NCBI GenBank assembly: GCA_945921355.1
Contig: CAMEKM010000002.1
Coordinates: 1-64,000 of the forward strand
DNA from: an uncultured Bacteroidales bacterium
Lineage (GTDB): Bacteria > Bacteroidota > Bacteroidia > Bacteroidales > Paludibacteraceae
DNA: 64,000 nt
Direction of reading: 5' to 3'
Under the pieces are notes generated by a model, which saw only the letters and a list, made by a program, of their open reading frames with translations, was not told the DNA's origin and ran no database searches. Both the position numbers and the translations under genes were made by a program. Position 1 is the stretch's first letter. Each line of letters starts with the position of its first letter. This document shows positions 1 to 64,000 of the stretch, piece after piece.

Positions 1-130
1 GATCAGCGCCAAGTGTGGCGAAAATACGAGAGATATTAGCACTTTGAAGTGCATATGCAATTTGGACACCAAAGAATCCAAAACTGAGGTTAAAAAGCTG
101 TCCAAAAGACAAGTTGCGTTTTTCTGTCAT
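1..130 (-). CDS. MFS sugar transporter, SLC45-like (5' end only)
   Basis: The 43 N-terminal codons of a minus-strand gene lie at the window edge, starting with ATG at 130. The peptide (MTEKRNLSFGQLFNLSFGFF, then VQIAYALQSANISRIF) matches the N-terminus of major-facilitator transporters of the SLC45/maltose-permease type, which carry sugars across the inner membrane by cation symport. The first transmembrane helix is visible. A canonical promoter lies just upstream. The rest of the gene is outside the window, so the substrate cannot be judged. Confidence 0.72.
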   Translation of the reverse strand, partial: MTEKRNLSFGQLFNLSFGFFGVQIAYALQSANISRIFATLGAD

Positions 131-153
131 GACTGATATTTTCAAAATCGGCT

Positions 154-185
154 GCAAAGTTACACATTATTTTTCACATACGCAA
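154..185 (-). promoter_or_regulatory. Bacteroidota promoter of the transporter gene
   Basis: On the minus strand TAACTTTGC (162-154) is preceded at exactly 20 nt by TTG (185-183). This is the standard Bacteroidota primary-sigma spacing. It reads into the partial transporter gene. Confidence 0.8.
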
Positions 186-307
186 GAGCACAAAAGAAAA
201 AAAATCAAAATATCAGCGCAAACGTTTTCGAATAGCAACAATGAAGTGTGATAAAAGCAGAGAAAGCGACCCGATGGAGTGTCGGCAATCCTTCGGTGAA
301 GGTATTA

Positions 308-490
308 GTGACAGTCGGTTGACCGTCGGCTCACCGTCGGGTGACTGTCGGTATTGACAGGCAAAACAATTGACAGTTAACAGTTGACAGGTGACAGTTG
401 AGAGTTAACAGTTGAGAGTTAACAGTTGGCAGTTGACAGGTGGCAGTTGACAGGTGGCAGTTGACAGTTGGCAGTTGACAGGTGACAGGT
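308..490. repeat. TTGACAG-type tandem repeat array
   Basis: About 180 bp of degenerate heptamer-like units (TTGACAG, TTAACAG, TTGGCAG, TTGAGAG) follow a GACAGTCGG / GACCGTCGG prelude. The same family recurs at 5650-5708, 6967-6996, 21581-21624, 45158-45188 and 59847-59899. In the 587-bp gap 131-717 the only other supported signals are the two promoters. The short ORF through the array is repeat-encoded and not a gene. Confidence 0.9.
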
Positions 491-561
491 AAATAGGGAA
501 TTATGATTATCAATAAGTTATGAAATATGTTTTAAAAAAAGTAGCTTTTTTTGTAAAAAGA

Positions 562-594
562 TTTGTATATATAAAATATTTGTTGTAATTTTGC
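562..594 (+). promoter_or_regulatory. recQ promoter
   Basis: TTTG at 562-565 and TAATTTTGC at 586-594 are separated by 20 nt, the canonical Bacteroidota arrangement. The predicted start of transcription leaves an untranslated leader of about 115 nt before the recQ ATG. No obvious riboswitch fold was recognised in that leader. Confidence 0.8.
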
Positions 595-717
595 AGTTGA
601 ATTGGGTACAAATCAAGCCTACCCATCCATAAGGGAATCATTTAGGTATAAAAGGGAATAGCCTTAATTGATTGAGCAGGAAAAAGTAATCATTATAAAT
701 ATACGACAATTCGTTCT

Positions 718-2901
718 ATGACACGACATGAACAACTGATTGAAGCATTACAACATCATTTCGGATTTGACTCGTTTAAAGGAAATCAAGAAGCCATCAT
801 TAACAACGTAATGGATGGTAAAGACACCTTTGTATTGATGCCTACAGGAGGCGGTAAGAGTCTTTGCTATCAATTGCCATCGCTATTGATGGACGGTGTA
901 GCCATCGTGATTTCTCCCCTCATCGCGCTGATGAAGAATCAAGTGGACGCCATGCGTAACTATTCGGAGGAGGACGGTGTGGCACATTTCCTGAACTCAT
1001 CGCTATCACGCCCTGAGATTCACGCGGTGAAGGCAGATGTGTTGAGCGGTAAAACAAAGTTGCTATATGTAGCCCCAGAATCGCTGAATAAAGATGAGAA
1101 TGTGGACTTTTTGAAAGATGTAAAAATCTCGTTCTATGCCGTGGATGAAGCACATTGTATATCAGAATGGGGACACGATTTCCGTCCAGAGTATCGCAGG
1201 ATTCATCCGATTGTGGAGCGCATAGGCAAGGCACCCATCATCGCCTTGACTGCAACAGCAACTCCGAAAGTGCAAAGCGACATTCAAAAAAACTTGGACA
1301 TGATGGATGCAACGGTGTTTAAATCATCGTTCAACCGCCCTAACCTATACTACGAAGTAAGGGAGAAGACAGATGATGTGGATAAGGATTTGGTACGTTA
1401 TATCCGCAGCATGAATGGGAAATCAGGTATCGTGTATTGTTTGAGCCGAAAGACCGTAGAAGAACTGGCTGAGACATTGCGCGTGAACAATATCCCTGCC
1501 TTAGCCTATCACGCGGGAATGGATGCAGCAACGCGAAGTGCCAATCAAGATGCATTCTTGATGGAGAAAGTGCAAGTGATTGTGGCTACGATCGCCTTTG
1601 GTATGGGTATTGATAAGCCAGACGTGCGTTTTGTGGTGCATTATGACATTCCAAAATCATTGGAAGGATATTATCAAGAGACTGGTCGTGCGGGTCGCGA
1701 TGGCGGTGAGGGTCAATGTATCTGCTTCTATTCTCCAAAAGATATTGAACGTTTGCGCAAGTTCCAACAAGGCAAGCCCGTGTCGGAGCAAGAGATTAGT
1801 AATCAGTTGCTGTTTGAGACTCAGTCGTATGCAGAGAGTTCGATTTGTCGCAGAAAATTGCTATTGCATTATTTTGGTGAGGAGTATAAAAATGACGACT
1901 GTGGCAGCTGCGATAACTGCCGTAAGACGTACAAGATGGTGGATGCGACGGAGTTGCTCGGTTTGATATTGGAGACTATTCACCAATTGAATGAGAAGTT
2001 CCGTGCGGAACATATTGTGGACATTATGCGCGGTAAAGAGTCGGCAGGTGTGTTGGCATACAAACATAATGAATTGGAGAATTTTGGCTGTGCAGAGGAC
2101 GAAAATGAAGCCAACTTGCATGCCATCATTCGCCAAGCGATGGTGAGTGGATATATCAAGAAAGATATCGAATCGTATGGCGATTTGAAATTGACTTCAG
2201 CAGGTAAAAAATTCATGAAACGCCCAACGATGTTTGAGGTGCCGATTGAGGTGAAAAACGATGAGGACGACGGCGATTTGTCAGCCAGCGTAGCTACGTG
2301 TGCAGCTGCCGATGATGTGCTATTCTCCATACTAAAAGACTTGCGCAAGAAGTTGAGCAAACGTATGAACGTACCTCCATTCGTGATATTCCAAGATGGT
2401 AGTTTGGAAGCGATGGCCACCACCTATCCGATTACTGTAGAAGAATTGCAGAATATTCCTGGTGTAGGCGTGGGCAAAGCAAAACGCTATGGTGATGAGT
2501 TTATTCGCGTGATAAAAGAGTATGTAGAGGAGAACGATGTGATTCGTCCAGAGGACTTGCGCGTGCGAACCGTAGCAAAGAACTCAGCAAGGAAAATTGC
2601 GATTATTCAAGCGATAGATCGCCGTGTAGCATTGGATGATTTGGCGGAGCGTTTGGGCATGTCCATGGAAGAGATGCTGGAAGAGATTGAAGCCATCGTT
2701 TATTCAGGTACCAAACTGAATATCAAGTACTTTATCGAAGAAGTGGTGGATCCGGATGAAGAGTTTGATATATATGACTATTTCCGCCACGCTGAAAATG
2801 ATAATATCCGTCAAGCCATGGAAACACTGGGCGAAGACGATTACGATGAAATCAATGTGCGACTGGTGAGAATCAAATTTCATAGCGAACTGGGGAATTA
2901 A
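718..2901 (+). CDS. recQ: ATP-dependent DNA helicase RecQ
   Basis: This is a 3'-5' superfamily 2 helicase that unwinds recombination and stalled-fork intermediates in the cytoplasm. The 727-residue product has Walker A (PTGGGKS, residues 42-48), a DEAH box at 143-146 followed by the RecQ-specific WGHDFRPEYR segment, a zinc-binding cysteine cluster (CRRK...CGSCDNC, about 377-401), an RQC winged-helix region and an HRDC domain at about 537-607 containing IPGVGVGKA. The length is normal for Bacteroidales RecQ. ATG 718 is the first plausible start after the promoter and aligns with the family N-terminus. It is followed by rimO after a 28-bp AATTC repeat. Confidence 0.95.
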   Translation: MTRHEQLIEALQHHFGFDSFKGNQEAIINNVMDGKDTFVLMPTGGGKSLCYQLPSLLMDGVAIVISPLIALMKNQVDAMRNYSEEDGVAHFLNSSLSRPEIHAVKADVLSGKTKLLYVAPESLNKDENVDFLKDVKISFYAVDEAHCISEWGHDFRPEYRRIHPIVERIGKAPIIALTATATPKVQSDIQKNLDMMDATVFKSSFNRPNLYYEVREKTDDVDKDLVRYIRSMNGKSGIVYCLSRKTVEELAETLRVNNIPALAYHAGMDAATRSANQDAFLMEKVQVIVATIAFGMGIDKPDVRFVVHYDIPKSLEGYYQETGRAGRDGGEGQCICFYSPKDIERLRKFQQGKPVSEQEISNQLLFETQSYAESSICRRKLLLHYFGEEYKNDDCGSCDNCRKTYKMVDATELLGLILETIHQLNEKFRAEHIVDIMRGKESAGVLAYKHNELENFGCAEDENEANLHAIIRQAMVSGYIKKDIESYGDLKLTSAGKKFMKRPTMFEVPIEVKNDEDDGDLSASVATCAAADDVLFSILKDLRKKLSKRMNVPPFVIFQDGSLEAMATTYPITVEELQNIPGVGVGKAKRYGDEFIRVIKEYVEENDVIRPEDLRVRTVAKNSARKIAIIQAIDRRVALDDLAERLGMSMEEMLEEIEAIVYSGTKLNIKYFIEEVVDPDEEFDIYDYFRHAENDNIRQAMETLGEDDYDEINVRLVRIKFHSELGN

Positions 2902-2929
2902 TTTTGAATTAAGAATTTTGAATTAAGAG
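2902..2929. repeat. AATTCAAAATTC-type repeat between recQ and rimO
   Basis: Two head-to-tail copies of TTTTGAATTAAGAA fill the whole recQ-rimO gap and end directly at the TTG start codon of rimO. It is the same family as the AT-rich repeats at 16358-16431, 17770-17818 and 23560-23860. Confidence 0.8.
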
Positions 2930-4381
2930 TTGCGAAAAGGAGAGATAGATATAATCACGTTGGGTTGTTCGAAGAATCTGGTGGATGCCGAACGATTGAT
3001 GCGCCAATTGGAATTGGCAGGGTATCGTTGTGTGCATGATTCGGCTGAGCCCAAAGGTGAGATAGCCATCATCAACACTTGCGGATTCATTGGCGATGCG
3101 AAAGAGGAAAGTATTGATATTATACTACAATTCGCAGAACGAAAAAACAAAGGTAAACTGCGTAAGTTATACGTGATGGGGTGTCTGTCACAACGTTACA
3201 GAGAAGAACTGCCCGCGGAGATTCCAGAAGTGGATAAGTGGTTTGGGAAGTTTGATTATATGGGGATTGTGGAGGAGTTGAAGCCTACCCCCAACCCCTC
3301 CCTAAAGGGAAGGGAGTTTGGCGAGGAGTTGAAGCCTACTCCCAACCCCTCCCTAAAGGGAAGGGAGTTTGGCAAGGATTATGAGCGGACGCTGACAACC
3401 CCAAAACATTATGCGTATTTGAAGATTGCAGAGGGATGTAATCGATATTGTTCTTATTGCGCAATACCGTTGATTACAGGGCGATTCACATCGCGAAAAA
3501 TGGAGGATATATTGGAGGAGGTGCGATGGTTGGTAGAGCAAGGTGTGAGAGAGTTCAATGTGATTGCGCAAGACTTATCCAGCTATGGGTTAGACCTTTA
3601 CGGCGAACATAGATTGGCACAGCTGGTGGATGAGATGGCACAAATAGAGGGCGTAGAGTGGATAAGACTACATTATACCTACCCCACTGATTTTCCATAC
3701 GATTTGCTGCCCGTGATGGCAAAACACAAGAACGTGTGCAAATATATGGATATTGCCTTGCAGCATTGTTCGGACAATATGCTCCAGAAAATGCATCGCC
3801 ATATCACTCGCGCGGAGCAAGATGCTGTCATTGCTCGTATTCGAAAAGAAGTGCCAGGGATATGTATTCGTACTACACTATTGGTAGGACATCCTGGCGA
3901 GACGGAGGAGGATTTCAAGGAACTATGCGAGTGGGTAAAAGAGATGAAGTTTGAACGCATGGGGGCATTTGCATACAGCGAAGAAGAAGGAACATATGCG
4001 GCTCAACATTATAAAGATGACATTCCGCAAGAAGAAAAAGAGCGTCGCGTGGAGACACTGATGGCTATACAACAGGAAATTTCCGCAGCATTGTTGAGCC
4101 AAATGGTGGGCACACAACAACGTGTGGTGATTGATAGAGAAGAAGAGGGATATTACGTAGGACGCACACAATACGATTCGCCAGAAGTGGATTGCGAGGT
4201 GCTGATAGAGAAGGAGAAGCCTACCCCCACCCCCTCCCTTAAAGCACCCCATGACGCAAGCGTCATCGGGGACCCCGCTAAGGGAAGGGAGGATACTGGA
4301 TACCCAACATTAAAAATGGGAGAATTTTATACTGTAACTATCATAAAATCAGAGGATTTTGACCTCTACGCAACATTATGA
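2930..4381 (+). CDS. rimO: Ribosomal protein uS12 methylthiotransferase RimO with repeat-derived insertions
   Basis: RimO is a radical-SAM enzyme that methylthiolates a conserved aspartate of ribosomal protein S12. The N-terminal UPF0004 domain has the expected [4Fe-4S] ligands (ITLGCSKN at C13, NTCGF, MGCLSQ). The radical-SAM CxxxCxxC is EGCNRYCSYC near residues 168-176, and a C-terminal TRAM-like segment ends the protein. The start is TTG at 2930, chosen because MRKGEIDIITLGCSKN aligns with the family start and no ATG is available. At 483 residues it is about 45-50 longer than usual. The excess is a 34-residue tandem insert between the two N-terminal domains and a second insert near residues 430-454, both made of interspersed repeats. 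The stop overlaps the next gene by ATGA. Confidence 0.93.
   Translation: MRKGEIDIITLGCSKNLVDAERLMRQLELAGYRCVHDSAEPKGEIAIINTCGFIGDAKEESIDIILQFAERKNKGKLRKLYVMGCLSQRYREELPAEIPEVDKWFGKFDYMGIVEELKPTPNPSLKGREFGEELKPTPNPSLKGREFGKDYERTLTTPKHYAYLKIAEGCNRYCSYCAIPLITGRFTSRKMEDILEEVRWLVEQGVREFNVIAQDLSSYGLDLYGEHRLAQLVDEMAQIEGVEWIRLHYTYPTDFPYDLLPVMAKHKNVCKYMDIALQHCSDNMLQKMHRHITRAEQDAVIARIRKEVPGICIRTTLLVGHPGETEEDFKELCEWVKEMKFERMGAFAYSEEEGTYAAQHYKDDIPQEEKERRVETLMAIQQEISAALLSQMVGTQQRVVIDREEEGYYVGRTQYDSPEVDCEVLIEKEKPTPTPSLKAPHDASVIGDPAKGREDTGYPTLKMGEFYTVTIIKSEDFDLYATL
3272..3373 (+). repeat. Two tandem 51-bp repeats inside rimO
   Basis: Two 51-bp units, differing by one base, sit in frame in rimO and encode 17 residues each (EELKPTPNPSLKGREFG). 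Each contains the palindromic core CCCTCCCTAAAGGGAAGGGAG. The unit length is a multiple of three, so the reading frame is kept. Confidence 0.92.
4217..4292 (+). repeat. Nested palindromic repeats in the 3' part of rimO
   Basis: A copy of the CCCTCCCTTA / TAAGGGAAGGGAG palindrome is split by a second, 39-bp palindromic element (4241-4279). In reverse complement that element reads AGCGGGGTCCCCG, a 7-bp hairpin, then GGGGTGCTTT. The whole insert is translated in frame as part of RimO. Confidence 0.88.
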
Positions 4382-4656
4382 AAACAAAAGACCTTATTCA
4401 ACACATTGCCACAGCCACCTCTATGACCAAGACACGTACAGAAGAGCTGTTGGATGCCACCGTGGCTGTGTTGCAAAAAGAATTACTTGCAGGAAAGAGT
4501 GTACAGTTGCACAATTTTGGTACATTAGAGATGCAACGCAAAGCTGCGCGTACTGTAGTACATCCCAAAACGAAGGAACGTACGACTGTACCAGAGAAGA
4601 TGCAATTGACATTCAAAGCAAGTAACACCATCAAAGAACAACTGAAAAACGCATAA
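4378..4656 (+). CDS. HU-family DNA-binding protein
   Basis: This 92-residue histone-like protein shows the HU/IHF fold pattern: an N-terminal helical dimerisation region (MKTKDLIQHIATATSMTKTR), then GKSVQLHNFGTLEMQ and a DNA-binding arm ending in FKASNTIKEQLKN. It would bind and bend DNA in the nucleoid. It overlaps the rimO stop (ATGA) and is followed after 3 bp by a second HU-domain gene, so the three are co-translated. Whether it pairs with itself or with the neighbouring HU domain cannot be told from sequence. Confidence 0.9.
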   Translation: MKTKDLIQHIATATSMTKTRTEELLDATVAVLQKELLAGKSVQLHNFGTLEMQRKAARTVVHPKTKERTTVPEKMQLTFKASNTIKEQLKNA

Positions 4657-4659
4657 GAT

Positions 4660-5667
4660 ATGGCAAACGAAAAACTCACATGGCTCGAACTGCGCAAGGC
4701 AGTGGCAGAATATGCCCATATTTCCGAACAAGAGGCAGGACTGTTTCTCAATGCCCTATTGGATGGTGTGATCGAGGGACTGAGAGTTGACAAACAAGTA
4801 AAAGTCAAAGGATTAGGCAGTTTCTCACTCAAAGCAGTTGCTCCACGTAAAAGTGTAAATATCGCCACTGGAGAAACGTTTACAATTGAAGGATATAATA
4901 AACTGACTTTCAGCGCAGAATCGCTGCTCAAAGAAAGCGTAGAAAAACGCCTTGAGCAACCACAAACGGGAGCAGTCCTATCGGAATTGAATAACGATCC
5001 ACTCAAGAAATTGGGTGAACAAGCCGATGAAATTGTAGATATATTGGCAGAATTGGGACAGGCAGTATCCAAACCATTAGATGAAGGTTTGGAAGTTCAA
5101 AAAGTGAAAGAAGTTTCAGAGGTTTCAAAGGATGAAGTGGAGGAAAGATCAGTAGAACCAGCACCAAAGGAACCCGTAAACAAATCTACTTGCAAATGCC
5201 ACAAATGGGTATGCTGGGCGATTGTTGCAGTAATATTATTGGGAATTATAGGAACAGGATTCTACTTCCGTGAGACGATCACGCAATGGTGGCAATGTGT
5301 ACAAGATTGCCAGCAAGTAATGGGAGTGGAGGACGTTCAGGAAGGTTCAGAAGTTCAGGAAGGTTCAGAAGTTCAGGAGGTTGCGTTGGCGGATCAGCCT
5401 CGCGAATATGTCAACTTTATTGGCATTGAGCGTGTGGGTCAAGATAGTCGTTTGGCATGGATTGCATACAAATACTATGCACAAAAAGATTTGTGGGTAT
5501 TTATCTACGAAGCAAATCGAGATTTGATTAAAGATCCTACGTATATACGTCCTGGACAATATATTCGTATTCCAGAATTAAGCGAAGAATATCGTAATTT
5601 GTACAATCCCGAATTAAGACAACTGGTGGATAGTTTGGCAACAAAATATTTGACAGTTGACAATTGA
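4660..5667 (+). CDS. Membrane-anchored HU domain-LysM fusion protein
   Basis: The 335-residue product has an N-terminal HU-like domain (residues 1-100, with VKVKGLGSFSLKA and a helical C-terminus). A charged linker follows, then one transmembrane helix (WVCWAIVAVILLGIIGTGFY, about 184-203), a repeat-rich stretch with two VQEGSE units, and a C-terminal LysM domain (about 246-310, with YIRPGQYIRIPEL). The likely topology puts the DNA-binding part in the cytoplasm and the LysM in the periplasm, where it could contact peptidoglycan. Similar Bacteroidales proteins exist but their function is not established. The last five codons and the stop are made by the TTGACAG repeat that follows. Confidence 0.82.
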   Translation: MANEKLTWLELRKAVAEYAHISEQEAGLFLNALLDGVIEGLRVDKQVKVKGLGSFSLKAVAPRKSVNIATGETFTIEGYNKLTFSAESLLKESVEKRLEQPQTGAVLSELNNDPLKKLGEQADEIVDILAELGQAVSKPLDEGLEVQKVKEVSEVSKDEVEERSVEPAPKEPVNKSTCKCHKWVCWAIVAVILLGIIGTGFYFRETITQWWQCVQDCQQVMGVEDVQEGSEVQEGSEVQEVALADQPREYVNFIGIERVGQDSRLAWIAYKYYAQKDLWVFIYEANRDLIKDPTYIRPGQYIRIPELSEEYRNLYNPELRQLVDSLATKYLTVDN

Positions 5668-5708
5668 CAGTTGATAATTGACAATTGACAGTTAACAGTT
5701 GACAGTTG
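5650..5708 (+). repeat. TTGACAG array bridging two genes
   Basis: The array begins inside the 3' end of the HU-LysM gene, supplies its TGA stop, fills the gap and ends with the TTG that is the only usable uvrA start codon. Confidence 0.88.
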
Positions 5709-8450
5709 AATGAAGATGTAATTCATATTCACGGGGCACGCACGCATAACCTGAAAAACATTACCGTAGATATCCCCCGCAACAAGTTGGTGGTAATCTC
5801 GGGAGTGAGCGGTAGCGGCAAGTCTTCTTTGGCCTTCGACACATTGTTTGCCGAAGGTCAAAGGCGTTATGTGGAAAGCCTGAGTTCGTATGCGCGCCAG
5901 TTTCTTGGGCGTATGCAAAAACCCGATGTAGATTTTATAGAAGGCATACCACCTGCAATAGCCATCGAGCAGAAAGTGACAAACCGCAATCCACGCAGTA
6001 CAGTAGGCACTATCACAGAGATTTATGAATATCTGAAGTCGCTATTCGCACGCGCAGGAAAGACAATCTCTCCGATAAGTGGTATGGAAGTAAAGCGCCA
6101 TAGCGTGCACGATGTGGTGGAGTGCTTGCGCCATCAAGCCATTGGAAGCAAAGTGCTATTACTCTCCCCTATCATAGCAGAGAACGTAGCGGAGCAACTG
6201 GATATATGGCAACAACAAGGTTTCTCGCGCCTATATCGCATTAACGAAGATGGCACAGGAGATATCGTGCGCATCAGCGCAAACAGTACCGTAGGAAAAA
6301 ATGGCGTTTTTCTGCTCGTTGATCGCATAGTAACCGATGATGAGCAATCCACGCTAAATCGTTTTGCAGACTCGGTACAGACGGCATTCTTTGAGGGTAA
6401 AGGCGAGTGCCAACTGATTATTACACCTCCTAATGCGACAGAAAATACCATCGCAGTATTCTCCCAACGATTTGAAGCAGATGGGATTACATTTATAGAG
6501 CCAACAGAGCATTTATTTGACTTTAACAACCCACTTGGCGCGTGTCCTACGTGTGGCGGATTTGGTAATGTCATAGGTATTGATCCCGACCTCGTGGTAC
6601 CAGATAAATCAAAGACCATTTATGAAGGTGCAATCGCTTGTTGGCGAGGCGAAAAGATGAGTCTGTGGAATGATGCGCTCGTATATGCAGCCGACAAGTT
6701 TGACTTCCCTATTCATACACCTTATTACGAACTCACGAATGAGCAGAAGCAACTGCTATGGACAGGTAACGAGTATTTTCATGGATTGAACGATTTCTTC
6801 CATGAATTAGAAAGCAAACAATATGCCAAGATTCAATACCGTGTGATGCTCAGCCGTTATCGCGGCAAAGCGATATGCCCAGACTGTCTTGGCAAACGTC
6901 TACGCAAAGAAGCAGAGTATGTGCTAATCAATGGCAAGTCCATCACACAACTTTGTCAAATACCGATTGACAGTTTACAGTTGATAGTTGACAGTTGGCA
7001 ACTTCCAGAGGCATTTAATCCTTTGGTTCTGGAGATTCGTTCGAGACTTCAGTTTATGCAAGATGTGGGCTTGGGATACCTGACACTCAGTCGAATGTCA
7101 AGCACATTATCGGGCGGTGAGGGACAGCGTATCAACTTGGCTAAATCATTGGGTAGCAGCCTTGTAGGATCGCTCTACGTATTGGACGAGCCCAGTATCG
7201 GTCTGCACCCGCGCGATACGCAGCGCCTGATTCATGTACTGAAACAATTGCGCGATTTGGGCAATACGATTGTGGTTGTGGAGCACGATGATGAGATACA
7301 AAAAGCAGCGGATTACACCATAGAGATTGGTCCAAAAGCAGGGCGTCATGGCGGTGAAGTGGTGTATGCAGGCGCACCCAAAATAGAGAAATTCACCTAC
7401 TCCATTCCGCCTTTCCGTCGAACTTGGAACAACTACATTGAGGTGATTGGGGCTACCGAAAACAACCTCAAGAATATCAATGTCCGTTTCCCGCTGAATG
7501 TAATGACAGTGGTCACGGGCGTTAGTGGTAGTGGTAAATCGTCGCTAATAAGCAAAGTGCTGTATCCTGCTCTCAAAAAGTACTACGGCGGTATCGCTGA
7601 GCGTACGGGAGATTTTGGTAGTCTGCGCGGAAGTATGCATTTGATTCAAAATGTGGAATTTGTGGATCAAAACCCATTGACCAAGTCTTCGCGTTCCAAT
7701 CCAGTGACCTATCTCAAAGCATATGACGAAATTCGCAAACTATATGCAGATCAACAGCTTAGTAAGCAAATGGGATTCACTCCTGCACACTTCTCATTCA
7801 ACACGCCAGGCGGACGCTGCGAAGCATGCCAAGGTGAAGGAAAAGTGACCATTGAAATGCAGTTTATGGCAGATATCACGTTGGAGTGCGAACACTGCCA
7901 TGGCAAGCGTTTCAAACAAGATATATTGGACGTCTTATACCGCGAAAAGAGCATTTATGATATTCTGGACATGACCGTCAATCAAGCCATTGAATTCTTC
8001 TCTGAAGATTCGGCTTGCAAGAAGATTGTCAATCGTTTACGTCCATTGCAAGACGTGGGTATCGGTTATGTAAAATTAGGTCAAGCAGGCAGTACGTTGT
8101 CAGGTGGTGAGAGTCAACGTGTGAAGTTGGCATCGTTCTTAGCACAAGAGAACGCCAGTCCTACGCTCTTTATCTTTGATGAGCCTACCACAGGTTTGCA
8201 CCACCATGATGTAACCACTCTATTGAAAGCACTTAATGCATTGATTAACAGAGGACATACAGTACTGATTATTGAGCACAATCCATCCGTTATTTTAGCA
8301 GCAGACCATATCATCGACCTCGGAAAAGAGGGCGGCGATTTAGGCGGATATATCGTAGCAGAAGGTACTCCAGAGGATATTATGCAATGCGCTGATAGCT
8401 ATACGGGCAAAGCATTGAACCAGCTAAAAGATAGTTTCATCACCAATTAA
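5706..8450 (+). CDS. uvrA: Excinuclease ABC subunit UvrA
   Basis: UvrA is the damage-sensing ATPase of nucleotide excision repair and acts as a dimer with UvrB. The 914 residues carry two ABC modules. The first has Walker [10 protein letters not shown] (33-41), a zinc module starting CPTCGG and signature LSGGEGQR. The second has Walker A near 605, the large zinc finger CEACQGEG...CEHCHGKRF (about 702-737) and signature LSGGESQR. Both Walker B regions ([18 protein letters not shown]) are intact. The start is TTG 5706: an in-frame TGA lies at 5700-5702 and no ATG occurs before conserved residues. Residues about 420-433 ([13 protein letters not shown]) are encoded by an in-frame TTGACAG-type repeat. 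Confidence 0.95.
6967..6996 (+). repeat. TTGACAG repeat inside uvrA
   Basis: About four degenerate units (TTGACAG, TTTACAG, TTGATAG, TTGACAG) lie within the coding sequence and are read in frame as [11 protein letters not shown]. They fall between the first zinc module and the signature motif of the first ABC domain, a region that tolerates length change. Confidence 0.8.
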
Positions 8451-8464
8451 ATACACACTTATCA

Positions 8465-9019
8465 ATGGCAAACATTATCATTCTTTGTGCGCCCAGCGGA
8501 TCGGGCAAATCCACAATGGTCAAACATTTGTTAGACACCTATCCTGGGCAATATGAATTATCCATCTCAGCTACCACACGCGCCCCACGCGGACAAGAAC
8601 AACATGGTAGAGAGTATTATTTTATTTCCAGAGAAGAATTTGAACAGCATATTAGCAATAACGATTTTGTTGAATATGAACAAGTGTATGAGGGATTGTA
8701 TTATGGCACATTGAAAACAGAAATCGAACGTATTCAATCAAAAGGACGTACCATTGTATTTGATATTGATGTAAAAGGTGGTATCAATTTGAAGCGCATT
8801 TTTGGTGATGACGCATTGGCTATTTTTATTGCTCCACCTTCGGTGGAAGAATTATCTCGTCGTTTGCATGGTCGTGGCGATACAAGTGAAGAAATGATAC
8901 AAAAACGCCTTGCTAAAGCCGAAATTGAGATGGCAGATGCACCACATTTTGATCACATCATTATCAACGATGATCTGGCAACAGCAAAAAAAGCACTTGA
9001 TGAGTTAATTAAGAAATAG
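8465..9019 (+). CDS. gmk: Guanylate kinase
   Basis: Guanylate kinase converts GMP and ATP to GDP and ADP in nucleotide synthesis. The 184-residue protein has the P-loop APSGSGKS (9-16), the GMP-binding segment ISATTRAPRGQEQHGREYYF and the VFDIDVKGG and FIAPPS strands of the family. Its length is normal. It lies 14 bp downstream of uvrA and 16 bp before nadD, so it is probably in the same transcription unit. Confidence 0.95.
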   Translation: MANIIILCAPSGSGKSTMVKHLLDTYPGQYELSISATTRAPRGQEQHGREYYFISREEFEQHISNNDFVEYEQVYEGLYYGTLKTEIERIQSKGRTIVFDIDVKGGINLKRIFGDDALAIFIAPPSVEELSRRLHGRGDTSEEMIQKRLAKAEIEMADAPHFDHIIINDDLATAKKALDELIKK

Positions 9020-9035
9020 AGTTTTAGTTTGTATT

Positions 9036-9572
9036 ATGCGAATTGGCATCTATGGAGGATCATTTAACCCGATACATTTTGGACATATCGGCTTGGTAAA
9101 ATGGGTGATTGAGCACACCGATTTGGATGAGGTGTGGATGATGGTTTCGCCTAACAACCCGTTGAAAAACAAGAACATATTAGCCGATGAGCAGGAACGA
9201 TTGAAAGAGGCGAAAGAGGCCATTAAGCGATTAGATAATCAGTCGATAGAACAAAGAATTGTGGTGTCGGATTTTGAGTTTCACTTACCCCGCCCTACCT
9301 ATACAGCCAACACATTGCGAGCATTACAAGCAGCATACCCTGAACACGAATTTACACTCATCATCGGGGAAGATAACCTGGATATCTTTGATAAATGGCG
9401 GGAATATCGCTATATTTTGGATAATTATCGTATCTTCGTTTATCCACGAAGAGGAACAAAGCTGAGGCAAGAGATAGCAAATATCAACCATCAGCATATA
9501 ATATTTATGGATAAAGCACCGTATTTTGATATTTCATCTACAGAATTGCGCGCACGGCAATCGATGGCATGA
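9036..9572 (+). CDS. nadD: Nicotinate-nucleotide adenylyltransferase
   Basis: NadD transfers AMP to nicotinate mononucleotide in NAD synthesis. The 178-residue sequence has the nucleotidyltransferase signature GGSFNPIHFGH (7-17), LIIGEDNL in the middle and the C-terminal ISSTELRARQS motif. The gmk-nadD order is common in Bacteroidales. The length is slightly shorter than usual but complete. Confidence 0.94.
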   Translation: MRIGIYGGSFNPIHFGHIGLVKWVIEHTDLDEVWMMVSPNNPLKNKNILADEQERLKEAKEAIKRLDNQSIEQRIVVSDFEFHLPRPTYTANTLRALQAAYPEHEFTLIIGEDNLDIFDKWREYRYILDNYRIFVYPRRGTKLRQEIANINHQHIIFMDKAPYFDISSTELRARQSMA

Positions 9573-9626
9573 TTTTTGTAGTAAACAGGGTGATAACTAA
9601 ATACTAATAATTAAAACATAAAAACA

Positions 9627-9788
9627 ATGAAGAAGTATATTTGTGATGTATGCGGTTGGGAATACGACCCAGCTATCGGAGTAGAGGAAGCAGGAATCGC
9701 GCCAGGAACAGCATGGGAAGATGTACCTGCAGATTTTGTTTGCCCACTTTGTGGCGTAGGCAAAGATGAGTTCTCGGAGGGAGAATAA
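9627..9788 (+). CDS. Rubredoxin
   Basis: A 53-residue rubredoxin has the two iron-binding motifs [10 protein letters not shown] (C6, C9) and [11 protein letters not shown] (C39, C42), with the conserved aromatic and Pro positions between. It is a small cytoplasmic one-electron carrier, typically used by anaerobes in oxygen or peroxide detoxification. ATG 9627 follows an A-rich leader. No partner oxidoreductase is adjacent, so its electron donor and acceptor are unknown. Confidence 0.93.
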
Positions 9789-9826
9789 ATCACTTCTACC
9801 TCTGTGAATATGAGGTACAGTATGCA

Positions 9827-11104
9827 GTGAAGGTAAGATTTGTAACATTAGGATGTAAATTAAACTTTGCCGAGAGTAGCGCTCTCGGCAAAGAATTGTT
9901 GTTGCGAGGTCATGAGCGAGCTTCACAAAACGATGTTCCTGATATTTGTGTGGTCAATACGTGCTCTGTCACCGATGCGGCAGACCACAAAGATCGTCAA
10001 GCCATCAACCAATTGCATCGCAAATACCCAAATGCCATTATCGTTGTGACTGGCTGCTATGCGCAGTTGCAACCCCAGCAGATTGCAAGCATAGAAGGAG
10101 TGGATTATGTCTTAGGGCAAAACGAGAAATACGACATTCCACAACTCATCGAAGAGATAGAAAAACACGCCTGCCTAACTGCTCCTCAAGAAAGACATAC
10201 GAAGAACAAAATCCGCGTGGCAGCGATCCGCGAAGTAGATGATTTTCACGGAGTACATTCCGCAGACGACCGTACACGTTGCTTTATCAAAGTGCAAGAC
10301 GGATGCAATTATTTCTGCACCTATTGCACCATTCCCTATGCTCGTGGTAAATCACGTAACCCAAAGATTGAAGCCATACTGAAAGATGCACAAACAGCCA
10401 TTGAGCAAGGTGCTAAAGAGTTGATTTTGACTGGTGTAAACATTGGCGACTTCGGAAGAAGTACGGGTGAAACCTTCATTGATTTGCTCAAAGCCATTGA
10501 CACCTTATCTGGCAACTATCGAGTACGTATCTCATCGTGCGAGCCTAACCTGCTAACCGACGAGATTATTGACTTTGTAGCCAACTCCAAGCACTTTGCG
10601 CCGCATTTCCATATTCCGTTGCAATCTGGTAGCAACGAAGTGCTTCAAATCATGAAACGCCGATACACCCGCGAACTATTTACCGAGCGCGTACAGCATA
10701 TACGCAAGGTGATGCCCCATGCTTTTATTGGTGTCGATTGCATGGTCGGCGTGCGCGGCGAGACAGAGGCTTGTTGGGAAGATTATTTAGCATTTATCCG
10801 AGGATTAGATGTGAGTCAGTTACACGTATTCACCTACTCCGAACGTGCTAATACACGCATGTTAGAGATGGACCTCTATGTCGTGCCGAAAGCGGAACGC
10901 CAACGCAGAAGCAAGATATTACATACCGTATCAGAAGAAAAAACGGCCACATTCTATGCCAAGCATGCTGGCAAGAAAGCTGTCGTATTATGGGAATCGA
11001 AAAAAGAAGGCGACCAAATGTCGGGCTTTACCGACAATTATATCAAGGTCTATGGACCATACAAAAAAGAAAAAATCAACACTTTTGAAGAAATTGTGCT
11101 ATAA
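9827..11104 (+). CDS. mtaB: tRNA methylthiotransferase MtaB (t6A37 to ms2t6A37)
   Basis: MtaB is a radical-SAM enzyme that adds a methylthio group to N6-threonylcarbamoyladenosine-37 of ANN-decoding tRNAs. The 425-residue product has VTLGCKLN (C10), NTCSVTDAADHKDRQ and TGCYAQ as UPF0004 cluster ligands. The radical-SAM triad CNYFCTYCTIPYARG is near residue 160. The start is GTG 9827, giving MKVRFVTLGCKLNF. It is a paralogue of rimO at 2930; unlike rimO it carries no repeat insertion. Confidence 0.93.
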   Translation: MKVRFVTLGCKLNFAESSALGKELLLRGHERASQNDVPDICVVNTCSVTDAADHKDRQAINQLHRKYPNAIIVVTGCYAQLQPQQIASIEGVDYVLGQNEKYDIPQLIEEIEKHACLTAPQERHTKNKIRVAAIREVDDFHGVHSADDRTRCFIKVQDGCNYFCTYCTIPYARGKSRNPKIEAILKDAQTAIEQGAKELILTGVNIGDFGRSTGETFIDLLKAIDTLSGNYRVRISSCEPNLLTDEIIDFVANSKHFAPHFHIPLQSGSNEVLQIMKRRYTRELFTERVQHIRKVMPHAFIGVDCMVGVRGETEACWEDYLAFIRGLDVSQLHVFTYSERANTRMLEMDLYVVPKAERQRRSKILHTVSEEKTATFYAKHAGKKAVVLWESKKEGDQMSGFTDNYIKVYGPYKKEKINTFEEIVL

Positions 11105-11107
11105 AAG

Positions 11108-11140
11108 TTTGCACAATTCATTTATTTTCACTACCTTTGC
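11108..11140 (+). promoter_or_regulatory. rho promoter
   Basis: TTTG (11108-11111) and TACCTTTGC (11132-11140) are 20 nt apart. The -33 box begins 4 bp after the mtaB stop. The predicted transcript starts near 11147, which supports ATG 11204 rather than the upstream GTG as the rho start. Confidence 0.85.
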
Positions 11141-11203
11141 ACCGTCTTTGTGGGATTAACAAAGATTTTCCCAAACTCAAGAAATTTTTATTACACATTT
11201 TTT

Positions 11204-13168
11204 ATGCAATACGATATGCAGAAACTCGGGCGTATGACGCTCGAACAGTTGACTGAAATTGCAGGAACTTTCGGCTTAAAAATACGCCGAGGTGCTTCGC
11301 TGCAATCAATTATTTATGACATTTTAGATGCTCAGGCGGATCAACGCGGGGCAGAAGTGCAAGCGCGTGAAGAAGCGAAACAAGCTAAGGTAGAAGAGAA
11401 GAAGCGCAACAAACGTGCTCGTATTCAAGCCACACCTACTAAGGTGAATACCGACAATCTCAAGAGCAATCGCGTATTAGCCACTGTAGGCAGCAAGGAA
11501 GAAACGCTCGGGCAAATCAAGGAAGAGCAAGCTAAGCAACCTGCTCCTAAACCAGCGATATCTGCTCAAACCACTATATTTGATACGCCTGCTGAACAAC
11601 CAATGCCCACCAAACCACAAGAGCCTGCTGTAGAACAAGAGGTTCCTACAAAGAAAAAAGGCAACAAGGCAGCGCCTATAGCAGAAGATAAAGACAATGC
11701 TACTGTACCAACTGCTGCTGAAGCACCAGCAGAAAAGCCCAAAAAGAAAAAAGGTCGCCCTAAGAAAAGTGAGCAAGCAGAGACTTCCGTTTCGGAACCA
11801 ACCGTTGTAGAAACGGCTCAAAATGCGGAAACTACCATTCCAGAAAAAGCGACCACCAACACCCCCAAACAAGAAACACCAGAGGAAAAAAAGGCACGCA
11901 TAAACGCTCGTATAGAACAGATTACCAAGCAAATCGCCAAACGTGAGGAGCAGATTGCTAATGGCGAAGACCTTACTCCTATTCAGCCTAACAATCAGGT
12001 TAAACCAGAAAATGACCTATTGGAAAAAGGTGTAGAAGCCTTTGGTAATACCATCGTTGCTACAGGTACGCTGGAATGTGCCCCCGACGGCTATGGATTC
12101 TTGCGCAGTGCTGACTACAATTATATATCTTCGCCAGACGATATCTATGTATCGCAACAACAAATACGACAATATAGTCTCAAGACAGGTGACACGGTAG
12201 AATGTACGATTCGTCCTCCAAAAGAAACAGACAAATATTTCCCTATGAAAGAGGTGCTTCGGGTGAATGGCATTTCTCCTGCTCAAGCCAAAGAGCGTAT
12301 TGCCTTTGAAAACCTCACTCCACTCTTTCCAGATGAGAAATTCAAACTCTGCAAAGGCAACAAGAGCGATGCGTTGTCGGTACGCATTATCGACCTTTTT
12401 GCTCCTATCGGCAAGGGACAACGTGGATTGATTGTAGCACAACCCAAAACAGGTAAGACCGTGCTGCTCAAGGAAATAGCCAATGCCATTGCTGCCAACC
12501 ATCCAGAGGTATATATGATCGTACTGCTCATTGATGAGCGCCCTGAAGAGGTGACCGATATGGCTCGTTCGGTCAAAGCCGAAGTGATTGCTTCTACCTT
12601 TGATGAACCGGCTGAGAACCATGTCAAAGTGGCTAATATCGTGCATGAGAAAGCCAAACGATTGGTGGAGTGCGGCCATGACGTAGTTATCTTATTAGAT
12701 AGTATCACGCGTCTCGCGCGCGCTTATAATACGGTCGCTCCTGCCAGCGGCAAGGTACTCTCTGGTGGTGTGGAGGCGCAAGCCCTGCACAAACCAAAAC
12801 GCTTCTTTGGTGCGGCACGCAATATCGAGAATGGCGGTAGTCTGACCATCATCGCTACGGCACTGACTGAAACTGGTAGCAAGATGGACGATGTCATCTT
12901 CGAGGAATTCAAAGGTACGGGTAACATGGAGCTTCAATTGGATCGCAAACTCAGCAACAAACGTATCTTCCCAGCGGTGGACATTCCTGCTTCTTCTACT
13001 CGTCGCGACGACTTGCTATTGCCAGCAGATGTGCTCAACCGTATGTGGGTCATTCGTAAGCAACTCACCGACATGAATAGCGTCGAAGCAATGGAGAAAC
13101 TCAAGACATACATGGAGCGCACCGAGGATAACGATGAATTCCTATTAGCTGTCAACAGCGCAAGATAA
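11204..13168 (+). CDS. rho: Transcription termination factor Rho with long disordered insert
   Basis: Rho is a hexameric RNA-translocating ATPase that ends transcription. From ATG 11204 the product is 654 residues: a short helical N-domain ([20 protein letters not shown]), a Lys/Glu/Pro/Ala-rich low-complexity region of about 215 residues (about 50-265), the cold-shock-like RNA-binding domain (about 285-355, with GYGFLRS) and the ATPase core with [30 protein letters not shown] and the R-loop segment. All core motifs are intact. Long N-terminal insertions are known in Bacteroidota Rho. The promoter position excludes the 18-codon upstream extension. Confidence 0.95.
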
Positions 13169-13181
13169 TCCATCTACTACT

Positions 13182-13625
13182 ATGCGTATCGTGATTATCA
13201 ATGGCCCTAACTTGAATCTGCTTGGCAGACGAGAAGTGAGCATCTATGGCACAAAATCCATGGAGCAGATAGTAGTTGATATCCAACGCGCATATCCAGA
13301 AGTGTACTTTGAATATCGCCAATCGAATCACGAAGGAGAATTGATTGATTGGATACAAGAGGTTGGGCTATTGAAATGGAATCAAGAAGCAGCTAAAGGA
13401 ATCATACTCAACGCTGGTGGCTATACCCACACGAGCGTGGCGCTACGCGATGCTATTGCATGTTCACAAGTGCCTATAGTGGAAGTGCATATCTCAGACA
13501 TCACCCAGCGCGAAGCATTCAGGCGCGTGAGCCTACTCACCGACGTATGTGCACACACCATCATCGGACACGGCACCTACGGATACCAAGAGGCTGTACA
13601 ATGGCTTATCAAACAACACAAATGA
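13182..13625 (+). CDS. aroQ: 3-dehydroquinate dehydratase, type II
   Basis: AroQ dehydrates 3-dehydroquinate to 3-dehydroshikimate in aromatic amino-acid synthesis. The 147 residues show the type II signature INGPNLNLLGRREVSIYG with the catalytic Tyr, NAGGYTHTSVALRDA, the EVHISD histidine segment and GHGTYGYQEAV at the end. It starts 13 bp after rho and its stop overlaps the next start (ATGA), which suggests co-transcription with rho and the two envelope genes downstream. Confidence 0.94.
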   Translation: MRIVIINGPNLNLLGRREVSIYGTKSMEQIVVDIQRAYPEVYFEYRQSNHEGELIDWIQEVGLLKWNQEAAKGIILNAGGYTHTSVALRDAIACSQVPIVEVHISDITQREAFRRVSLLTDVCAHTIIGHGTYGYQEAVQWLIKQHK

Positions 13626-14377
13626 AACATCACTCACTGATATATTGCCTATTATCTATTATCCTAACATTAGGTAGCATCGCTACCAATGCTCAGAACA
13701 ACCCCTACGTGGACGACCGACTCCTCCACTTTGGTTTCTTCCTTGAGCTGGACGTGCTGTCCTATCTGGTAGAGGAGAACGATAGCTTGACGCAGTTGCA
13801 ACTGCCTGAGGCTAACGGCAACGTCTATCACCTGCGCTCTTCTGTCGTAGGAGCGGGTTTTGCTGCTGGATTCATCGCCGATTTACGTCTAAGCCGCCAT
13901 TTGAATCTGCGCTTTACTCCAGCACTCCATTTCGGCGAGCGCACACTGCAATACAAAAGTTATACCACCCCTGTTGCAGGTAGTACAGAGGCTTTGCGCG
14001 ACAAGATTGGTGTACTCACCATACCTATCTCCATTCCATTGTATCTAAAGTGGTCGGCAGAACGCGAAGCGAATTATCGTCCTTATGTCATTGTGGGTGG
14101 AGGCGTACAATTTGAGTGCTTCCGCAAGAAAGATGCCGTGATTCTTCACCAACCATTCGATGCCTTTGTCTCCGCTGGATTTGGTTGCGACTTCTATTTC
14201 CGCTGGTTCAAGTTCTGCCCTGAAATCAAGTACAAGATTGGTTTCATAGACGCGCATGTGCCTACATCCCGCACCGAGGCAGAAGGATGGCAACTCACGG
14301 CTCAAGATTATTTCTACACCAATGCCATCCGTCGCCTAACGCACCAAGAATTATCCATCGCCTTCAACTTCGAATAA
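13622..14377 (+). CDS. PorT-family outer-membrane beta-barrel protein
   Basis: This 251-residue protein starts with a signal peptide (MKHHSLIYCLLSIILTLGSI, cleavage near NAQN) followed by NNPYVDDRLLHFGFF, a pattern typical of PorT-like barrels. Alternating hydrophobic strands such as RPYVIVGGGVQFEC and the C-terminal ELSIAFNFE support a small outer-membrane barrel. PorT was named for a role in type IX secretion, but many paralogues have no assigned role, so function is inferred only. ATG 13622 overlaps the aroQ stop and the stop overlaps the next ATG by one base. Confidence 0.75.
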   Translation: MKHHSLIYCLLSIILTLGSIATNAQNNPYVDDRLLHFGFFLELDVLSYLVEENDSLTQLQLPEANGNVYHLRSSVVGAGFAAGFIADLRLSRHLNLRFTPALHFGERTLQYKSYTTPVAGSTEALRDKIGVLTIPISIPLYLKWSAEREANYRPYVIVGGGVQFECFRKKDAVILHQPFDAFVSAGFGCDFYFRWFKFCPEIKYKIGFIDAHVPTSRTEAEGWQLTAQDYFYTNAIRRLTHQELSIAFNFE

Positions 14378-15825
14378 TGAAAAAGTGGTTTTCCATAGTA
14401 TTACTGCTTGTCGGATTGGTATCGTGTAAGCAAGATATCCTCTCGGACGACCCTACCATGCAATTGCGATTCTCGCACGACACCGTGCTTTTTGACACGG
14501 TCTTTACCACCATGGGGTCATCCACCAAACGAGTAATGGTTTACAACCCGAATGCCAACGCAATAAATATCGACCAAGTAGAGATGCAGAATGGTAAATT
14601 CTTCCATATCAATCTGGATGGTGAAAACAACTTAGCAGCATTACGCAACATCACGATACGCGGGGGAGATAGCCTATTTTTGTTTGTACGAGTATATATT
14701 GATCCGCTTGAAAAGAATAATCCTGTATTGGTGGAGGATAATATCGCTTTTCGCGTCAATGGTAACGTACAGTCTATCAACCTGCAAGCCTACGGACAAA
14801 ACGTCAAGAAGATACAGGGCGAAAACGGATTGAAGATCTACCAAAGCCTCTCGCTCAGCGACACCCTCCCTTACCTACTCTACGACACCATCGCTGTGGC
14901 GGGCAATCTCACGATCGCGGCTGGCACCACCATCTACATGCACGCGGGAGCGATGCTATATGTCTATGGCAGCCTCAATGCCAAGGGCACGGCCGACCGC
15001 CCCATCATTTTCCGTGGCGACCGCACCGACATGCTCTTCGACTCCGTACCCTATCGCATGGCGTCTGGGCAATGGAATGGTATCTACCTCATCCACACCA
15101 AAGGGCAACTGCCACCAACCCACAATCTCCATTATGTAGATATCCTCTCTGGCAGTATCGGGCTCTATGCCTATTCCGAAGCGACTGGCTTACTCCTGCC
15201 CAAACTCCATCTATATAATAGCCGCATACACAATCATAGCATTTACGGACTGGTCGTACAGAACATGGATGCCAAGGTCGTCAATTGCGAGATTAGCAAT
15301 TGCGCCTCCTATTGCGTTTATCTCGCAGGAGGTAAGCACGACTTTATCCATAATACCATCGCTGCCTACTATGGCTATCCTTACACCAATCTCAATATCC
15401 ACCAGAATATCCTCCCAGAGGACGTGGCTGCCGTCTATGTCAACAACTTGAGCAAGAACACCGCCAAGACCATCAGTTCCTTCACCAACTGCATCATCAC
15501 TGGCGGCAGAGCCAACAACCTGCTCATCGCCACGCCTTTGCCTGAATATTACCAAGGTACTATATCGCACAACTACCTCCGCGCGGATTCGCTCCACGAG
15601 GCATATGCCAACAACAATGTATATGCTTCAGATTCCGACTCGTGCGTCTTCCGCAACACCTATTACCTCTACAAGGAATACCACTACTACGATTTCCAAC
15701 TCGACACCCTCTCGCCTGCCCGCGGCATCGCGGATAGTATCGTGTCGCTCTCCTATCCTACCGACCGCCTCGGTATCCGCCGCAAATCCCATCCCGATGC
15801 AGGATGCTACGAGTTCGCAGAGTAA
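14377..15825 (+). CDS. Lipoprotein with right-handed beta-helix region
   Basis: The 482-residue product starts with a lipoprotein signal (MKKWFSIVLLLVGLVSC, lipobox LVSC) and so is anchored in an outer membrane leaflet. Residues about 30-160 look like an Ig-like domain (KRVMVYNPNANAINIDQV, then FLFVRVYIDP). The rest has repeated short strands rich in N, I and G (IHNHSIYGLVVQNMDAKVVN) as in parallel beta-helices of the polysaccharide-lyase type. No catalytic motif was recognised. The start codon shares one base with the preceding stop, tying it to the PorT-like gene. Confidence 0.75.
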   Translation: MKKWFSIVLLLVGLVSCKQDILSDDPTMQLRFSHDTVLFDTVFTTMGSSTKRVMVYNPNANAINIDQVEMQNGKFFHINLDGENNLAALRNITIRGGDSLFLFVRVYIDPLEKNNPVLVEDNIAFRVNGNVQSINLQAYGQNVKKIQGENGLKIYQSLSLSDTLPYLLYDTIAVAGNLTIAAGTTIYMHAGAMLYVYGSLNAKGTADRPIIFRGDRTDMLFDSVPYRMASGQWNGIYLIHTKGQLPPTHNLHYVDILSGSIGLYAYSEATGLLLPKLHLYNSRIHNHSIYGLVVQNMDAKVVNCEISNCASYCVYLAGGKHDFIHNTIAAYYGYPYTNLNIHQNILPEDVAAVYVNNLSKNTAKTISSFTNCIITGGRANNLLIATPLPEYYQGTISHNYLRADSLHEAYANNNVYASDSDSCVFRNTYYLYKEYHYYDFQLDTLSPARGIADSIVSLSYPTDRLGIRRKSHPDAGCYEFAE

Positions 15826-15837
15826 CCCTGCTCCCTC

Positions 15838-16017
15838 CTACACTTCTATATCATACTTCTCACACAAATACTTCACCACTTTGGGTGGTAGTATCTTCGT
15901 TTTCGCGGTCACGTGATGGGCTCTCAGATAGGCTTCATCGCTTTTCAGCCATCGCCTAAAAGTCTCCCCGCTCACCCCTGCCGCCCGTGCCAGTTCTATT
16001 TTGCTATATGCTTTCAT
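15838..16017 (-). CDS. Small helix-turn-helix protein
   Basis: A 59-codon ORF starts at ATG 16017 with MKAYSKIELARAAGVSGETF, then RRWLKSDEAYLRAHHV. The segment SKIELARAAGVSGETFRRWL has the spacing of a MerR/excisionase-type helix-turn-helix, and the rest is basic. It is the last gene of a minus-strand set with a small conserved protein, a RecA-like ATPase and an XRE regulator. It ends 12 bp from the convergent lipoprotein gene. It may be an excisionase-like or repressor protein; no integrase is nearby. Confidence 0.7.
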   Translation of the reverse strand: MKAYSKIELARAAGVSGETFRRWLKSDEAYLRAHHVTAKTKILPPKVVKYLCEKYDIEV

Positions 16018-16153
16018 CCTTGTGCTCTTCTATTATGATTTCCATTAGTAGTGGTTTACTTCGCTCCATTCTCCGTTACGCTTTTCTAACAGCGAAGCGG
16101 TCTTTTATCCCGCTTCCTTTCTCGTTACCACATCGATACCACTTCGTTACCAT

Positions 16154-16357
16154 TCAATGACTATCCAGTACTTTCCCTTTACCTTTCCCATATTTTTCTG
16201 CAAATCGTCTTCTTGCTTCCAGTTGTGCTGGTGTAGGAGGCTTATATCGTCTCGGGCAGCGTTGAATCACCTGTTTGCCGTACACTACGCGGGCATAATA
16301 GTCTTCACCTATTTTACCCTTTAACTGTTCAAATGGAACATACAATTTCGCTCTCAT
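16154..16357 (-). CDS. Small conserved island protein, family of 20539 and 21245 (67 aa)
   Basis: The product (MRAKLYVPFEQLKGKIGEDY, then YARVVYGKQVIQRCPRRYKP, then PTPAQLEARRRFAEKYGKG) is strongly basic. It shares a layout with two plus-strand proteins of the same island: an N-terminal (L/M)SGK or LKGK turn, a beta segment ending in basic residues, and P-T-x-A/E-Q-x(3)-R-x-R-F-A. It lacks their C-terminal 40 residues, so it may be truncated or a short variant. Function is unknown. The AATTC repeat starts directly at its start codon. Confidence 0.6.
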   Translation of the reverse strand: MRAKLYVPFEQLKGKIGEDYYARVVYGKQVIQRCPRRYKPPTPAQLEARRRFAEKYGKGKGKVLDSH

Positions 16358-16716
16358 AATTCAAAATTCTTAATTCAAAATTCAAAATTCTTAATTCAAA
16401 ATTCAAAATTCTTAATTCATAATTCAAAATTCCTTTTCCTTTCACCCTTCACTTCCTCTCTCCTCCCCTTTCAGGGGGAGGTTGGGAGGGGGCTTTTTCA
16501 TTCGTTAATTCAAAATTCATAATTCATAATTCTTAATTCCTTTCACCCTTCACTTCCTCTCTCCTCCCCTTTCAGGGGGAGGTTGGGAGGGGGCTTTTTC
16601 ATTCGTTAATTCAAACTTCAAACTTCCCTTGAGCGGAGCCGTTTGACTACCCTCTTAGTATGTATACATTCCCCTGTATAGGGGGAATGATACTAAGGGG
16701 GACTCATGGCTCCTGC
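16358..16716. repeat. Gene-free stretch of AATTC repeats, two 72-bp repeats and a nested hairpin
   Basis: From 16358 to 16431 there are alternating AATTCAAAATTC / TTAATTC words. Two copies of a 72-bp repeat follow at 16441-16512 and 16542-16613, each with a hairpin of the form CTCCCC-TTTC-AGGGGGAG and a T-run. At 16651-16701 lies a nested hairpin, CTTAGTAT / ATACTAAG outside and CATTCCCC / GGGGGAATG inside, just past the 3' end of the ATPase gene, where it could end its transcript. No gene is seen. Confidence 0.85.
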
Positions 16717-17769
16717 TCAAAACAGGCTCGGCATCTCCTCTCTTTGCCCCTTCTCGCTCGTGCTGCGCAGGTCGTAATATGTTTCATTGTCGTTGATCTT
16801 GCGTTTGTCTATCAGCTCCATCTGATAGGCTTGTCGCAGCAACTCCCTGTAGGCGGTCTCGCAATTCACTTCTGGAAAACAGCGCATGGCTTTATGCTTA
16901 AAATCGTATGCTCGCATGCTGGTCAAACTGCCAAATACCTTCGGTACAATAGTGGCAGCATGTATTTGTCGCGCATACTCATTCCCCACAGTTCTCTCCC
17001 CTTGAGGGGGAGTTAGAGGGGGCTTCTCTAAGATGGGCAAACCATCGGCATTCACCGTAAACTCCAACTTCGCACCAATATCATACTTCCGCGTAGCGGT
17101 CTGCTTCAGCGTGAACAACCGCGTATCCTGTTCTTTCTGACACTCGTAGGTCTCGTAGCTTTTGTTTTGCAACTCTGTGCCCAATGCGCCGCGCAACGTC
17201 TTGTCTTCCAACGCTTTGTTCTGGTGCAGCACGCACACGATGCATGCCCTTGACCACGAAGCCAGTGATAGCAACTTATCCAGCACCGTCTGGGCTTCGG
17301 TGTAGTTGTTGATATCGCCTACCACGTCGCGGATACCGTCAAAGATGACGAGGTCTGGCTTGTGTTGCACAATGCACATCTCCGCCCAATGGAGGCGGTC
17401 TTGCCAGTTGTCGCGACGCAGGTTATACACATAGTATTGCTCTTCGGGTATCGCCTGCCCAATCAGCGAACCGATGCGGTGGCACAGGATCTCGTGCGTG
17501 GAGTCTTCGCTCTGCTCGGTGTCGATCCATACCACACGCAGCATCTCATCGTGCAGGCGTGAGAGTCCCATGAGGGGCGAACGTACGCCAAGTGCCATCA
17601 GTATCGAGCAGACGAATGTCTTACCCGACTTGGCTTTACCTGTGACGGCTACGAGCTCGCCGCGGGCGAAGCACGGACGGTCGCCCCAACGGAAGAGAAA
17701 ATCGTGTTGAGGCACCGTCGTATCGGGAGTAATACGACGGGCTTGAATCTCTTCATATTCCGACTTCAT
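16717..17769 (-). CDS. RecA-like (AAA_25/RepA-type) ATPase of mobile-element type
   Basis: The 350-residue protein has Walker A GKAKSGKT (44-51), a switch aspartate/glutamate region (VVWIDTEQS), Walker B DLVIFDGIRD and the sensor strand IVCVLHQNK. This layout is that of RepA/DnaB-like hexameric ATPases encoded by plasmids and phages, which act in replication initiation or helicase loading. A C-terminal winged-helix-like segment (KHKAMRCFPEVNCETAYREL) follows. Residues about 248-262 (EKPPLTPPQGERTVGNEY) are coded by an in-frame G-rich palindromic repeat. The gene lies between an XRE regulator and small island genes, with AATTC repeats abutting its start codon. Confidence 0.75.
   Translation of the reverse strand: MKSEYEEIQARRITPDTTVPQHDFLFRWGDRPCFARGELVAVTGKAKSGKTFVCSILMALGVRSPLMGLSRLHDEMLRVVWIDTEQSEDSTHEILCHRIGSLIGQAIPEEQYYVYNLRRDNWQDRLHWAEMCIVQHKPDLVIFDGIRDVVGDINNYTEAQTVLDKLLSLASWSRACIVCVLHQNKALEDKTLRGALGTELQNKSYETYECQKEQDTRLFTLKQTATRKYDIGAKLEFTVNADGLPILEKPPLTPPQGERTVGNEYARQIHAATIVPKVFGSLTSMRAYDFKHKAMRCFPEVNCETAYRELLRQAYQMELIDKRKINDNETYYDLRSTSEKGQREEMPSLF
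16998..17031 (-). repeat. G-rich palindromic repeat inside the RecA-like ATPase gene
   Basis: Positions 16998-17031 read CCCCTTGAGGGGGAGTTAGA then GGGGGC on the plus strand. This is a relative of the 72-bp repeat core, read in frame on the minus strand as KPPLTPPQGER between the ATPase core and the C-terminal region. Confidence 0.75.
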
Positions 17770-17907
17770 AATTCAAAATTCATAATTCTTAATTCAAAAT
17801 TCTTAATTCTTAATTCCTTTCACCCTTCACTTCCTCTCTCCTCCCCTTTCAGGGGGAGGTTGGGAGGGGGCTTTTTCATTCGTTAATTCATAATTCAAAA
17901 TTCAAAA
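17770..17907. repeat. AATTC repeats and 72-bp repeat, third copy
   Basis: The gap between the XRE regulator and the ATPase gene holds AATTC-type words (17770-17818), a 72-bp repeat at 17819-17890 matching those at 16441 and 16542, then more AATTC words up to the stop codon of the regulator. Confidence 0.9.
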
Positions 17908-18228
17908 TTAGCACACCTCTTGTATCATTCTTTTCAGCCGTATATACGCATCATAATGCGGCACATGCAGGTCAATGCGTATCACCATATCATTGCCACA
18001 TGTCACTTTCACATGTGGTTCACTCATCAGCTCTGCGGCTGAAATCTCAAAGTACGCTGCCCACTTCTCCACATGTTGCAGGGTGATACCTCTTTTCCCG
18101 CTAATCACGCGGCTCAGATGTCCTGGATCCATTCCCATTTCCAATGCCATTTGTTGTTTGTTGATGTCATGTTTGTTAATCAATTGCAGCACATTCTTGC
18201 GTACTACATTTTCCAAATTTTTCGTCAT
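17908..18228 (-). CDS. XRE-type helix-turn-helix regulator
   Basis: A 106-residue protein has an N-terminal lambda-repressor-like helix-turn-helix (INKQQMALEMGMDPGHLSRV, residues about 22-41, followed by ISGKRGITLQHVEKWAAYFE). The C-terminal part (about 70-106, with VIRIDLHVPHYDAYIRLKRM) is a short beta-alpha segment, possibly for dimerisation. It probably represses the minus-strand island genes and/or the divergent plus-strand genes. A TAATTTTGC box lies at 18317-18309 upstream on its strand, without a convincing -33 box. Confidence 0.8.
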   Translation of the reverse strand: MTKNLENVVRKNVLQLINKHDINKQQMALEMGMDPGHLSRVISGKRGITLQHVEKWAAYFEISAAELMSEPHVKVTCGNDMVIRIDLHVPHYDAYIRLKRMIQEVC

Positions 18229-18733
18229 AAAGCGTTTATTTTTAAGTGTTTAATAATCAGCTTCGCACCAGCAGTTCAACCCTTTCAAACTCGCTTTGCG
18301 AATGCGCTGCAAAATTACCACTTTCTTTTTATTTGCTTCTTGCCTCATTGGCACATTATCCCCTCCCCCAGCCTATTTGGCAAAATCCCGCCCTCCTCTT
18401 AACCCCCTGCCCTTCCCCTCGCCTCTAACCTCTAACCTCTAAACTCTAAACTGTAGGCGCTCTGCGCCGTTCACTAAACACTAAACAGTAGCGCCTCCGC
18501 CGCGTCCTCTAAACAGAATGAGACAATGGTTCCACCTCTCAGCGTGCACGCTGAGTATCCATGTGCTGCTATTATCTGTCAAGTGCTCGGCGGTAGTTCG
18601 CCGAGTATTCTCCTGCCTATATCCTATAGCCGCTTGCGGCGTCCTATAGGCGAAGCCGTCCTCTCACCTCTCACATCTAAAACTCTAAACACTAAACACT
18701 AGCGGCTACAACGATGACGAGACACGTGATGGC
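18229..18733. repeat. Gene-free stretch with many mini-palindromes in CTAAACACTAAAC repeats
   Basis: The stretch holds CTCTAACC and CTAAACACTAAAC words interrupted by short perfect hairpins: GGCGC-TCT-GCGCC, the 18-bp palindrome CTCAGCGTGCACGCTGAG, CTCGGCG-GTAGTT-CGCCGAG and GCCGC-TT-GCGGC. The hairpins tend to follow TAG or TATAG and to be followed by GTCC or GTTCAC. A TAATTTTGC box for the XRE gene is at 18317-18309. No coding sequence is supported. Confidence 0.8.
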
Positions 18734-18819
18734 TTTACTTGTGTTTTGAAACAGAAATCATCAAATTTTACTTGTGTTTTGAAACAAAAATAACATACTT
18801 TTACTTGTGTTTTGAAACA
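18734..18819 (+). repeat. Three 20-bp direct repeats with 33-bp period (iteron- or operator-like)
   Basis: TTTACTTGTGTTTTGAAACA occurs at 18734-18753, 18767-18786 and 18800-18819, perfectly conserved with unrelated 13-bp spacers. Each unit contains an imperfect dyad TTGTGTT-TT-GAAACAA. The last copy ends 16 bp upstream of the promoter -33 box of the AAA/DUF4143 ATPase gene, so a regulator-binding role is likely. Confidence 0.9.
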
Positions 18820-18835
18820 ATTATTTAATAAAATA

Positions 18836-18868
18836 TTTGCGTAATTCAAAGATTTTTAGTACCTTTGC
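18836..18868 (+). promoter_or_regulatory. Promoter of the AAA/DUF4143 ATPase gene
   Basis: TTTG (18836-18839) and TACCTTTGC (18860-18868) are 20 nt apart. Transcription would start near 18875, which fixes ATG 18891 as the start codon. Confidence 0.87.
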
Positions 18869-18890
18869 AGCGAAAATAACAAAACAACCT

Positions 18891-20231
18891 ATGTTCCAAC
18901 GAAAAATAATACAAGATTTGCATGCTTGGGCAGCTTCCGAGCATCGAAAACCATTGGTACTACGTGGCGCACGTCAAGTGGGAAAATCTACCCTCGTAAA
19001 GGAGTTTGGTAATGAGTATGATGTTTTTATCTCGCTCAATCTGGAGCGTCCTCAACATCATGCAATCTTTGAATCCAATAATATAGATAGTGTAATTAAA
19101 CTAATCTTTCTACAAGCCAAAAAGCCGATAGATACGCAGCGCAAAACGCTTCTATTTATAGACGAGATTCAGAACTCGCCCAAAGCAGTCGCATTGCTCC
19201 GTTATTTTTACGAAGATTATCCATGGCTTCATGTGATTGCTGCAGGTTCTTTGTTACTCACACTGCTCAATCAGCATATCTCGTTTCCTGTAGGGCGAGT
19301 GCAATATATGTACCTGCATCCGTGCTCCTTTAGCGATTTTTTAGAGGCAACGGGCAATCATCTTTTAGTAAAGGAACTGGAGAATAAAGCCGTAGATGCT
19401 GAGATGCATGATATGCTAATGTCATTATTTTCTGAGTTTGCCCTTGTAGGAGGTATGCCTGAAGCCATAGCCCGCTATGCAGAAAAGGCAGATATCGTGG
19501 GTATCAAGGATGTCTATTCTTCACTACTGCGCAGTTATAGTGAAGATGTAGAGAAATATGCAAAAAATGACACTATGAAAAATGTGATTCGTTTGTTGCT
19601 CAAGAAGGGATGGACATATTCCACAGAACAAATCACCTTGGGAAATTTCGCAGAGTCCAGTTATAAGGCTCGCGAGATGGGGGAAGCACTGCGAACGTTA
19701 GAACGCACCTATTTGTTAGAGTTGACCTATCCTATCACGACCTATCAGTTACCTATCATACAAGAGAATCGCCGCAAACCCAAACTCTTTTGGTTGGATA
19801 TGGGACTTATCAATTATGCAGCTAATATCCAGCAAGAGGTAATGTCTTCTACCAATATTATGGATACTTGGCGTGGAAAATTGGCAGAACAGATAGTAGC
19901 GCAGGAACTACTGTCCAACACAACTGACGCAGATGCACACCGTGATTTCTGGGTACGAAATAAAAGTAATGCAACTTCAGAGTTGGATTTTGTATATGTA
20001 TATCAAGGGCAAATTGTTCCAATCGAAGTGAAAGCAGGACATAATTCGCATCTCAAATCGCTGCAAATTTTTATGGATGAGGCATCTACCAATATTGCTG
20101 TTCGTGTGTGGAATCAACCTTTTCAAATCGATGAAGTTCAAACAGCACATGGTAAATCTTTCCGTCTGCTAAGCATACCATTTTATTATGTACATATGCT
20201 TAAGGATATACTAAAGTCTTTTGTGGTGTAA
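18891..20231 (+). CDS. AAA-family ATPase with DUF4143 domain
   Basis: The 446-residue protein has Walker A GARQVGKS (26-33), Walker B LLFIDEIQNSP (about 87-97) and AAGSLL as a sensor strand. The C-terminal DUF4143 region has a PD-(D/E)xK-like pattern (SELDFV...IVPIEVKAGH, about 363-384). Such proteins are widespread in Bacteroidales, occur alone and have no firm function; defence or plasmid-linked roles have been suggested. Three 20-bp repeats and a strong promoter precede it. An in-frame upstream extension would start inside the promoter and is rejected. Confidence 0.85.
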   Translation: MFQRKIIQDLHAWAASEHRKPLVLRGARQVGKSTLVKEFGNEYDVFISLNLERPQHHAIFESNNIDSVIKLIFLQAKKPIDTQRKTLLFIDEIQNSPKAVALLRYFYEDYPWLHVIAAGSLLLTLLNQHISFPVGRVQYMYLHPCSFSDFLEATGNHLLVKELENKAVDAEMHDMLMSLFSEFALVGGMPEAIARYAEKADIVGIKDVYSSLLRSYSEDVEKYAKNDTMKNVIRLLLKKGWTYSTEQITLGNFAESSYKAREMGEALRTLERTYLLELTYPITTYQLPIIQENRRKPKLFWLDMGLINYAANIQQEVMSSTNIMDTWRGKLAEQIVAQELLSNTTDADAHRDFWVRNKSNATSELDFVYVYQGQIVPIEVKAGHNSHLKSLQIFMDEASTNIAVRVWNQPFQIDEVQTAHGKSFRLLSIPFYYVHMLKDILKSFVV

Positions 20232-20335
20232 AGCTACAACTAAATAAAAGCATAAACTTCAAATAGGATCCCCTCCCCCCCCCTTCTTCCTACTTTTTCC
20301 GATTTTGTCGGGCTTTTTCCCACAATGACCAACGT

Positions 20336-20359
20336 TAACCCACAGCACCCCTGTGGGTT
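20336..20359 (+). terminator. Hairpin terminator downstream of the ATPase gene
   Basis: AACCCACAG and CTGTGGGTT form a 9-bp stem with a 5-nt loop, followed by TTGTTG. It is 105 bp past the ATPase stop. The 307-bp gap 20232-20538 otherwise holds a C-run and the leader described next. Confidence 0.65.
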
Positions 20360-20538
20360 TGTTGTATCTTTGCACCCGATTTCGAAATTAGCGCGCATTT
20401 TGGAATCCACCTAACATTATTAACCTTTCACGCTACAACGCAACGCATCTAACGCCCAAAGGGCAAAGAACATAACAACGCGAAGCTAACAACGTCGCAA
20501 CGCGACATGTAACGTGAGTAAAACGAACACAAATAACT
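20360..20538 (+). promoter_or_regulatory. Possible promoter and hairpin-rich leader of the small-paralogue genes
   Basis: TATCTTTGC at 20365-20373 fits the -7 box, but no TTG lies at the usual distance. The leader contains mini-hairpins GCCC-AAA-GGGC and GTCGC-AAC-GCGAC between repeated TAAC/AACG words. Confidence 0.45.
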
Positions 20539-20880
20539 ATGGCAAAAATCCGTCCTATCGACACCGTCAAAACCATGAGTGGCAAAGTATGCGAACACTC
20601 CGACATGTACTTCCGTACCAACAAACAAACCCTCAAAACCGTCACTGGCAAACGCTGCAACCCTTCCGACGTGGAACCTACCGAGGCACAACTCAAAGTA
20701 CAATCACGCTTTGCTAAGATCACGCAGACTGCACGTACCATCATTGCTGACCCTGAGCAACGTGCCAAATACGAATCGGCTTACCTCAAGCAACACCGTA
20801 TCGGTTCGCTCTTGGGCTATGTAGTCAACAAGATCAAAAGCCAGTACGACGAGAACGGCGACCCTATCTCCAACTCCTAA
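20539..20880 (+). CDS. Small conserved island protein (113 aa)
   Basis: The basic protein starts MAKIRPIDTVKTMSGKVCEH, then SDMYFRTNKQTLKTVTGKRC. It is a diverged paralogue of the next gene: both have SGK-x(4,6)-H, a central TxxQ-x(3-6)-FAxI-x(2-4)-AR, an ADP motif, and a C-terminal (Y/F)xxxx(K/KQ) helix ending in (Y/F)VxN. Similar proteins occur in other Bacteroidales accessory regions, but I know of no function. Its place just upstream of holin-like and DUF5675 genes suggests a phage-derived structural or DNA-associated role, which is inference. Confidence 0.7.
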   Translation: MAKIRPIDTVKTMSGKVCEHSDMYFRTNKQTLKTVTGKRCNPSDVEPTEAQLKVQSRFAKITQTARTIIADPEQRAKYESAYLKQHRIGSLLGYVVNKIKSQYDENGDPISNS

Positions 20881-21124
20881 CCCTAATTTCAGTTTAGAGA
20901 ACGGCGCTTTGCGCCTACTGAACGGCTTCGCCTACTGTTTAGAGGCTAATCACTAAACACTAAACAGTAGCCCGCAGGGCGTTCACTAAACACTAAACTC
21001 TAAACACTAAACATTTAACCCCCTCCCAGGAATGGAGGCCCTCCTCGCTCTAAATCCACGAAGTCCCCTGACAGGCGGGAAACCGTCCCACGGCGGCGCC
21101 AGCCGCTAACTAACGAGAGCCTCA

Positions 21125-21164
21125 AGCGGGGTCCCCGAAAAATCATTGATTTTTGGGGTGCTTT
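21125..21164 (+). repeat. AGCGGGGTCCCCG-hairpin-GGGGTGCTTT element, second copy
   Basis: The ends are the same as those of the element nested in rimO (4241-4279), but the internal 7-bp stem is AAAAATC / GATTTTT instead of ATGACGC / GCGTCAT. Both arms changed together. Confidence 0.9.
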
Positions 21165-21193
21165 GTGGGCTCGAGTTAAGAGGAGGAATGGCG

Positions 21194-21227
21194 GTCGCCT
21201 TAAATCGCCAAGCGATTTCTTTGCGAC
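21194..21227 (+). repeat. GTCGCCT...TCTTTGCGAC palindromic element, copy 1
   Basis: This 34-bp element has an outer stem GTCGC / GCGAC and inner stem AAATCGC / GCGATTT with loop CAA. A second copy at 22904-22937 has the same flanks and length but a different inner stem. Confidence 0.85.
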
Positions 21228-21244
21228 AAGCCAATTCCGACGAA

Positions 21245-21580
21245 ATGGCACACGTAACCCTTGCAGCCCCTATCACGGGCTTGAGCGGAAAGCTCAGTAA
21301 ATCACACGCTTGCGTATTCAACATGCGACAAGCACCCACCAGCAACGACCGTATGATCGACATGCCTTGCTACACCAACTGGCGACCAAAAGGCCAGAAG
21401 CGCGACGCTACCGAATGGAATACCCAGTTTGCGCAAATCGCTGCTGCTACCCGCGAACGTTTGGCAGACCCTTCTTTCATGGCAAGCGACCAAGCGGCGT
21501 TCATCAAGCAGTCGAAGTTCAAAACCATCCATGCATTTGTCTTCAACATCTGCAAAGACGAAGTCTTGAACGGCAAGTAA
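21245..21580 (+). CDS. Small conserved island protein, paralogue of 20539 (111 aa)
   Basis: The product starts MAHVTLAAPITGLSGKLSKS and continues HACVFNMRQ. It matches the preceding gene in length and in the SGK, Q..FAQI..A.R, LADP and KQ...FVFN positions, at low identity. ATG 21245 is chosen because it aligns with the paralogue start; the open frame reaches back to 21146, but that part is palindromic repeat. Function is unknown. A TTGTCAACTG array directly follows its stop codon. Confidence 0.68.
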   Translation: MAHVTLAAPITGLSGKLSKSHACVFNMRQAPTSNDRMIDMPCYTNWRPKGQKRDATEWNTQFAQIAAATRERLADPSFMASDQAAFIKQSKFKTIHAFVFNICKDEVLNGK

Positions 21581-21624
21581 TTGTCAACTGTCAATTGTCA
21601 ACTGTCAACTGTCAACTGTCAACT
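21581..21624. repeat. CAACTGT array (TTGACAG family, opposite strand)
   Basis: Six head-to-tail CAACTGT/CAATTGT units fill the gap between the small paralogue and the holin-like gene, immediately after the TAA stop. Confidence 0.9.
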
Positions 21625-21627
21625 ATT

Positions 21628-21813
21628 ATGAAGCGACTTCAGCTTGTTCTTGCTACTGCAATGTGCACCTTCGGGTGCGCATTGCTTGCATGCGGCTTCC
21701 TCTGTCCGCCTATGGGTGAGATTCACCATAGCGTCCTCATCGCCTTTGGTGAGATCCTCACGTTCACTGGCTCCCTCATCGGCATCGACTATAAATACCG
21801 ATATAAAGAATAA
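21628..21813 (+). CDS. Holin-like small membrane protein (61 aa)
   Basis: The product has two hydrophobic segments (RLQLVLATAMCTFGCALLAC, about 3-22, and SVLIAFGEILTFTGSLIGID, about 35-54) and a charged tail (YKYRYKE). The GExxTFxGxLxGIDYxYR pattern resembles small membrane proteins that neighbour cell-wall hydrolase genes in Bacteroides prophage-like regions. With the DUF5675 gene and lipoprotein downstream it makes a holin a reasonable guess. It is too short to prove by sequence alone. The start is ATG 21628, directly after a CAACTGT array. Confidence 0.65.
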   Translation: MKRLQLVLATAMCTFGCALLACGFLCPPMGEIHHSVLIAFGEILTFTGSLIGIDYKYRYKE

Positions 21814-21814
21814 T

Positions 21815-21872
21815 TTTGTTTGCTCTCCTAAATGCGGCGCAGCTGCATTTCATTAGAGCAAAACAAAATACT
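21815..21872 (+). repeat. Long hairpin after the holin-like gene
   Basis: ATTTTGTTTGCTCT pairs with AGAGCAAAACAAAAT, and inside lies a second stem, AAATGC / GCATTT. It begins one base after the stop codon and could act as a terminator or RNA-stability element. Related hairpins occur at 22632-22691 and 22818-22973. Confidence 0.85.
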
Positions 21873-21905
21873 CTCCTTGAATTGACTATAATTGACAATT
21901 AAATT

Positions 21906-21918
21906 GACGATCATTGTC
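21906..21918. promoter_or_regulatory. 13-bp dyad upstream of the DUF5675 gene
   Basis: GACGATCATTGTC is a one-step-degenerate form of the perfect dyad GACAAT-A-ATTGTC found at 22776-22788 and 23054-23066. It lies 23 bp before the start codon within ATTGAC-rich DNA, as expected for an operator. Confidence 0.5.
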
Positions 21919-21941
21919 TTAAAAATAAACCCAAGAAAATT

Positions 21942-22490
21942 ATGTATATACGATTGATTAGAAATAAGCCGCAAGGCAATGCCATCACTGGTCGCCTCGT
22001 CATCAATGGTCGTTGGTTCTGCAACACCCTTGAGCGTGTCGGCTACCAAATCCCCGCTCTCTGCTACCATGTAGCCGTCACCCAATCACCAAAATTCAAA
22101 CGACTACTACCACTTGTCTGCAATGTCCCAACCTCACCTAAATCCTCCCCTAAAGGGAAGGACTTTAATTCCGACGAAAAACTCCCTTCCCTTCAGGGAG
22201 GGGCTGGGGGTAGGCTAGGCATCCGCTTCCATCGCGGCTCTAAACCCGAACACTCCACTGGTTGTATTTTGGTTGTCGCTGACAACAATCCCATGCCTTT
22301 ACACGCTACACCTTACACGCTACACCCTCCACAAGGCAGAACTGCTGCCGACGTGGAGCAGGAACTGACCCGTTTAATCCTCAATACCCAAAACGCCCAT
22401 GAAGAAATCATCCTCGAAGTCACTGACTTTCGTCCTGGTACTGAGTACGGTTATAATACCCCTTGCCCTTCCGAGTTGCAAAAGCCTTGA
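21942..22490 (+). CDS. DUF5675-family protein with repeat insertion
   Basis: The 182-residue product starts MYIRLIRNKPQGNAITGRLV and has INGRWFCNTLERV, VTQSPKFKRLLPLV and GIRFHRGSKPEHSTGCILV, the signature strands of DUF5675. That family is often found near holins in phage and mobile regions and may act on the cell wall; no activity is established. About 30 residues between NVP and GIRFHRG (TSPKSSPKGKD...GGAGGRL) are encoded by a GGGAAGG palindromic repeat and interrupt a region that is otherwise contiguous in the family. The 3' end overlaps the next lipoprotein gene by 92 bp in another frame. Confidence 0.78.
   Translation: MYIRLIRNKPQGNAITGRLVINGRWFCNTLERVGYQIPALCYHVAVTQSPKFKRLLPLVCNVPTSPKSSPKGKDFNSDEKLPSLQGGAGGRLGIRFHRGSKPEHSTGCILVVADNNPMPLHATPYTLHPPQGRTAADVEQELTRLILNTQNAHEEIILEVTDFRPGTEYGYNTPCPSELQKP
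22130..22218 (+). repeat. Palindromic repeat pair inside the DUF5675 gene
   Basis: CCTCCCCTAAAGGGAAGG and CTCCCTTCCCTTCAGGGAGG flank a short spacer. Both belong to the family seen in rimO. The insert keeps the reading frame. A second small repeat, TACACGCTACACC twice, follows at about 22306-22332. Confidence 0.85.
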
Positions 22491-22626
22491 CACCACCATT
22501 GCCACTAGTGCTACCAGTACGGCTAGTGCCACTACCCACTCCCACGACACCGTTATTCTCCGTGACACTTTCTATCGCCATTCTTCCTCTATCCTCGAAG
22601 CCACGAGCTTCTCGGAGGATTGCTAA
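22399..22626 (+). CDS. Truncated spanin-like lipoprotein (75 aa)
   Basis: The product has a signal peptide and lipobox (LALPSCKSLD) followed by TSATSTASATTHSHDTVILR. It is nearly identical in that segment to the full-length protein at 23085. After about residue 60 it diverges and stops, and the point of divergence is a hairpin repeat (CGAAGCCACGAGCTTCTCGG). The transmembrane C-terminus of the full-length version is missing. It starts inside the DUF5675 gene in a different frame, an arrangement also seen for phage lysis genes. It is probably a decayed copy. Confidence 0.65.
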   Translation: MKKSSSKSLTFVLVLSTVIIPLALPSCKSLDTTIATSATSTASATTHSHDTVILRDTFYRHSSSILEATSFSEDC

Positions 22627-22631
22627 GGATA

Positions 22632-22691
22632 ATATTTTTGTTCTGCCCACTAATGCAGTGTGCTGCATTCTTATGGGCAAAAACAAAAATG
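22632..22691 (+). repeat. Long hairpin after the truncated lipoprotein gene
   Basis: ATTTTTGTTCTGCCCA pairs with TGGGCAAAAACAAAAAT around an inner stem AATGCAG-TGTG-CTGCATT. It has the same plan as the hairpin at 21815-21872, but both stems differ in sequence. Confidence 0.85.
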
Positions 22692-22698
22692 GGTTCTT

Positions 22699-22790
22699 CG
22701 ATTTATATATATTTTTATAGCTCGGCACGAGCGTATTTTTGTTAAAAAAAATTGACACTAATTGACATCTTAATTGACAATAATTGTCTT
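22699..22790 (+). repeat. 92-bp direct repeat, copy 1 (copy 2 at 22977-23068)
   Basis: The two copies are almost identical and contain the mini-hairpin GCTCG-GCA-CGAGC (GAA loop in copy 2), a T-rich and A-rich stretch, repeated ATTGAC words and the dyad GACAATAATTGTC. Copy 2 ends 16 bp before the spanin-like start codon, so the repeat is the 5' leader of the duplicated cassette. Confidence 0.9.
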
Positions 22791-22817
22791 TTTATAAAAT
22801 ACCGCTACAAAGAATAA
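22791..22817 (+). pseudogene. Remnant of the 3' end of a second holin-like gene
   Basis: Codons for KYRYKE and the TAA stop, plus about 33 bp downstream (the first arm of the hairpin), repeat the end of the holin-like gene at 21795-21853. The 39 bp from the GAA codon through the hairpin arm are identical. Everything upstream of this in the second copy is lost. Confidence 0.8.
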
Positions 22818-22973
22818 TTTTGTTTGCTCTCCTAAATGCGGCGCAGCTGCCTCAATGGGGCCCCCTCGAAGCTCGTGGCTTCGTGGGGAGAGCGGAGGAA
22901 GCTGTCGCCTAATATCGCGAGCGATAGTCTTTGCGACCTGCTTACCGAACGCGAGAGCAAAAACAAAATCTTC
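22818..22973 (+). repeat. Expanded nested hairpin after the holin remnant
   Basis: The arms TTTTGTTTGCTCTC and GAGAGCAAAAACAAAA are about 125 bp apart because further palindromes are inserted between them: GAAGC-TCGTG-GCTTC at about 22868-22882 and the 34-bp GTCGC element at 22904-22937. It derives from the compact hairpin at 21815-21872. Confidence 0.8.
22904..22937 (+). repeat. GTCGCCT...TCTTTGCGAC palindromic element, copy 2
   Basis: The flanks are as in 21194-21227; the inner stem here is TATCGC-GA-GCGATA. Both copies are preceded by GGAGGAA. Confidence 0.85.
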
Positions 22974-22976
22974 CCT

Positions 22977-23068
22977 CGATTTTTAATTATTTTTATAGCT
23001 CGGAACGAGCGTATTTTTGTTAAAAAAAATTGACACTAATTGACGTCAAAATTGACAATAATTGTCTT
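22977..23068 (+). repeat. 92-bp direct repeat, copy 2
   Basis: This is the second copy of the leader repeat at 22699-22790. Here it carries an intact GACAATAATTGTC dyad (23054-23066), 18 bp before the spanin-like start codon. Confidence 0.9.
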
Positions 23069-23084
23069 AAATATTATCTCGTTT

Positions 23085-23474
23085 ATGCGTTATCTTTCAT
23101 CCCTTTTATTTTTCTTCCTTCTTATATCCTGCAAAAGCCTTGACCCCACCTCCGCCGCTAGTGCTACCAGTACGGCTAGTGCTACTACTCACTCCCACGA
23201 TACGCTCATTATCCATGATAGTATCTTCGTGCGTGAGTATGTAGCGGGAGATACCATCTTTCGTGACCGCATACAATACCGTGACCGATGGCGCACGCAA
23301 ATAATCCATGATACCATCATTCGCACCGATAGCATTACGCAAGTCATCGACCACCCACCTCGTAAATATATCCCATCGTTTCACAAGTGGAGTACCGCTG
23401 CTTTTTGGATACTCATTGCATTAAGCATCGTTTACCTCATACTTCGTACAAAAATCCACGCCTTTCACCTTTAA
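23085..23474 (+). CDS. Spanin-like lipoprotein with C-terminal membrane helix (129 aa)
   Basis: The product has a lipoprotein signal (RYLSSLLFFFLLISC), a Ser/Thr/Ala linker, a periplasmic stretch of DTI/DTL repeats (HDTLIIHDSIFVREY, IHDTIIRTDSITQ) and a C-terminal transmembrane helix (AAFWILIALSIVYLILR, about 105-121). A lipoprotein anchored in the outer membrane and also in the inner membrane is the layout of unimolecular spanins, which fuse membranes at the end of phage lysis. The place downstream of holin-like and DUF5675 genes fits. The family is not certain. The last codons (AFHL) run into CTCTAACC repeat. Confidence 0.6.
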   Translation: MRYLSSLLFFFLLISCKSLDPTSAASATSTASATTHSHDTLIIHDSIFVREYVAGDTIFRDRIQYRDRWRTQIIHDTIIRTDSITQVIDHPPRKYIPSFHKWSTAAFWILIALSIVYLILRTKIHAFHL

Positions 23475-23928
23475 TCTCTAACCTTTAACTTCTCACCTTT
23501 CACCTCTAACCTTTAACCTTTAACCTCTAACCTCTCACCTTCAACTTTAATTCAAAATTCAAAATTCGCTAAACCTTAATTCTTAATTCAAAATTCATAA
23601 TTCTTAATTCAAAATTCGTTCACCCTTCACTTCCTCTCTCCTCCCCTTTCAGGGGGAGGTTGGGAGGGGGCTTTTTCATTCGTTAATTCATAATTCAAAA
23701 TTCTTAATTCTTAATTCCTTTCACCCTTCACTTCCTCTCTCCTCCCCTTTCAGGGGGAGGTTGGGAGGGGGCTTTTTCATTCGCTAATTCAAAATTCATA
23801 ATTCAAAATTACCTTAATTCATAATTCGTTCAATTTGCCGTTTAATCATGTTCATCGTTAATGTTCTTAATTTTTATAGGACACTAGTGATTTTTACCAT
23901 TTTTTACATGTGCAAAACTGCATTTTGA
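23475..23928. repeat. Gene-free repeat block
   Basis: CTCTAACCTTTAACC words (23475-23550) lead into AATTC words and two more 72-bp repeats at 23619-23690 and 23720-23791. AT-rich DNA follows. No gene is seen before the regulator at 24048. Confidence 0.9.
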
Positions 23929-24003
23929 ACGATTTTGTAGATTTTTTTTGTATTTTTGAATGAAAATGATGTTTCATGTATGAAAAAAATGTTGTACCTT
24001 TGC
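23929..24003 (+). promoter_or_regulatory. Promoter and shared upstream element of the TPR/AraC gene
   Basis: TACCTTTGC is at 23995-24003. Upstream lie ACGATTTTGTAGATTTTTT (23929-23947) and TGAAAATGATG (23961-23971). The same two words occur before the next gene (25738-25770), with TGAAAATGATG ending 23 nt before the -7 box in both cases. Confidence 0.7.
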
Positions 24004-24047
24004 AACCGAAAAAAATCGTGCCCTTGTGGCTAAGACATTGGAATTAC

Positions 24048-25673
24048 ATGAAACACCTCCTTACCATTATTGCAATTTGTTTGCTTTGCACGGTCGCGCA
24101 GGCGGCTGAGACTGAAGCCGCATTGGCTGCTTTTAACAGACAGGTCGACGCCTCCAACGCCGAGCGTTTCTTCTCCTGCTTGGAAGAAGAAGGTTTTTTG
24201 GACGAACCTGTCAGTTTCCGGAGAGAGACTTCCCATGACTCTCTCTCTGCCATGGTCTGGTATTGGGCGGCGGAATATTACTATGACGCCCAGGATTTCA
24301 TGCTCTCCGAGCATTACGGTCTGCGCGCACTGCCGCTCTGCAAGGCCATCGGCGACAAGACGATGGAGGCGGATTGCGCTTCCCTCCTCAGTATCGTCTA
24401 TGTGCGCCTCGGTGACTTCAACAACGCCGTCACATATGCCGAGTATTGCAACAAACTGGATGTCGAGAGCGGGGACCCCAATAAGATAGCTTCGTCCTAT
24501 AACACCCTCGCGGGTATCTATATGTCCATGAGGCAGCCGAACGAGGCGGAGAAATATATCCTGAGGGCTATTAATTATATCGAAGATACGGATAATATGC
24601 CCCGCAAAGCGGTCATCTACGGCATGGCGTCCGAGGTGTACCAGCATAAAGCGATGCCGGAACAGACGCTCAATTATGCTACGGAGGCGCTGAAAATCGA
24701 GCAGAAACTGGGCAGAATGGACAAAGCGGCTATCCGCCGGACGCAGCGCGCGGCTGCGCTCATCGTCCTCGAATGCTACGATGAAGCCGAGAAAGAGCTT
24801 ACCGAGGCTATTCCTGTTATCGAAGCGTCGGGCAATTACCACTCCCTCGCTATCGCCTATAACCATATGGGGGACCTCCTCTATGTCACCGGTCGCAACA
24901 CCGAGGGCGCGGAGTATTACAACAAAGCCCTGCCGATCTTCATGGCGCAGCATGATATATATAATGAAGCGCACACGCGCAAGGGCCTGCGCGAGACGCT
25001 CCGGGGGAGCGACCCAGAAGCGGCGCTCGAGCACGGCGACCGGTTCGAACATCTGCGTGACTCTATCTATGACCACGAGACCAATGCCAACTTGTCCCAG
25101 TTCGCTACGAAGATGGAGAATGACATCCTCCAGCAGATCAACCTGAAACAGCGCGTCCGGACTATTGTCAGCATCTCGGTCATCTGTACTTTCTTCGTTC
25201 TCATGGCGCTGATATAGTATATCTTCTACCGGCGCAGACAGAAACTGCAGATCGAGCATTTCAACAACCTGCTCATAGAGGTAGAGAGGCTGCGCAGGCA
25301 GGAACAAGCGAAACAGGCTGTTGAGAAGGAATGCACGACGGAGTCAGATATCTTCCTGGTGCGAGTCGTGGAGTATATCAATAATAATCTCACTACCGAC
25401 AAACTCACGGTGGAAGATATGTCGAACGCCCTCTGTATGTCGGTTTCTACCTTCCGCAGACGCATGCTCACTATCACCAAGGGCTCGCCGAAGGCCTTTA
25501 TCAATACGATTCGTATCAACAAGGCGAAAGAGCTGCTATCTTCTTCCTCGTTGCCGGTCAACGAGATCGCTACCCGATGCGGTTACAAAGAGGCGAACTC
25601 CTTCATACGCGCCTTCCAGCGCGACACCGGCATCTCGCCTGCCAAATGGAGGGAGAAAAACAAACAGCAATAA
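24048..25673 (+). pseudogene. TPR-AraC transcriptional regulator interrupted by an in-frame TAG
   Basis: The first part (24048-25217, 389 aa) has a signal peptide (KHLLTIIAICLLCTVAQAAE), several tetratricopeptide repeats and part of a transmembrane helix (TIVSISVICTFFVLMALI), then TAG. The same frame continues with YIFYRRRQRKLQIEHF, a coiled-coil and an AraC-type DNA-binding domain (YINNNLTTDKLTVEDMSNAL ... EIATRCGYKEANSFIRAFQR) to 25673. Together these make the usual periplasmic TPR, membrane helix, cytoplasmic AraC layout of Bacteroidota one-piece sensors. A Tyr codon mutated to TAG inside LIYYIF is the simplest explanation. The gene is richer in G+C than its neighbours. A second start could make a soluble AraC fragment. 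Confidence 0.8.
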
Positions 25674-25689
25674 GCGGAATTTTACCATT

Positions 25690-25717
25690 AAACGCGTCCT
25701 CGGGGCGCGTTTTTTTT
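25690..25717 (+). terminator. Intrinsic terminator of the regulator
   Basis: AAACGCG / CGCGTTT with an intervening loop is followed by eight T residues, 17 bp after the AraC-domain stop. Confidence 0.85.
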
Positions 25718-25737
25718 GTTATATATTGCGTTTTTGC

Positions 25738-25802
25738 ACGATTTTGTAGATTTTTTGGATGAAAATGATGAATGCTCTTTCGGGAAAAAGCAGTACTTTT
25801 GC
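25738..25802 (+). promoter_or_regulatory. Promoter with the shared upstream element
   Basis: ACGATTTTGTAGATTTTTT (25738-25756) and TGAAAATGATG (25760-25770) precede TACTTTTGC (25794-25802). The element repeats the one upstream of the TPR/AraC gene, which suggests that both promoters bind the same regulator. Confidence 0.7.
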
Positions 25803-25842
25803 ACCGTATTAATAACTAACGACTCTTAAAACAACAACCATT

Positions 25843-28467
25843 ATGAGAAAATTTTTACTTTTATTCGTAGCTCTCTGTTGTGCAGGATTGGCAAATGCCA
25901 CAGAAGGTGCCCTGCACGGTGCGTTTACCATTAATAAATATGGTGACCAAGTTGTTTTTTCAAAAGGCAATTTGCAATTTAATGCTGCTAAAGGCACTCA
26001 TTCTTGTGTAGATGGAACTACAGCTAAAGGAACGTGGCGATTTGCTGAAAGACAATATGACTTTGTAGGAGACACTACCATCGGAAGTGTATATGAGGGT
26101 GGCAATAAATGCAACAATTTACTCGTTGATGAGAACTATAATGGTTGGATTGACAATTTTGGTTGGGGAACCAGTGGTTATGACAACACGGCCAATGACC
26201 CTCGTGCCATCCATTTCCAGCCATGGGACACCTCTTCTGACACCATCCATATCGGCGACCCGACAGAGACCGCCAAATACAATCCCTTTGGTTATGGTCC
26301 GTCGGCTTACATTATGAGATACTCATCTCTTATCCGGCAGAGCCGAAACTACGACTGGGGAGTGTATAATTCCATCGAAAACGGTGGTAATGCGCCCGAT
26401 TTGTGGCGTTCGCTATCAGGCCCGGAATGGGACTATATGATAAAAGAAAGGCCAAATGCAGATAAATTACGCAACCTGGCATACGTTTGTGGTGTAAACG
26501 GAGCATTATTATTCCCTGATAATTTCAAATTGCCTGACGGTCTTTCGTTTACGGAAGATAAAGCTCAATGGGCGAACAATGTATATGATGAAGTTGCATG
26601 GCAAAAATTAGAGGCCGCAGGTGCTGTCTTTTTACCTGCTGCAGGAACAGCATCTACAGGGTGCGACTATTGGACATCTGGCGATGAAGCCAATCATCGT
26701 GCCAATATGCTACATCTTGATGTAAAGAATAATTATTCTTCTGGCAGAGTATTGGTGCTGGAGACGAAAAACGAATCAAAACGCTTTTTTGTTCGCTTAG
26801 TGCAAGATATTCCGCACGAGAAACCATCTATTGCTTCGGAAAAGACTTTAACGGGTGTATTTTCTGTAAGTGCCGAAACAAAGGTTAATTTCTCACAAGG
26901 CAATTTACAATGCTACCCGACCACCAACCCTGCTGTCAACACATGGCAGTTTGCTGAGAACCAATTCGATTTTTTGGGTATGGAAAACGAGAATATCCGT
27001 GGCAGAATTCCCCTCAATACATGGATAGATCTTTTTACATGGGGTTCCGGAGATGACCCTGCTTATAGGAACGATCTATATGCACCTTTTACAGAATGGG
27101 GACTAAGCGGCATTGAGAACGGAGGTGGATACGAATGGCGAACCATGACGAAGGACGAATGGATATATTTGTTCCGTGGAAGAGAGAATGCAGAGAATCT
27201 GTTTGGACTGGGAAAAATAGGTACTGTAAGCGGGTTAATTTTGCTTCCTGACGAATGGATTTTGCCAAGCGGGGCAGTATTCTATCCTGCTACTTCTACA
27301 TCTTTCTATTGGGACGAGGAAAATCACCGGTACGGCAGTGATACCAAATCAGGTTTTAATGACAACTCCTATACGACCAACCAATGGCGGTTGATGGAAG
27401 CTGCGGGCGCAGTATTTTTGCCTGCTGCTTTATTCGGATTTTATGGAGCAGTACTGGATCAGAACATTGGAGGAGGCTATTGGGCCTCTGACGGCATAGA
27501 CGGATTGGGAGGTTTTCAGGTCAGGTTCTATGCAGACAAAATAAATCTGCCAAGCACATCGGTTTTGAGTTTTTGTTATGGAAGTGCCGTTCGTATGGTT
27601 AGGGAAGTACAAGTAGCGCCAAAGGCATTGACAGGTCGATTCTCTGTTGCCACTGATAAGCAAGTTATCTTCTCGCAAGGTAATCTGCAATACAAAGCCT
27701 CCTCTAACGAATGGTCATTCGCAAATAACCAATATAGTATGATAGGTTATCAGAATGAAAATATCGCTGCCAACTACTCCGGCTGGATCGACCTCTTCGG
27801 ATGGGGAACAGGTAACAATCCTGTAGAAACATCCAAAGAATCTGCGCCGTATGCTTCTTTCTCCGATTGGACGGCAAACCCCATCGTAAACGGGAATAAC
27901 GAGACATGGTACACACTCTCTGCCGAAGAATGGGATTATCTACTCAACAAACGTACCGATGCGGCTAACCTGAAAGGTCTGGCGGTGGTGAATGACATAA
28001 AGGGATATATACTACTTCCTGACAACTGGACTACCCCTTTGATTCTGACTTTCACCCCCACCCCGAACGACTACACCACGAATGTATATACGTTGGGAGA
28101 TTGGGAACTGATGGAGGCAGCTGGTGCTGTGTTCTTACCTGCAGCAGGAGACCGCCTCGGCACAGACATCAACTCCATCAAAGCCGGAAATGGCCATTAT
28201 TGGACATCTACTCCATCATCTGAGTATTCTAATATGGCGCAAGCGATGATGTTTACCTCCTATGCTCCTGCAAGAGTCAGTGATGCCATGGTTCAAATGG
28301 GCTGTGCTGTCCGACCGGCGCGTGAAGTCAAAGCTACTGAAGTGATTGAGCTATCTACCTCTGGCTCCTCCCTGAAGGGAAGAGCCAATAAACTCCTCCG
28401 CAACGGTCAGCTCCTCATCGAGCGTGATGGCAAGATCTATAACGCCCAAGGCGCGCAGGTGAGATAA
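25843..28467 (+). CDS. Large secreted protein with three repeated domains
   Basis: The 874-residue protein has a signal peptide (RKFLLLFVALCCAGLANA). Three homologous domains of about 260 residues follow, each beginning G-x-F-(S/T)-(V/I)-x(5)-V-x-FS-x-GNLQ (near residues 23, 345 and 590) and containing SGW/NGWIDxFGWGT, EWDYL, LLPDxW and AAGAVFLPAAG. The family is common in gut Bacteroidales, and I know no assigned function. Residues 845-874 form a tail ending GKIYNAQGAQVR that is shared with three other proteins here and may be a sorting signal. A shared element sits in its promoter. Confidence 0.8.
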   Translation: MRKFLLLFVALCCAGLANATEGALHGAFTINKYGDQVVFSKGNLQFNAAKGTHSCVDGTTAKGTWRFAERQYDFVGDTTIGSVYEGGNKCNNLLVDENYNGWIDNFGWGTSGYDNTANDPRAIHFQPWDTSSDTIHIGDPTETAKYNPFGYGPSAYIMRYSSLIRQSRNYDWGVYNSIENGGNAPDLWRSLSGPEWDYMIKERPNADKLRNLAYVCGVNGALLFPDNFKLPDGLSFTEDKAQWANNVYDEVAWQKLEAAGAVFLPAAGTASTGCDYWTSGDEANHRANMLHLDVKNNYSSGRVLVLETKNESKRFFVRLVQDIPHEKPSIASEKTLTGVFSVSAETKVNFSQGNLQCYPTTNPAVNTWQFAENQFDFLGMENENIRGRIPLNTWIDLFTWGSGDDPAYRNDLYAPFTEWGLSGIENGGGYEWRTMTKDEWIYLFRGRENAENLFGLGKIGTVSGLILLPDEWILPSGAVFYPATSTSFYWDEENHRYGSDTKSGFNDNSYTTNQWRLMEAAGAVFLPAALFGFYGAVLDQNIGGGYWASDGIDGLGGFQVRFYADKINLPSTSVLSFCYGSAVRMVREVQVAPKALTGRFSVATDKQVIFSQGNLQYKASSNEWSFANNQYSMIGYQNENIAANYSGWIDLFGWGTGNNPVETSKESAPYASFSDWTANPIVNGNNETWYTLSAEEWDYLLNKRTDAANLKGLAVVNDIKGYILLPDNWTTPLILTFTPTPNDYTTNVYTLGDWELMEAAGAVFLPAAGDRLGTDINSIKAGNGHYWTSTPSSEYSNMAQAMMFTSYAPARVSDAMVQMGCAVRPAREVKATEVIELSTSGSSLKGRANKLLRNGQLLIERDGKIYNAQGAQVR

Positions 28468-28476
28468 GCTTCTCAG

Positions 28477-28503
28477 CCATGCAGGGCTGATTACCCTGCA
28501 TGG
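28477..28503 (+). terminator. Conserved 3' hairpin, copy 1
   Basis: CCATGCAGGG-CTGATTA-CCCTGCATGG is a perfect 10-bp stem that starts 9 bp after the stop codon. Identical copies lie at 32268-32294 and 34153-34179. Confidence 0.85.
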
Positions 28504-28540
28504 TTACTAAAGAGATCTTTGACATAATGGATTACCGAAC

Positions 28541-29719
28541 TCAGTAGTTTAGACCGAACGCCCAAAGAGGCACCACATTGAGAAAACCGTATTCGATGTC
28601 ATCCTTTACGACAATGCCGTTGGGGACATCTTCTATCTGTTTGTTGCCTTTCTTTCTTCCGCCGATCTCAAAGGTGTACTCACCAACTGTGAAATCCGAG
28701 ACACGAGAAGAAAGCACGTCATTGTTGACACGCATCTGGTTGTAAAAGAAAGTCTCACGCAGGTTGCCGGTGTCCGGCTTGCCATATGCGAGAACGGTCA
28801 TTAGACTGGGGTTGTCAATATAAACTTTCTCCACTTTGCCGAGACCACGCAAACCACCCGTGTTGTCCCTTAGCTGACCAATCATGCCGGCTTTCTCCAG
28901 ATAGACGAGGTAGTCGGATATGTTGTTCTTACTGACTCCTACTTCCTGAGACAAACTTTCTGCGTTGGGTTTCATCGGGGCAATACCCGAGATGACACCT
29001 AACAGTTGTATCAGTTTGCGTGCAGTAGATGCTTTTAAATCCGCGTATTGAGCAATATCTGATTCGATGGTCTGGCGCACAATCTGCTCGATAAGAAGTG
29101 CAAAATCCGGCTCGTTACCAAAAGGGTAATAGCCGTTTTGCAGGTACTGTTTGAAGTACATTAACGGATGTTCCATTTGATTATAGACTTTCGTTTCGTG
29201 CGCCAATATCTGCTCCAATGAATAAGCAGGCAAATTTATGTGGTGAAACAATGCCAGATATTCACGAAAACTTAACCCCTGCATGTGGTATATCGGTGCT
29301 CGGCGGCTCAAGTCTGCCTCACCGTCTATGATGTCCAGTATGGAGGATCCGGTGAAAACCACCTTGAGCGTCTCGTGAGTGTCGTAGATTTGTTTTAACT
29401 CGCGCGACCAGTTCTTGTACTTGTGCACCTCGTCGATATACAAACGGACACCGCCGTATTTAACAAAGGTATCTGCCAACTCTACAAGCGTGTGCGTTGC
29501 GAGATACATGGAGTCGGCAGAGACATACAGACTCCGCTCGCGGTCGGGACTTTGCGCCAGATGTTGCAAAAGAATGGTCGATTTGCCTACTCCGCGCGGA
29601 CCCACAAGCCCGAACATACGCCCGTTCCATTTGATGCGGTCGTACATATAACGGCGAAAAGAAGTCGGCGTCTTACGCAGTTGCTCGTTTTGATACGCAA
29701 TCAGTGAATTGTCTATCAT
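28541..29719 (-). CDS. AAA-family ATPase (AAA_14/DUF4143-like)
   Basis: The 392-residue protein has Walker A GPRGVGKST (40-48), Walker B VRLYIDEVHKYKNW (about 90-103), the sensor VVFTGSS and a C-terminal region with a winged-helix-like segment (NAESLSQEVGVSKNNISDYL) and YTFEIGGRKKG. It belongs to the same broad family as the gene at 18891 but is clearly diverged. Function is unknown. ATG 29719 is used; the frame also has a TTG two codons upstream. A canonical promoter lies 28 bp before the start. It is convergent with the secreted-protein gene. Confidence 0.82.
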   Translation of the reverse strand: MIDNSLIAYQNEQLRKTPTSFRRYMYDRIKWNGRMFGLVGPRGVGKSTILLQHLAQSPDRERSLYVSADSMYLATHTLVELADTFVKYGGVRLYIDEVHKYKNWSRELKQIYDTHETLKVVFTGSSILDIIDGEADLSRRAPIYHMQGLSFREYLALFHHINLPAYSLEQILAHETKVYNQMEHPLMYFKQYLQNGYYPFGNEPDFALLIEQIVRQTIESDIAQYADLKASTARKLIQLLGVISGIAPMKPNAESLSQEVGVSKNNISDYLVYLEKAGMIGQLRDNTGGLRGLGKVEKVYIDNPSLMTVLAYGKPDTGNLRETFFYNQMRVNNDVLSSRVSDFTVGEYTFEIGGRKKGNKQIEDVPNGIVVKDDIEYGFLNVVPLWAFGLNY

Positions 29720-29746
29720 ACACAAAGAGATTTAACGTTTCTGGCT

Positions 29747-29778
29747 GCAAAGGTACTGCATTTTTATGATATATGCAA
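29747..29778 (-). promoter_or_regulatory. Promoter of the minus-strand ATPase gene
   Basis: On the minus strand TTG (29778-29776) and TACCTTTGC (29755-29747) are 20 nt apart. Confidence 0.87.
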
Positions 29779-29858
29779 ATATATTTGCTAAAAAAATCAC
29801 TCATTGAGGGAGATTTTAATACAAATAAGCACTTATTGAGGGATAAATAGGAGCAGAC

Positions 29859-29878
29859 TTGCACTTTCTAAGGTGCAA
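29859..29878. promoter_or_regulatory. Dyad upstream of the LRR gene
   Basis: TTGCAC-TTTCTAAG-GTGCAA is a perfect 6-bp dyad in the gap between two divergent genes. It could be an operator; no standard promoter was found for the LRR gene. Confidence 0.4.
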
Positions 29879-29923
29879 TATGCCTTAACGGTAATCCAAT
29901 AAATGTTTTTTGAAACAACAAAA

Positions 29924-29993
29924 TCAAAACAAACTAACATAACAAACGACTTTCAAACTGACGAGGCAACAGGATAAACAGCCAACAAATTTT
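29924..29993 (+). repeat. Conserved 5' leader, copy 1 (copy 2 at 34182-34252)
   Basis: The 70 bp before the LRR gene (AACAAACTAACATAACAAAC, ACTTTCAAACTGACGAGGCA, ACAGGATAAACAGCCAACAA) recur almost unchanged before the gene at 34253. Both proteins also start MRKK/MRKI. Confidence 0.88.
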
Positions 29994-32258
29994 ATGAGAA
30001 AAATTTTACTTTCTATCGTCGCTGCCATCATGGCTATCACCTCCGTTCAGGCGGAACGAATTGATTATCCTGGTCCAACCGATGAGGGGCGTTTATCAAC
30101 AGCTATTTACATTTACGATGATGGGTTTAATGCTATCTGTTGGTGTTACAATGACGACATGACGGCAGAATACCAAGTAATTAGTTATACGTTAGGCAAA
30201 GATTTAAACATTGTTATTCCGAACACAGTCAGTAAAAATGGAAAGACCTATACAGTAACGGATTTATTGGGTGTGATGAGTAATCAAGTGGTATCTATTA
30301 CATTGCCTGCCGGTTTGAAGAAGTTGCGTGCGCATATCTTGGAAAATGAACCGATAACTTTGATCGACATTCCTGCGTCGGTGGACTCTATTGGCAATTA
30401 TGCTTTTAACAACTGTCAACTAAATTCTCTTATTATGCTTAACAGTAGTTTGAAAGCTATCGGAGATTTCAGTTTCCACAGCAATCAACTCGCGATAGTT
30501 AATATTCCTGCTTCGGTCGAGCACATAGGAGTTAGTGCATTTCAGGCAAATAACATGACCTCGCTTACGCTTAATGAAGGTTTGACCGAAATCGGAGGTG
30601 CTGCATTTGCTGATAACAATATTGCAGATGTTTTATTGCCTTCAACGCTTAATTCCATCGGAGTAGGTGCTTTTGCGTCAAATAAAATGAACGAGATTGT
30701 TATCCCGGATGCCGTCACTTCGCTTGGAGAACGGGCTTTTGCATATTGTCCGCTGACAAACATTACCTTTGGTGGCGGAGTCAAAGTGCTCGAACCGGAA
30801 GTGTTCTTGGGTGCACTTGATAACTTACAGACGCTGACAGTACACGACGGCGTGGAAGAAATAAGTGATGAGACTTTTAAGGGTTGTTATAAATTAGCCC
30901 AAGTAGAACTTCCTTCTTCACTCAAACGAATTGGAAACAACGCATTTTATGCTACCGCCATCGCTTCTTTGACAACCCCTGCTTCTATTGGAGAGAGTGC
31001 GTTTGAGAATTGTCACAATCTGACATCCGTTACCCTTTTGGATGGAGCGGAGTATGTCGGTCCGAGGGCGTTTAGATATGATGCGGCATTGACAGAGTTT
31101 ACCGCCGGTCGTTCGCTCAAGTCAATCGGAGAATCAGCTTTTTATGGCTGCGAGCAAATGGGAAAGGCCTATCTCGGAGAACAGTTACAAACCATCGGGG
31201 ACAATGCTTTTGATGAATGTAAATCCCTTGCTGACGTTACTATGCCGCAAACTGTCGAGCAAATCGGGGACTATGCTTTCTTTAGCGCGCCTGTTCGTGA
31301 ACTGACTACTGCTGCCAATATAGGAACCGCAGCATTCCAGAATTGTGACAGCCTGCGCTCGGTTATTTTCTTGGACGGCGTTGAAACAATCGGAGACGCG
31401 GCTTTCTCTCATGCCGATTCTTTGGAAACGGTTGTATTTCCCAATACGTTGGTCTCTATAGGCGATGAAGCATTCCAACAAAATGTGAATCTGCGGGTTA
31501 TCAATCTACCCAAGGGTGTGAAGAAAATAGGTAAAGACGCTTTCTATTGGTGTGTACAAGCAGAACGAATCATATTGAGCGATTTAGATACAATCCCAGA
31601 CGGAGCATTTGCGTATTGCGGTTCGTACACAAAAAAAATAGGGGAACTGCAAATCCCTAATTCTGTTAAATGCATAGGTAGACAAACTTTTATTGGACTC
31701 CCTATCAGCAAACTTTCTATTGGTGAAGCAGTTGACTCTATAGGGCAAGAAGCTTTTGCTAATAATGACAAAATATCTTCTATTATTGCTTATCCTACCA
31801 CCGCGCCCCGTAGCGCCAAGGATGCGTTTGATTATGTTCCGACAACAGCGGTAGTAACTGTTCCTTGCTCCGCATTGGAATCCTATCGCACAGAGTGGGA
31901 CCATTTCACTAATTTTACCGGAGTTGTGGCTATCCAAGGTATAAGCGAAGATGAAATGAAAGGAAAAGTAACGGTTACTTTCTCCGGCGATTGCGCAAGT
32001 TCTGTGGCGGTACTTTATGCCGAAGCGAATGACGGATTTGCTTTTGACCATTGGTCTGACGGTAACACCGACAACCCGAGGGTTATTACTTCTACAGAGC
32101 CACAAACGTTCATCGCATATTTTAAAGAAATAACGCAAGGGATTGAGCAGATTCTTGTGCCGCAGGATAATGCCCGCAAATATATGATCAACGGTCAGAT
32201 CTACATCGCCCTACCCGACGGCAAGACCTATAACGCCCAAGGCGCACAGGTAAGATAA
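29994..32258 (+). CDS. BspA-type leucine-rich repeat secreted protein
   Basis: The 754-residue protein has a signal peptide (RKILLSIVAAIMAITSVQAE), then about 20 BspA/TpLRR repeats of 22-23 residues with the pattern IPASVxxIGxxAFxxNxLxxLxL (residues about 90-620). A short beta domain with WSDGNTDNPRVI follows, then a C-terminal tail ending GKTYNAQGAQVR. BspA-like proteins sit on the surface and bind host or matrix proteins in other species; the ligand here is unknown. The 3' untranslated hairpin and the 5' leader are shared with neighbouring secreted-protein genes. Confidence 0.88.
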   Translation: MRKILLSIVAAIMAITSVQAERIDYPGPTDEGRLSTAIYIYDDGFNAICWCYNDDMTAEYQVISYTLGKDLNIVIPNTVSKNGKTYTVTDLLGVMSNQVVSITLPAGLKKLRAHILENEPITLIDIPASVDSIGNYAFNNCQLNSLIMLNSSLKAIGDFSFHSNQLAIVNIPASVEHIGVSAFQANNMTSLTLNEGLTEIGGAAFADNNIADVLLPSTLNSIGVGAFASNKMNEIVIPDAVTSLGERAFAYCPLTNITFGGGVKVLEPEVFLGALDNLQTLTVHDGVEEISDETFKGCYKLAQVELPSSLKRIGNNAFYATAIASLTTPASIGESAFENCHNLTSVTLLDGAEYVGPRAFRYDAALTEFTAGRSLKSIGESAFYGCEQMGKAYLGEQLQTIGDNAFDECKSLADVTMPQTVEQIGDYAFFSAPVRELTTAANIGTAAFQNCDSLRSVIFLDGVETIGDAAFSHADSLETVVFPNTLVSIGDEAFQQNVNLRVINLPKGVKKIGKDAFYWCVQAERIILSDLDTIPDGAFAYCGSYTKKIGELQIPNSVKCIGRQTFIGLPISKLSIGEAVDSIGQEAFANNDKISSIIAYPTTAPRSAKDAFDYVPTTAVVTVPCSALESYRTEWDHFTNFTGVVAIQGISEDEMKGKVTVTFSGDCASSVAVLYAEANDGFAFDHWSDGNTDNPRVITSTEPQTFIAYFKEITQGIEQILVPQDNARKYMINGQIYIALPDGKTYNAQGAQVR

Positions 32259-32267
32259 GCTTCTCAG

Positions 32268-32294
32268 CCATGCAGGGCTGATTACCCTGCATGG
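32268..32294 (+). terminator. Conserved 3' hairpin, copy 2
   Basis: This hairpin is identical to that at 28477-28503 and has the same distance from the stop codon (9 bp). Confidence 0.85.
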
Positions 32295-32342
32295 TTACTA
32301 AACAAACTAACATAACTAACCACTCTTAAACAACTAAAAATT

Positions 32343-33896
32343 ATGCGTAAACTTTTACTTTCTCTGGCTGCGATTGTCAGCTACGCAACAGCCATTTGGG
32401 CTGTGCCTGCACCTATTAATGTCCATTGGGACAATGGCACCCTGAAATGGGAACTGCCCGCACTCACGAATGACAGTGTGTACGAGGGCATTTTCTTGAC
32501 ATTGTTCACCCAATCCGGTGATGAAATCTCTACGCTCGGCACAGGTGTCCGGACAAGCTACGATTTCTCGTCTGATTTATACAAAGGCAGAACCTATTTT
32601 GCCAAAGTCTCTTCTTATGCTAACCCCGGTGATATATATAGCGCCGAGGTCGTCAGCCCGGAATATACCGTTCCCGGTGTCAAAGACACCCTGGTCGTGC
32701 CGAATGTCACGCTCGACAACAACGGTACTGTTCAGTGGGGGTATATCGGTTATCTCTTCGTCCGCGCTACGCTTCAGAAAAAAAACGGGGAAGAATGGAC
32801 CGACCTCGCTACGCGCACCACTACCAACGGTTGGAACCGAAGTATCTCTTTCGACGCAATCACCACGCCGGGAACCTACCGCGCGGTAGCCGACGCCTTG
32901 CAGGGTACGGATGTCGTCATGCAGGGTATATCGGACGAACTGCTCATCGAGGAGATGTTCACGGTCACCTTCAATGCCCAAACCCTCTTTGCGAACCCTG
33001 AGGCTACGGTGGCTCCCAAGAAATCCAAAATAACCCTGCCTGCTGTCCCAGACGAGTATAAGTACCAAAGTAGCGGTAATACCCATATCTTCTATTGGTC
33101 CACCGATGCGGAGGGTAATACTCCTTGGAGATTTGATGAAGACTCGCTCATGCAGGACATCACCCTCTATGCACAATGGATCGAATGTCCCGCGCTCAAC
33201 CCTGTATGGGACGGCAAAATATGCCGGTGGACCATGACTGAAACACTGTTGGCGGCTTCAAAGGATCGCCAGGTCGCTGTCTATACCGAGAATGACAACT
33301 ACATCTTTGGATCAGGAGGAGATGCTATCGAAGACCACATTGACTTTGACTCCTCGAACTCGCTCTTTTTCCCTGGACGCAAGTATTCTTTTTCGGCCGG
33401 TGTAAGGGATTACTATTACAACGAGGTGGCGTTCAAGAGCGAACTGATGACGGTCGAAGGCGAGGCAGCTGTCCTGCCGCTGCAGAATATGCAGGTTGGA
33501 AAAGCCTCATCCGCCAAAGTGATTTGGGATAAACCGATAGACCTGCTCTACAAACGGCTTTGCAACCTCTACCAACGAAACAAATCAACGCTGGAATGGG
33601 ACAAGATTGCTACGATTGAAGACCCGTCTTCCACTTGGGCTAACAACTATGTGGAATTCAACCAGTCTCTTGACGACCAAGAGTATTACCGTATTGTTTG
33701 TCAGTTGTACCAGGGCGAATATCTGATTTACGAAGGCGAACTGTTCTACGGCACCAACCCTGCTACATCCATCGAAAACATGGATTCCGCAGCCGGTAAC
33801 CTGTCACCCGTCACCCATAAAGTCCTCCGCAACGGTCAGCTCCTCATCGAGCGTGACGGCAAGATCTTCAACGCCCAAGGCGCACAAGTAAAATAA
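32343..33896 (+). CDS. Secreted beta-rich protein with C-terminal tail
   Basis: The 517-residue protein has a signal peptide (RKLLLSLAAIVSYATAIWA). It appears to consist of fibronectin-like or Ig-like segments (INVHWDNGTLKWELPALTND; VPNVTLDNNGTVQWGYIG) with an InlB B-repeat-like domain at about 200-280 ending DITLYAQW. The final residues (KVLRNGQLLIERDGKIFN, then AQGAQVK) repeat the tail of the 25843 protein at both protein and DNA level. The role is unknown; a cell-surface location is inferred. Confidence 0.78.
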   Translation: MRKLLLSLAAIVSYATAIWAVPAPINVHWDNGTLKWELPALTNDSVYEGIFLTLFTQSGDEISTLGTGVRTSYDFSSDLYKGRTYFAKVSSYANPGDIYSAEVVSPEYTVPGVKDTLVVPNVTLDNNGTVQWGYIGYLFVRATLQKKNGEEWTDLATRTTTNGWNRSISFDAITTPGTYRAVADALQGTDVVMQGISDELLIEEMFTVTFNAQTLFANPEATVAPKKSKITLPAVPDEYKYQSSGNTHIFYWSTDAEGNTPWRFDEDSLMQDITLYAQWIECPALNPVWDGKICRWTMTETLLAASKDRQVAVYTENDNYIFGSGGDAIEDHIDFDSSNSLFFPGRKYSFSAGVRDYYYNEVAFKSELMTVEGEAAVLPLQNMQVGKASSAKVIWDKPIDLLYKRLCNLYQRNKSTLEWDKIATIEDPSSTWANNYVEFNQSLDDQEYYRIVCQLYQGEYLIYEGELFYGTNPATSIENMDSAAGNLSPVTHKVLRNGQLLIERDGKIFNAQGAQVK

Positions 33897-34152
33897 AATA
33901 TATGACTATAGAAATATTTATTTAGGTTTATTGCTTTTGAATGCTTTGGCTCGTAAGAGTTCGGGATTTAGTGTTAAAAACTATCCGGGTGCTTGCACAC
34001 GAGGAGTTTTTAGCAATAAATATCGAAGGAGCGCAGCTCAAAAGCATTCAAAAGGGTTTATCTTGGTTTATTTTCTATAAAACAAACATATTAACCCGCC
34101 ATTCTCGCCTCTCCCCCTTCAGGGGGCCGGGGGGCTGGGATAAGCTTCTCAG
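33897..34152. repeat. About 240-bp insertion with nested inverted repeats
   Basis: The block separates the 32343 gene from its expected 3' hairpin. Outer arms CTTTTGAATGCTTT (33937-33950) and AAAGCATTCAAAAG (about 34049-34062) enclose inner arms TAAAAACT / AGTTTTTA and a GTGCTTGCAC centre. A G/C-rich palindrome (CCCCCTTCAGGGGG) lies at about 34112-34125. A short ORF through it has no recognisable features. It looks like a miniature palindromic element. Confidence 0.65.
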
Positions 34153-34179
34153 CCATGCAGGGCTGATTACCCTGCATGG
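34153..34179 (+). terminator. Conserved 3' hairpin, copy 3 (displaced)
   Basis: It is identical to the two other copies but lies 257 bp after the stop codon because of the insertion at 33897-34137. The GATAAGCTTCTCAGCC context is retained. Confidence 0.85.
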
Positions 34180-34181
34180 TT

Positions 34182-34252
34182 ACTAAACAAACGAACATAA
34201 CAAACAACTTTCAAACTGACGAGGCAACAGGATAAAACAGCCAACAAAGTTT
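34182..34252 (+). repeat. Conserved 5' leader, copy 2
   Basis: This copy of the leader at 29924-29993 differs by a few bases and ends directly at the start codon of the next gene. Confidence 0.88.
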
Positions 34253-37200
34253 ATGAGAAAAAAATTCTTCTTATTCATTATTGCAGCCTTTATGGCTACA
34301 AGTTCAGCATGGGCGGGACCTTATGACCCTGTTGATAAAATACCCGGCACTGTATATATGCAAAACATTGTATTTAACGGTGGTAGTATTACTTTTGACG
34401 ATACATTCCACCCAGAGAAAACTCTTAACCGGCATTACAATGTGTATGCGTATGCCAAAACTCCGGAAACAGCAATTTATGATGTAACTGGTGGTTATGA
34501 CTATGGTTATATTTATAATTCGAACAATAATGGATTAATAAATTTCCACTCAACAGCTCTTTCGCATGGGAATTGTTCTCGCGATTATTTTAACTCTAAT
34601 GGAGGACAAGTTACAATAAATGTAACAGCATTGATGGATGCTGCTCGTGAGCAGGAGGTGGAACAAGTACACTTCGTAATAGCAGGAAGGTATCAAGATA
34701 ATTTAGGAAATTGGAGTTCGTATGAGGACTCTTATGCATTTGGAGCATATTTGAAGAATTATGTAGATGTTACACTTGCATCTGTTACTTGCTCTTTTGG
34801 AACTAATTCTTATGGCGTAGAAGAAGATGATACTCAATTGTCTATTAAAGTGAAAGTACATGCGTATGGTAGCACCAACTATTCCATTCAGCGAAATAGC
34901 AAACAAGGTGCCGATGATTGGGCAACCCTCAAAACCGGTAATATCTCTACTATAGATGCTAAAGCAGGTACCGTACAGAATGTTTCCATTTCTCTCAATG
35001 AGAACATGTCTAAAAATTTCGATTTGCGCTTGATTGCTAAAACCGTGAAGACTGGAATATCTGACACCGCTTACTCGGAGGTAGGGTGCAAATACAAATA
35101 TACCGGTCCAAACGGAACTACAGAATATCTTTATCCGGGAACAAAGCGTTTTGTCAATATGCCCGCTGATTGCCGTGCATACAACTATATTTGCTCAAAA
35201 CCGGTACAAGTCACAAAACACTCAGGTGGAGAAGCTTATGTGATTGTTATGCCGGAAGCTAATTTGACGGTTGAGGAAATTACTCCTACCTACACCGTCA
35301 AGTTCCTCAATGCAGACTACACGCTGCTTAAGACCGTTGAGGTAGAGTGCGGCGCAGATGCTACTTCCGAGGCTCCGGCTAACCCGACATACAGCACCTA
35401 CACCTTCATCGGTTGGAGTCAAGACCTGACGAACGTACACAAGAACATGTCCGTGCTCGCTAAATACGACATCGGTAACACCTATTGGTTTGATGCTTAT
35501 ATGTCGAATCACGATAATGTAGTCTATCCTGCAGAAGGTTTCACACAAAATTTAACCCGCGCAATGGTGGGCGACAAGTTGACCTTCACCGCCGATGTTT
35601 TTGCTGCTACCAACGCAACAATCGCTTACGAGACCGCTTTCTGGAGCAATAACGAACAAGACTATCTATGGCAGAAAAACGGTCATATCAAGGTAGCGGA
35701 TTACACCACACCTAATAAAGAGTGGTTCTTCGACCAGACTATCAACGTATGTTACACTCCGAACAACTCGTATATCAACCCCTTCCAGCGTAAGATGGCG
35801 GTTCGTTTCATCATGTTTATTGCAGGTCAGACGATTTATAGCGAGCCTTGGGAGATTGATATCTACTATCCGCTGTTCATCAATGCACCCGAGATGGATG
35901 CGCTGTTTGTGGAGAACACCGCAGGTGATTTCAACATGGGCGAGCAGAACATCTTCATCCCTGCAGGCTATAACGACACCGTGCGTCTATATAGTTTCAA
36001 CAACGCAGACGGCGGTTGTCTCTCCTTCGGTCGTGTACTCTATCCTAATCGCCGTCTGGAAAGCGGCATTGACGAGGAAGGCAATGCGTTCATCATCGGT
36101 CCGGGCGAGTTGGAGACGGTTAACACGAACGTATCAGAGAAATTGGTTGTCTTCGATGGCGTCTATGGCAATGGCTATCCGAAGCAGTTGGATTTCACGG
36201 CAGAAGGTTTCATTAAGGTGAACGGTTATTACGGCGAGGTAGTGCCTTGCGGTGGTTCGGTTACGATGCCGGAAGACCCGACACAGGAGAACGCTATCTT
36301 CCTCGGCTGGCAGGCTTGGAACACCGATTACGCAGACGATGCGTACCTGCATGTACCGGCTGTAGATGACAACATCATCGGTTTCACCGCGCAATTCGAG
36401 TACCTGCCTGAGGTTCCGCAATACAAAGTTCGTTTCTATGGCAAGGACGGCTCGCCGCTACTATTAGAAACGCTCATCAACGAGGGCGAAAATGCCGTGC
36501 CTCCTGTTGCTCCCGAGGTAAGTGGTTTCCATTTCGTAGGTTGGGACAAACCCTACACCACTATCACCGCCGACGTGGACATCACCGCCCTCTATGGCGA
36601 GGACGCCAAAGTATGGACGGTAACCTATAAGAACTGGGATGGCAGCGATCTTGGTTCTGAGCAAGTAAATGATGGTGAAGCGGCGCAAGGTGTGAACGCC
36701 ACACGCGAGGGTTACACCTTCGTTAAATGGATAGACTACACCACTGGTGATGATGTGGACATGGATCATATCACAGCAGACATCACTGTGCAGGCGGTTT
36801 TCACCGAGACACTTTATACCGTTTCATACCGTGTGGAGGGCGAGGTTACTTATACCATCCAAGTTGCTCATGGTTTTGCGGCAAGTAGCATTTATTACCC
36901 GCACGGTACACCGACCAAAGCTTCCACCGAAGCAAAAGTCTATACCTTTACCGGCTGGACACCCGAGGTGGCTACCATCACCGAGGATGTGACTTTCGAT
37001 GCTGTCTTTGAGGAGTCTGCCCGCACCTATACTGTAGTCTTCCAGAACTGGGACCACACGCTCCTCTCCGAGCAACAGGTAGAGTACGGCAAATCGGCTG
37101 TCGCTCCCGAAGACCCGACACGAGAGGGCTACACCTTCAAAGGTTGGGATCGCGAGTTCGACAATATCCTCGCTGACATGACCGTTACGGCTTTGTTTGA

Positions 37201-37354
37201 TAAGACCGTGAATCCAGGCGGCGCGACCGGCATCGAGGATATAGACGCCTCCACCACGTTTAGCGGCGCGCAAAAGATCCTCCATGAGGGTATGCTCTAT
37301 ATCATCCGACCAGATGGCCAAATAATCAATGCTCTCGGCGTGAGAGTGAAGTAG
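34253..37354 (+). CDS. Large secreted protein with InlB-type B repeats
   Basis: The 1033-residue protein has a signal peptide (KKFFLFIIAAFMATSSAWAG), an N-terminal beta region of about 330 residues and a middle region of similar type. At least six B-repeats of the Listeria-Bacteroides kind follow, with the pattern YTVxFxNxDxTxLxxxxVxxGxxAxxPxxPxxxGYTFxGW (residues about 343-400 and 720-1000). The tail (IIRPDGQIINALGVRVK) is a diverged form of that in the three preceding secreted proteins. A surface adhesin-like role is inferred. Its leader is a near copy of the LRR gene leader. Confidence 0.82.
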   Translation: MRKKFFLFIIAAFMATSSAWAGPYDPVDKIPGTVYMQNIVFNGGSITFDDTFHPEKTLNRHYNVYAYAKTPETAIYDVTGGYDYGYIYNSNNNGLINFHSTALSHGNCSRDYFNSNGGQVTINVTALMDAAREQEVEQVHFVIAGRYQDNLGNWSSYEDSYAFGAYLKNYVDVTLASVTCSFGTNSYGVEEDDTQLSIKVKVHAYGSTNYSIQRNSKQGADDWATLKTGNISTIDAKAGTVQNVSISLNENMSKNFDLRLIAKTVKTGISDTAYSEVGCKYKYTGPNGTTEYLYPGTKRFVNMPADCRAYNYICSKPVQVTKHSGGEAYVIVMPEANLTVEEITPTYTVKFLNADYTLLKTVEVECGADATSEAPANPTYSTYTFIGWSQDLTNVHKNMSVLAKYDIGNTYWFDAYMSNHDNVVYPAEGFTQNLTRAMVGDKLTFTADVFAATNATIAYETAFWSNNEQDYLWQKNGHIKVADYTTPNKEWFFDQTINVCYTPNNSYINPFQRKMAVRFIMFIAGQTIYSEPWEIDIYYPLFINAPEMDALFVENTAGDFNMGEQNIFIPAGYNDTVRLYSFNNADGGCLSFGRVLYPNRRLESGIDEEGNAFIIGPGELETVNTNVSEKLVVFDGVYGNGYPKQLDFTAEGFIKVNGYYGEVVPCGGSVTMPEDPTQENAIFLGWQAWNTDYADDAYLHVPAVDDNIIGFTAQFEYLPEVPQYKVRFYGKDGSPLLLETLINEGENAVPPVAPEVSGFHFVGWDKPYTTITADVDITALYGEDAKVWTVTYKNWDGSDLGSEQVNDGEAAQGVNATREGYTFVKWIDYTTGDDVDMDHITADITVQAVFTETLYTVSYRVEGEVTYTIQVAHGFAASSIYYPHGTPTKASTEAKVYTFTGWTPEVATITEDVTFDAVFEESARTYTVVFQNWDHTLLSEQQVEYGKSAVAPEDPTREGYTFKGWDREFDNILADMTVTALFDKTVNPGGATGIEDIDASTTFSGAQKILHEGMLYIIRPDGQIINALGVRVK

Positions 37355-37403
37355 AACGATATCTGCTCAATGGGCTATCCCAAAGAGCAACGTAACAACA
37401 AGT

Positions 37404-37437
37404 AAACAGACACCACCACAATGGCTGGTGTCTGTTT
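37404..37437 (+). terminator. Strong terminator after the B-repeat gene
   Basis: AAACAGACACCA and TGGTGTCTGTTT form a perfect 12-bp stem with a 10-nt loop, followed by CTTT. Confidence 0.88.
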
Positions 37438-37439
37438 CT

Positions 37440-37620
37440 TTAAGTCCGTTTTCACCTTTCAGTTTTCCCCTTTCACCTATAGCGGCTATGCCGCGTCCGA
37501 TAGCCCTTTAGGGCGTCCGATAACCGATAGCCCTTTAGGGCGTCCAATAACCTTTCCCCTTTCACTTTTCACCTCTCACCTCTAACCTTTAACCTCTAAC
37601 CTTTAACCTTTCACCTAAAA
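37440..37620. repeat. Repeat block with variable mini-hairpins
   Basis: CCTTTCACC / CTCTAACC words surround AGCGGCTATGCCGCGTCCGA and two copies of GATAGCCCTTTAGGGCGTCC. Hairpins are again placed between a TA-rich word and GTCC. This and the terminator and promoter account for the 337-bp gap 37355-37691. Confidence 0.82.
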
Positions 37621-37637
37621 AAAAATAAGCTCATCAC

Positions 37638-37669
37638 TTGCGTATATGCAAATTTTTCCGTACCTTTGC
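37638..37669 (+). promoter_or_regulatory. Promoter of the TonB-dependent receptor gene
   Basis: TTG (37638-37640) and TACCTTTGC (37661-37669) are 20 nt apart. This places the transcript start near 37676 and supports ATG 37692 as the start. Confidence 0.88.
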
Positions 37670-37691
37670 GCGTTTAATTGGGATATTGTGC

Positions 37692-40181
37692 ATGTATCTA
37701 TCAAACCACATAGCAAGAACCATAGGCATAATCCTTTGCCTGCTGTTTTTTTCGTTGGTCACTTGGGCAAAAGCTCCCGAAGTGCGCGTGTTTGGTTATG
37801 TTCTCGATTCGGATAACCGCGGCATTGAATTGGCAAACGTTTATGTAGAAGGCACTACCAATGGTACAACCACCAATCAAAACGGCTATTACGACCTTAC
37901 CGTGGAGATGGGTGATACCATCATTATGGTGTATTCCATGATTGGATATGAGAGTATTCGACAACAACTATATACAACAAACAAAGTATTAGGTGTGAAT
38001 GTAGTACTCCCTACCAATGAGGAGATGCTCAGCGAAATTACCGTGCGTGGTATCCAACGTCAGACGGGTACAATGGAGCGCACAGACGTAGGCGTGGCGC
38101 GCCTGATGCCCGATGCTACAGGTGGTGGCATTGAGAGCCTATTGATCACCTTTGCAGGTGTGCGCCAAAACAACGAGATGAGTAGTCAGTACAATGTGCG
38201 TGGTGGCAGCTACGATGAGAACTCAGTATATGTCAACGGATTAGAGGTGCACCGCCCACTGCTCATCCGCAGCGGACAACAAGAGGGTCTGAGCTTCGTG
38301 AATGCCGACATGGTGGAAAGCGTGGACTTCTCCGCAGGTGGCTTTGATGCCATGTATGGCGATAAGATGTCGTCGGTATTAGACATCCGCTACAAGCGTC
38401 CTACCCAATTAGAGTCGCACCTAAATATCAGCATCTTAGGTGCAAGCGCCTACTTGGGTTGGGGAGATAGTTTACAAAGTCAGATGCATGGTATTCGCTA
38501 TAAGACATCCAAATACATGCTCGGTGCATTGGACACCAAAGGCAACTACAAACCCAACTTCGTGGACTATCAGACACAGATGACATGGAAGGTAGGCGAG
38601 CAACGCGATTGGGACATTACCCTCTTAGGCAACTTCTCGCAAAATAGTTATGCATTTATCCCTGACTCATCAGTCACCAGTTTTGGTGGTATGCAAAACG
38701 CAGTAGTGAACACCATTTATTACGAAGGGCAAGAAAAAGATATTTTCCGTACCGCTTTCGCCGCATTAAGCGCACACGGCAAAGTACACCCAGAGGTGAA
38801 AATAGGTGTGGATGTAAGTGGTTTCTACACCCACGAACAAGAGACATATGACATTCGCAGTGAATATATGCTTCGCCAACAAGACATGAGCGGCGCTGAC
38901 AACAACAATAGCGGCAATATAAACAACGAAATCACCACCCCAGAAAGTAATCAAAACCTATTGGGTAAAGGTGAGTTCCACGAGCACGCACGCAACACCT
39001 TGCAAGCCAGCATGATAACCCTTGCACACACGGGCGAGTGGAAACACGAACAGAATAGTTTGACTTGGGGTGTTAGTGGACAAGTAGAAATGATAAATGA
39101 CCAAATTAGTGAATGGGAATGGCGCGATTCGTTAGGGTATAGTTTACCGAATGGAGACAAGGAGATGGAATTATATTATGCCATGAAAGGTACCACGAGC
39201 ATGCTGAACGGTCGCCTGCAAGCCTATGCGCAAAACACCTATCGCTGGAGTACGGAGCAAGGCAAAGTGTTCTTAACCGCAGGTATGCGTTTGAACTGGT
39301 GGAGTTTTACCAATGAGATTCTTCCTTCCCCTCGTGTGAGCGTGGTATGGATGCCAGGGTGGAAACGCGATTTCACATTCCGCGTGGCAACGGGTATATA
39401 TTACCAAGCACCATTCTACAAGGAGTTACGCCAAACCATCCAAGATGATAATGGCATTTATCGCATTCACCTGAACGACCAACTCAAAGCGCAACGCTCC
39501 TATCAATTGGTACTGGGTACTGACTATTACTTCCGCGCATGGGGGCGTCCGTTTAAGTTCACCGCCGAGGCATATGGCAAATATATGGACCGCATGGAGA
39601 GCTACACCGTGGACAACGTGCGCGTGCGCTATTCGGGTAAAAACGATAGCGAGGGCTATACCATGGGCTTAGACTTGAAGCTCTTTGGCGAATTGGCACC
39701 AGGTGCCGATTCTTGGATTAGTTTCTCCACCATGCGCAGCCGTATGCGATTCATCAACGATAAGCATAATCTTGGTTGGATTCCTACCCCACAGGAGCAA
39801 CGCTATAACCTCACGGTCTATTTCCAAGATTACCTGCCCCAGTTGCCCCAATACAAACTGCACCTTAAGTTCATCTGGAGCGAAGGTTTGCCTTTTGGCT
39901 ATCCACGTAACGAGCAAATGCGCTATTTGGGGCATATGAGCGATTATAAACGTATCGACATCGGTGCCAGTCGCACGTTCGCTGCAAGTCACGATAAGTG
40001 GATGAAGCAGTCGAAGCATGTGGATAGTTGGACGGTGCAGTTTGATGTATTCAACCTCATTGGTTGGAAGAACGTAAATAGCTACTACTGGGTCACCGCC
40101 GCCGACGGCATGCAATGGGCAAGTCCCAACTACCTGACAGGACGCATGTTCAACTTGAAGATTGATGTGAAAATAAAGTAA
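37692..40181 (+). CDS. TonB-dependent outer-membrane receptor with carboxypeptidase-like domain
   Basis: From ATG 37692 the product is 829 residues: a signal peptide ([19 protein letters not shown]), a carboxypeptidase D regulatory-like domain ([20 protein letters not shown], about 30-110), a plug domain ([20 protein letters not shown], then [18 protein letters not shown]) and a beta-barrel ending [11 protein letters not shown]. It imports a ligand using energy from TonB. No SusD-like partner or glycan enzyme is adjacent, so the ligand cannot be named. The start upstream at 37638 would lie in the promoter. Confidence 0.88.
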
Positions 40182-40198
40182 TTCTGTATTTAGTGAAT

Positions 40199-42844
40199 AT
40201 GGCAAAGATAGATACAACAGAAACACCTATGATGCGACAGTTTCGCGAGATAAAGAACCAATACCCTGATGCGGTATTGCTATTTCGCTGTGGCGACTTC
40301 TACGAGACCTATGCTGAAGATGCTGTGCGCGCGAGCAAGATACTCAATATCACGCTCACCCATCGCAGCAACGGTGCAAGCAAAGAAGTCAAAGCATTGG
40401 AGATGGCTGGCTTCCCGTTCCATGCGCTCGACACCTATCTGCCTAAACTCGTTCGCGCAGGCTTACGCGTGGCTATTTGTGACCAATTAGAAGACCCTAA
40501 ACTGACTAAGAAGCTCGTGAAACGCGGTGTAACTGAATTGGTTACGCCCGGTGTGAGTTATTCGGATACTACCCTACAACAAAAAGAGAATACATGGCTC
40601 GCTTGCGTGAATTTCGGGAAACGAGAAGTAGGTGTTTCGTTCTTGGACATCTCTACGGGCGAGTTCCTCGTTGCACAAGGCACAAGCGATTATATCGACA
40701 AACTGTTGGTGAACTTTGCGCCTAAGGAGGTATTGTATTTGCGTGGAAAGAAGCAAGTGTTTGAAGCGGCTTTTGGTAGCAAATACTTCACTTTTGAGTT
40801 GGACGACTGGATGATGACCCACGATGCGGCAATGGATAGACTGACCAAACAGTTTCAGGTGCAAAACTTGAAGGGCTTTGGCGTGGAGCAATTGCCCGAA
40901 GGCGTGATAGCAGCAGGTGCAATTTTGCACTATCTCGATGCTACTCAACACTTACAGAATGGTCATATTCAGCATCTTAGCCGTATAGAAGAAGATAAGT
41001 TTGTATGGATGGATCGCTTTACCATTCGCAACCTGGAGCTACTAAGCGGACAGCGTGAGAACAGCACTACGCTCTACGATATTATTGACCGCACCACCAC
41101 ACCTATGGGTGGACGACTATTGCACCGCTGGTTGGCATTCCCGCTGAAGGATGTGCGTGCGATTCGCAACCGTCAGACAGTAGTAGAGTACTTATTCCGT
41201 CATCCTGAGGAGCGCGAGATTATTCGTGAGAACTTAGAGCGTATTATGGATATGGAGCGTATCGTAGGTAAAATATCCACGGGCAGAATTTCTCCTCGCG
41301 AAATGGTGCAACTGAGTGTGGCACTACAGTGCATTGCGCCTATCAAGCAAATTTGTGAGAATGCGACTGATAATTCGTACTTGCACTTGCTCGGCGAACA
41401 ACTCAGTCTATGCAGCGAGATGTGCGAGAGAATCCAACGCGAGATTACTCCTGATCCGCCTGCCGTACAAGGTCGTCCTAACACCATCGCACGTGGCGTA
41501 AACACCGAGTTGGACGAACTGCGCGACATACAAGCGCACGGTAAAGAGCGACTTTTGCAAATCCAACAACAAGAGATAGAGGCTACGGGTATTCAGTCGC
41601 TAAAGATAGGATACAACAATGTGTTTGGCTATTATTTGGAGGTGCGCAACACCTACAAAGAGCAAGTGCCAGAAACATGGATTCGCAAGCAGACACTTGT
41701 CAATGCCGAGCGCTATATCACACAAGAACTCAAAGAATATGAGGACAAAATCCTCAATGCCGAAGGACAAGTTCAAATTATAGAGACACGCCTTTATACC
41801 GAACTGATGTTGGCATTGACCGAGTACGTACCACAAATGCAGATGGATGCCAATGTGGTAGCACAATTGGATTGCCTAATGGGTTTTGCGCGTGTGGCGG
41901 TGGAGAATAAGTATGTGTGTCCTGCTATCAATGATAGTCTGGTGATTGATATCCATCAAGGTCGCCATCCCGTAATCGAAAAGCAATTGCCGCTAGACGA
42001 AGAGTATGTGCCAAACGATGTGCTACTCGACAACAATGGGCAACAGATCATCATCATCACTGGTCCGAATATGGCGGGTAAGTCTGCCCTACTCCGTCAG
42101 ACGGCACTCATTGTGCTGATGGCACAGATGGGTAGTTTCGTGCCTGCGGAAAGTGCGAGCATTGGTGTAGTGGACAAGATCTTCACGCGCGTAGGCGCAA
42201 GCGATAATATCTCATTAGGTGAGAGTACTTTTATGGTAGAGATGAACGAGGCAGCCAGTATCTTGAACAACCTCAGCGAGCGCAGTCTGGTGCTCTTCGA
42301 CGAGTTGGGTCGTGGAACGAGTACCTACGATGGTATCTCTATAGCATGGGCAATTGTGGAGTATATCCACGAGCAAAAGGGGCATGCTAAAACTCTCTTT
42401 GCTACCCACTACCACGAGCTCAACGAGATGGAGGAGAGTTTCCAGCGCATACGCAACTACAATGTGTCGGTGCGTGAAGCGAATGGTAAAGTAATCTTCA
42501 TGCGTAAATTGGTGCGTGGAGGCTCGGAGCACAGTTTTGGTATTCATGTGGCGAAATTAGCAGGTATGCCATCTTCGATTATCCAACGAGCGAATCAAAT
42601 ACTCTCTGACTTAGAGCAAGGAGCAAGGAACCAAGAAGCAGGATGCAATAGCCAAGAGAAGATTGGTGGTGGTAAAGCGCAAGTGAGTGCGCCCAGTGGC
42701 ATGCAGCTGAGCTTCTTCCAATTGGATGACCCTGTATTGGAACAAATACGCGATGAAGTCAAAACGTTAGATATAAACAACCTTACTCCACTTGAGGCAT
42801 TGAACAAACTTAGTGAAATAAAGAAGTTAGTAGGCGGAAAATAA
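40199..42844 (+). CDS. mutS: DNA mismatch repair protein MutS
   Basis: MutS binds mismatches and small loops and recruits MutL. The 881-residue product has the mismatch-contact motif [10 protein letters not shown] (about 28-37, with the Phe-x-Glu variant), connector and lever domains, Walker [10 protein letters not shown] (about 620-628), Walker [16 protein letters not shown] and the ATHYHEL motif. ATG 40199 gives [15 protein letters not shown]; a GTG two codons upstream is less likely. The linker before LSFFQLDD (about 803-835) is rich in Gln/Glu/Ala and partly repetitive at DNA level (GAGCAAGGAGCAAGGAACC). Confidence 0.95.
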
Positions 42845-42883
42845 CGGTTTATTAAGAAAATATATTCTTTTTTTAAGAATTTT

Positions 42884-42915
42884 TTGGTCGGTTCGAAAAA
42901 AAAGTATAACTTTGC
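42884..42915 (+). promoter_or_regulatory. Promoter of the small lipoprotein gene
   Basis: TTG (42884-42886) and TAACTTTGC (42907-42915) are 20 nt apart, about 40 bp before the start codon. Confidence 0.88.
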
Positions 42916-42953
42916 ATTGTAAATAATTTATTAATCACTAACATATCAAAACA

Positions 42954-43259
42954 ATGAAAAAAATCGTTATTGCACTTGCGTGCGTATTTGCGCTTGGGTT
43001 GACAAGTTGCCAAAAAAATGTGATGGATGTAGATCCAAGTAAATTGGATGACACTACAATGGCTTGTTGGATGTATACTCTTTCAAGTACAAAGGGTGAA
43101 AACACAGTCTATGTATGGGGTACAGAAAAGCATTTAGTAGAGATTGTACAAGCAGAAGTAAAAATTGCACAATTAGTTGACAACAATGCTAGTGCCACCT
43201 ACAAAAAGACATCACATTCTACAGCAGATACATGCTTGGATATGAACACAGAGAAATAA
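42954..43259 (+). CDS. Small lipoprotein of unknown function (101 aa)
   Basis: The product has a lipoprotein signal (KKIVIALACVFALGLTSC) and an 80-residue mature part containing WMYTLSSTKGENTVYVWG, followed by a polar tail. I do not recognise the family. It has its own strong promoter and a strong terminator, so it is a single-gene unit that may be well expressed. Confidence 0.82.
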   Translation: MKKIVIALACVFALGLTSCQKNVMDVDPSKLDDTTMACWMYTLSSTKGENTVYVWGTEKHLVEIVQAEVKIAQLVDNNASATYKKTSHSTADTCLDMNTEK

Positions 43260-43274
43260 TAAACAATTAGAACT

Positions 43275-43313
43275 AAGAGAGAGAGAGAAGGCGCTGCCTT
43301 CTCTCTCTCTTTT
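43275..43313. terminator. Bidirectional terminator between convergent genes
   Basis: AAGAGAGAGAGAGAAGGC and GCCTTCTCTCTCTCTTTT form an 18-nt-arm stem with one mismatch and a 3-nt loop. A T-run follows on the plus strand and a T-containing tail on the minus strand, serving both the lipoprotein and the ABC transporter gene. Confidence 0.9.
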
Positions 43314-43315
43314 AG

Positions 43316-45157
43316 TTAATTAGCTTGCTGCATATCAATGAGTTTACGGTAGTAACCGTCAATTGCATACAGTTCATCATGCGTGCCTCGCTCCACGATT
43401 TGTCCCTCATGCAGCACACAAATCAAGTCGGCATTGCGGATTGTACTCAAGCGGTGAGCCACTACTAAGGTAGTACGGTCTTTCATCAGGTTTTCCAATG
43501 CCTCTTGTACGAGTTTCTCGGATTCGGTATCCAAAGCTGAGGTAGCTTCATCCAAGATGAGGATAGGTGGATTTTTGAGAATAGCTCTGGCAATCGAAAT
43601 GCGCTGGCGTTGTCCTCCACTGAGGCGCGAACCACGATCGCCAATAGTGGTTTGATATTGGTCAGGCGTAGCCATGATAAAGTCATCTGCATTGGCAATA
43701 CGCGCCGCCTGCCGCACCTCCTCCATAGTGGCCGATTCTACACCGAAAGTGATATTATTATAAAAGGTGTCATTGAAAAGAATGGCCTCTTGATTTACAT
43801 TACCCATAAGCGCACGGAGGTCATATGTTTTCACATCTCGGATGTCCACTCCATCAATGGTAATACGTCCTGCAGTGGTATCATAGAAACGAGGTAGCAG
43901 GTCCGCCATCGTAGTCTTACCACTACCCGACTGACCCACCAAAGCTATTGTTTGCCCCTTGCGGATATCCAAATTTATATGCTGAAGTACGGGGCGATCA
44001 GCTTGATAGGAGAAGCAGACATCCTCATAGCGAATAACCGACTGAAAATCTGATATTTGCTTTGGATTTTCCGCAATGCGGATATTACTCTCAGTATTCA
44101 GTATCTTATCTATTCGCTCCAGCGACGCCATACCACGGCGGATGCCATAAGTGGCTTTACTGAGGTCCTTGGCAGGATTGATGATCGAATAGAAAATAAC
44201 CAGATAGTAAATGAATGTGGCCGCATCTATAGACGAATGGTCACCCAATATGAGTGTACCACCAAACCATAACAGTATGGCAATGAGTGCCGTACCAAAG
44301 AACTCCGATACGGGGTGTGCCAGATAGTAGCGACGATTGATTCGGTTGAACGTAGCGCGAGTGGCATTGATGAGCTGCAAGAAACGCACCGTCAGTTTGC
44401 TCTCTGCATTGAATGCTTTTACCACACGCAATCCACCTAAGGTCTCATCTATCTGGGTCAGAATCTCTGCATTCTGCTCTTGTCCTTTGGTAGAAGCTCG
44501 TTTGAGTGAACGACCAATACGACCAATCAATAATCCTGCAATAGGCAACAGTACTAATACAAACAGTGTAAGTTGCCACGAGATAGTAAATAGCGTGATG
44601 AGATAGACTATAATCATGATTGGATCTTTGAATAGCATGTCCAGCGTGGACATGATACTCGCCTCTACCTCATTGACATCGTTGGTCATACGCGACATGA
44701 CATCGCCCTTGCGCTCTTCAGTGAAGAAACCGATTGGCAGACTAACCACTTTCTTGTAGAGTTGTGCACGCAAGTCGCGCAACACGCCTGTACGTATGGG
44801 TACCATGAAATAATTGGCAAGCCAAGCCGTGAGGCACTTAAATCCAGTAAGAAGCACTAAACAACCACCCAAAAGCAACAATACGGTTTGTGCTCCCTGG
44901 GTATCAATCAAGGTTTGAAGATAGTAGTATAGGTTGTCCTTCAAGATGTTAAGTATCTCCTTTAGATTAGCGGCTTCCGCCAAAGGGGTGTAAGTGATAG
45001 TACTCTCAGACAAACCGAATAAGATCTGCAAAACAGGAATGATAGTGGCAAACGAGAAAAGCGACAATATCGTGGATAGGATATTGAAGAATAAGTTTGC
45101 AACAACCTGCCAACGATATGGCGGAACAAAACGCCTTAAGAGAGAGAGAATATGCAT
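43316..45157 (-). CDS. ABC exporter, MsbA-like (fused permease and ATPase)
   Basis: The 613-residue protein has six transmembrane helices in the first 330 residues and an ATPase domain with Walker A VGQSGSGKTT (about 405-414), signature LSGGQRQRISIARAI (about 505-519), Walker B ILILDEATSALD and the switch VVAHRLSTI. This is the type IV exporter layout; MsbA members flip lipid A precursors across the inner membrane. Its place downstream of lpxK, in a run of envelope genes, supports a lipid or glycolipid substrate, but drug or peptide export is also possible. Confidence 0.88.
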   Translation of the reverse strand: MHILSLLRRFVPPYRWQVVANLFFNILSTILSLFSFATIIPVLQILFGLSESTITYTPLAEAANLKEILNILKDNLYYYLQTLIDTQGAQTVLLLLGGCLVLLTGFKCLTAWLANYFMVPIRTGVLRDLRAQLYKKVVSLPIGFFTEERKGDVMSRMTNDVNEVEASIMSTLDMLFKDPIMIIVYLITLFTISWQLTLFVLVLLPIAGLLIGRIGRSLKRASTKGQEQNAEILTQIDETLGGLRVVKAFNAESKLTVRFLQLINATRATFNRINRRYYLAHPVSEFFGTALIAILLWFGGTLILGDHSSIDAATFIYYLVIFYSIINPAKDLSKATYGIRRGMASLERIDKILNTESNIRIAENPKQISDFQSVIRYEDVCFSYQADRPVLQHINLDIRKGQTIALVGQSGSGKTTMADLLPRFYDTTAGRITIDGVDIRDVKTYDLRALMGNVNQEAILFNDTFYNNITFGVESATMEEVRQAARIANADDFIMATPDQYQTTIGDRGSRLSGGQRQRISIARAILKNPPILILDEATSALDTESEKLVQEALENLMKDRTTLVVAHRLSTIRNADLICVLHEGQIVERGTHDELYAIDGYYRKLIDMQQAN

Positions 45158-45188
45158 GATTAGTTGACAATTGACATTTTACAGTTGA
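45158..45188. repeat. Short TTGACAG-family repeat between lpxK and the exporter gene
   Basis: TTGACAATTGACATTTTACAG then TTGAC fills most of the 31-bp gap. Confidence 0.75.
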
Positions 45189-46205
45189 CTATTTGCGGTT
45201 ATTTTCACTGACATAGAGCAGGATTTGGCGATTAAATGCTTCTTGGTCATTGCCTAAATCCGTTTGAATAGCGATGACCTGCAACTTCTCACCCAACACC
45301 TCTACCAAAGGTGTTTGCAGCATACGCATATAATCTTTTTCGGTGGTTACCACACATTCATATTGATTCGCACGTTGTATGATTTGTGCAATATCTTGCT
45401 TGTTAAACGCGTGGTGATCAGGGAATGCGAGCAATTGCGTACATGGATATTGCTGTTGCATATATTCCAGTAGCGGAGCGGGATTAGCAATACCAGTCAC
45501 CAACAACGGTGTAGCTGATAATTGCAACGGAACATATTTAATGGACGAATAATACAGCTGTTGATACGACGCCAATTGCAAACTATTACTCACAATACGC
45601 CTTTCAATGGCTTGCATCTTAGATGGACATTTGGTAACTACCACCGCATTAGCACGCACACTCTCAGCAGGCAAATCACGCAAAGTCCCCCATGGTAGCA
45701 TATGGTCATGCACATAGAGTTTATTGTATGATGTGAGCAAGATATAGAATCCCGCTTTCAATCTACGGTGTTGATAAGCATCATCCAATATGACACACTG
45801 CAAGTCTGGAATAATCTGTTGCAAATGCTTGATACCCAACACTCTGTCGGCACATACTGCCACTGGAACATCGGGGAAATGCATATGAATCAGCATTGGT
45901 TCATCGCCAATGGTTTGTGCCGTATCTTCTGCGTTAGCCAGACGAAAGCCATGCGTTTTTCTTCCGTAGCCACGCGACAGTACAGCCACCTTATATTTAG
46001 GAGCCAATAGCCGAATGAGGTATTCCGTCATTGGCGTTTTTCCTGTACCGCCAACTGCCAAGTTACCAATCGAAATCGTTGGTACACTGACGGTATATGA
46101 CGGTAGCACATGATCATCGTACAACACATTGCGCACCCACACTCCCAGCGCATAAAGCCAGGAGATGGGTATTGCACAATATTTCAAGAATTGAAGTGTG
46201 GTCAA
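45189..46205 (-). CDS. lpxK: Tetraacyldisaccharide 4'-kinase
   Basis: LpxK phosphorylates the 4' position of the lipid A disaccharide on the inner membrane. The 338-residue protein has an N-terminal membrane helix, the P-loop NLAVGGTGKTP (48-58), SRGYGRKT, CVILDDAYQHR and TTEKDYMR, all family hallmarks. It is 17 bp downstream of sppA and lies upstream of the MsbA-like exporter, a logical pairing of lipid A completion with export. Confidence 0.93.
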   Translation of the reverse strand: MTTLQFLKYCAIPISWLYALGVWVRNVLYDDHVLPSYTVSVPTISIGNLAVGGTGKTPMTEYLIRLLAPKYKVAVLSRGYGRKTHGFRLANAEDTAQTIGDEPMLIHMHFPDVPVAVCADRVLGIKHLQQIIPDLQCVILDDAYQHRRLKAGFYILLTSYNKLYVHDHMLPWGTLRDLPAESVRANAVVVTKCPSKMQAIERRIVSNSLQLASYQQLYYSSIKYVPLQLSATPLLVTGIANPAPLLEYMQQQYPCTQLLAFPDHHAFNKQDIAQIIQRANQYECVVTTEKDYMRMLQTPLVEVLGEKLQVIAIQTDLGNDQEAFNRQILLYVSENNRK

Positions 46206-46222
46206 TGTCTGAGCAATTCGTA

Positions 46223-47971
46223 TTATTGTATTGTCACTTCAGGCATCAATGCCATAATACGTGGTTTGGCTGCAAACTCACGTACCTTGATCACGAGGCG
46301 TTCCTCTGGTGTAGTGGGGTCAAACATTTTGATAAGTTCCTCAAATGGGTCGGTCTTCTCTGGATAGGTAGCCAATTGATACTCACCCAATTCTGCCAAT
46401 TCCACTGCTTTTGCAATAGCATCATTGATATTACCCAGACTATCCACTAAACCAATCTCCAGTGCATCTTTGCCAAGCCATACTCTACCCTCGCCAATCT
46501 GCTTAATCTCATCTTGCGCCATTCCGCGACCATCAGCACAACGACGAGTAAAGAGGTCATAACCACGCTCTACCATGTTTTGCATAAGAGCAGTCTCTTG
46601 AGGATTCATGCCTCTATAGATAGCATTGACGTTCAAGGCGGAATGTTTGTTGGTGGATACACCATCAATATCCAGACCTATTTTCTCACGGAGTTTGCTG
46701 ATATTAGGTACTGTACCGAAGATACCTATTGAACCAGTCAATGTAGTTGGCTCGGCATAGATATAATCGGCGTTGCAAGAGATATAATAGCCACCCGATG
46801 CAGCATAATCGCCCATAGAAACGACAACAGGAACACCCTTGTCTTGCAACATCTTCATCGCATGCCAAATCTGCTCACTCGCATCTGCACTACCACCAGG
46901 ACTATTGACACGGAAAACTACTGCTTTTACATCGTCGTCCTTATAAATCTTCTTGATGGTTTTCAATATCTTACCTTCCACAATACCATCTGTACCTTCA
47001 TCCGAAATCGCACCTTCTGCATAGAGTACTGCCACTTTGTCCTTCGCCTTATTCTCACTACGCTCTACATTGGTCATCTGGCTGTTAGAGAGTTGCTTAT
47101 AGTCTTTGGTACCTGCATAGGTGCGCAAGATAGAATCCATCTCTTGGATATACACTAATGAGTCCACAAAGTTATAGGTGAGGTATTTCTCTTGTGGTTG
47201 CAGAGACATGCACTCATCGGCATATGCGTGCAATTGCTCCGTAGCGATTTGGCGACTTTGTCCGACTGCCATTTTCATCTCACTCCAGATACCACCCAGA
47301 TATTGCTCGGTTTGTTTGCGGTCAGCCTCTGACATGGAGGTGCGGAAGTATGGCTCAACAGCTGACTTGAATGTGCCGACCTTCAGTATCTGCATCTCAA
47401 TACCGATCTTCTCAAACAAACGAGTATAATACTCTTTTTGTGCGCTCAAGCCGTCCCATGCCAACGAACCCACTGGATTGAAGAACATCTTATCTGCCAC
47501 CGAAGCAATATAGTAGTTGGTCTGCGTGTATGAATCGGAATACGCAATCACAAACTTACCCGACTGCTTGAAATCAAGGAGTGCATCACGAAGTGCCTTA
47601 GCCGAAGCAGGACCGGCAGAAAGCATACCACCTTTTAGATAAATACCCAAAACTTTGTCGTTGTCTTTCGCCAGAGCGATATTGCTCAGCAAGTCATTTA
47701 GTCCTACTGTTGTCATTGATTGACCATACATCTCTGCGAAGAGCGCATCAAAAGGATTCTCTTCTGCCACTTGTTCCACCAACGTTCCGTTCAAGTCAAT
47801 GCGGTAAATGGTGTTTTCCTCCAATACGGTTTTTGGCGTGGACATCATATCGCCCATCATCCAACCTAATAGGAAGCATATTCCAAAATAAACTGCGATA
47901 CCAATAAGGGTCTTGCCTAAGCAACCCATTTTCTTACGAGGTTCTCCCTCTTTTTTTACAAAAATTGCCAT
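46223..47971 (-). CDS. sppA: Signal peptide peptidase SppA, 67K type
   Basis: The 582-residue membrane serine protease degrades cleaved signal peptides. It has one N-terminal transmembrane helix (LIGIAVYFGICFLLGWMMG), two tandem peptidase S49 domains, the catalytic lysine in the first (GLSAQKEYYTRLF) and the catalytic serine in the second (GDYAASGGYYISC). The double-domain length is standard. It lies between rnhB and lpxK; the 118-bp gap upstream carries only a small tandem repeat and no recognised promoter. Confidence 0.92.
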   Translation of the reverse strand: MAIFVKKEGEPRKKMGCLGKTLIGIAVYFGICFLLGWMMGDMMSTPKTVLEENTIYRIDLNGTLVEQVAEENPFDALFAEMYGQSMTTVGLNDLLSNIALAKDNDKVLGIYLKGGMLSAGPASAKALRDALLDFKQSGKFVIAYSDSYTQTNYYIASVADKMFFNPVGSLAWDGLSAQKEYYTRLFEKIGIEMQILKVGTFKSAVEPYFRTSMSEADRKQTEQYLGGIWSEMKMAVGQSRQIATEQLHAYADECMSLQPQEKYLTYNFVDSLVYIQEMDSILRTYAGTKDYKQLSNSQMTNVERSENKAKDKVAVLYAEGAISDEGTDGIVEGKILKTIKKIYKDDDVKAVVFRVNSPGGSADASEQIWHAMKMLQDKGVPVVVSMGDYAASGGYYISCNADYIYAEPTTLTGSIGIFGTVPNISKLREKIGLDIDGVSTNKHSALNVNAIYRGMNPQETALMQNMVERGYDLFTRRCADGRGMAQDEIKQIGEGRVWLGKDALEIGLVDSLGNINDAIAKAVELAELGEYQLATYPEKTDPFEELIKMFDPTTPEERLVIKVREFAAKPRIMALMPEVTIQ

Positions 47972-48018
47972 TGTTTTATTATATTTAAAAGTTGATAATC
48001 TCTTAGTATAGCCTTCTC

Positions 48019-48051
48019 TCGTTGCCGTGTCGTTGCCGTGTCGTTGCCGTG
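48019..48051. repeat. Three tandem 11-mers
   Basis: TCGTTGCCGTG occurs three times head to tail between rnhB and sppA. Confidence 0.9.
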
Positions 48052-48089
48052 TTTATATCGTAATTGACAAGTAACAAACAAGAGATATC

Positions 48090-48710
48090 TTACTTATACA
48101 ACTTAAACGTCTTGCGATGATAGGGCGTAATACCATACTTCCGAATAGCCTCGTAGTGCGCTTTGGTGGGATAGCCCATGTTGGTATCCCAATGATACTG
48201 AGGATATTGCTCATGCAAACGAAGCATATATTCATCACGATAAGTCTTGGCGAGTACGCTTGCTGCCGCTATTGACAAGTACTTTCCATCTCCTTTTACC
48301 ACCGTACGTGCGGGTATCTCCATCACTTCTCCTTCAGGAATATATGGTTTCCACTTATTGCCATCCACGATGATATGCTGAGGTCTAATTGTCAGGCGGT
48401 CTAATGCTCGTTGCATGCCCAATATCGATGCTTTGAGTATGTTAATTTGGTCGATTTCTTCTGCTGTCACTTCCACCACTGCCCACGCCATGGCATATTG
48501 TTCTATCAATGGTCGCAACGTCAATCGCTCTTTCTCAGTCAGTTGCTTGCTATCATTCAGCATCTCCAGCCATTGGCGATGTTCTTCTTTCCCCAACAGT
48601 TGAGGGTCAAATATCACCGCTGCTGCGAACACACTTCCAGCCAATGGTCCTCGCCCAGCTTCATCGCAGCCTGCTTCTATGACATCCTCTATGCAAAATG
48701 CTTTCAACAT
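48090..48710 (-). CDS. rnhB: Ribonuclease HII
   Basis: RNase HII removes ribonucleotides and RNA primers from DNA. The 206-residue protein has GCDEAGRGPLAGSV (catalytic D16, E17), LNDSKQLTEKER, HIIVDGNKW and KGDGKYLSIAAASVLAKTYRD, all conserved in the family. It lies 9 bp downstream of tamL on the minus strand. Confidence 0.94.
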   Translation of the reverse strand: MLKAFCIEDVIEAGCDEAGRGPLAGSVFAAAVIFDPQLLGKEEHRQWLEMLNDSKQLTEKERLTLRPLIEQYAMAWAVVEVTAEEIDQINILKASILGMQRALDRLTIRPQHIIVDGNKWKPYIPEGEVMEIPARTVVKGDGKYLSIAAASVLAKTYRDEYMLRLHEQYPQYHWDTNMGYPTKAHYEAIRKYGITPYHRKTFKLYK

Positions 48711-48719
48711 TTTCTTCTA

Positions 48720-50954
48720 TTAGAATGGATAACCGATAGCAAAATGGAATGCCATATCATCCGCCCAATTCAGTCCGTTTGGTACAGTACGCCACTGTTT
48801 GCCTGAGCCATCGTAGCGCAAAGCGGGGTCATATAGCTTCACACCAAAGTCCACTCGGAAGATAAAGAAGGAGAAGTCTAATCTTAGTCCCACGCCATAT
48901 GCCAAGGCGATCTGCTTATAGAACTCACTGAAGCGGAAAACGCCATTAGGCTGTGCTTCGTAGTCAAAAATTGTCCATATATTTCCCGCATCAAAGAACG
49001 CAGCCAATTCAATGAACGACCATACTTTTGCGCGATACTCCATATTCAAATTCAAGCGTACATCCCCAGCTTGGTTGTTGAAGTCAATCAACTTGCCATT
49101 ACCCTTATATCCTCCAGGTCCCAATGTACGAGCAGACCAACCACGCACGCTATTGGCGCCCCCTGCAAAATAGCGTTTCTCAAATGGTATCGTCTGCGAA
49201 TTGCCATAAGGCACCGCCACTCCCACATCGGCATGAAAGACTAAGCGCTGCCCTGGGTATAGCAATTGATTGTATGTCACCGCCAAATCGGCTTTCGCAA
49301 ATTGCGAAAACTGCGTATTGAACAGCATATAGTTTCCCGATACCGAATCAATCGCAAACTTACAAGGTTTAGCCAGTCCACGAAGCAGGTTGCCCGCCGT
49401 TTCGATATTGTAATAGATATTCCAATAGGAGCGATGTGGGTTTCGTGCTTGATAGTTCGTATAGTTACCAGAATACCCAATTCCTACGATAAAGTGGTTT
49501 TCATAGGAGTATTTCAATATATTGGTCGATTGCAAGAACTGTTCGCGGAACGCATCGCTTATCCAAGGCAGATAGACATAACTGATATCCACAAATCGGA
49601 ATTGATGATTCAGTCCTATACGTGGTTGTTTGATTTGATATTGTAGCCCTGCTCCAAAGATGCTACGTGTATATTCATCGGGGCGATTTTGGAAGTTATA
49701 GTTCAGATTGACCGCCACGGATGATGGCCATTTCAGTTCGGCAGCTGCTTTGGCTTCTATGGCTCGTCCTCCGTTTTGTCGCCATTCATAGCTCGCTCGT
49801 CCATCCACCGAAAACTCTTCTGCTCCATGAGCCAAGTTGCGACTCACGTACCCCACTCCTGCTGCAATTCCCCAATCTCCTGCCGAATATGTCCCCTCTA
49901 TCTCAGCCGATACAGAATTCAGTTTTCCTCGCGATAATACGATATGGCAATCCAACTCATTGGCAGAAATCTGTTCAAAACTGATATCCACGTATTTGAT
50001 AGGTGCCAATTGATTAAATCGAGTATAAGCCCGCTCCACAGCCCGTTCATTGTACATCGCCCCTGGTTCAATGGGGCAATGTCTCACTAACACTTTATCC
50101 CGAAGCAATTTCTTTCCTACCCATGTGAACACATAGCCATCTGCTGAAGATGTAAACATCTTTTCATTCTCGGGCACTCTGGCAGGGTCGTAGTCTAAAT
50201 GAAAGTGCACATGCGCAATATGGTATTTACGGAATACCTTCTCTTTATATTCCTCACTCTGATGCTGCAAATAGTCTTGTAGTCTCATGGTGACGTCTAT
50301 TTGCTTACGTCCCCTCGTACTATCCGCATCATAGCACAATAGTTCTTGATCAAAATAGAAATACCCTCTTCGGCGCATGGCACTCGCCACTCGCTGTCGT
50401 TCCTGATTCAGCACTTCGGCATCAAACTGGCTGCCGCCTGTTATCAATCGGCGTTGGTTATTGGCAATAGCTGCCAATTCGTTGTGTTCCAACTTCACAT
50501 TGTATTGCCCTATCATATAGGGTTCATTGGCTGTCACGTGGTACACCAAATTGATTTTGCGTTGTTTCACCGTCATGGTGGTATCAATCTCCGCGTTGAA
50601 GTAGCCTTTGTTTTGCATTGCCCGTTGCAATTGTGCCTGACTGGCATCGGTCAGTTCGGAGGAAAAAATCACGGGTGGTTCCCCTATCTTGCGTGCATTT
50701 TTGCTTGTCCATTTGGTGGTATCTTCCGAGGCGGTGTTGTAGATATCCAGTTGTAATTTCCAAAATCCCAGAATCTCCGTATTTTGTTTCTGTTGCACGT
50801 ATTTCATGAGGTCGGAAGGTGGTATATTTTTGTTGTCTTCCACTTTGACTTTGACGTCATTAAGCAGCAGTTGCCCTTGTGGCACAAACTTAGTTGTATT
50901 GCATGATAGCATGCAACACGCATACAATAGCACTACCCATGTTTTCGATGTCAT
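48720..50954 (-). CDS. tamL: TamL-like lipoprotein of the Omp85/BamA superfamily
   Basis: The product, 744 residues from ATG 50954, begins with a lipoprotein signal (TSKTWVVLLYACCMLSC). POTRA-like segments follow, and a C-terminal barrel contains FAGGANSVRGWSARTLGPGG, the loop motif of Omp85 proteins, and ends in a terminal Phe (HFAIGYPF). Bacteroidota TamL is the lipidated counterpart of TamA and is thought to help TamB in outer-membrane biogenesis. ATG 50975 and the far upstream start in the preceding gene are alternatives; 50954 gives the most compact signal peptide. TamB is not in the window. Confidence 0.83.
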   Translation of the reverse strand: MTSKTWVVLLYACCMLSCNTTKFVPQGQLLLNDVKVKVEDNKNIPPSDLMKYVQQKQNTEILGFWKLQLDIYNTASEDTTKWTSKNARKIGEPPVIFSSELTDASQAQLQRAMQNKGYFNAEIDTTMTVKQRKINLVYHVTANEPYMIGQYNVKLEHNELAAIANNQRRLITGGSQFDAEVLNQERQRVASAMRRRGYFYFDQELLCYDADSTRGRKQIDVTMRLQDYLQHQSEEYKEKVFRKYHIAHVHFHLDYDPARVPENEKMFTSSADGYVFTWVGKKLLRDKVLVRHCPIEPGAMYNERAVERAYTRFNQLAPIKYVDISFEQISANELDCHIVLSRGKLNSVSAEIEGTYSAGDWGIAAGVGYVSRNLAHGAEEFSVDGRASYEWRQNGGRAIEAKAAAELKWPSSVAVNLNYNFQNRPDEYTRSIFGAGLQYQIKQPRIGLNHQFRFVDISYVYLPWISDAFREQFLQSTNILKYSYENHFIVGIGYSGNYTNYQARNPHRSYWNIYYNIETAGNLLRGLAKPCKFAIDSVSGNYMLFNTQFSQFAKADLAVTYNQLLYPGQRLVFHADVGVAVPYGNSQTIPFEKRYFAGGANSVRGWSARTLGPGGYKGNGKLIDFNNQAGDVRLNLNMEYRAKVWSFIELAAFFDAGNIWTIFDYEAQPNGVFRFSEFYKQIALAYGVGLRLDFSFFIFRVDFGVKLYDPALRYDGSGKQWRTVPNGLNWADDMAFHFAIGYPF

Positions 50955-50998
50955 ATGTCCTTTCCAGATGCTCATAATAAATCCATCTATAAGAAACG

Positions 50999-52036
50999 CT
51001 ACTTTTTCTTCCTTCTCACATAAAAATCCCACACGATACTTCGTTGGGCAATGCCATTATTGTTCATTCTCTCGCTGGTGCGCAATACCGCATATTGCTT
51101 CTTCATCTGATGATACGCCCAACGCGCTTGAAAAACCGCTTTGGCATTCTGTGGTTGTCTCGTCGCCAACATCTGTAATGCCGCCAAATAATCCATAAAG
51201 AAACGCACTATCATCACCCACCATAGACGCGACATTGGTAAATTCTTACGGAGCATCAGCAAGTTGTTTCGGAAATTCAGAAACGTCTTGCGTGGGTTCT
51301 CATACCCCAACGTGCCACCACCAACGTGATAAACGACTGACTGTGGAAGACTAACTATCAACCGTTCAGTATCAACTGCACACTGCCTATGTATCCGCCA
51401 ACAGAGGTCAATCTCCTCTTGGTGTGCAAAGAAATTAGCATCCAATCCGCCCAATTCTTTATATACTCGCGCACGCACGAGCAGGCACGCGCCCGTAGCC
51501 CAAAAAATAGGTGCCACCTCATCGTATTGCCCATGGTCTTCTTCCACGTATGACATCATTCGCCCTCTGCAATACGGATAACCCAACATATCCATCATAC
51601 CGCCTGCTGCGCCTGCATGTTCGAAACGAATAGCCGCCACCTCGCCTTGGTCAAATTGCTGCTTGGAGTGCCACGACAGCACTTTCGGCTGAGCAGCAGC
51701 CACCTCAGCATGCGCATCCATATACTCCAACATACGTTCCAACCAATGAGGCGTCACCTCCACATCCGAATTGAGCAACACCACATACTCGGCATCCACC
51801 TGCTCTATCGCACGATTATACCCTTCGGCAAAACCATAGTTCTCAGCCAACGTTATCAGCCGTACTGGTTGCTCACGCAAATACTTCAGCGAATCGTCTG
51901 TCGAACCATTATCCGCTACCACAATCTCCACATCGGGCAACTGAGTATGCTCCAACACCAATGGCAGAAACCGACGAAGCATAGCTTCACCATTCCAATT
52001 TAATATGACAACAGCGCATCTCAACTTTTGAATCAT
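50999..52036 (-). CDS. Glycosyltransferase family 2
   Basis: The 345-residue protein has a GT-A fold N-terminus (CAVVILNWNGEAMLRRFL, VVADNGSTDDSLKYL), the nucleotide-metal motif LLNSDVEV, and the acceptor-region segment FFAHQEEIDLCWR typical of rhamnosyltransferase-like GT2 enzymes. The C-terminal region has hydrophobic stretches that may bind the membrane. It probably adds a sugar to a cell-surface glycan together with the adjacent sugar transferase and Wzi-like protein. It starts 3 bp after the Wzi-like gene ends. Confidence 0.88.
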   Translation of the reverse strand: MIQKLRCAVVILNWNGEAMLRRFLPLVLEHTQLPDVEIVVADNGSTDDSLKYLREQPVRLITLAENYGFAEGYNRAIEQVDAEYVVLLNSDVEVTPHWLERMLEYMDAHAEVAAAQPKVLSWHSKQQFDQGEVAAIRFEHAGAAGGMMDMLGYPYCRGRMMSYVEEDHGQYDEVAPIFWATGACLLVRARVYKELGGLDANFFAHQEEIDLCWRIHRQCAVDTERLIVSLPQSVVYHVGGGTLGYENPRKTFLNFRNNLLMLRKNLPMSRLWWVMIVRFFMDYLAALQMLATRQPQNAKAVFQARWAYHQMKKQYAVLRTSERMNNNGIAQRSIVWDFYVRRKKK

Positions 52037-52039
52037 GCA

Positions 52040-53821
52040 TTAAAATCCAAAACTGAAGGCAGCAGAAAAGGTGAAATTCTTGCCTTGATAGTATAGTGGC
52101 ATGTATTTATCCAGATAATGCTGCGCATCGCCTATATCTTCGCTGGGCAGAGCATCTGTCTTTTGATTGTCAAATGCTCGCGCATTGTTGTACTCCAGAG
52201 CCAATGTCAAATACATATTCGGATGCACTTCATAGATGCCATCCAAACGCAGTACATCATTGCGGAAGACGGCGTGGTCGAATGGCTTTTGTGCGATGGT
52301 TTCTGAGATATTATCGCGCAAATAGGCATAGGAATTATACTTCGTATCATTGGTGTAACTCAGCTTCAATAGCATGCCTCTGATTGGTCGGTATGCCAAC
52401 TCTGCATAAATCGACTGCGCATTATCACCCATATAATGACCCATATTATAGGAGTTTGACGTCCATGCCAACGCTTCGATTGAATGGGTATAACATGCTA
52501 TATATGAGCGCATAAACTCACCTTTCAAACTCAACCCACGAATAGGCCAACCCGACCAATTAAAGCCCACCAAATAGGATATCGGATTATTCTCTGGATT
52601 AGATGGTTTGAAACGAGAAAATTTCACCTCATCCAAGAAGAAAGAACCATACAAATGCAAATGCTCCACAGGGCGTACCGACAGCGAAGCAAAAGCTTGT
52701 GAGTTTTGATTTTGAGTACGTATTCCCTTGGTCAGCAAGTGATCAAGCGACTTGTAAAACGCAATCGGTATCAGATATGCTGCCTGTATCGTGCGCTCTG
52801 CGTACACCACCGAATTACCAAACGACAACGACACATACTTCACAGGCGTAAAAGTAAACATATTCGCCGCCATAAACTTATTCATCGGACGATAGTTTCG
52901 CAGTATGCCGTTTTCCGTTTGTTCCTCGTAGTAGTAGGTAGAATCCAACACATTCGACACCAGCCATGCATGGAAATAGTCAAATTGGAACCACTTGCAT
53001 GGTGTCAGTTGCAGCATAATCATCGGCGCGGCAGGGGTACGTTGCGATAGGATATTAGACGCATGATAAGCATCACCCCATTGGATATTCTCCCGCTGAA
53101 TACCGATGCTTCCCCACCACGTATATAAGTTGATTCCGCCCTTCGAATCCGAGAAGTCGCCGCCGTATGTTGCCTCTTTGTATTGCACACCTGCCATTGG
53201 CAACAATGCGGGCTGCTGTCGAGAAGCACCATAATGGATTTGCGCACCGTACATCTTATCGTATTTGCCAGGGTAATCTGCCGTCTTCAGCCAATTGCCA
53301 TTCCACGAATTATCGCGCAAACTACCCCATATACTCAAGTGCTTAGCGATGTCCATTTGCAATTCTGCGCCCCACCAACGTTGCAACAATCCGCCATGGC
53401 GATTCACCGTGATATTCGCACCCAAGATAGGACGCAAACGCATCTTAAACATCGAATTCTTGCTGCGATAACTGAACTGCGGATCTGCCAACGAGAGGTT
53501 GAACGTGCTATGGTCGGTATATTGCACATAGTTGCTCACCATCGTATCGCGTTCCAAAGCAAACTCATTGAGATAGAATGCCAAATCTTTTTGCTGCCGA
53601 CTATTGAGCAGCGAGTCGGCTGCCGCTGCTTCCACCAGCATTGCTGCCACCTGAGCGCGGGTGTACGGACGCACTGCCGTTTGACGCACTACCACACCAT
53701 CGGTCAGCAGTTCGTCCAAAAAATCATACAGTTTTGTCTGCGTAAAAGGGACAGGAATATTCTGCGCCATCATCAACAGCCCACATCCCACCGCAAATAA
53801 TATCGTCACTATCCGCTTCAT
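52040..53821 (-). CDS. Wzi-like capsule-assembly outer-membrane protein
   Basis: The 593-residue protein has a signal peptide (KRIVTILFAVGCGLLMMAQN), an N-terminal helical part (PYTRAQVAAMLVEAAAADSL) and a long barrel with many aromatic strands ending FTFSAAFSFGF. Segments such as GAELQMDIAKHLSIWGSLRD and PVKYVSLSFGNSVVYAERT fit Wzi-family proteins that hold capsule or other surface polysaccharide on the outer membrane. It sits between sugar transferase and glycosyltransferase genes, which supports the call. Confidence 0.75.
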   Translation of the reverse strand: MKRIVTILFAVGCGLLMMAQNIPVPFTQTKLYDFLDELLTDGVVVRQTAVRPYTRAQVAAMLVEAAAADSLLNSRQQKDLAFYLNEFALERDTMVSNYVQYTDHSTFNLSLADPQFSYRSKNSMFKMRLRPILGANITVNRHGGLLQRWWGAELQMDIAKHLSIWGSLRDNSWNGNWLKTADYPGKYDKMYGAQIHYGASRQQPALLPMAGVQYKEATYGGDFSDSKGGINLYTWWGSIGIQRENIQWGDAYHASNILSQRTPAAPMIMLQLTPCKWFQFDYFHAWLVSNVLDSTYYYEEQTENGILRNYRPMNKFMAANMFTFTPVKYVSLSFGNSVVYAERTIQAAYLIPIAFYKSLDHLLTKGIRTQNQNSQAFASLSVRPVEHLHLYGSFFLDEVKFSRFKPSNPENNPISYLVGFNWSGWPIRGLSLKGEFMRSYIACYTHSIEALAWTSNSYNMGHYMGDNAQSIYAELAYRPIRGMLLKLSYTNDTKYNSYAYLRDNISETIAQKPFDHAVFRNDVLRLDGIYEVHPNMYLTLALEYNNARAFDNQKTDALPSEDIGDAQHYLDKYMPLYYQGKNFTFSAAFSFGF

Positions 53822-53830
53822 CTCTTAAGG

Positions 53831-55357
53831 CTAATGGCTTCTCGCCCGTTTAAACACTATCGTATAGAATATTCGCCAAAAATAAATCACATCCGTCACG
53901 AATGTACCCCGCTCTTCACACATCGTCAGGTAACGCATCTCAGATGCCTCTATCTCGTCGAGTGTCTTCGGCATATCCGCATAAAATGGAGGCAACAGTC
54001 CAGGCATATGTTTCACGCGTTTCTCTTGCAACTCATTGCTGTACAACGAGAAATACTGTTTCGATATTGGACGCACGCCCACCAGTTTCATGTCTCCTTT
54101 TATCAAATTGAGCAACATCGGCAACTCGTCCACCCAACACTTGCGCATCCATCTGCCGAGCGTAGTCACACGGATATCGTGGTTGAATTTGCCGCCCTCT
54201 TGCAGCGAATAGCGGTCATAGATATAAGCCTGCAAAAACTCGCTGTAGGGGTGCATCGTGCGGAACTTATACACTTCGAAAACCCTTCCATCCTTACCTA
54301 CTCGTTTCAATTTCACAAAGATACCATACAAACGACGTTCCACTATCTGCGGACGGAACTTACGGCGAGCCACCACATAGTTTAAATCACCCTTCTTGCG
54401 TTCATCGATAATCTCAAAACCACAATAGCACAACCTGCCCAACACTTCTGCCTTACTGAGTACACGGTCCTTGCCCTCGGTAATATCAAAATACAAACGC
54501 GAAGTCATAAACAGTTTCGGCAGCACGCGCTTGTAGCAGAAAAACAACACGTAGTATATCCAGTTAATCACTGGAGGATAACGCTTCAGGATATTGCGTT
54601 TGGTCACCGACTGAGGTTCATAACAGCATATCCAAATACCATTGTCAGGCAACTTATCATTCACCGTGGTAAACAGTTTGTTCACACCACGAATCTGATT
54701 CAGCGGCATGAAGTTCACTATCGCATCAAAGCGATAATTAGGCAATTTCTTGATGTTGTACAAGTCGGCCGAACGCAATGTGAACGTATTGGTGCTGTAG
54801 AGGTCCACATTTTTCTCCACATAGCGCAATACTTTCTCCTCAGCAAACTCCATGATACTCTCTTGCAAGGCTTTCTTATCGCTCTCTGCCAACTGTTCGG
54901 CTGCCCGCAATACTGTCTGTGGAGCGCGCTTGGGTGCTTCCATCGGTGCCTCATCCGCATCCAACGCATAGCGGTACGCGTGCTTCAATATCAAGAACAC
55001 CACCGAGACGCCCAACATCGCCAACCATATCGTCAGCAACACCCATATCGAGAAATTGTCGCCCGCACGCCACCACGAATAGCCGTACATGCAGCCGAAA
55101 GTGAATATCGCTGCCACTAACAATCGGAAGATATCCGTCCCCATCTTCATATACTTAACGGGGATATAGCGATGACAACCATAGCTTGCCACAAGCCATA
55201 TGGCAGAGAAAATCAAGGTATAGACGCTATATTTCTGAAAAGGCACGGTAGTATTGAGCGGAAACCACGCCAATACCACCAACACACTCACCAACAATGC
55301 CACTACATCAGCTACGATATAGCGCACATATGGACGATATATCAATCTCCTTTTCAC
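53831..55357 (-). CDS. Polyprenyl-phosphate sugar transferase with an extra central domain
   Basis: The 508-residue protein has four N-terminal membrane helices (about 10-140) and a C-terminal bacterial sugar transferase domain (about 355-508, with EVYKFRTMHPYSE, RRWM-like GRWMRKCWVDELP and MLLNLIKGDMKLVGVRP). Such enzymes move a sugar phosphate onto undecaprenyl phosphate to start a glycan. Between the two lies a region (about 200-330, with RFDAIVNFMPLNQIRG, LPDNGIWICCYEP and EVLGRLCYCGFEIIDER) that resembles a degenerate SAM-methyltransferase fold; that reading is an inference. It abuts the OmpH-like gene without a gap. Confidence 0.82.
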   Translation of the reverse strand: MKRRLIYRPYVRYIVADVVALLVSVLVVLAWFPLNTTVPFQKYSVYTLIFSAIWLVASYGCHRYIPVKYMKMGTDIFRLLVAAIFTFGCMYGYSWWRAGDNFSIWVLLTIWLAMLGVSVVFLILKHAYRYALDADEAPMEAPKRAPQTVLRAAEQLAESDKKALQESIMEFAEEKVLRYVEKNVDLYSTNTFTLRSADLYNIKKLPNYRFDAIVNFMPLNQIRGVNKLFTTVNDKLPDNGIWICCYEPQSVTKRNILKRYPPVINWIYYVLFFCYKRVLPKLFMTSRLYFDITEGKDRVLSKAEVLGRLCYCGFEIIDERKKGDLNYVVARRKFRPQIVERRLYGIFVKLKRVGKDGRVFEVYKFRTMHPYSEFLQAYIYDRYSLQEGGKFNHDIRVTTLGRWMRKCWVDELPMLLNLIKGDMKLVGVRPISKQYFSLYSNELQEKRVKHMPGLLPPFYADMPKTLDEIEASEMRYLTMCEERGTFVTDVIYFWRIFYTIVFKRARSH

Positions 55358-55945
55358 CTACTTCTTGCATCGCGCATTCAGCGCATCAATCACTTCGTCA
55401 GTGATATCATATTGCTCGGCTGCCATCAACACGTTATCTTTCGCATTGTTGCTCAGTATCACATGATAGCGACCATCCGCATTATACGCTTCCAAGAAAT
55501 TGGTCAAGGTATCTGCCAACTGCATATTCAGCTTCTGATTCTCCAGCATGATATCTTCAGTCAGTTGGGCTTCCAGCTCTTGCAATTCTTGTTGTTTCTT
55601 CAGCAGACGTTGTTGCTCCTTCTCTGCACGTTCACGGCTCAAAAACGCATTATTCTCCAGTTTACGTTGAAAATCAGCCATCTCGTTTTGCAAGGTACGT
55701 GCTTTCGTATTCAATTTCAAACGGGCATCCTCTTGCTTTTTCATCAAGCGTTCGCTTGCTTCCTGAGCAAACGTATAATTCACCAACAAACTATCCACAT
55801 TCAGATAGGCGATTGGCATCACTTCTGCACTACCCTCAACTACAACTGCTGGAGCCTCAGCTTTCTTAGCAGTAAAACAGATTACAAACAATGCAGCCAC
55901 TGCGGCCACCAGAATTACATTGATTACAATTTGAATTTTATTCAT
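55358..55945 (-). CDS. OmpH/Skp-family periplasmic chaperone-like protein
   Basis: The 195-residue protein has an N-terminal membrane helix or uncleaved signal (IVINVILVAAVAALFVICF), then IAYLNVDSLLVNYTFAQEAS and a long charged coiled-coil (about 60-150) ending in YDITDEVIDALNARCKK. This is the Skp/OmpH pattern; Skp holds unfolded outer-membrane proteins. The membrane anchor differs from classical Skp. It is 27 bp downstream of the DUF1015 gene. Confidence 0.85.
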   Translation of the reverse strand: MNKIQIVINVILVAAVAALFVICFTAKKAEAPAVVVEGSAEVMPIAYLNVDSLLVNYTFAQEASERLMKKQEDARLKLNTKARTLQNEMADFQRKLENNAFLSRERAEKEQQRLLKKQQELQELEAQLTEDIMLENQKLNMQLADTLTNFLEAYNADGRYHVILSNNAKDNVLMAAEQYDITDEVIDALNARCKK

Positions 55946-55972
55946 ATCTTTTTTGTTTTAATTATTTACCCA

Positions 55973-57217
55973 TTACACCAACTCATGCACCACCAATCCG
56001 CTGCGCAACTTTGGCTCAAACCATGTGGTCTTCGGAGGCATGATATTACCCGTATCAGCTATATCTATCAACTGCTGCATCGTCACAGGATACAATGCCA
56101 ATGCCATCTTCATCTCGCCACTATCCACACGACGGCTCAGCTCTTCCAAACCACGAATACCGCCCACAAAATCAATGCGCTTGTCCGAACGCAAATCCTT
56201 AATGCCAAGCAGTTTATCCAATATCAAGTTCGACGAGATAGTCACATCCAACACGCCTATCGGGTCGTTGTCATCGGCACGACCTGGCTTAGCGGTCAGC
56301 TTATACCAATGACCACCCAAGTAGAGCGCAAACACGTGCAAACCCTCTGGACGATAGACCGAACTACCCTTGTCTTCTACTTCAAAATCGGCTTGCAATG
56401 CCTCCAAGAATTGCTCCTCCGTCATACCATTCAAGTCCTTCACCACACGGTTGTAGTCCATGATATGCAACTGATCATCGGGGAAGCATACTGCCAAAAA
56501 GTAGTTATACTCCTCATCACCACGGTGATTTGGATTTTGCAACTTCTTCTCATGTCCCACCAATGCAGCGGCTGCACTACGATGATGACCATCTGCTATA
56601 TACATCGCTGGCATCGCCGACACAATCTCCGTGATACGAGCGATATCTTGCTCATCACGAATCACCCAAAATGTATGACCAAAACCATCCAAATCCGACA
56701 CAAAGTCATACTCTGGCTCACCCGATGCCACACGTGCTACTATGCCATCCAACTCCGCATGATGAGGGTATGCAAAGAACACGGGCTCCACGTTCGCATT
56801 GTTCACACGCACATGCTTCATACGGTCTTCTTCCTTGTCACGACGAGTGAGCTCATGCTTCTTGATGCGACCCTCCATATAGTCTTCCACCCATGCTGCC
56901 ACCACCAAACCATACTGCGTGCGACCGTCCATCGTCTGCGCATACACGTAGTAGTGCGCTTGCTCGTCTTGCACCAACCAACCTTTCTCACGAAACTTAT
57001 CAAACTGCTCGCGAGCCGCTTGATATACACGCTCATCATGTTCATCGGTACCCTCTGGAAAATTAATCTCTGGCTTGATGATATGATATAGCGACATCTC
57101 ATTACCTGCCGCTTCTGCACGTGCCTCTTCCGAGTTCAGCACATCATACGGACGACTACTCACTTGTTTCGCCAACGCCCTCGGCGGACGAATACCACGA
57201 AATGGTTTTATCTTCAT
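55973..57217 (-). CDS. DUF1015-family protein
   Basis: The 414-residue protein starts MKIKPFRGIRPPRALAKQVS and has SRPYDVLNSEEAR, VFFAYPHHAELDG and YIADGHHRSAAAL, the hallmarks of DUF1015 (related to SerK-like kinases and ParB-like nucleotide-binding folds). The exact activity is not established; some relatives act as free-serine kinases. It is upstream of the OmpH-like gene and downstream of bactofilin. A long open frame on the plus strand opposite it is an antisense artefact. Confidence 0.88.
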   Translation of the reverse strand: MKIKPFRGIRPPRALAKQVSSRPYDVLNSEEARAEAAGNEMSLYHIIKPEINFPEGTDEHDERVYQAAREQFDKFREKGWLVQDEQAHYYVYAQTMDGRTQYGLVVAAWVEDYMEGRIKKHELTRRDKEEDRMKHVRVNNANVEPVFFAYPHHAELDGIVARVASGEPEYDFVSDLDGFGHTFWVIRDEQDIARITEIVSAMPAMYIADGHHRSAAAALVGHEKKLQNPNHRGDEEYNYFLAVCFPDDQLHIMDYNRVVKDLNGMTEEQFLEALQADFEVEDKGSSVYRPEGLHVFALYLGGHWYKLTAKPGRADDNDPIGVLDVTISSNLILDKLLGIKDLRSDKRIDFVGGIRGLEELSRRVDSGEMKMALALYPVTMQQLIDIADTGNIMPPKTTWFEPKLRSGLVVHELV

Positions 57218-57220
57218 AAT

Positions 57221-57253
57221 TCTCTAAACACTAAACACTAGACACTAAACACA
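57221..57253. repeat. CTAAACACTAAAC repeat before the DUF1015 gene
   Basis: CTCTAAACACTAAACACTAG and ACACTAAACACACTA fill the gap between bactofilin and DUF1015. It is the same word family as at 18420-18720 and 20940-21015. Confidence 0.85.
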
Positions 57254-57601
57254 CTACTCCTCTCCTCCCATCGTACACGAACCATTGAAGATAGCATTGG
57301 GCTCTACCATCAATGTCTGGGTAGTGATCTCGCCTTTCAGACGACTGGTAGCACGCAGTGCCAACGTATATTTCACGTCTATCTTACCATCCAATGTCCC
57401 CATGATCTCGGCGCTCTGACATTCCACGGTACCTTTCACCATACCCTGCTCACCGATTACCATTTTGCCTGAGCATTTCACATCTCCCTCTATCGTACCA
57501 TCGATACGAATATCACTATCCGTTATCACGGTTCCTATGATCTTACTTCCTGATGTCAATGCATTGTATAATGCACCTGTGTTTTGTTGATTTGTTGCCA
57601 T
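57254..57601 (-). CDS. Bactofilin (polymer-forming cytoskeletal protein)
   Basis: The 115-residue protein is almost wholly a DUF583/bactofilin beta-helix: TSGSKIIGTVITDSDIRIDG, TIEGDVKCSGKMVIGEQGMV and KGTVECQSAEIMGTLDG show the repeated G-x-(V/I) turns. Bactofilins form filaments near the membrane and help control cell shape or envelope assembly. It has its own promoter within the gap after the acyltransferase gene and heads the run of minus-strand envelope genes. Confidence 0.92.
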   Translation of the reverse strand: MATNQQNTGALYNALTSGSKIIGTVITDSDIRIDGTIEGDVKCSGKMVIGEQGMVKGTVECQSAEIMGTLDGKIDVKYTLALRATSRLKGEITTQTLMVEPNAIFNGSCTMGGEE

Positions 57602-57641
57602 ATATTTATTCTTTCAAAATTATTTTCTTTTCTTTCCGCCC

Positions 57642-57673
57642 GCAAAGGTACAAAAAAAATCACAATTGACCAA
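57642..57673 (-). promoter_or_regulatory. Bactofilin promoter
   Basis: On the minus strand TTG (57673-57671) and TACCTTTGC (57650-57642) are 20 nt apart. The promoter starts 2 bp after the stop codon of the upstream acyltransferase gene. Confidence 0.88.
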
Positions 57674-57675
57674 AT

Positions 57676-58551
57676 TTACATACCACTATTTGCATCTTTA
57701 CCCCATTTCCAGCGATTATGTGACCATAGCCAACGAGCTGGCTGCTCACGGATATTGGCTTCTAACAAGCGCGCATAAGCCAACGTAATCTCACCATCAC
57801 CCATCTGCTGTGGACTATCAGTAATCACCTCGAAATAGATACGATAATGACCGCGCTCAGGACACCTGATATGCGCATACACCACGCCCAAATCAAACTT
57901 ACGAGATAGCACCTCACCACCATCCAAAAAAGCCGTATCCTGATGCAAGAAACTTGTCCATATATGCGCATTACGGGGTGATGGCTTCTGGTCGGCTATC
58001 AAACCTATCACATACGGATGATCCGCATGGCGCAACTGCACCAACCTGCGCAATAGCACATGCTTCTCCACGCACTCGCCACCACGTTTGCTGCGCAACA
58101 CCAACATCGCATGATCCGCATGGCTGTTCTTCTGCCTGCGATAGACATTATACTCCACGATCGACTTATCAGCTAACTGCTTACTCAAATCTGCCAACCA
58201 CTCCCAGTTGCACATATGTCCCAAATAAACCATCACACCATGTTTCTGGCGCGCTAAATCCTCAAGCAACTCCGTGTTCTCAAATACCACCCGCTCGCGC
58301 ATCTCCGCATCACTCGCACGATAACCATAGATCATCTCCACCAATATATCGGCAAAATGATGATAAAAAGCAGCCACTATCGCCTCACGCTCAGCATCCG
58401 ACTTATCAGGAAAAGACAATCGGATATTCTTCCACACCAACTTCAGTCGATAGCGCACCACATAACGCACCATAGGATAAATCACGTAGTCAGCCATCCT
58501 ATACAACAACGACAATGGCAAAAGACTAAATATACGAATCAAAAAGAGCAT
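57676..58551 (-). CDS. Lipid A biosynthesis acyltransferase (LpxL/HtrB family)
   Basis: The 291-residue membrane-bound enzyme adds a secondary acyl chain to lipid A. It has an N-terminal hydrophobic segment, the catalytic H-x4-(D/E) motif in YLGHMCNWEWL (about 112-122), and IGLIADQKPSPRNAHIW in place of the usual second motif. Family length is about 290. It is 6 bp downstream of cdsA. Which acyl position it modifies cannot be told. Confidence 0.87.
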   Translation of the reverse strand: MLFLIRIFSLLPLSLLYRMADYVIYPMVRYVVRYRLKLVWKNIRLSFPDKSDAEREAIVAAFYHHFADILVEMIYGYRASDAEMRERVVFENTELLEDLARQKHGVMVYLGHMCNWEWLADLSKQLADKSIVEYNVYRRQKNSHADHAMLVLRSKRGGECVEKHVLLRRLVQLRHADHPYVIGLIADQKPSPRNAHIWTSFLHQDTAFLDGGEVLSRKFDLGVVYAHIRCPERGHYRIYFEVITDSPQQMGDGEITLAYARLLEANIREQPARWLWSHNRWKWGKDANSGM

Positions 58552-58557
58552 TTTTGT

Positions 58558-59403
58558 TTAGACAATCGTTGGCAAATAAACAAATAAGAAATACACCACA
58601 GGCACTGCCAACAGCAAGCTATCAAATCGATCCAACACACCACCATGACCAGGCATGAACTTGCCCGAATCTTTGACGCCCAAAGTGCGCTTGAATAGGC
58701 TCTCCATCAAATCACCCAATGTACCAAAAGCACCTGCGAACAAAGCAAAGAACAAACTATTACTCAAGGTCATATCACCCATCCATCCCACACGGAAGAA
58801 CACATATCCTGCTATCAAGTCGAACACGAAGCCACCTATCAATCCTTCCCACGACTTGGCAGGGCTCACACGCGGAAACATCTTGTGATTACCTCCTTTG
58901 CGTTTGCTCATCAAACTGCCTACAATGTACGCACCGCTATCGTTTACCCATATCACAATAAACAGGGCCAGCATCAGCCATTTGCTGTACATCAACACAC
59001 CATTCATCAAGGCAAAAGGCAAAGCAATCATCAGCTGTCCTGCACATAGATTGCCCCACGAATGAATGGGCTGTACTTGCGGACGAAACAGATGGGAAAT
59101 GAGGGCAAGCAACATGATGGCGATATATGCCACCAGCAAACCACGCCAAATCAAATCGCCAAAGAAGAGAAAATACAACGTACTATACAATAGTGCATTC
59201 GATATCATGGCATAGGTCATTGTCTTGATATCAGAACCCACCAATGCATGAAACTCTCTCACTGCCAACGTACTGACAAGCATAAACACCATACCAAACA
59301 GCAAAGGATGACCGCCAAAACATGCTGGCTGAACCAATATGGCACCTACTACCACTCCTGCATAGACGATTGCAGACAGGGTGCGAGTAATAAAATTGTT
59401 CAT
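58558..59403 (-). CDS. cdsA: Phosphatidate cytidylyltransferase
   Basis: CdsA makes CDP-diacylglycerol for phospholipid synthesis. From ATG 59403 (MNNFITRTLSAIVYAGVVVG) the protein has 281 residues, about eight membrane helices and the C-terminal signature with SLFKRTLGVKDSGKFMPGHG followed by GVLDRFDSLL. An upstream in-frame extension to 59484 overlaps the promoter and is rejected. It is divergent from a small acidic protein gene through two interlocked promoters. Confidence 0.93.
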   Translation of the reverse strand: MNNFITRTLSAIVYAGVVVGAILVQPACFGGHPLLFGMVFMLVSTLAVREFHALVGSDIKTMTYAMISNALLYSTLYFLFFGDLIWRGLLVAYIAIMLLALISHLFRPQVQPIHSWGNLCAGQLMIALPFALMNGVLMYSKWLMLALFIVIWVNDSGAYIVGSLMSKRKGGNHKMFPRVSPAKSWEGLIGGFVFDLIAGYVFFRVGWMGDMTLSNSLFFALFAGAFGTLGDLMESLFKRTLGVKDSGKFMPGHGGVLDRFDSLLLAVPVVYFLFVYLPTIV

Positions 59404-59430
59404 ATCTTTTTCTATTTTTTTGTCAAATAA

Positions 59431-59466
59431 TTTGCAAAGGTAGCAAAAAAATTGTAACTTTGCAAA
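59431..59466. promoter_or_regulatory. Two fully interlocked divergent promoters
   Basis: On the plus strand TTTG (59431-59434) and TAACTTTGC (59455-59463) are 20 nt apart. On the minus strand TTTG (59466-59463) and TACCTTTGC (59442-59434) are also 20 nt apart. Each promoter -33 box overlaps the other -7 box by one base, so the two footprints are the same 36 bp and should exclude each other. Confidence 0.88.
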
Positions 59467-59492
59467 CAATTTCACAAAAAACAATCATTATT

Positions 59493-59846
59493 ATGGCAAA
59501 TGCTAACATCGAACTCAGTCTTATGGACGCTGAGGAAAAGCAACAATTGGAGTATATCTGGAATCTGATTCCTGCCGCTGACCGCGAGGGTCTAACCCAA
59601 GCAGATGTGCTGATGGTATTGGACTTGATGGACGATTACCTCGTATCACAAGGGCTACTCCAAGAGGAGGATAACACCGATGAAGTGACCTACCTCGAAG
59701 GAGAGATTGACGAGACCGAACAACTCCATTACCTCATCGAGCAAACCAAAGCACTCGGTCGTCCACTCACCAGCGAACAATTGCAACTCATCATGGATGG
59801 CGAATTGCAATACGGCATTGAGCAAGGATACTACGAAGAAGAATAA
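59493..59846 (+). CDS. Small acidic conserved protein (117 aa)
   Basis: The product (MANANIELSLMDAEEKQQLE, then YIWNLIPAADREGLTQADVL) is strongly acidic and predicted to be all helical, ending YGIEQGYYEEE. It has no signal peptide or membrane helix. I do not recognise the family; it looks like a Bacteroidales-specific conserved hypothetical. ATG 59493 follows its promoter by 30 bp, while the in-frame extension would start inside the promoter. A CAACTGT array follows the stop directly. Confidence 0.8.
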   Translation: MANANIELSLMDAEEKQQLEYIWNLIPAADREGLTQADVLMVLDLMDDYLVSQGLLQEEDNTDEVTYLEGEIDETEQLHYLIEQTKALGRPLTSEQLQLIMDGELQYGIEQGYYEEE

Positions 59847-59899
59847 CTGTCAACTGTCAACTGTCAACTGCCAACTGTCAACTGTCAACTGTCAACTGT
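59847..59899. repeat. CAACTGT array spanning the end of the phosphopantetheinyl transferase gene
   Basis: Seven head-to-tail units begin one base after the TAA of the acidic protein gene and run into the 3' end of the convergent gene, where they encode QLTVDS and the TGA stop. Confidence 0.9.
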
Positions 59900-60459
59900 G
59901 CGATGGTCAGCACATAATGACGATTGGCATTGTCCAAGGATGTGAATCGGGTGTCTGGTGCCGCACTGAGCACTTCATGCAAGTCAGAGATGATACCTGT
60001 GGCTTGCATTTTTACTACCGCCTCTTTCTTGGTCCACAAGCGGGTGAATGCCCAATCTGGTGCATCGGACGATAGGATAGATGCTTGCTCCGAAGCATTC
60101 ATCGTCTTGTGCATCAAACCCTCCTTCAATGGGCGCACAGCCTCTATATCAATGCCTATTGGTTGACTATCAACAGCCACTGCTATCCCCGCTTTGCAAT
60201 GGGAAATCGAGAAATACGGTCCTCCATCTATCGCAGGCGCACCATATGCATTGTATGTGAATATCGGACACCTATCTTCCCCACCCCACTCACGCAGCAA
60301 TTCACATAGCATCTCATACGACTTCAAGCAACAATACTGCCCAAACACATGCTGATAGCGCAACGCCTGTGCTCGACGTTGGTCGGACACCAATGGCAGC
60401 AGACGAGCCACCTCCGCCGCCGTACACTGCTCCATATCATCGAAGATGCGATAAATCAT
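59878..60459 (-). CDS. 4'-phosphopantetheinyl transferase (Sfp/HetI type)
   Basis: The enzyme transfers phosphopantetheine from CoA to a carrier protein. The 193-residue protein has PYFSISHCKAGIAVAV, the metal-binding IGIDIEAVRPL and WAFTRLWTKKEAVVK, all diagnostic. The C-terminal residues QLTVDS and the stop come from the CAACTGT array, so the native terminus may have been replaced. The carrier protein it serves is not in the window. Confidence 0.88.
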   Translation of the reverse strand: MIYRIFDDMEQCTAAEVARLLPLVSDQRRAQALRYQHVFGQYCCLKSYEMLCELLREWGGEDRCPIFTYNAYGAPAIDGGPYFSISHCKAGIAVAVDSQPIGIDIEAVRPLKEGLMHKTMNASEQASILSSDAPDWAFTRLWTKKEAVVKMQATGIISDLHEVLSAAPDTRFTSLDNANRHYVLTIAQLTVDS

Positions 60460-60483
60460 TTGACTGCTTACCTGTTTACGATT

Positions 60484-61251
60484 TTAGAAGATTCTTAACT
60501 TACGAATCAGGCGCAGCATACAGGTAGGTATCAGTGCCACCAATAAGAGCAAGAGATGATTCCACAACGCAGGTACCGTCACCTTAGCACGCCCACGGAA
60601 CATGGCATTCACTCCACGACGAGCCAAGTAGTCTGGTTCTACGATATACCCCAATACCAATCCCATCTTGGTCAGCCACGGACGAATATGATATAATCCC
60701 GTGTTGATAGCTCCTGGGCTGACGTTAGTCACATACACTCCCTTCTCCTTCAATTCGATATGCACCGAACGGGTGAAGTTGCTCAAGAAGGCTTTGGTCG
60801 CCCCATAGGTGCTCAAACGTTGTACGGCAATATCCGCAGTGATGGAACACATATTGAGGATATATCCTTTGCCACGTTGGACCATGTCTTGAGCGAAATA
60901 GTACATCAGCATAGCGGGCGTATGCATGTGTAGATTAAAGATGAGTTGGTTAAAAGCCTCTGAGTCATCCAAGAAGTCACGGTCGTGATATACCCCAGCG
61001 TTGTTGATGAGCACTTCTACTGGTATGTTTGCTGCCTTGCAATAGTCATACAATTCTTTGGCAGCATCTTGTACTCCCAAATTGCGAACCAACGAAACCA
61101 CCTCCACCCCAAACTCTTGGCGAAGCAGCAGTGCTTTGTCGTGTATGGCTTCTTCATTGCTGACGATGAGAAGGTCATATCCTTTCTGTGCCATTATTCG
61201 GGCGTACTCAAATCCACACCCCGAACTGGCTCCTGTGATTAGTGCGTACAT
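60484..61251 (-). CDS. Short-chain dehydrogenase/reductase
   Basis: The 255-residue NAD(P)-dependent oxidoreductase has the Rossmann motif TGASSGCG (7-14), NNAGVY, the catalytic Ser-Tyr-Lys set (MCSITADIA ... YGATKAF) and SPGAINTGLY. The C-terminus (HLLLLLVALIPTCMLRLIRK) is hydrophobic, which suggests membrane association as in 3-ketosphinganine- or sterol-type reductases. The substrate is not known. It has a canonical promoter upstream. Confidence 0.87.
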   Translation of the reverse strand: MYALITGASSGCGFEYARIMAQKGYDLLIVSNEEAIHDKALLLRQEFGVEVVSLVRNLGVQDAAKELYDYCKAANIPVEVLINNAGVYHDRDFLDDSEAFNQLIFNLHMHTPAMLMYYFAQDMVQRGKGYILNMCSITADIAVQRLSTYGATKAFLSNFTRSVHIELKEKGVYVTNVSPGAINTGLYHIRPWLTKMGLVLGYIVEPDYLARRGVNAMFRGRAKVTVPALWNHLLLLLVALIPTCMLRLIRKLRIF

Positions 61252-61308
61252 ATATTTTCTTTGACTTTAGACTGTGAACATTCGAGCATTAACTCGTACT
61301 TTTTCGCT

Positions 61309-61340
61309 GCAAAGGTACAATAATTTTGTGATACCTACAA
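61309..61340 (-). promoter_or_regulatory. Promoter of the short-chain dehydrogenase gene
   Basis: On the minus strand TTG (61340-61338) and TACCTTTGC (61317-61309) are 20 nt apart. Confidence 0.88.
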
Positions 61341-61658
61341 GAGATAAATGGCGAAAATCATATTTTTATCCCATTTCGCGAATAAACCGAATACACGTTT
61401 CCTGCAAGTTTCGCGACCACCATAGGAGATCTGTGGGACTTCTATGGGCTTTCGGTGGCTTTCTGTATAACGCGCGTCTATAATAATGCTGCAAAAATCT
61501 TCGGCACAGAAGGGGTTTTGTGCCGAAGATTTGTAACTTTTGCTATAAAAATACGCTTAAAGCAAGCGGAAGGTGTTGATTACCAACGCCTACCGCTGGG
61601 GTGATTTTTTTGTTATTTTTTTCTTTGTGCCGAAGATTGTGCCGAAGGTAGGCAAAGA
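61341..61658. other. Gene-free stretch with two hairpins and GTGCCGAAGAT repeats
   Basis: The hairpin AAATCTTCGGCACA / TGTGCCGAAGATTT is at 61495-61532, and a second hairpin AGCGG...CCGCT at 61565-61597 is followed by a T-rich tract, like a plus-strand terminator. TTTGTGCCGAAGATT occurs as a direct repeat at 61517-61531 and 61624-61638. No ORF is supported. The stretch separates the core chromosome genes from the restriction-modification-like locus. Confidence 0.7.
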
Positions 61659-62177
61659 TTATTTATTTCCTTTGGCGCGGTTGTGGGTTTGGCAGAGCAT
61701 TTGGCAGTTGCTCACATCGGTTGCGCCGCTTTTGCTCCATGCAGTTACATGGTCGGCATCCATTTCAGAGAGTTTGTAAATTCTCGTTCGATTATTGTCT
61801 TTTCCGATAGCACAGAGAGGGCAATTACTTACACTATTAGTTCGAGCCTCTTCTGTTTGGCGAGCATAGACACTCTTCTTTGTGGCATCATCAAAGCAAC
61901 GAACTTCTAATAGTCGAGGTAATTGACAACCTCCTAAAATATACTCAAATATTCCCTTACGTGATTTAACATAAGGATCTGCATATAACTCCTGCTGTTT
62001 TTGTGCGACCTCCTCACGATTGTACGGGATGTTATGATATAATTCGTAATATTCTCCCCAAGGCAATCCCTGCATTTCGCTCTCAATATGAATAAACACG
62101 GAATCAATCCAATCAATTACACTTGTGAAATAATTGCGTAATTCATTGATATTTGTGTCGTTTCGATGCAATGACAT
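61659..62177 (-). CDS. HNH-endonuclease half of a split DUF262-HNH gene
   Basis: This is the 172-residue C-terminal part, beginning MSLHRNDTNINELRNYFTSV. It has a helical middle and a C-terminal HNH domain: NCPLCAIGKDN, then EMDADHVTAWSKSGATDVSN and CQMLCQTHNRAKGN give the two zinc CxxC pairs, the catalytic His in DADHV and the HN pair. The frame is continuous with the DUF262 part through 13 codons and one TAA (62219-62217). It could be translated separately from its ATG, or the whole gene is a pseudogene. Confidence 0.8.
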   Translation of the reverse strand: MSLHRNDTNINELRNYFTSVIDWIDSVFIHIESEMQGLPWGEYYELYHNIPYNREEVAQKQQELYADPYVKSRKGIFEYILGGCQLPRLLEVRCFDDATKKSVYARQTEEARTNSVSNCPLCAIGKDNNRTRIYKLSEMDADHVTAWSKSGATDVSNCQMLCQTHNRAKGNK

Positions 62178-62216
62178 ATACTCTTTAATATTCTTTTCTC
62201 CGCGTGCGACCCATGA

Positions 62217-62825
62217 TTATGCAGTGTGTAAATAATCTTGGCGATTTACTTTGCCTCGAATAAATGATGACCACTTTTGCATGTTGGCATTTTGCGAATT
62301 GGAAAATTCTCGCTTGGCTTCGGAAACAAAAGGTCCGCTAAAGACTGCATTCCAAATCTCTTGGTCATTCAATGGAACACCTGCAATATTGATTGTTTCA
62401 AACCATTCACGTATCTCACTTTCTTTTCCTTCACAAATATAAATCAATAGAGGGGTATTTAATATTTTCTCGCGCAGATCTTCTGCTAATCCATCGAAGT
62501 TACGAGGCAAGCCATTGACTGGCACAGCAAACTTGTTAGTCACATATCTACCGAAACTAGTAATGCGTTGCTGTCCATCTAATACCTCGTATCGATCTTC
62601 TCCTACTTTGTTAAAATATAGAACACCTATAGGATATCCTTTAAGTAATGAATCTATTACTGCAACATCTTTCTTTCCATCAGCATAGATATAATTGCGT
62701 TGATATTCTGGTTGAATAGTCAGTTTGCCATTCAATCCGAACAATCCTTTGCCTTCTAACTCGTTGTACGTAAAGCCAACACAAATGTCACGTACAGTTA
62801 AATCAGTTCGTAATGAAGTGTCCAT
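62217..62825 (-). CDS. DUF262 half of a split DUF262-HNH gene
   Basis: The 202-residue product ([20 protein letters not shown]) has the ParB-like DUF262 core: [32 protein letters not shown] and [20 protein letters not shown]. In GmrSD- and SspE-type systems this fold binds nucleotide and controls nuclease activity. It starts 11 bp after the methyltransferase gene. The TAA at its end sits within a segment (YLHTA-stop-SWVARGEKNIKEYMS) that would otherwise join the HNH part in one 388-residue protein. Confidence 0.82.
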
Positions 62826-62836
62826 AGTACATAATT

Positions 62837-63940
62837 TTATGATTTTTTACGAATAACTATTCTTGGGTATAATCTTTGATACCCATCTTCTTTTTGAAGA
62901 TAAAATGCAGGTCCTCCTTGTTGTGATTTGGGAAGATTTGCAGGTTTAGTAGTTGCCAAAGTCAAACTGATTCCTATTATTTCATATTGTTCTGGACAAT
63001 ATTTATCCATAAATGTAACAGGTACGCCCATCAAACCATTGTAATCAGAAGGTATAGCATCTGAAAATGGAATTTCTAAAGCATCATAGTTAACATATTT
63101 CACATATTCTTTTCCTTTGATTTCTTGATGTTTGCTATACTTTATGTTATCTGCCATTGTCATGGATTTATAAGGTAAGTGTCTTCTTCCATGTTCTAAA
63201 TTTGTATACCAACGAACACCTTTGACCTTGATATAATGAGTACCTTCTTCATCGATACGCCAACCAGCTGCCTCCAATGGATATTCATTAGGAACTCGAA
63301 ATTCTCTATCACCACTATAGATTGAAGGTCCTAACCACATCTTGTCCTCTTTAATTAAAGGGAATATTTCTTTATAGCAAATATTATTAATATTACCTAA
63401 AATTAGAAATTGTTTATTTGCTTCCATAATCCAAGCGACAAACTCTCTAAATAAAGAAAATGGAGGGTTTGTAATAATAATGTCTGCTTCATCTCGTAAT
63501 GCTTTTACTTCTTTGCTTCGAAAATCACCATCTCCTTCGAGATATTCCCATTGCAAATCATCCAAATCTATACGTCCACTATGATTGACATCGCGTTCTA
63601 ATACAAATATTTTTCCATGTGTTCGGGTTTTCTTTTTATCAAATTTTGGTGTTTCTGTTTCAAATAAAGTAGGTTCATACCACTTGGTATTTTTACTCTC
63701 CACTGCAAAAGAAGTGCTGATTAGTTTTTTCAAACCAAATAACTCGAAGTTTTCCGCAAAGAAGCGTGTAAAGTTGCTCCATTCAGGATCATCGCATGGC
63801 AAAAGAATCGTTTTCCCTCGAAAGACATCAGGGTTATATTCTAAATATGCATTCACTTCCATTTGAATGTCTGCATATTGTGTGTAAAATTCATCTTTTT
63901 TGGCAGCCTTAGCTTGGCGCAAATTATCATTTTTTGCCAT
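62837..63940 (-). CDS. Adenine-specific DNA methyltransferase, EcoRI family
   Basis: From ATG 63940 ([20 protein letters not shown]) the 367-residue protein has the N-terminal SAM-region segment [20 protein letters not shown], the catalytic NPPF motif in [20 protein letters not shown], and [16 protein letters not shown], hallmarks of the MT-EcoRI family of N6-adenine methylases. EcoRI itself protects GAATTC; the target here is unknown. It is followed directly by the DUF262-HNH gene, which may be its restriction partner. No restriction endonuclease of the EcoRI type is seen. An earlier ATG at 63964 is possible. Confidence 0.9.
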
Positions 63941-64000
63941 GATTGATAGTTTGTGTTTATGCATACTATCAATTCGCTAACGACAAGAAAAGTGAGTTCC

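Follow-up and report, generated by a model that had tools for sequence, protein, structure and literature searches.

In-frame palindromic repeats in rimO and other genes of a Bacteroidales genome and their probable relation to a DUF559 nuclease cassette

Results and Discussion

The rimO gene and its repeats

The window analysed here (64,000 nucleotides) covers the first part of a 104-kb contig from a draft Bacteroidales genome (G000; 90 contigs, 82% complete), whose nearest named relatives are Paludibacteraceae metagenome-assembled genomes from the ruminant gut. Near its beginning lies rimO (Table 1), whose frame scores above the cut-off of the RimO equivalog model TIGR01125 (430 bits, cut-off 357) and contains three Pfam domains, namely UPF0004 (residues 7-106), Radical_SAM (166-336) and TRAM_2. 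The cysteines of the radical-SAM CxxxCxxC motif (C170, C174 and C177) and those of UPF0004 (C13, C51 and C85) are invariant in 38 sequences, and the RimO is otherwise normal despite its inserts.

The first-pass annotation of this DNA had described an in-frame tandem repeat of two 51-bp units in rimO, and Tandem Repeats Finder (3272-3378, period 51, 2.1 copies, 96% matches) together with the reading frame (2930-4381) bears this out. Direct comparison of the units (3272-3322 and 3323-3373) likewise gives the single differing base that had been reported (CCTACCCCC / CCTACTCCC), and translation and the Pfam coordinates agree that EELKPTPNPSLKGREFG is added twice, in the rimO frame, between UPF0004 and Radical_SAM. 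The description of the unit has to be amended: the duplication does span 51 bp, but the mobile core, hereafter R (AGCCTACCCCCAACCCCTCCCTAAAGGGAAGGGAG), is only 35 bp long, and the residues EELK and FG are RimO host sequence swept into the duplication. Since R is flanked in each unit by RimO sequence, 10 bp before it and 6 bp after it, R arrived first and was duplicated later with its surroundings, which makes the tandem duplication a secondary event on a dispersed mobile repeat. The two units at 3272-3373 were also an incomplete inventory: a third R element (R match at 4218-4252, 7 mismatches), which lies in the TRAM domain, had been overlooked. Palindrome B, which splits this element, occurs six times in G000, three times in the relative G025 and once in the relative G014 (in RimO itself), and in none of the other 58 genomes searched; genes that are AroA-like, KdsA-like and, in G025, ArgRS-like, as named by eye from their translations, also contain it in frame.

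Table 1. Coordinates of rimO, of the palindromic elements and of the heptamer arrays in the window
Feature	Position	Strand	Details and basis
rimO, ribosomal protein S12 methylthiotransferase	2930..4381	+	483 aa, TTG start; ORF list, TIGR01125, Pfam domains
51-bp unit, two tandem copies, one mismatch	3272..3373	+	each 10 bp host + 35-bp R + 6 bp host
R palindrome, copy 1, interdomain linker	3282..3316	+	frame PTPNPSLKGRE; 0 mismatches to R consensus
R palindrome, copy 2	3333..3367	+	1 mismatch to R consensus
Third R element, TRAM domain, split by nested palindrome B	4218..4291	+	sequence; relatives without it
Palindrome B (CACCCCATGACGCAAGCGTCATCGGGGACCCCGC), nested in tip of third R element	4245..4278	+	
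87-bp L-R doublet, in frame in DUF5675 gene	22130..22216		PF18925 match across; ORF about 21903-22487, +
Heptamer arrays	366-488, 5650-5709, 16354-16432, 17765-17816, 21582-21624, 23461-23617, 37548-37616, 59845-59899		

In an AlphaFold2 model of RimO (38 sequences, mean pLDDT 85.5) the two inserts are the sole disordered segments: the prediction falls below pLDDT 50 only at residues 125-145 and 437-453, which correspond to them, and the rest of the protein is well folded. Judging from the open frame, the conserved core and this model, the inserts probably form a disordered Pro/Lys/Gly-rich loop that is translated and tolerated by RimO.

RimO in related genomes

About 110 RimO sequences of relatives were compared, and the doubled R segment is absent from all of them, in agreement with the proposed in-frame, repeat-derived and recent insert. 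Alignment with RimO of near relatives, which lack the segment, rules out the contrary case, that of a conserved extra RimO domain; the RimO structure in the PDB (4jc0) is also without it. At the insert position, the nearest relative (L069, 88% identical in RimO) has another palindrome and the next nearest ones (L070-L072) have other sequences, that of L071 being a heptamer repeat, while in G014 and G025 the linker contains palindrome B within a heptamer tract. A related insert (PTPSLKGRE) was seen among the RimO homologues in only one more distant species (L080). In the genus, where it is filled by unrelated repeats, the linker between UPF0004 and Radical_SAM has a mean length of 30.2 residues (sd 8.7, up to 75), against 21.7 (sd 3.2) outside it. 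The third R copy, in the TRAM domain, is also missing from the RimO of relatives.

The palindrome in other genes

The core CCCTCCCTNAAGGGAAGGGAG occurs three times in the window, where 0 were expected (100 shuffles), and has 19-23 matches in the genome, where the reversed control has 0, so that its recurrence is not due to chance. In contigs C1-C5 of G000 (450 kb), which together with parts of G014 formed the genome sample, there are 12 matches to R and 6 to a second element, L, while the reversed patterns give 0 and 0. Alignment of the genome copies yields a sharply bounded 35-bp element (AGCCTACCCCCANCCCCTCCCTNAAGGGAAGGGAG). On the reverse strand of R (GGGGGTAGGCT) a GTAG can be seen by eye close to the 3' end, and not at the 5' end. 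Hairpin strength was dropped as a marker of R elements, R being no more stable than its dinucleotide shuffles (z -0.56).

Counting RimO and FemAB once each, 21 R loci were examined and 18 of them lie in open frames (a raw share, uncorrected for coding density), all but one of these 18 in recognised protein families: IspD, RseC, RimO, DUF5675, ABC-F, aldehyde dehydrogenase, FemAB, amidohydrolase, GH149, MutS2, ValRS, AroC, PriA, radical SAM, M16, UvrA and an ABC ATPase. Four reading frames of R are used (PTPNPSLKGRE, AYPQPLPKGKG, SLPFREGLGVG and LPSLQGGAGGRL). The first-pass view that repeat-derived peptides are unusual in core enzymes does not hold for this gene, because no fewer than 17 recognised genes of the same genome contain this palindrome in frame, and also because the RimO linker recurrently takes unrelated repeats across the genus. 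This distribution bears as well on local slippage, in which the insert would be a tandem duplication of RimO sequence with no mobile element involved. The 51-bp duplication is indeed a local event that took in 16 bp of RimO, but unrelated genes in the rest of the genome hold about 20 more copies of the 35-bp core, which is missing from the RimO of close relatives; as the origin of the core, slippage is refuted (we find it scarcely credible for the insert as a whole), and it holds for the second copy only.

A direct screen for gaps against G014 (450 kb) gave few clean ones, because the loops are refilled by other repeats of similar length, and a site-by-site comparison was therefore used, in which 12 other R sites were compared with sister genomes and one chimeric query of ten protein pieces served to fetch orthologous sites. 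Empty sites were found in UvrA, amidohydrolase and IspD, and, in G025, in aldehyde dehydrogenase and the ABC ATPase; different repeats occupy the same loop of the sisters in AroC, ValRS and M16, as well as in the aldehyde dehydrogenase of G014; and one R insert, in ABC-F, is shared with G025. No target-site duplication was readable at the compared sites, where the relatives are too diverged. Being repeated, in frame in genes that are unrelated to one another and missing from orthologues, R has the features of coding palindromes of the Rickettsia palindromic element (RPE) type.

Two further explanations can be weighed with these data. Assembly artefacts are the least credible of all: this is a metagenome-derived draft (82% complete, in 90 contigs), but the frames are open throughout at more than 20 in-frame sites, and independently assembled relatives have the same kind of insert in orthologous loops, including the R insert common to ABC-F of G025. 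It is very improbable that selection maintains the inserts for a function, whether as binding or regulatory loops of the proteins or as mRNA hairpins, given that sequence, length and repeat family vary by species, that sites may be empty and that AlphaFold predicts disorder; the recurrence of inserts in one and the same pair of RimO loops, and likewise in the same AroC, ValRS and M16 loops, which would speak for function, agrees with permissive loops too.

The DUF559 cassette

An R cluster of the same genome lies in a 553-residue frame (L255; contig C4, 18275-19933), a FemAB-type gene interrupted by DUF559, a Vsr-like PD-(D/E)XK nuclease domain, with several nested palindromes on both sides of the nuclease. 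This cassette has an L end and an R end, and its L is identical (36/36) to the L half of a doublet in IspD. In the relative G011 a DegT aminotransferase gene, which in G000 is uninterrupted, carries a cassette bounded by ends of the same kinds, again with L to the left and R to the right; the two DUF559 domains are identical at 66 of 107 residues, and their hosts are unrelated. Doublets of 87 bp, in which L and R are separated by 16 nt, occur in two unrelated genes (IspD and DUF5675, offset by 51-52 bp); that of DUF5675 has L at 22130-22165 (+) and R at 22182-22216 (-). The short doublets and the full cassette share both ends in the same order, as expected of MITEs of a DUF559 element, and the 87-bp doublet looks like a cassette from which the nuclease has been deleted. 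At the sequence level the comparisons show shared ends and the same type of cassette in unrelated genes, with doublets lacking the nuclease and single R copies dispersed in like fashion, and R is probably an end piece of a mobile element carrying the DUF559 nuclease.

In-frame DUF559 cassettes were found in DegT aminotransferases of the sister species G011, G017 and G029, at an identical insertion site in the first two and also in a paralogue in the third; in LeuRS of G055 and G436, at the start of the editing domain; and in MetH of five Bacteroidota genomes (L284, L286, L292, L294 and L303), with the junction before the B12-binding domain. This recurrence at homologous sites of conserved genes (DegT, MetH and LeuRS) is a hallmark of homing endonucleases. 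In other members of the genus DUF559 lies between mraY and murD or between ftsW and murG (gene pairs named by eye). Measured against 3000 random positions, the inverted-repeat score of the flanks is above the 99th percentile at 26 of 47 DUF559 loci (in the genus, at 7 of 9), and the other 21 fail this test; the comparison with displaced controls gives p=1e-12. At the thresholds searched, all three copies in the G017 genome of its end repeat are at its DUF559, and the sole R match of G011 is 10 bp from its DUF559. An intein was ruled out, no Hint splicing domain having been found in a Pfam scan of 10 proteins that contain DUF559.

As a separate observation, DUF559 is in frame in HsdR (identified by Pfam in L285, and by eye in L282 and L290) and in an MmeI-like protein; restriction-modification proteins (L277, L279, L282, L285 and L290, comprising HsdR, MmeI-like and possibly HsdS) are perhaps a favoured host class. 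The window also contains, at 34113-34134 (-), a lone palindrome (CCCCCCGGCCCCCTGAAGGGGG) of another family, which resembles the ends of the DUF559 cassettes in G017 and G029.

Proposed origin of the RimO insert

The best explanation for the whole, which we consider rather probable, is that the RimO insert is a dispersed copy of R, and that R is one of the two asymmetric ends of an L-DUF559-R element whose nuclease mobilises copies in trans. Sequence comparison shows the dispersed palindrome, its in-frame insertion, the empty sites, the later tandem duplication and the cassette architecture. It also shows that R entered, in frame, the flexible linker that joins UPF0004 and Radical_SAM, once this species had split from its nearest sequenced relatives, and was then tandemly duplicated along with 16 bp of host; another copy entered a TRAM-domain loop in frame and was later struck itself by palindrome B. 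Mobilisation of these repeats by DUF559 is the more conjectural part: the nuclease, acting in trans, most likely cuts DNA at or near hairpins or targets, copies probably spread by repair or homing (as proposed with RAYT for REPs), and selection probably spares only in-frame, stop-free insertions in permissive loops. Single R copies end sharply at GGGAG on their 3' side, a boundary that is not explained if R is simply the terminus of a nuclease cassette; this counts against the DUF559 model, as do the R-rich genomes considered below, the 21 DUF559 loci that fail the flank test, the unreadable target-site duplications and the unremarkable stability of the hairpin.

The repeats could instead be REP- or MITE-like and moved by an unrelated (or past) transposase, DUF559 being a passenger that collects repeats at its edges. 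Consistent with such a passenger, there are R-rich genomes (G022, with 36 matches and 88% complete; G036, with 20; G006, with 18) in which DUF559 was undetected, so that the nuclease is either unneeded now or missing from those drafts; moreover, unrelated repeats (heptamer arrays, the GDEAKG type and B) lie in the same loops, so loops accept anything. Against it, the order and orientation of the asymmetric ends L and R are the same around DUF559 in two unrelated hosts and in the doublets without nuclease, the end-repeat copies of G011 and G017 are exclusive to the cassette, and the Y1_Tnp/RAYT family (PF01797) has no match in G000, itself 82% complete, or in the nearly complete relatives G011, G014, G017, G028, G033 and G034; RAYT as the mobiliser was dropped on account of its absence from G000. 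On balance, a passenger role for DUF559 seems rather unlikely. The broader statement of the nuclease-cassette explanation is that L-DUF559-R is a widespread Bacteroidota element, present in frame in essential genes without splicing, whose palindromic ends serve as translated linkers and spread alone as REP-like coding palindromes, rebuilding loops that include those of RimO; we put this forward tentatively, as a possibility that falls somewhat short of probable.

Relation to known systems

In-frame coding palindromes are known from Rickettsia as RPEs (Ogata et al. 2000, 2002, reviewed in PMC10969869). The likeness is close, with palindromes in frame in unrelated and often core genes, several families and an extra peptide compatible with folding, but RPEs are about 150 bp long and belong to Alphaproteobacteria, whereas here the elements are of 35 or 87 bp, are found in Bacteroidales, are read in four frames and are linked to a DUF559 cassette; the two are set apart by description. 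To our knowledge, no mobiliser has been identified for the Rickettsia coding palindromes; those described here share their ends with a nuclease cassette, a testable candidate. The Bacteroidota system is related in kind to RPEs and would be categorically new if the nuclease is the mobiliser. It represents a second, unrelated lineage in which coding palindromes are common, occur in highly conserved enzymes and come and go from one sister species to the next.

Intragenic REPs and REPtrons (GTAG/CGTC) are known from several species (PMC3733652), and resemble the present elements as palindromes of 20-40 bp that occur as singles and inverted dimers, with some copies in repair genes such as uvrA. As in REPtrons, a nuclease gene is flanked by the same palindromes, although here the nuclease is DUF559 and not RAYT; unlike REPs, most of which lie between genes and whose mobilisation is attributed to RAYT (HUH, Y1), these elements are mostly intragenic and the genome has no detected Y1 transposase. 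DUF559, which has been found in a Vsr-like protein, was placed among the EDxHD/Vsr-like homing endonucleases (PMC9403480), with which the cassette shares the nuclease family and the recurrent insertion sites in conserved genes; those nucleases have been described with inteins and introns, which splice out, whereas here there is no splicing domain and the cassette stays in frame, with palindrome-coded linkers. PARCEL (PMC2996958) is also coding DNA with dyad symmetry that is suspected to be mobile, but it consists of 25-residue tandem domains in membrane-associated proteins, in contrast to the scattered single inserts in enzymes seen here. In the open-licence literature we found no report of in-frame, non-splicing DUF559 cassettes or of their ends as coding palindromes, nothing on DUF559 in connection with palindromes, with mobility in Bacteroidetes, with MetH or with LeuRS, and no paper on the peptide strings considered here.

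If the broader reading of a widespread L-DUF559-R element is true, the element would amount to a homing or REPtron-like system that works with a PD-(D/E)XK nuclease in place of an HUH transposase; if DUF559 moves the repeats, their source becomes testable and many odd low-complexity loops of Bacteroidota proteins would be explained. For annotation, the warning is that some extra protein segments here are translated mobile DNA.

Other repeats in the window

The window also contains many tandem arrays whose period is exactly 7, of differing heptamers (ACAGTTG, TCAAAAT, ACCTTTC and others; Table 1), a type that fills protein loops of relatives, such as the RimO linker of L071, L084 and L094 and the ValRS of G025. 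A tandem composite of 101 bp, made up of heptamers together with a C/G-rich palindrome (CTCCTCCCCTTTCAGGGGGAGGTTGGGAGGGGGC), occurs at 16407-16620 and at 23579-23820. At 37497-37552 there is a 27-bp repeat (CCGATAGCCCTTTAGGGCGTCCAATAA), and a sequence related to it is in frame in the aldehyde dehydrogenase of G014 (L340). Finally, an 18-bp repeat at 5335-5382 encodes GSEVQEGSEVQEG in an HU-like gene (4660-5667).
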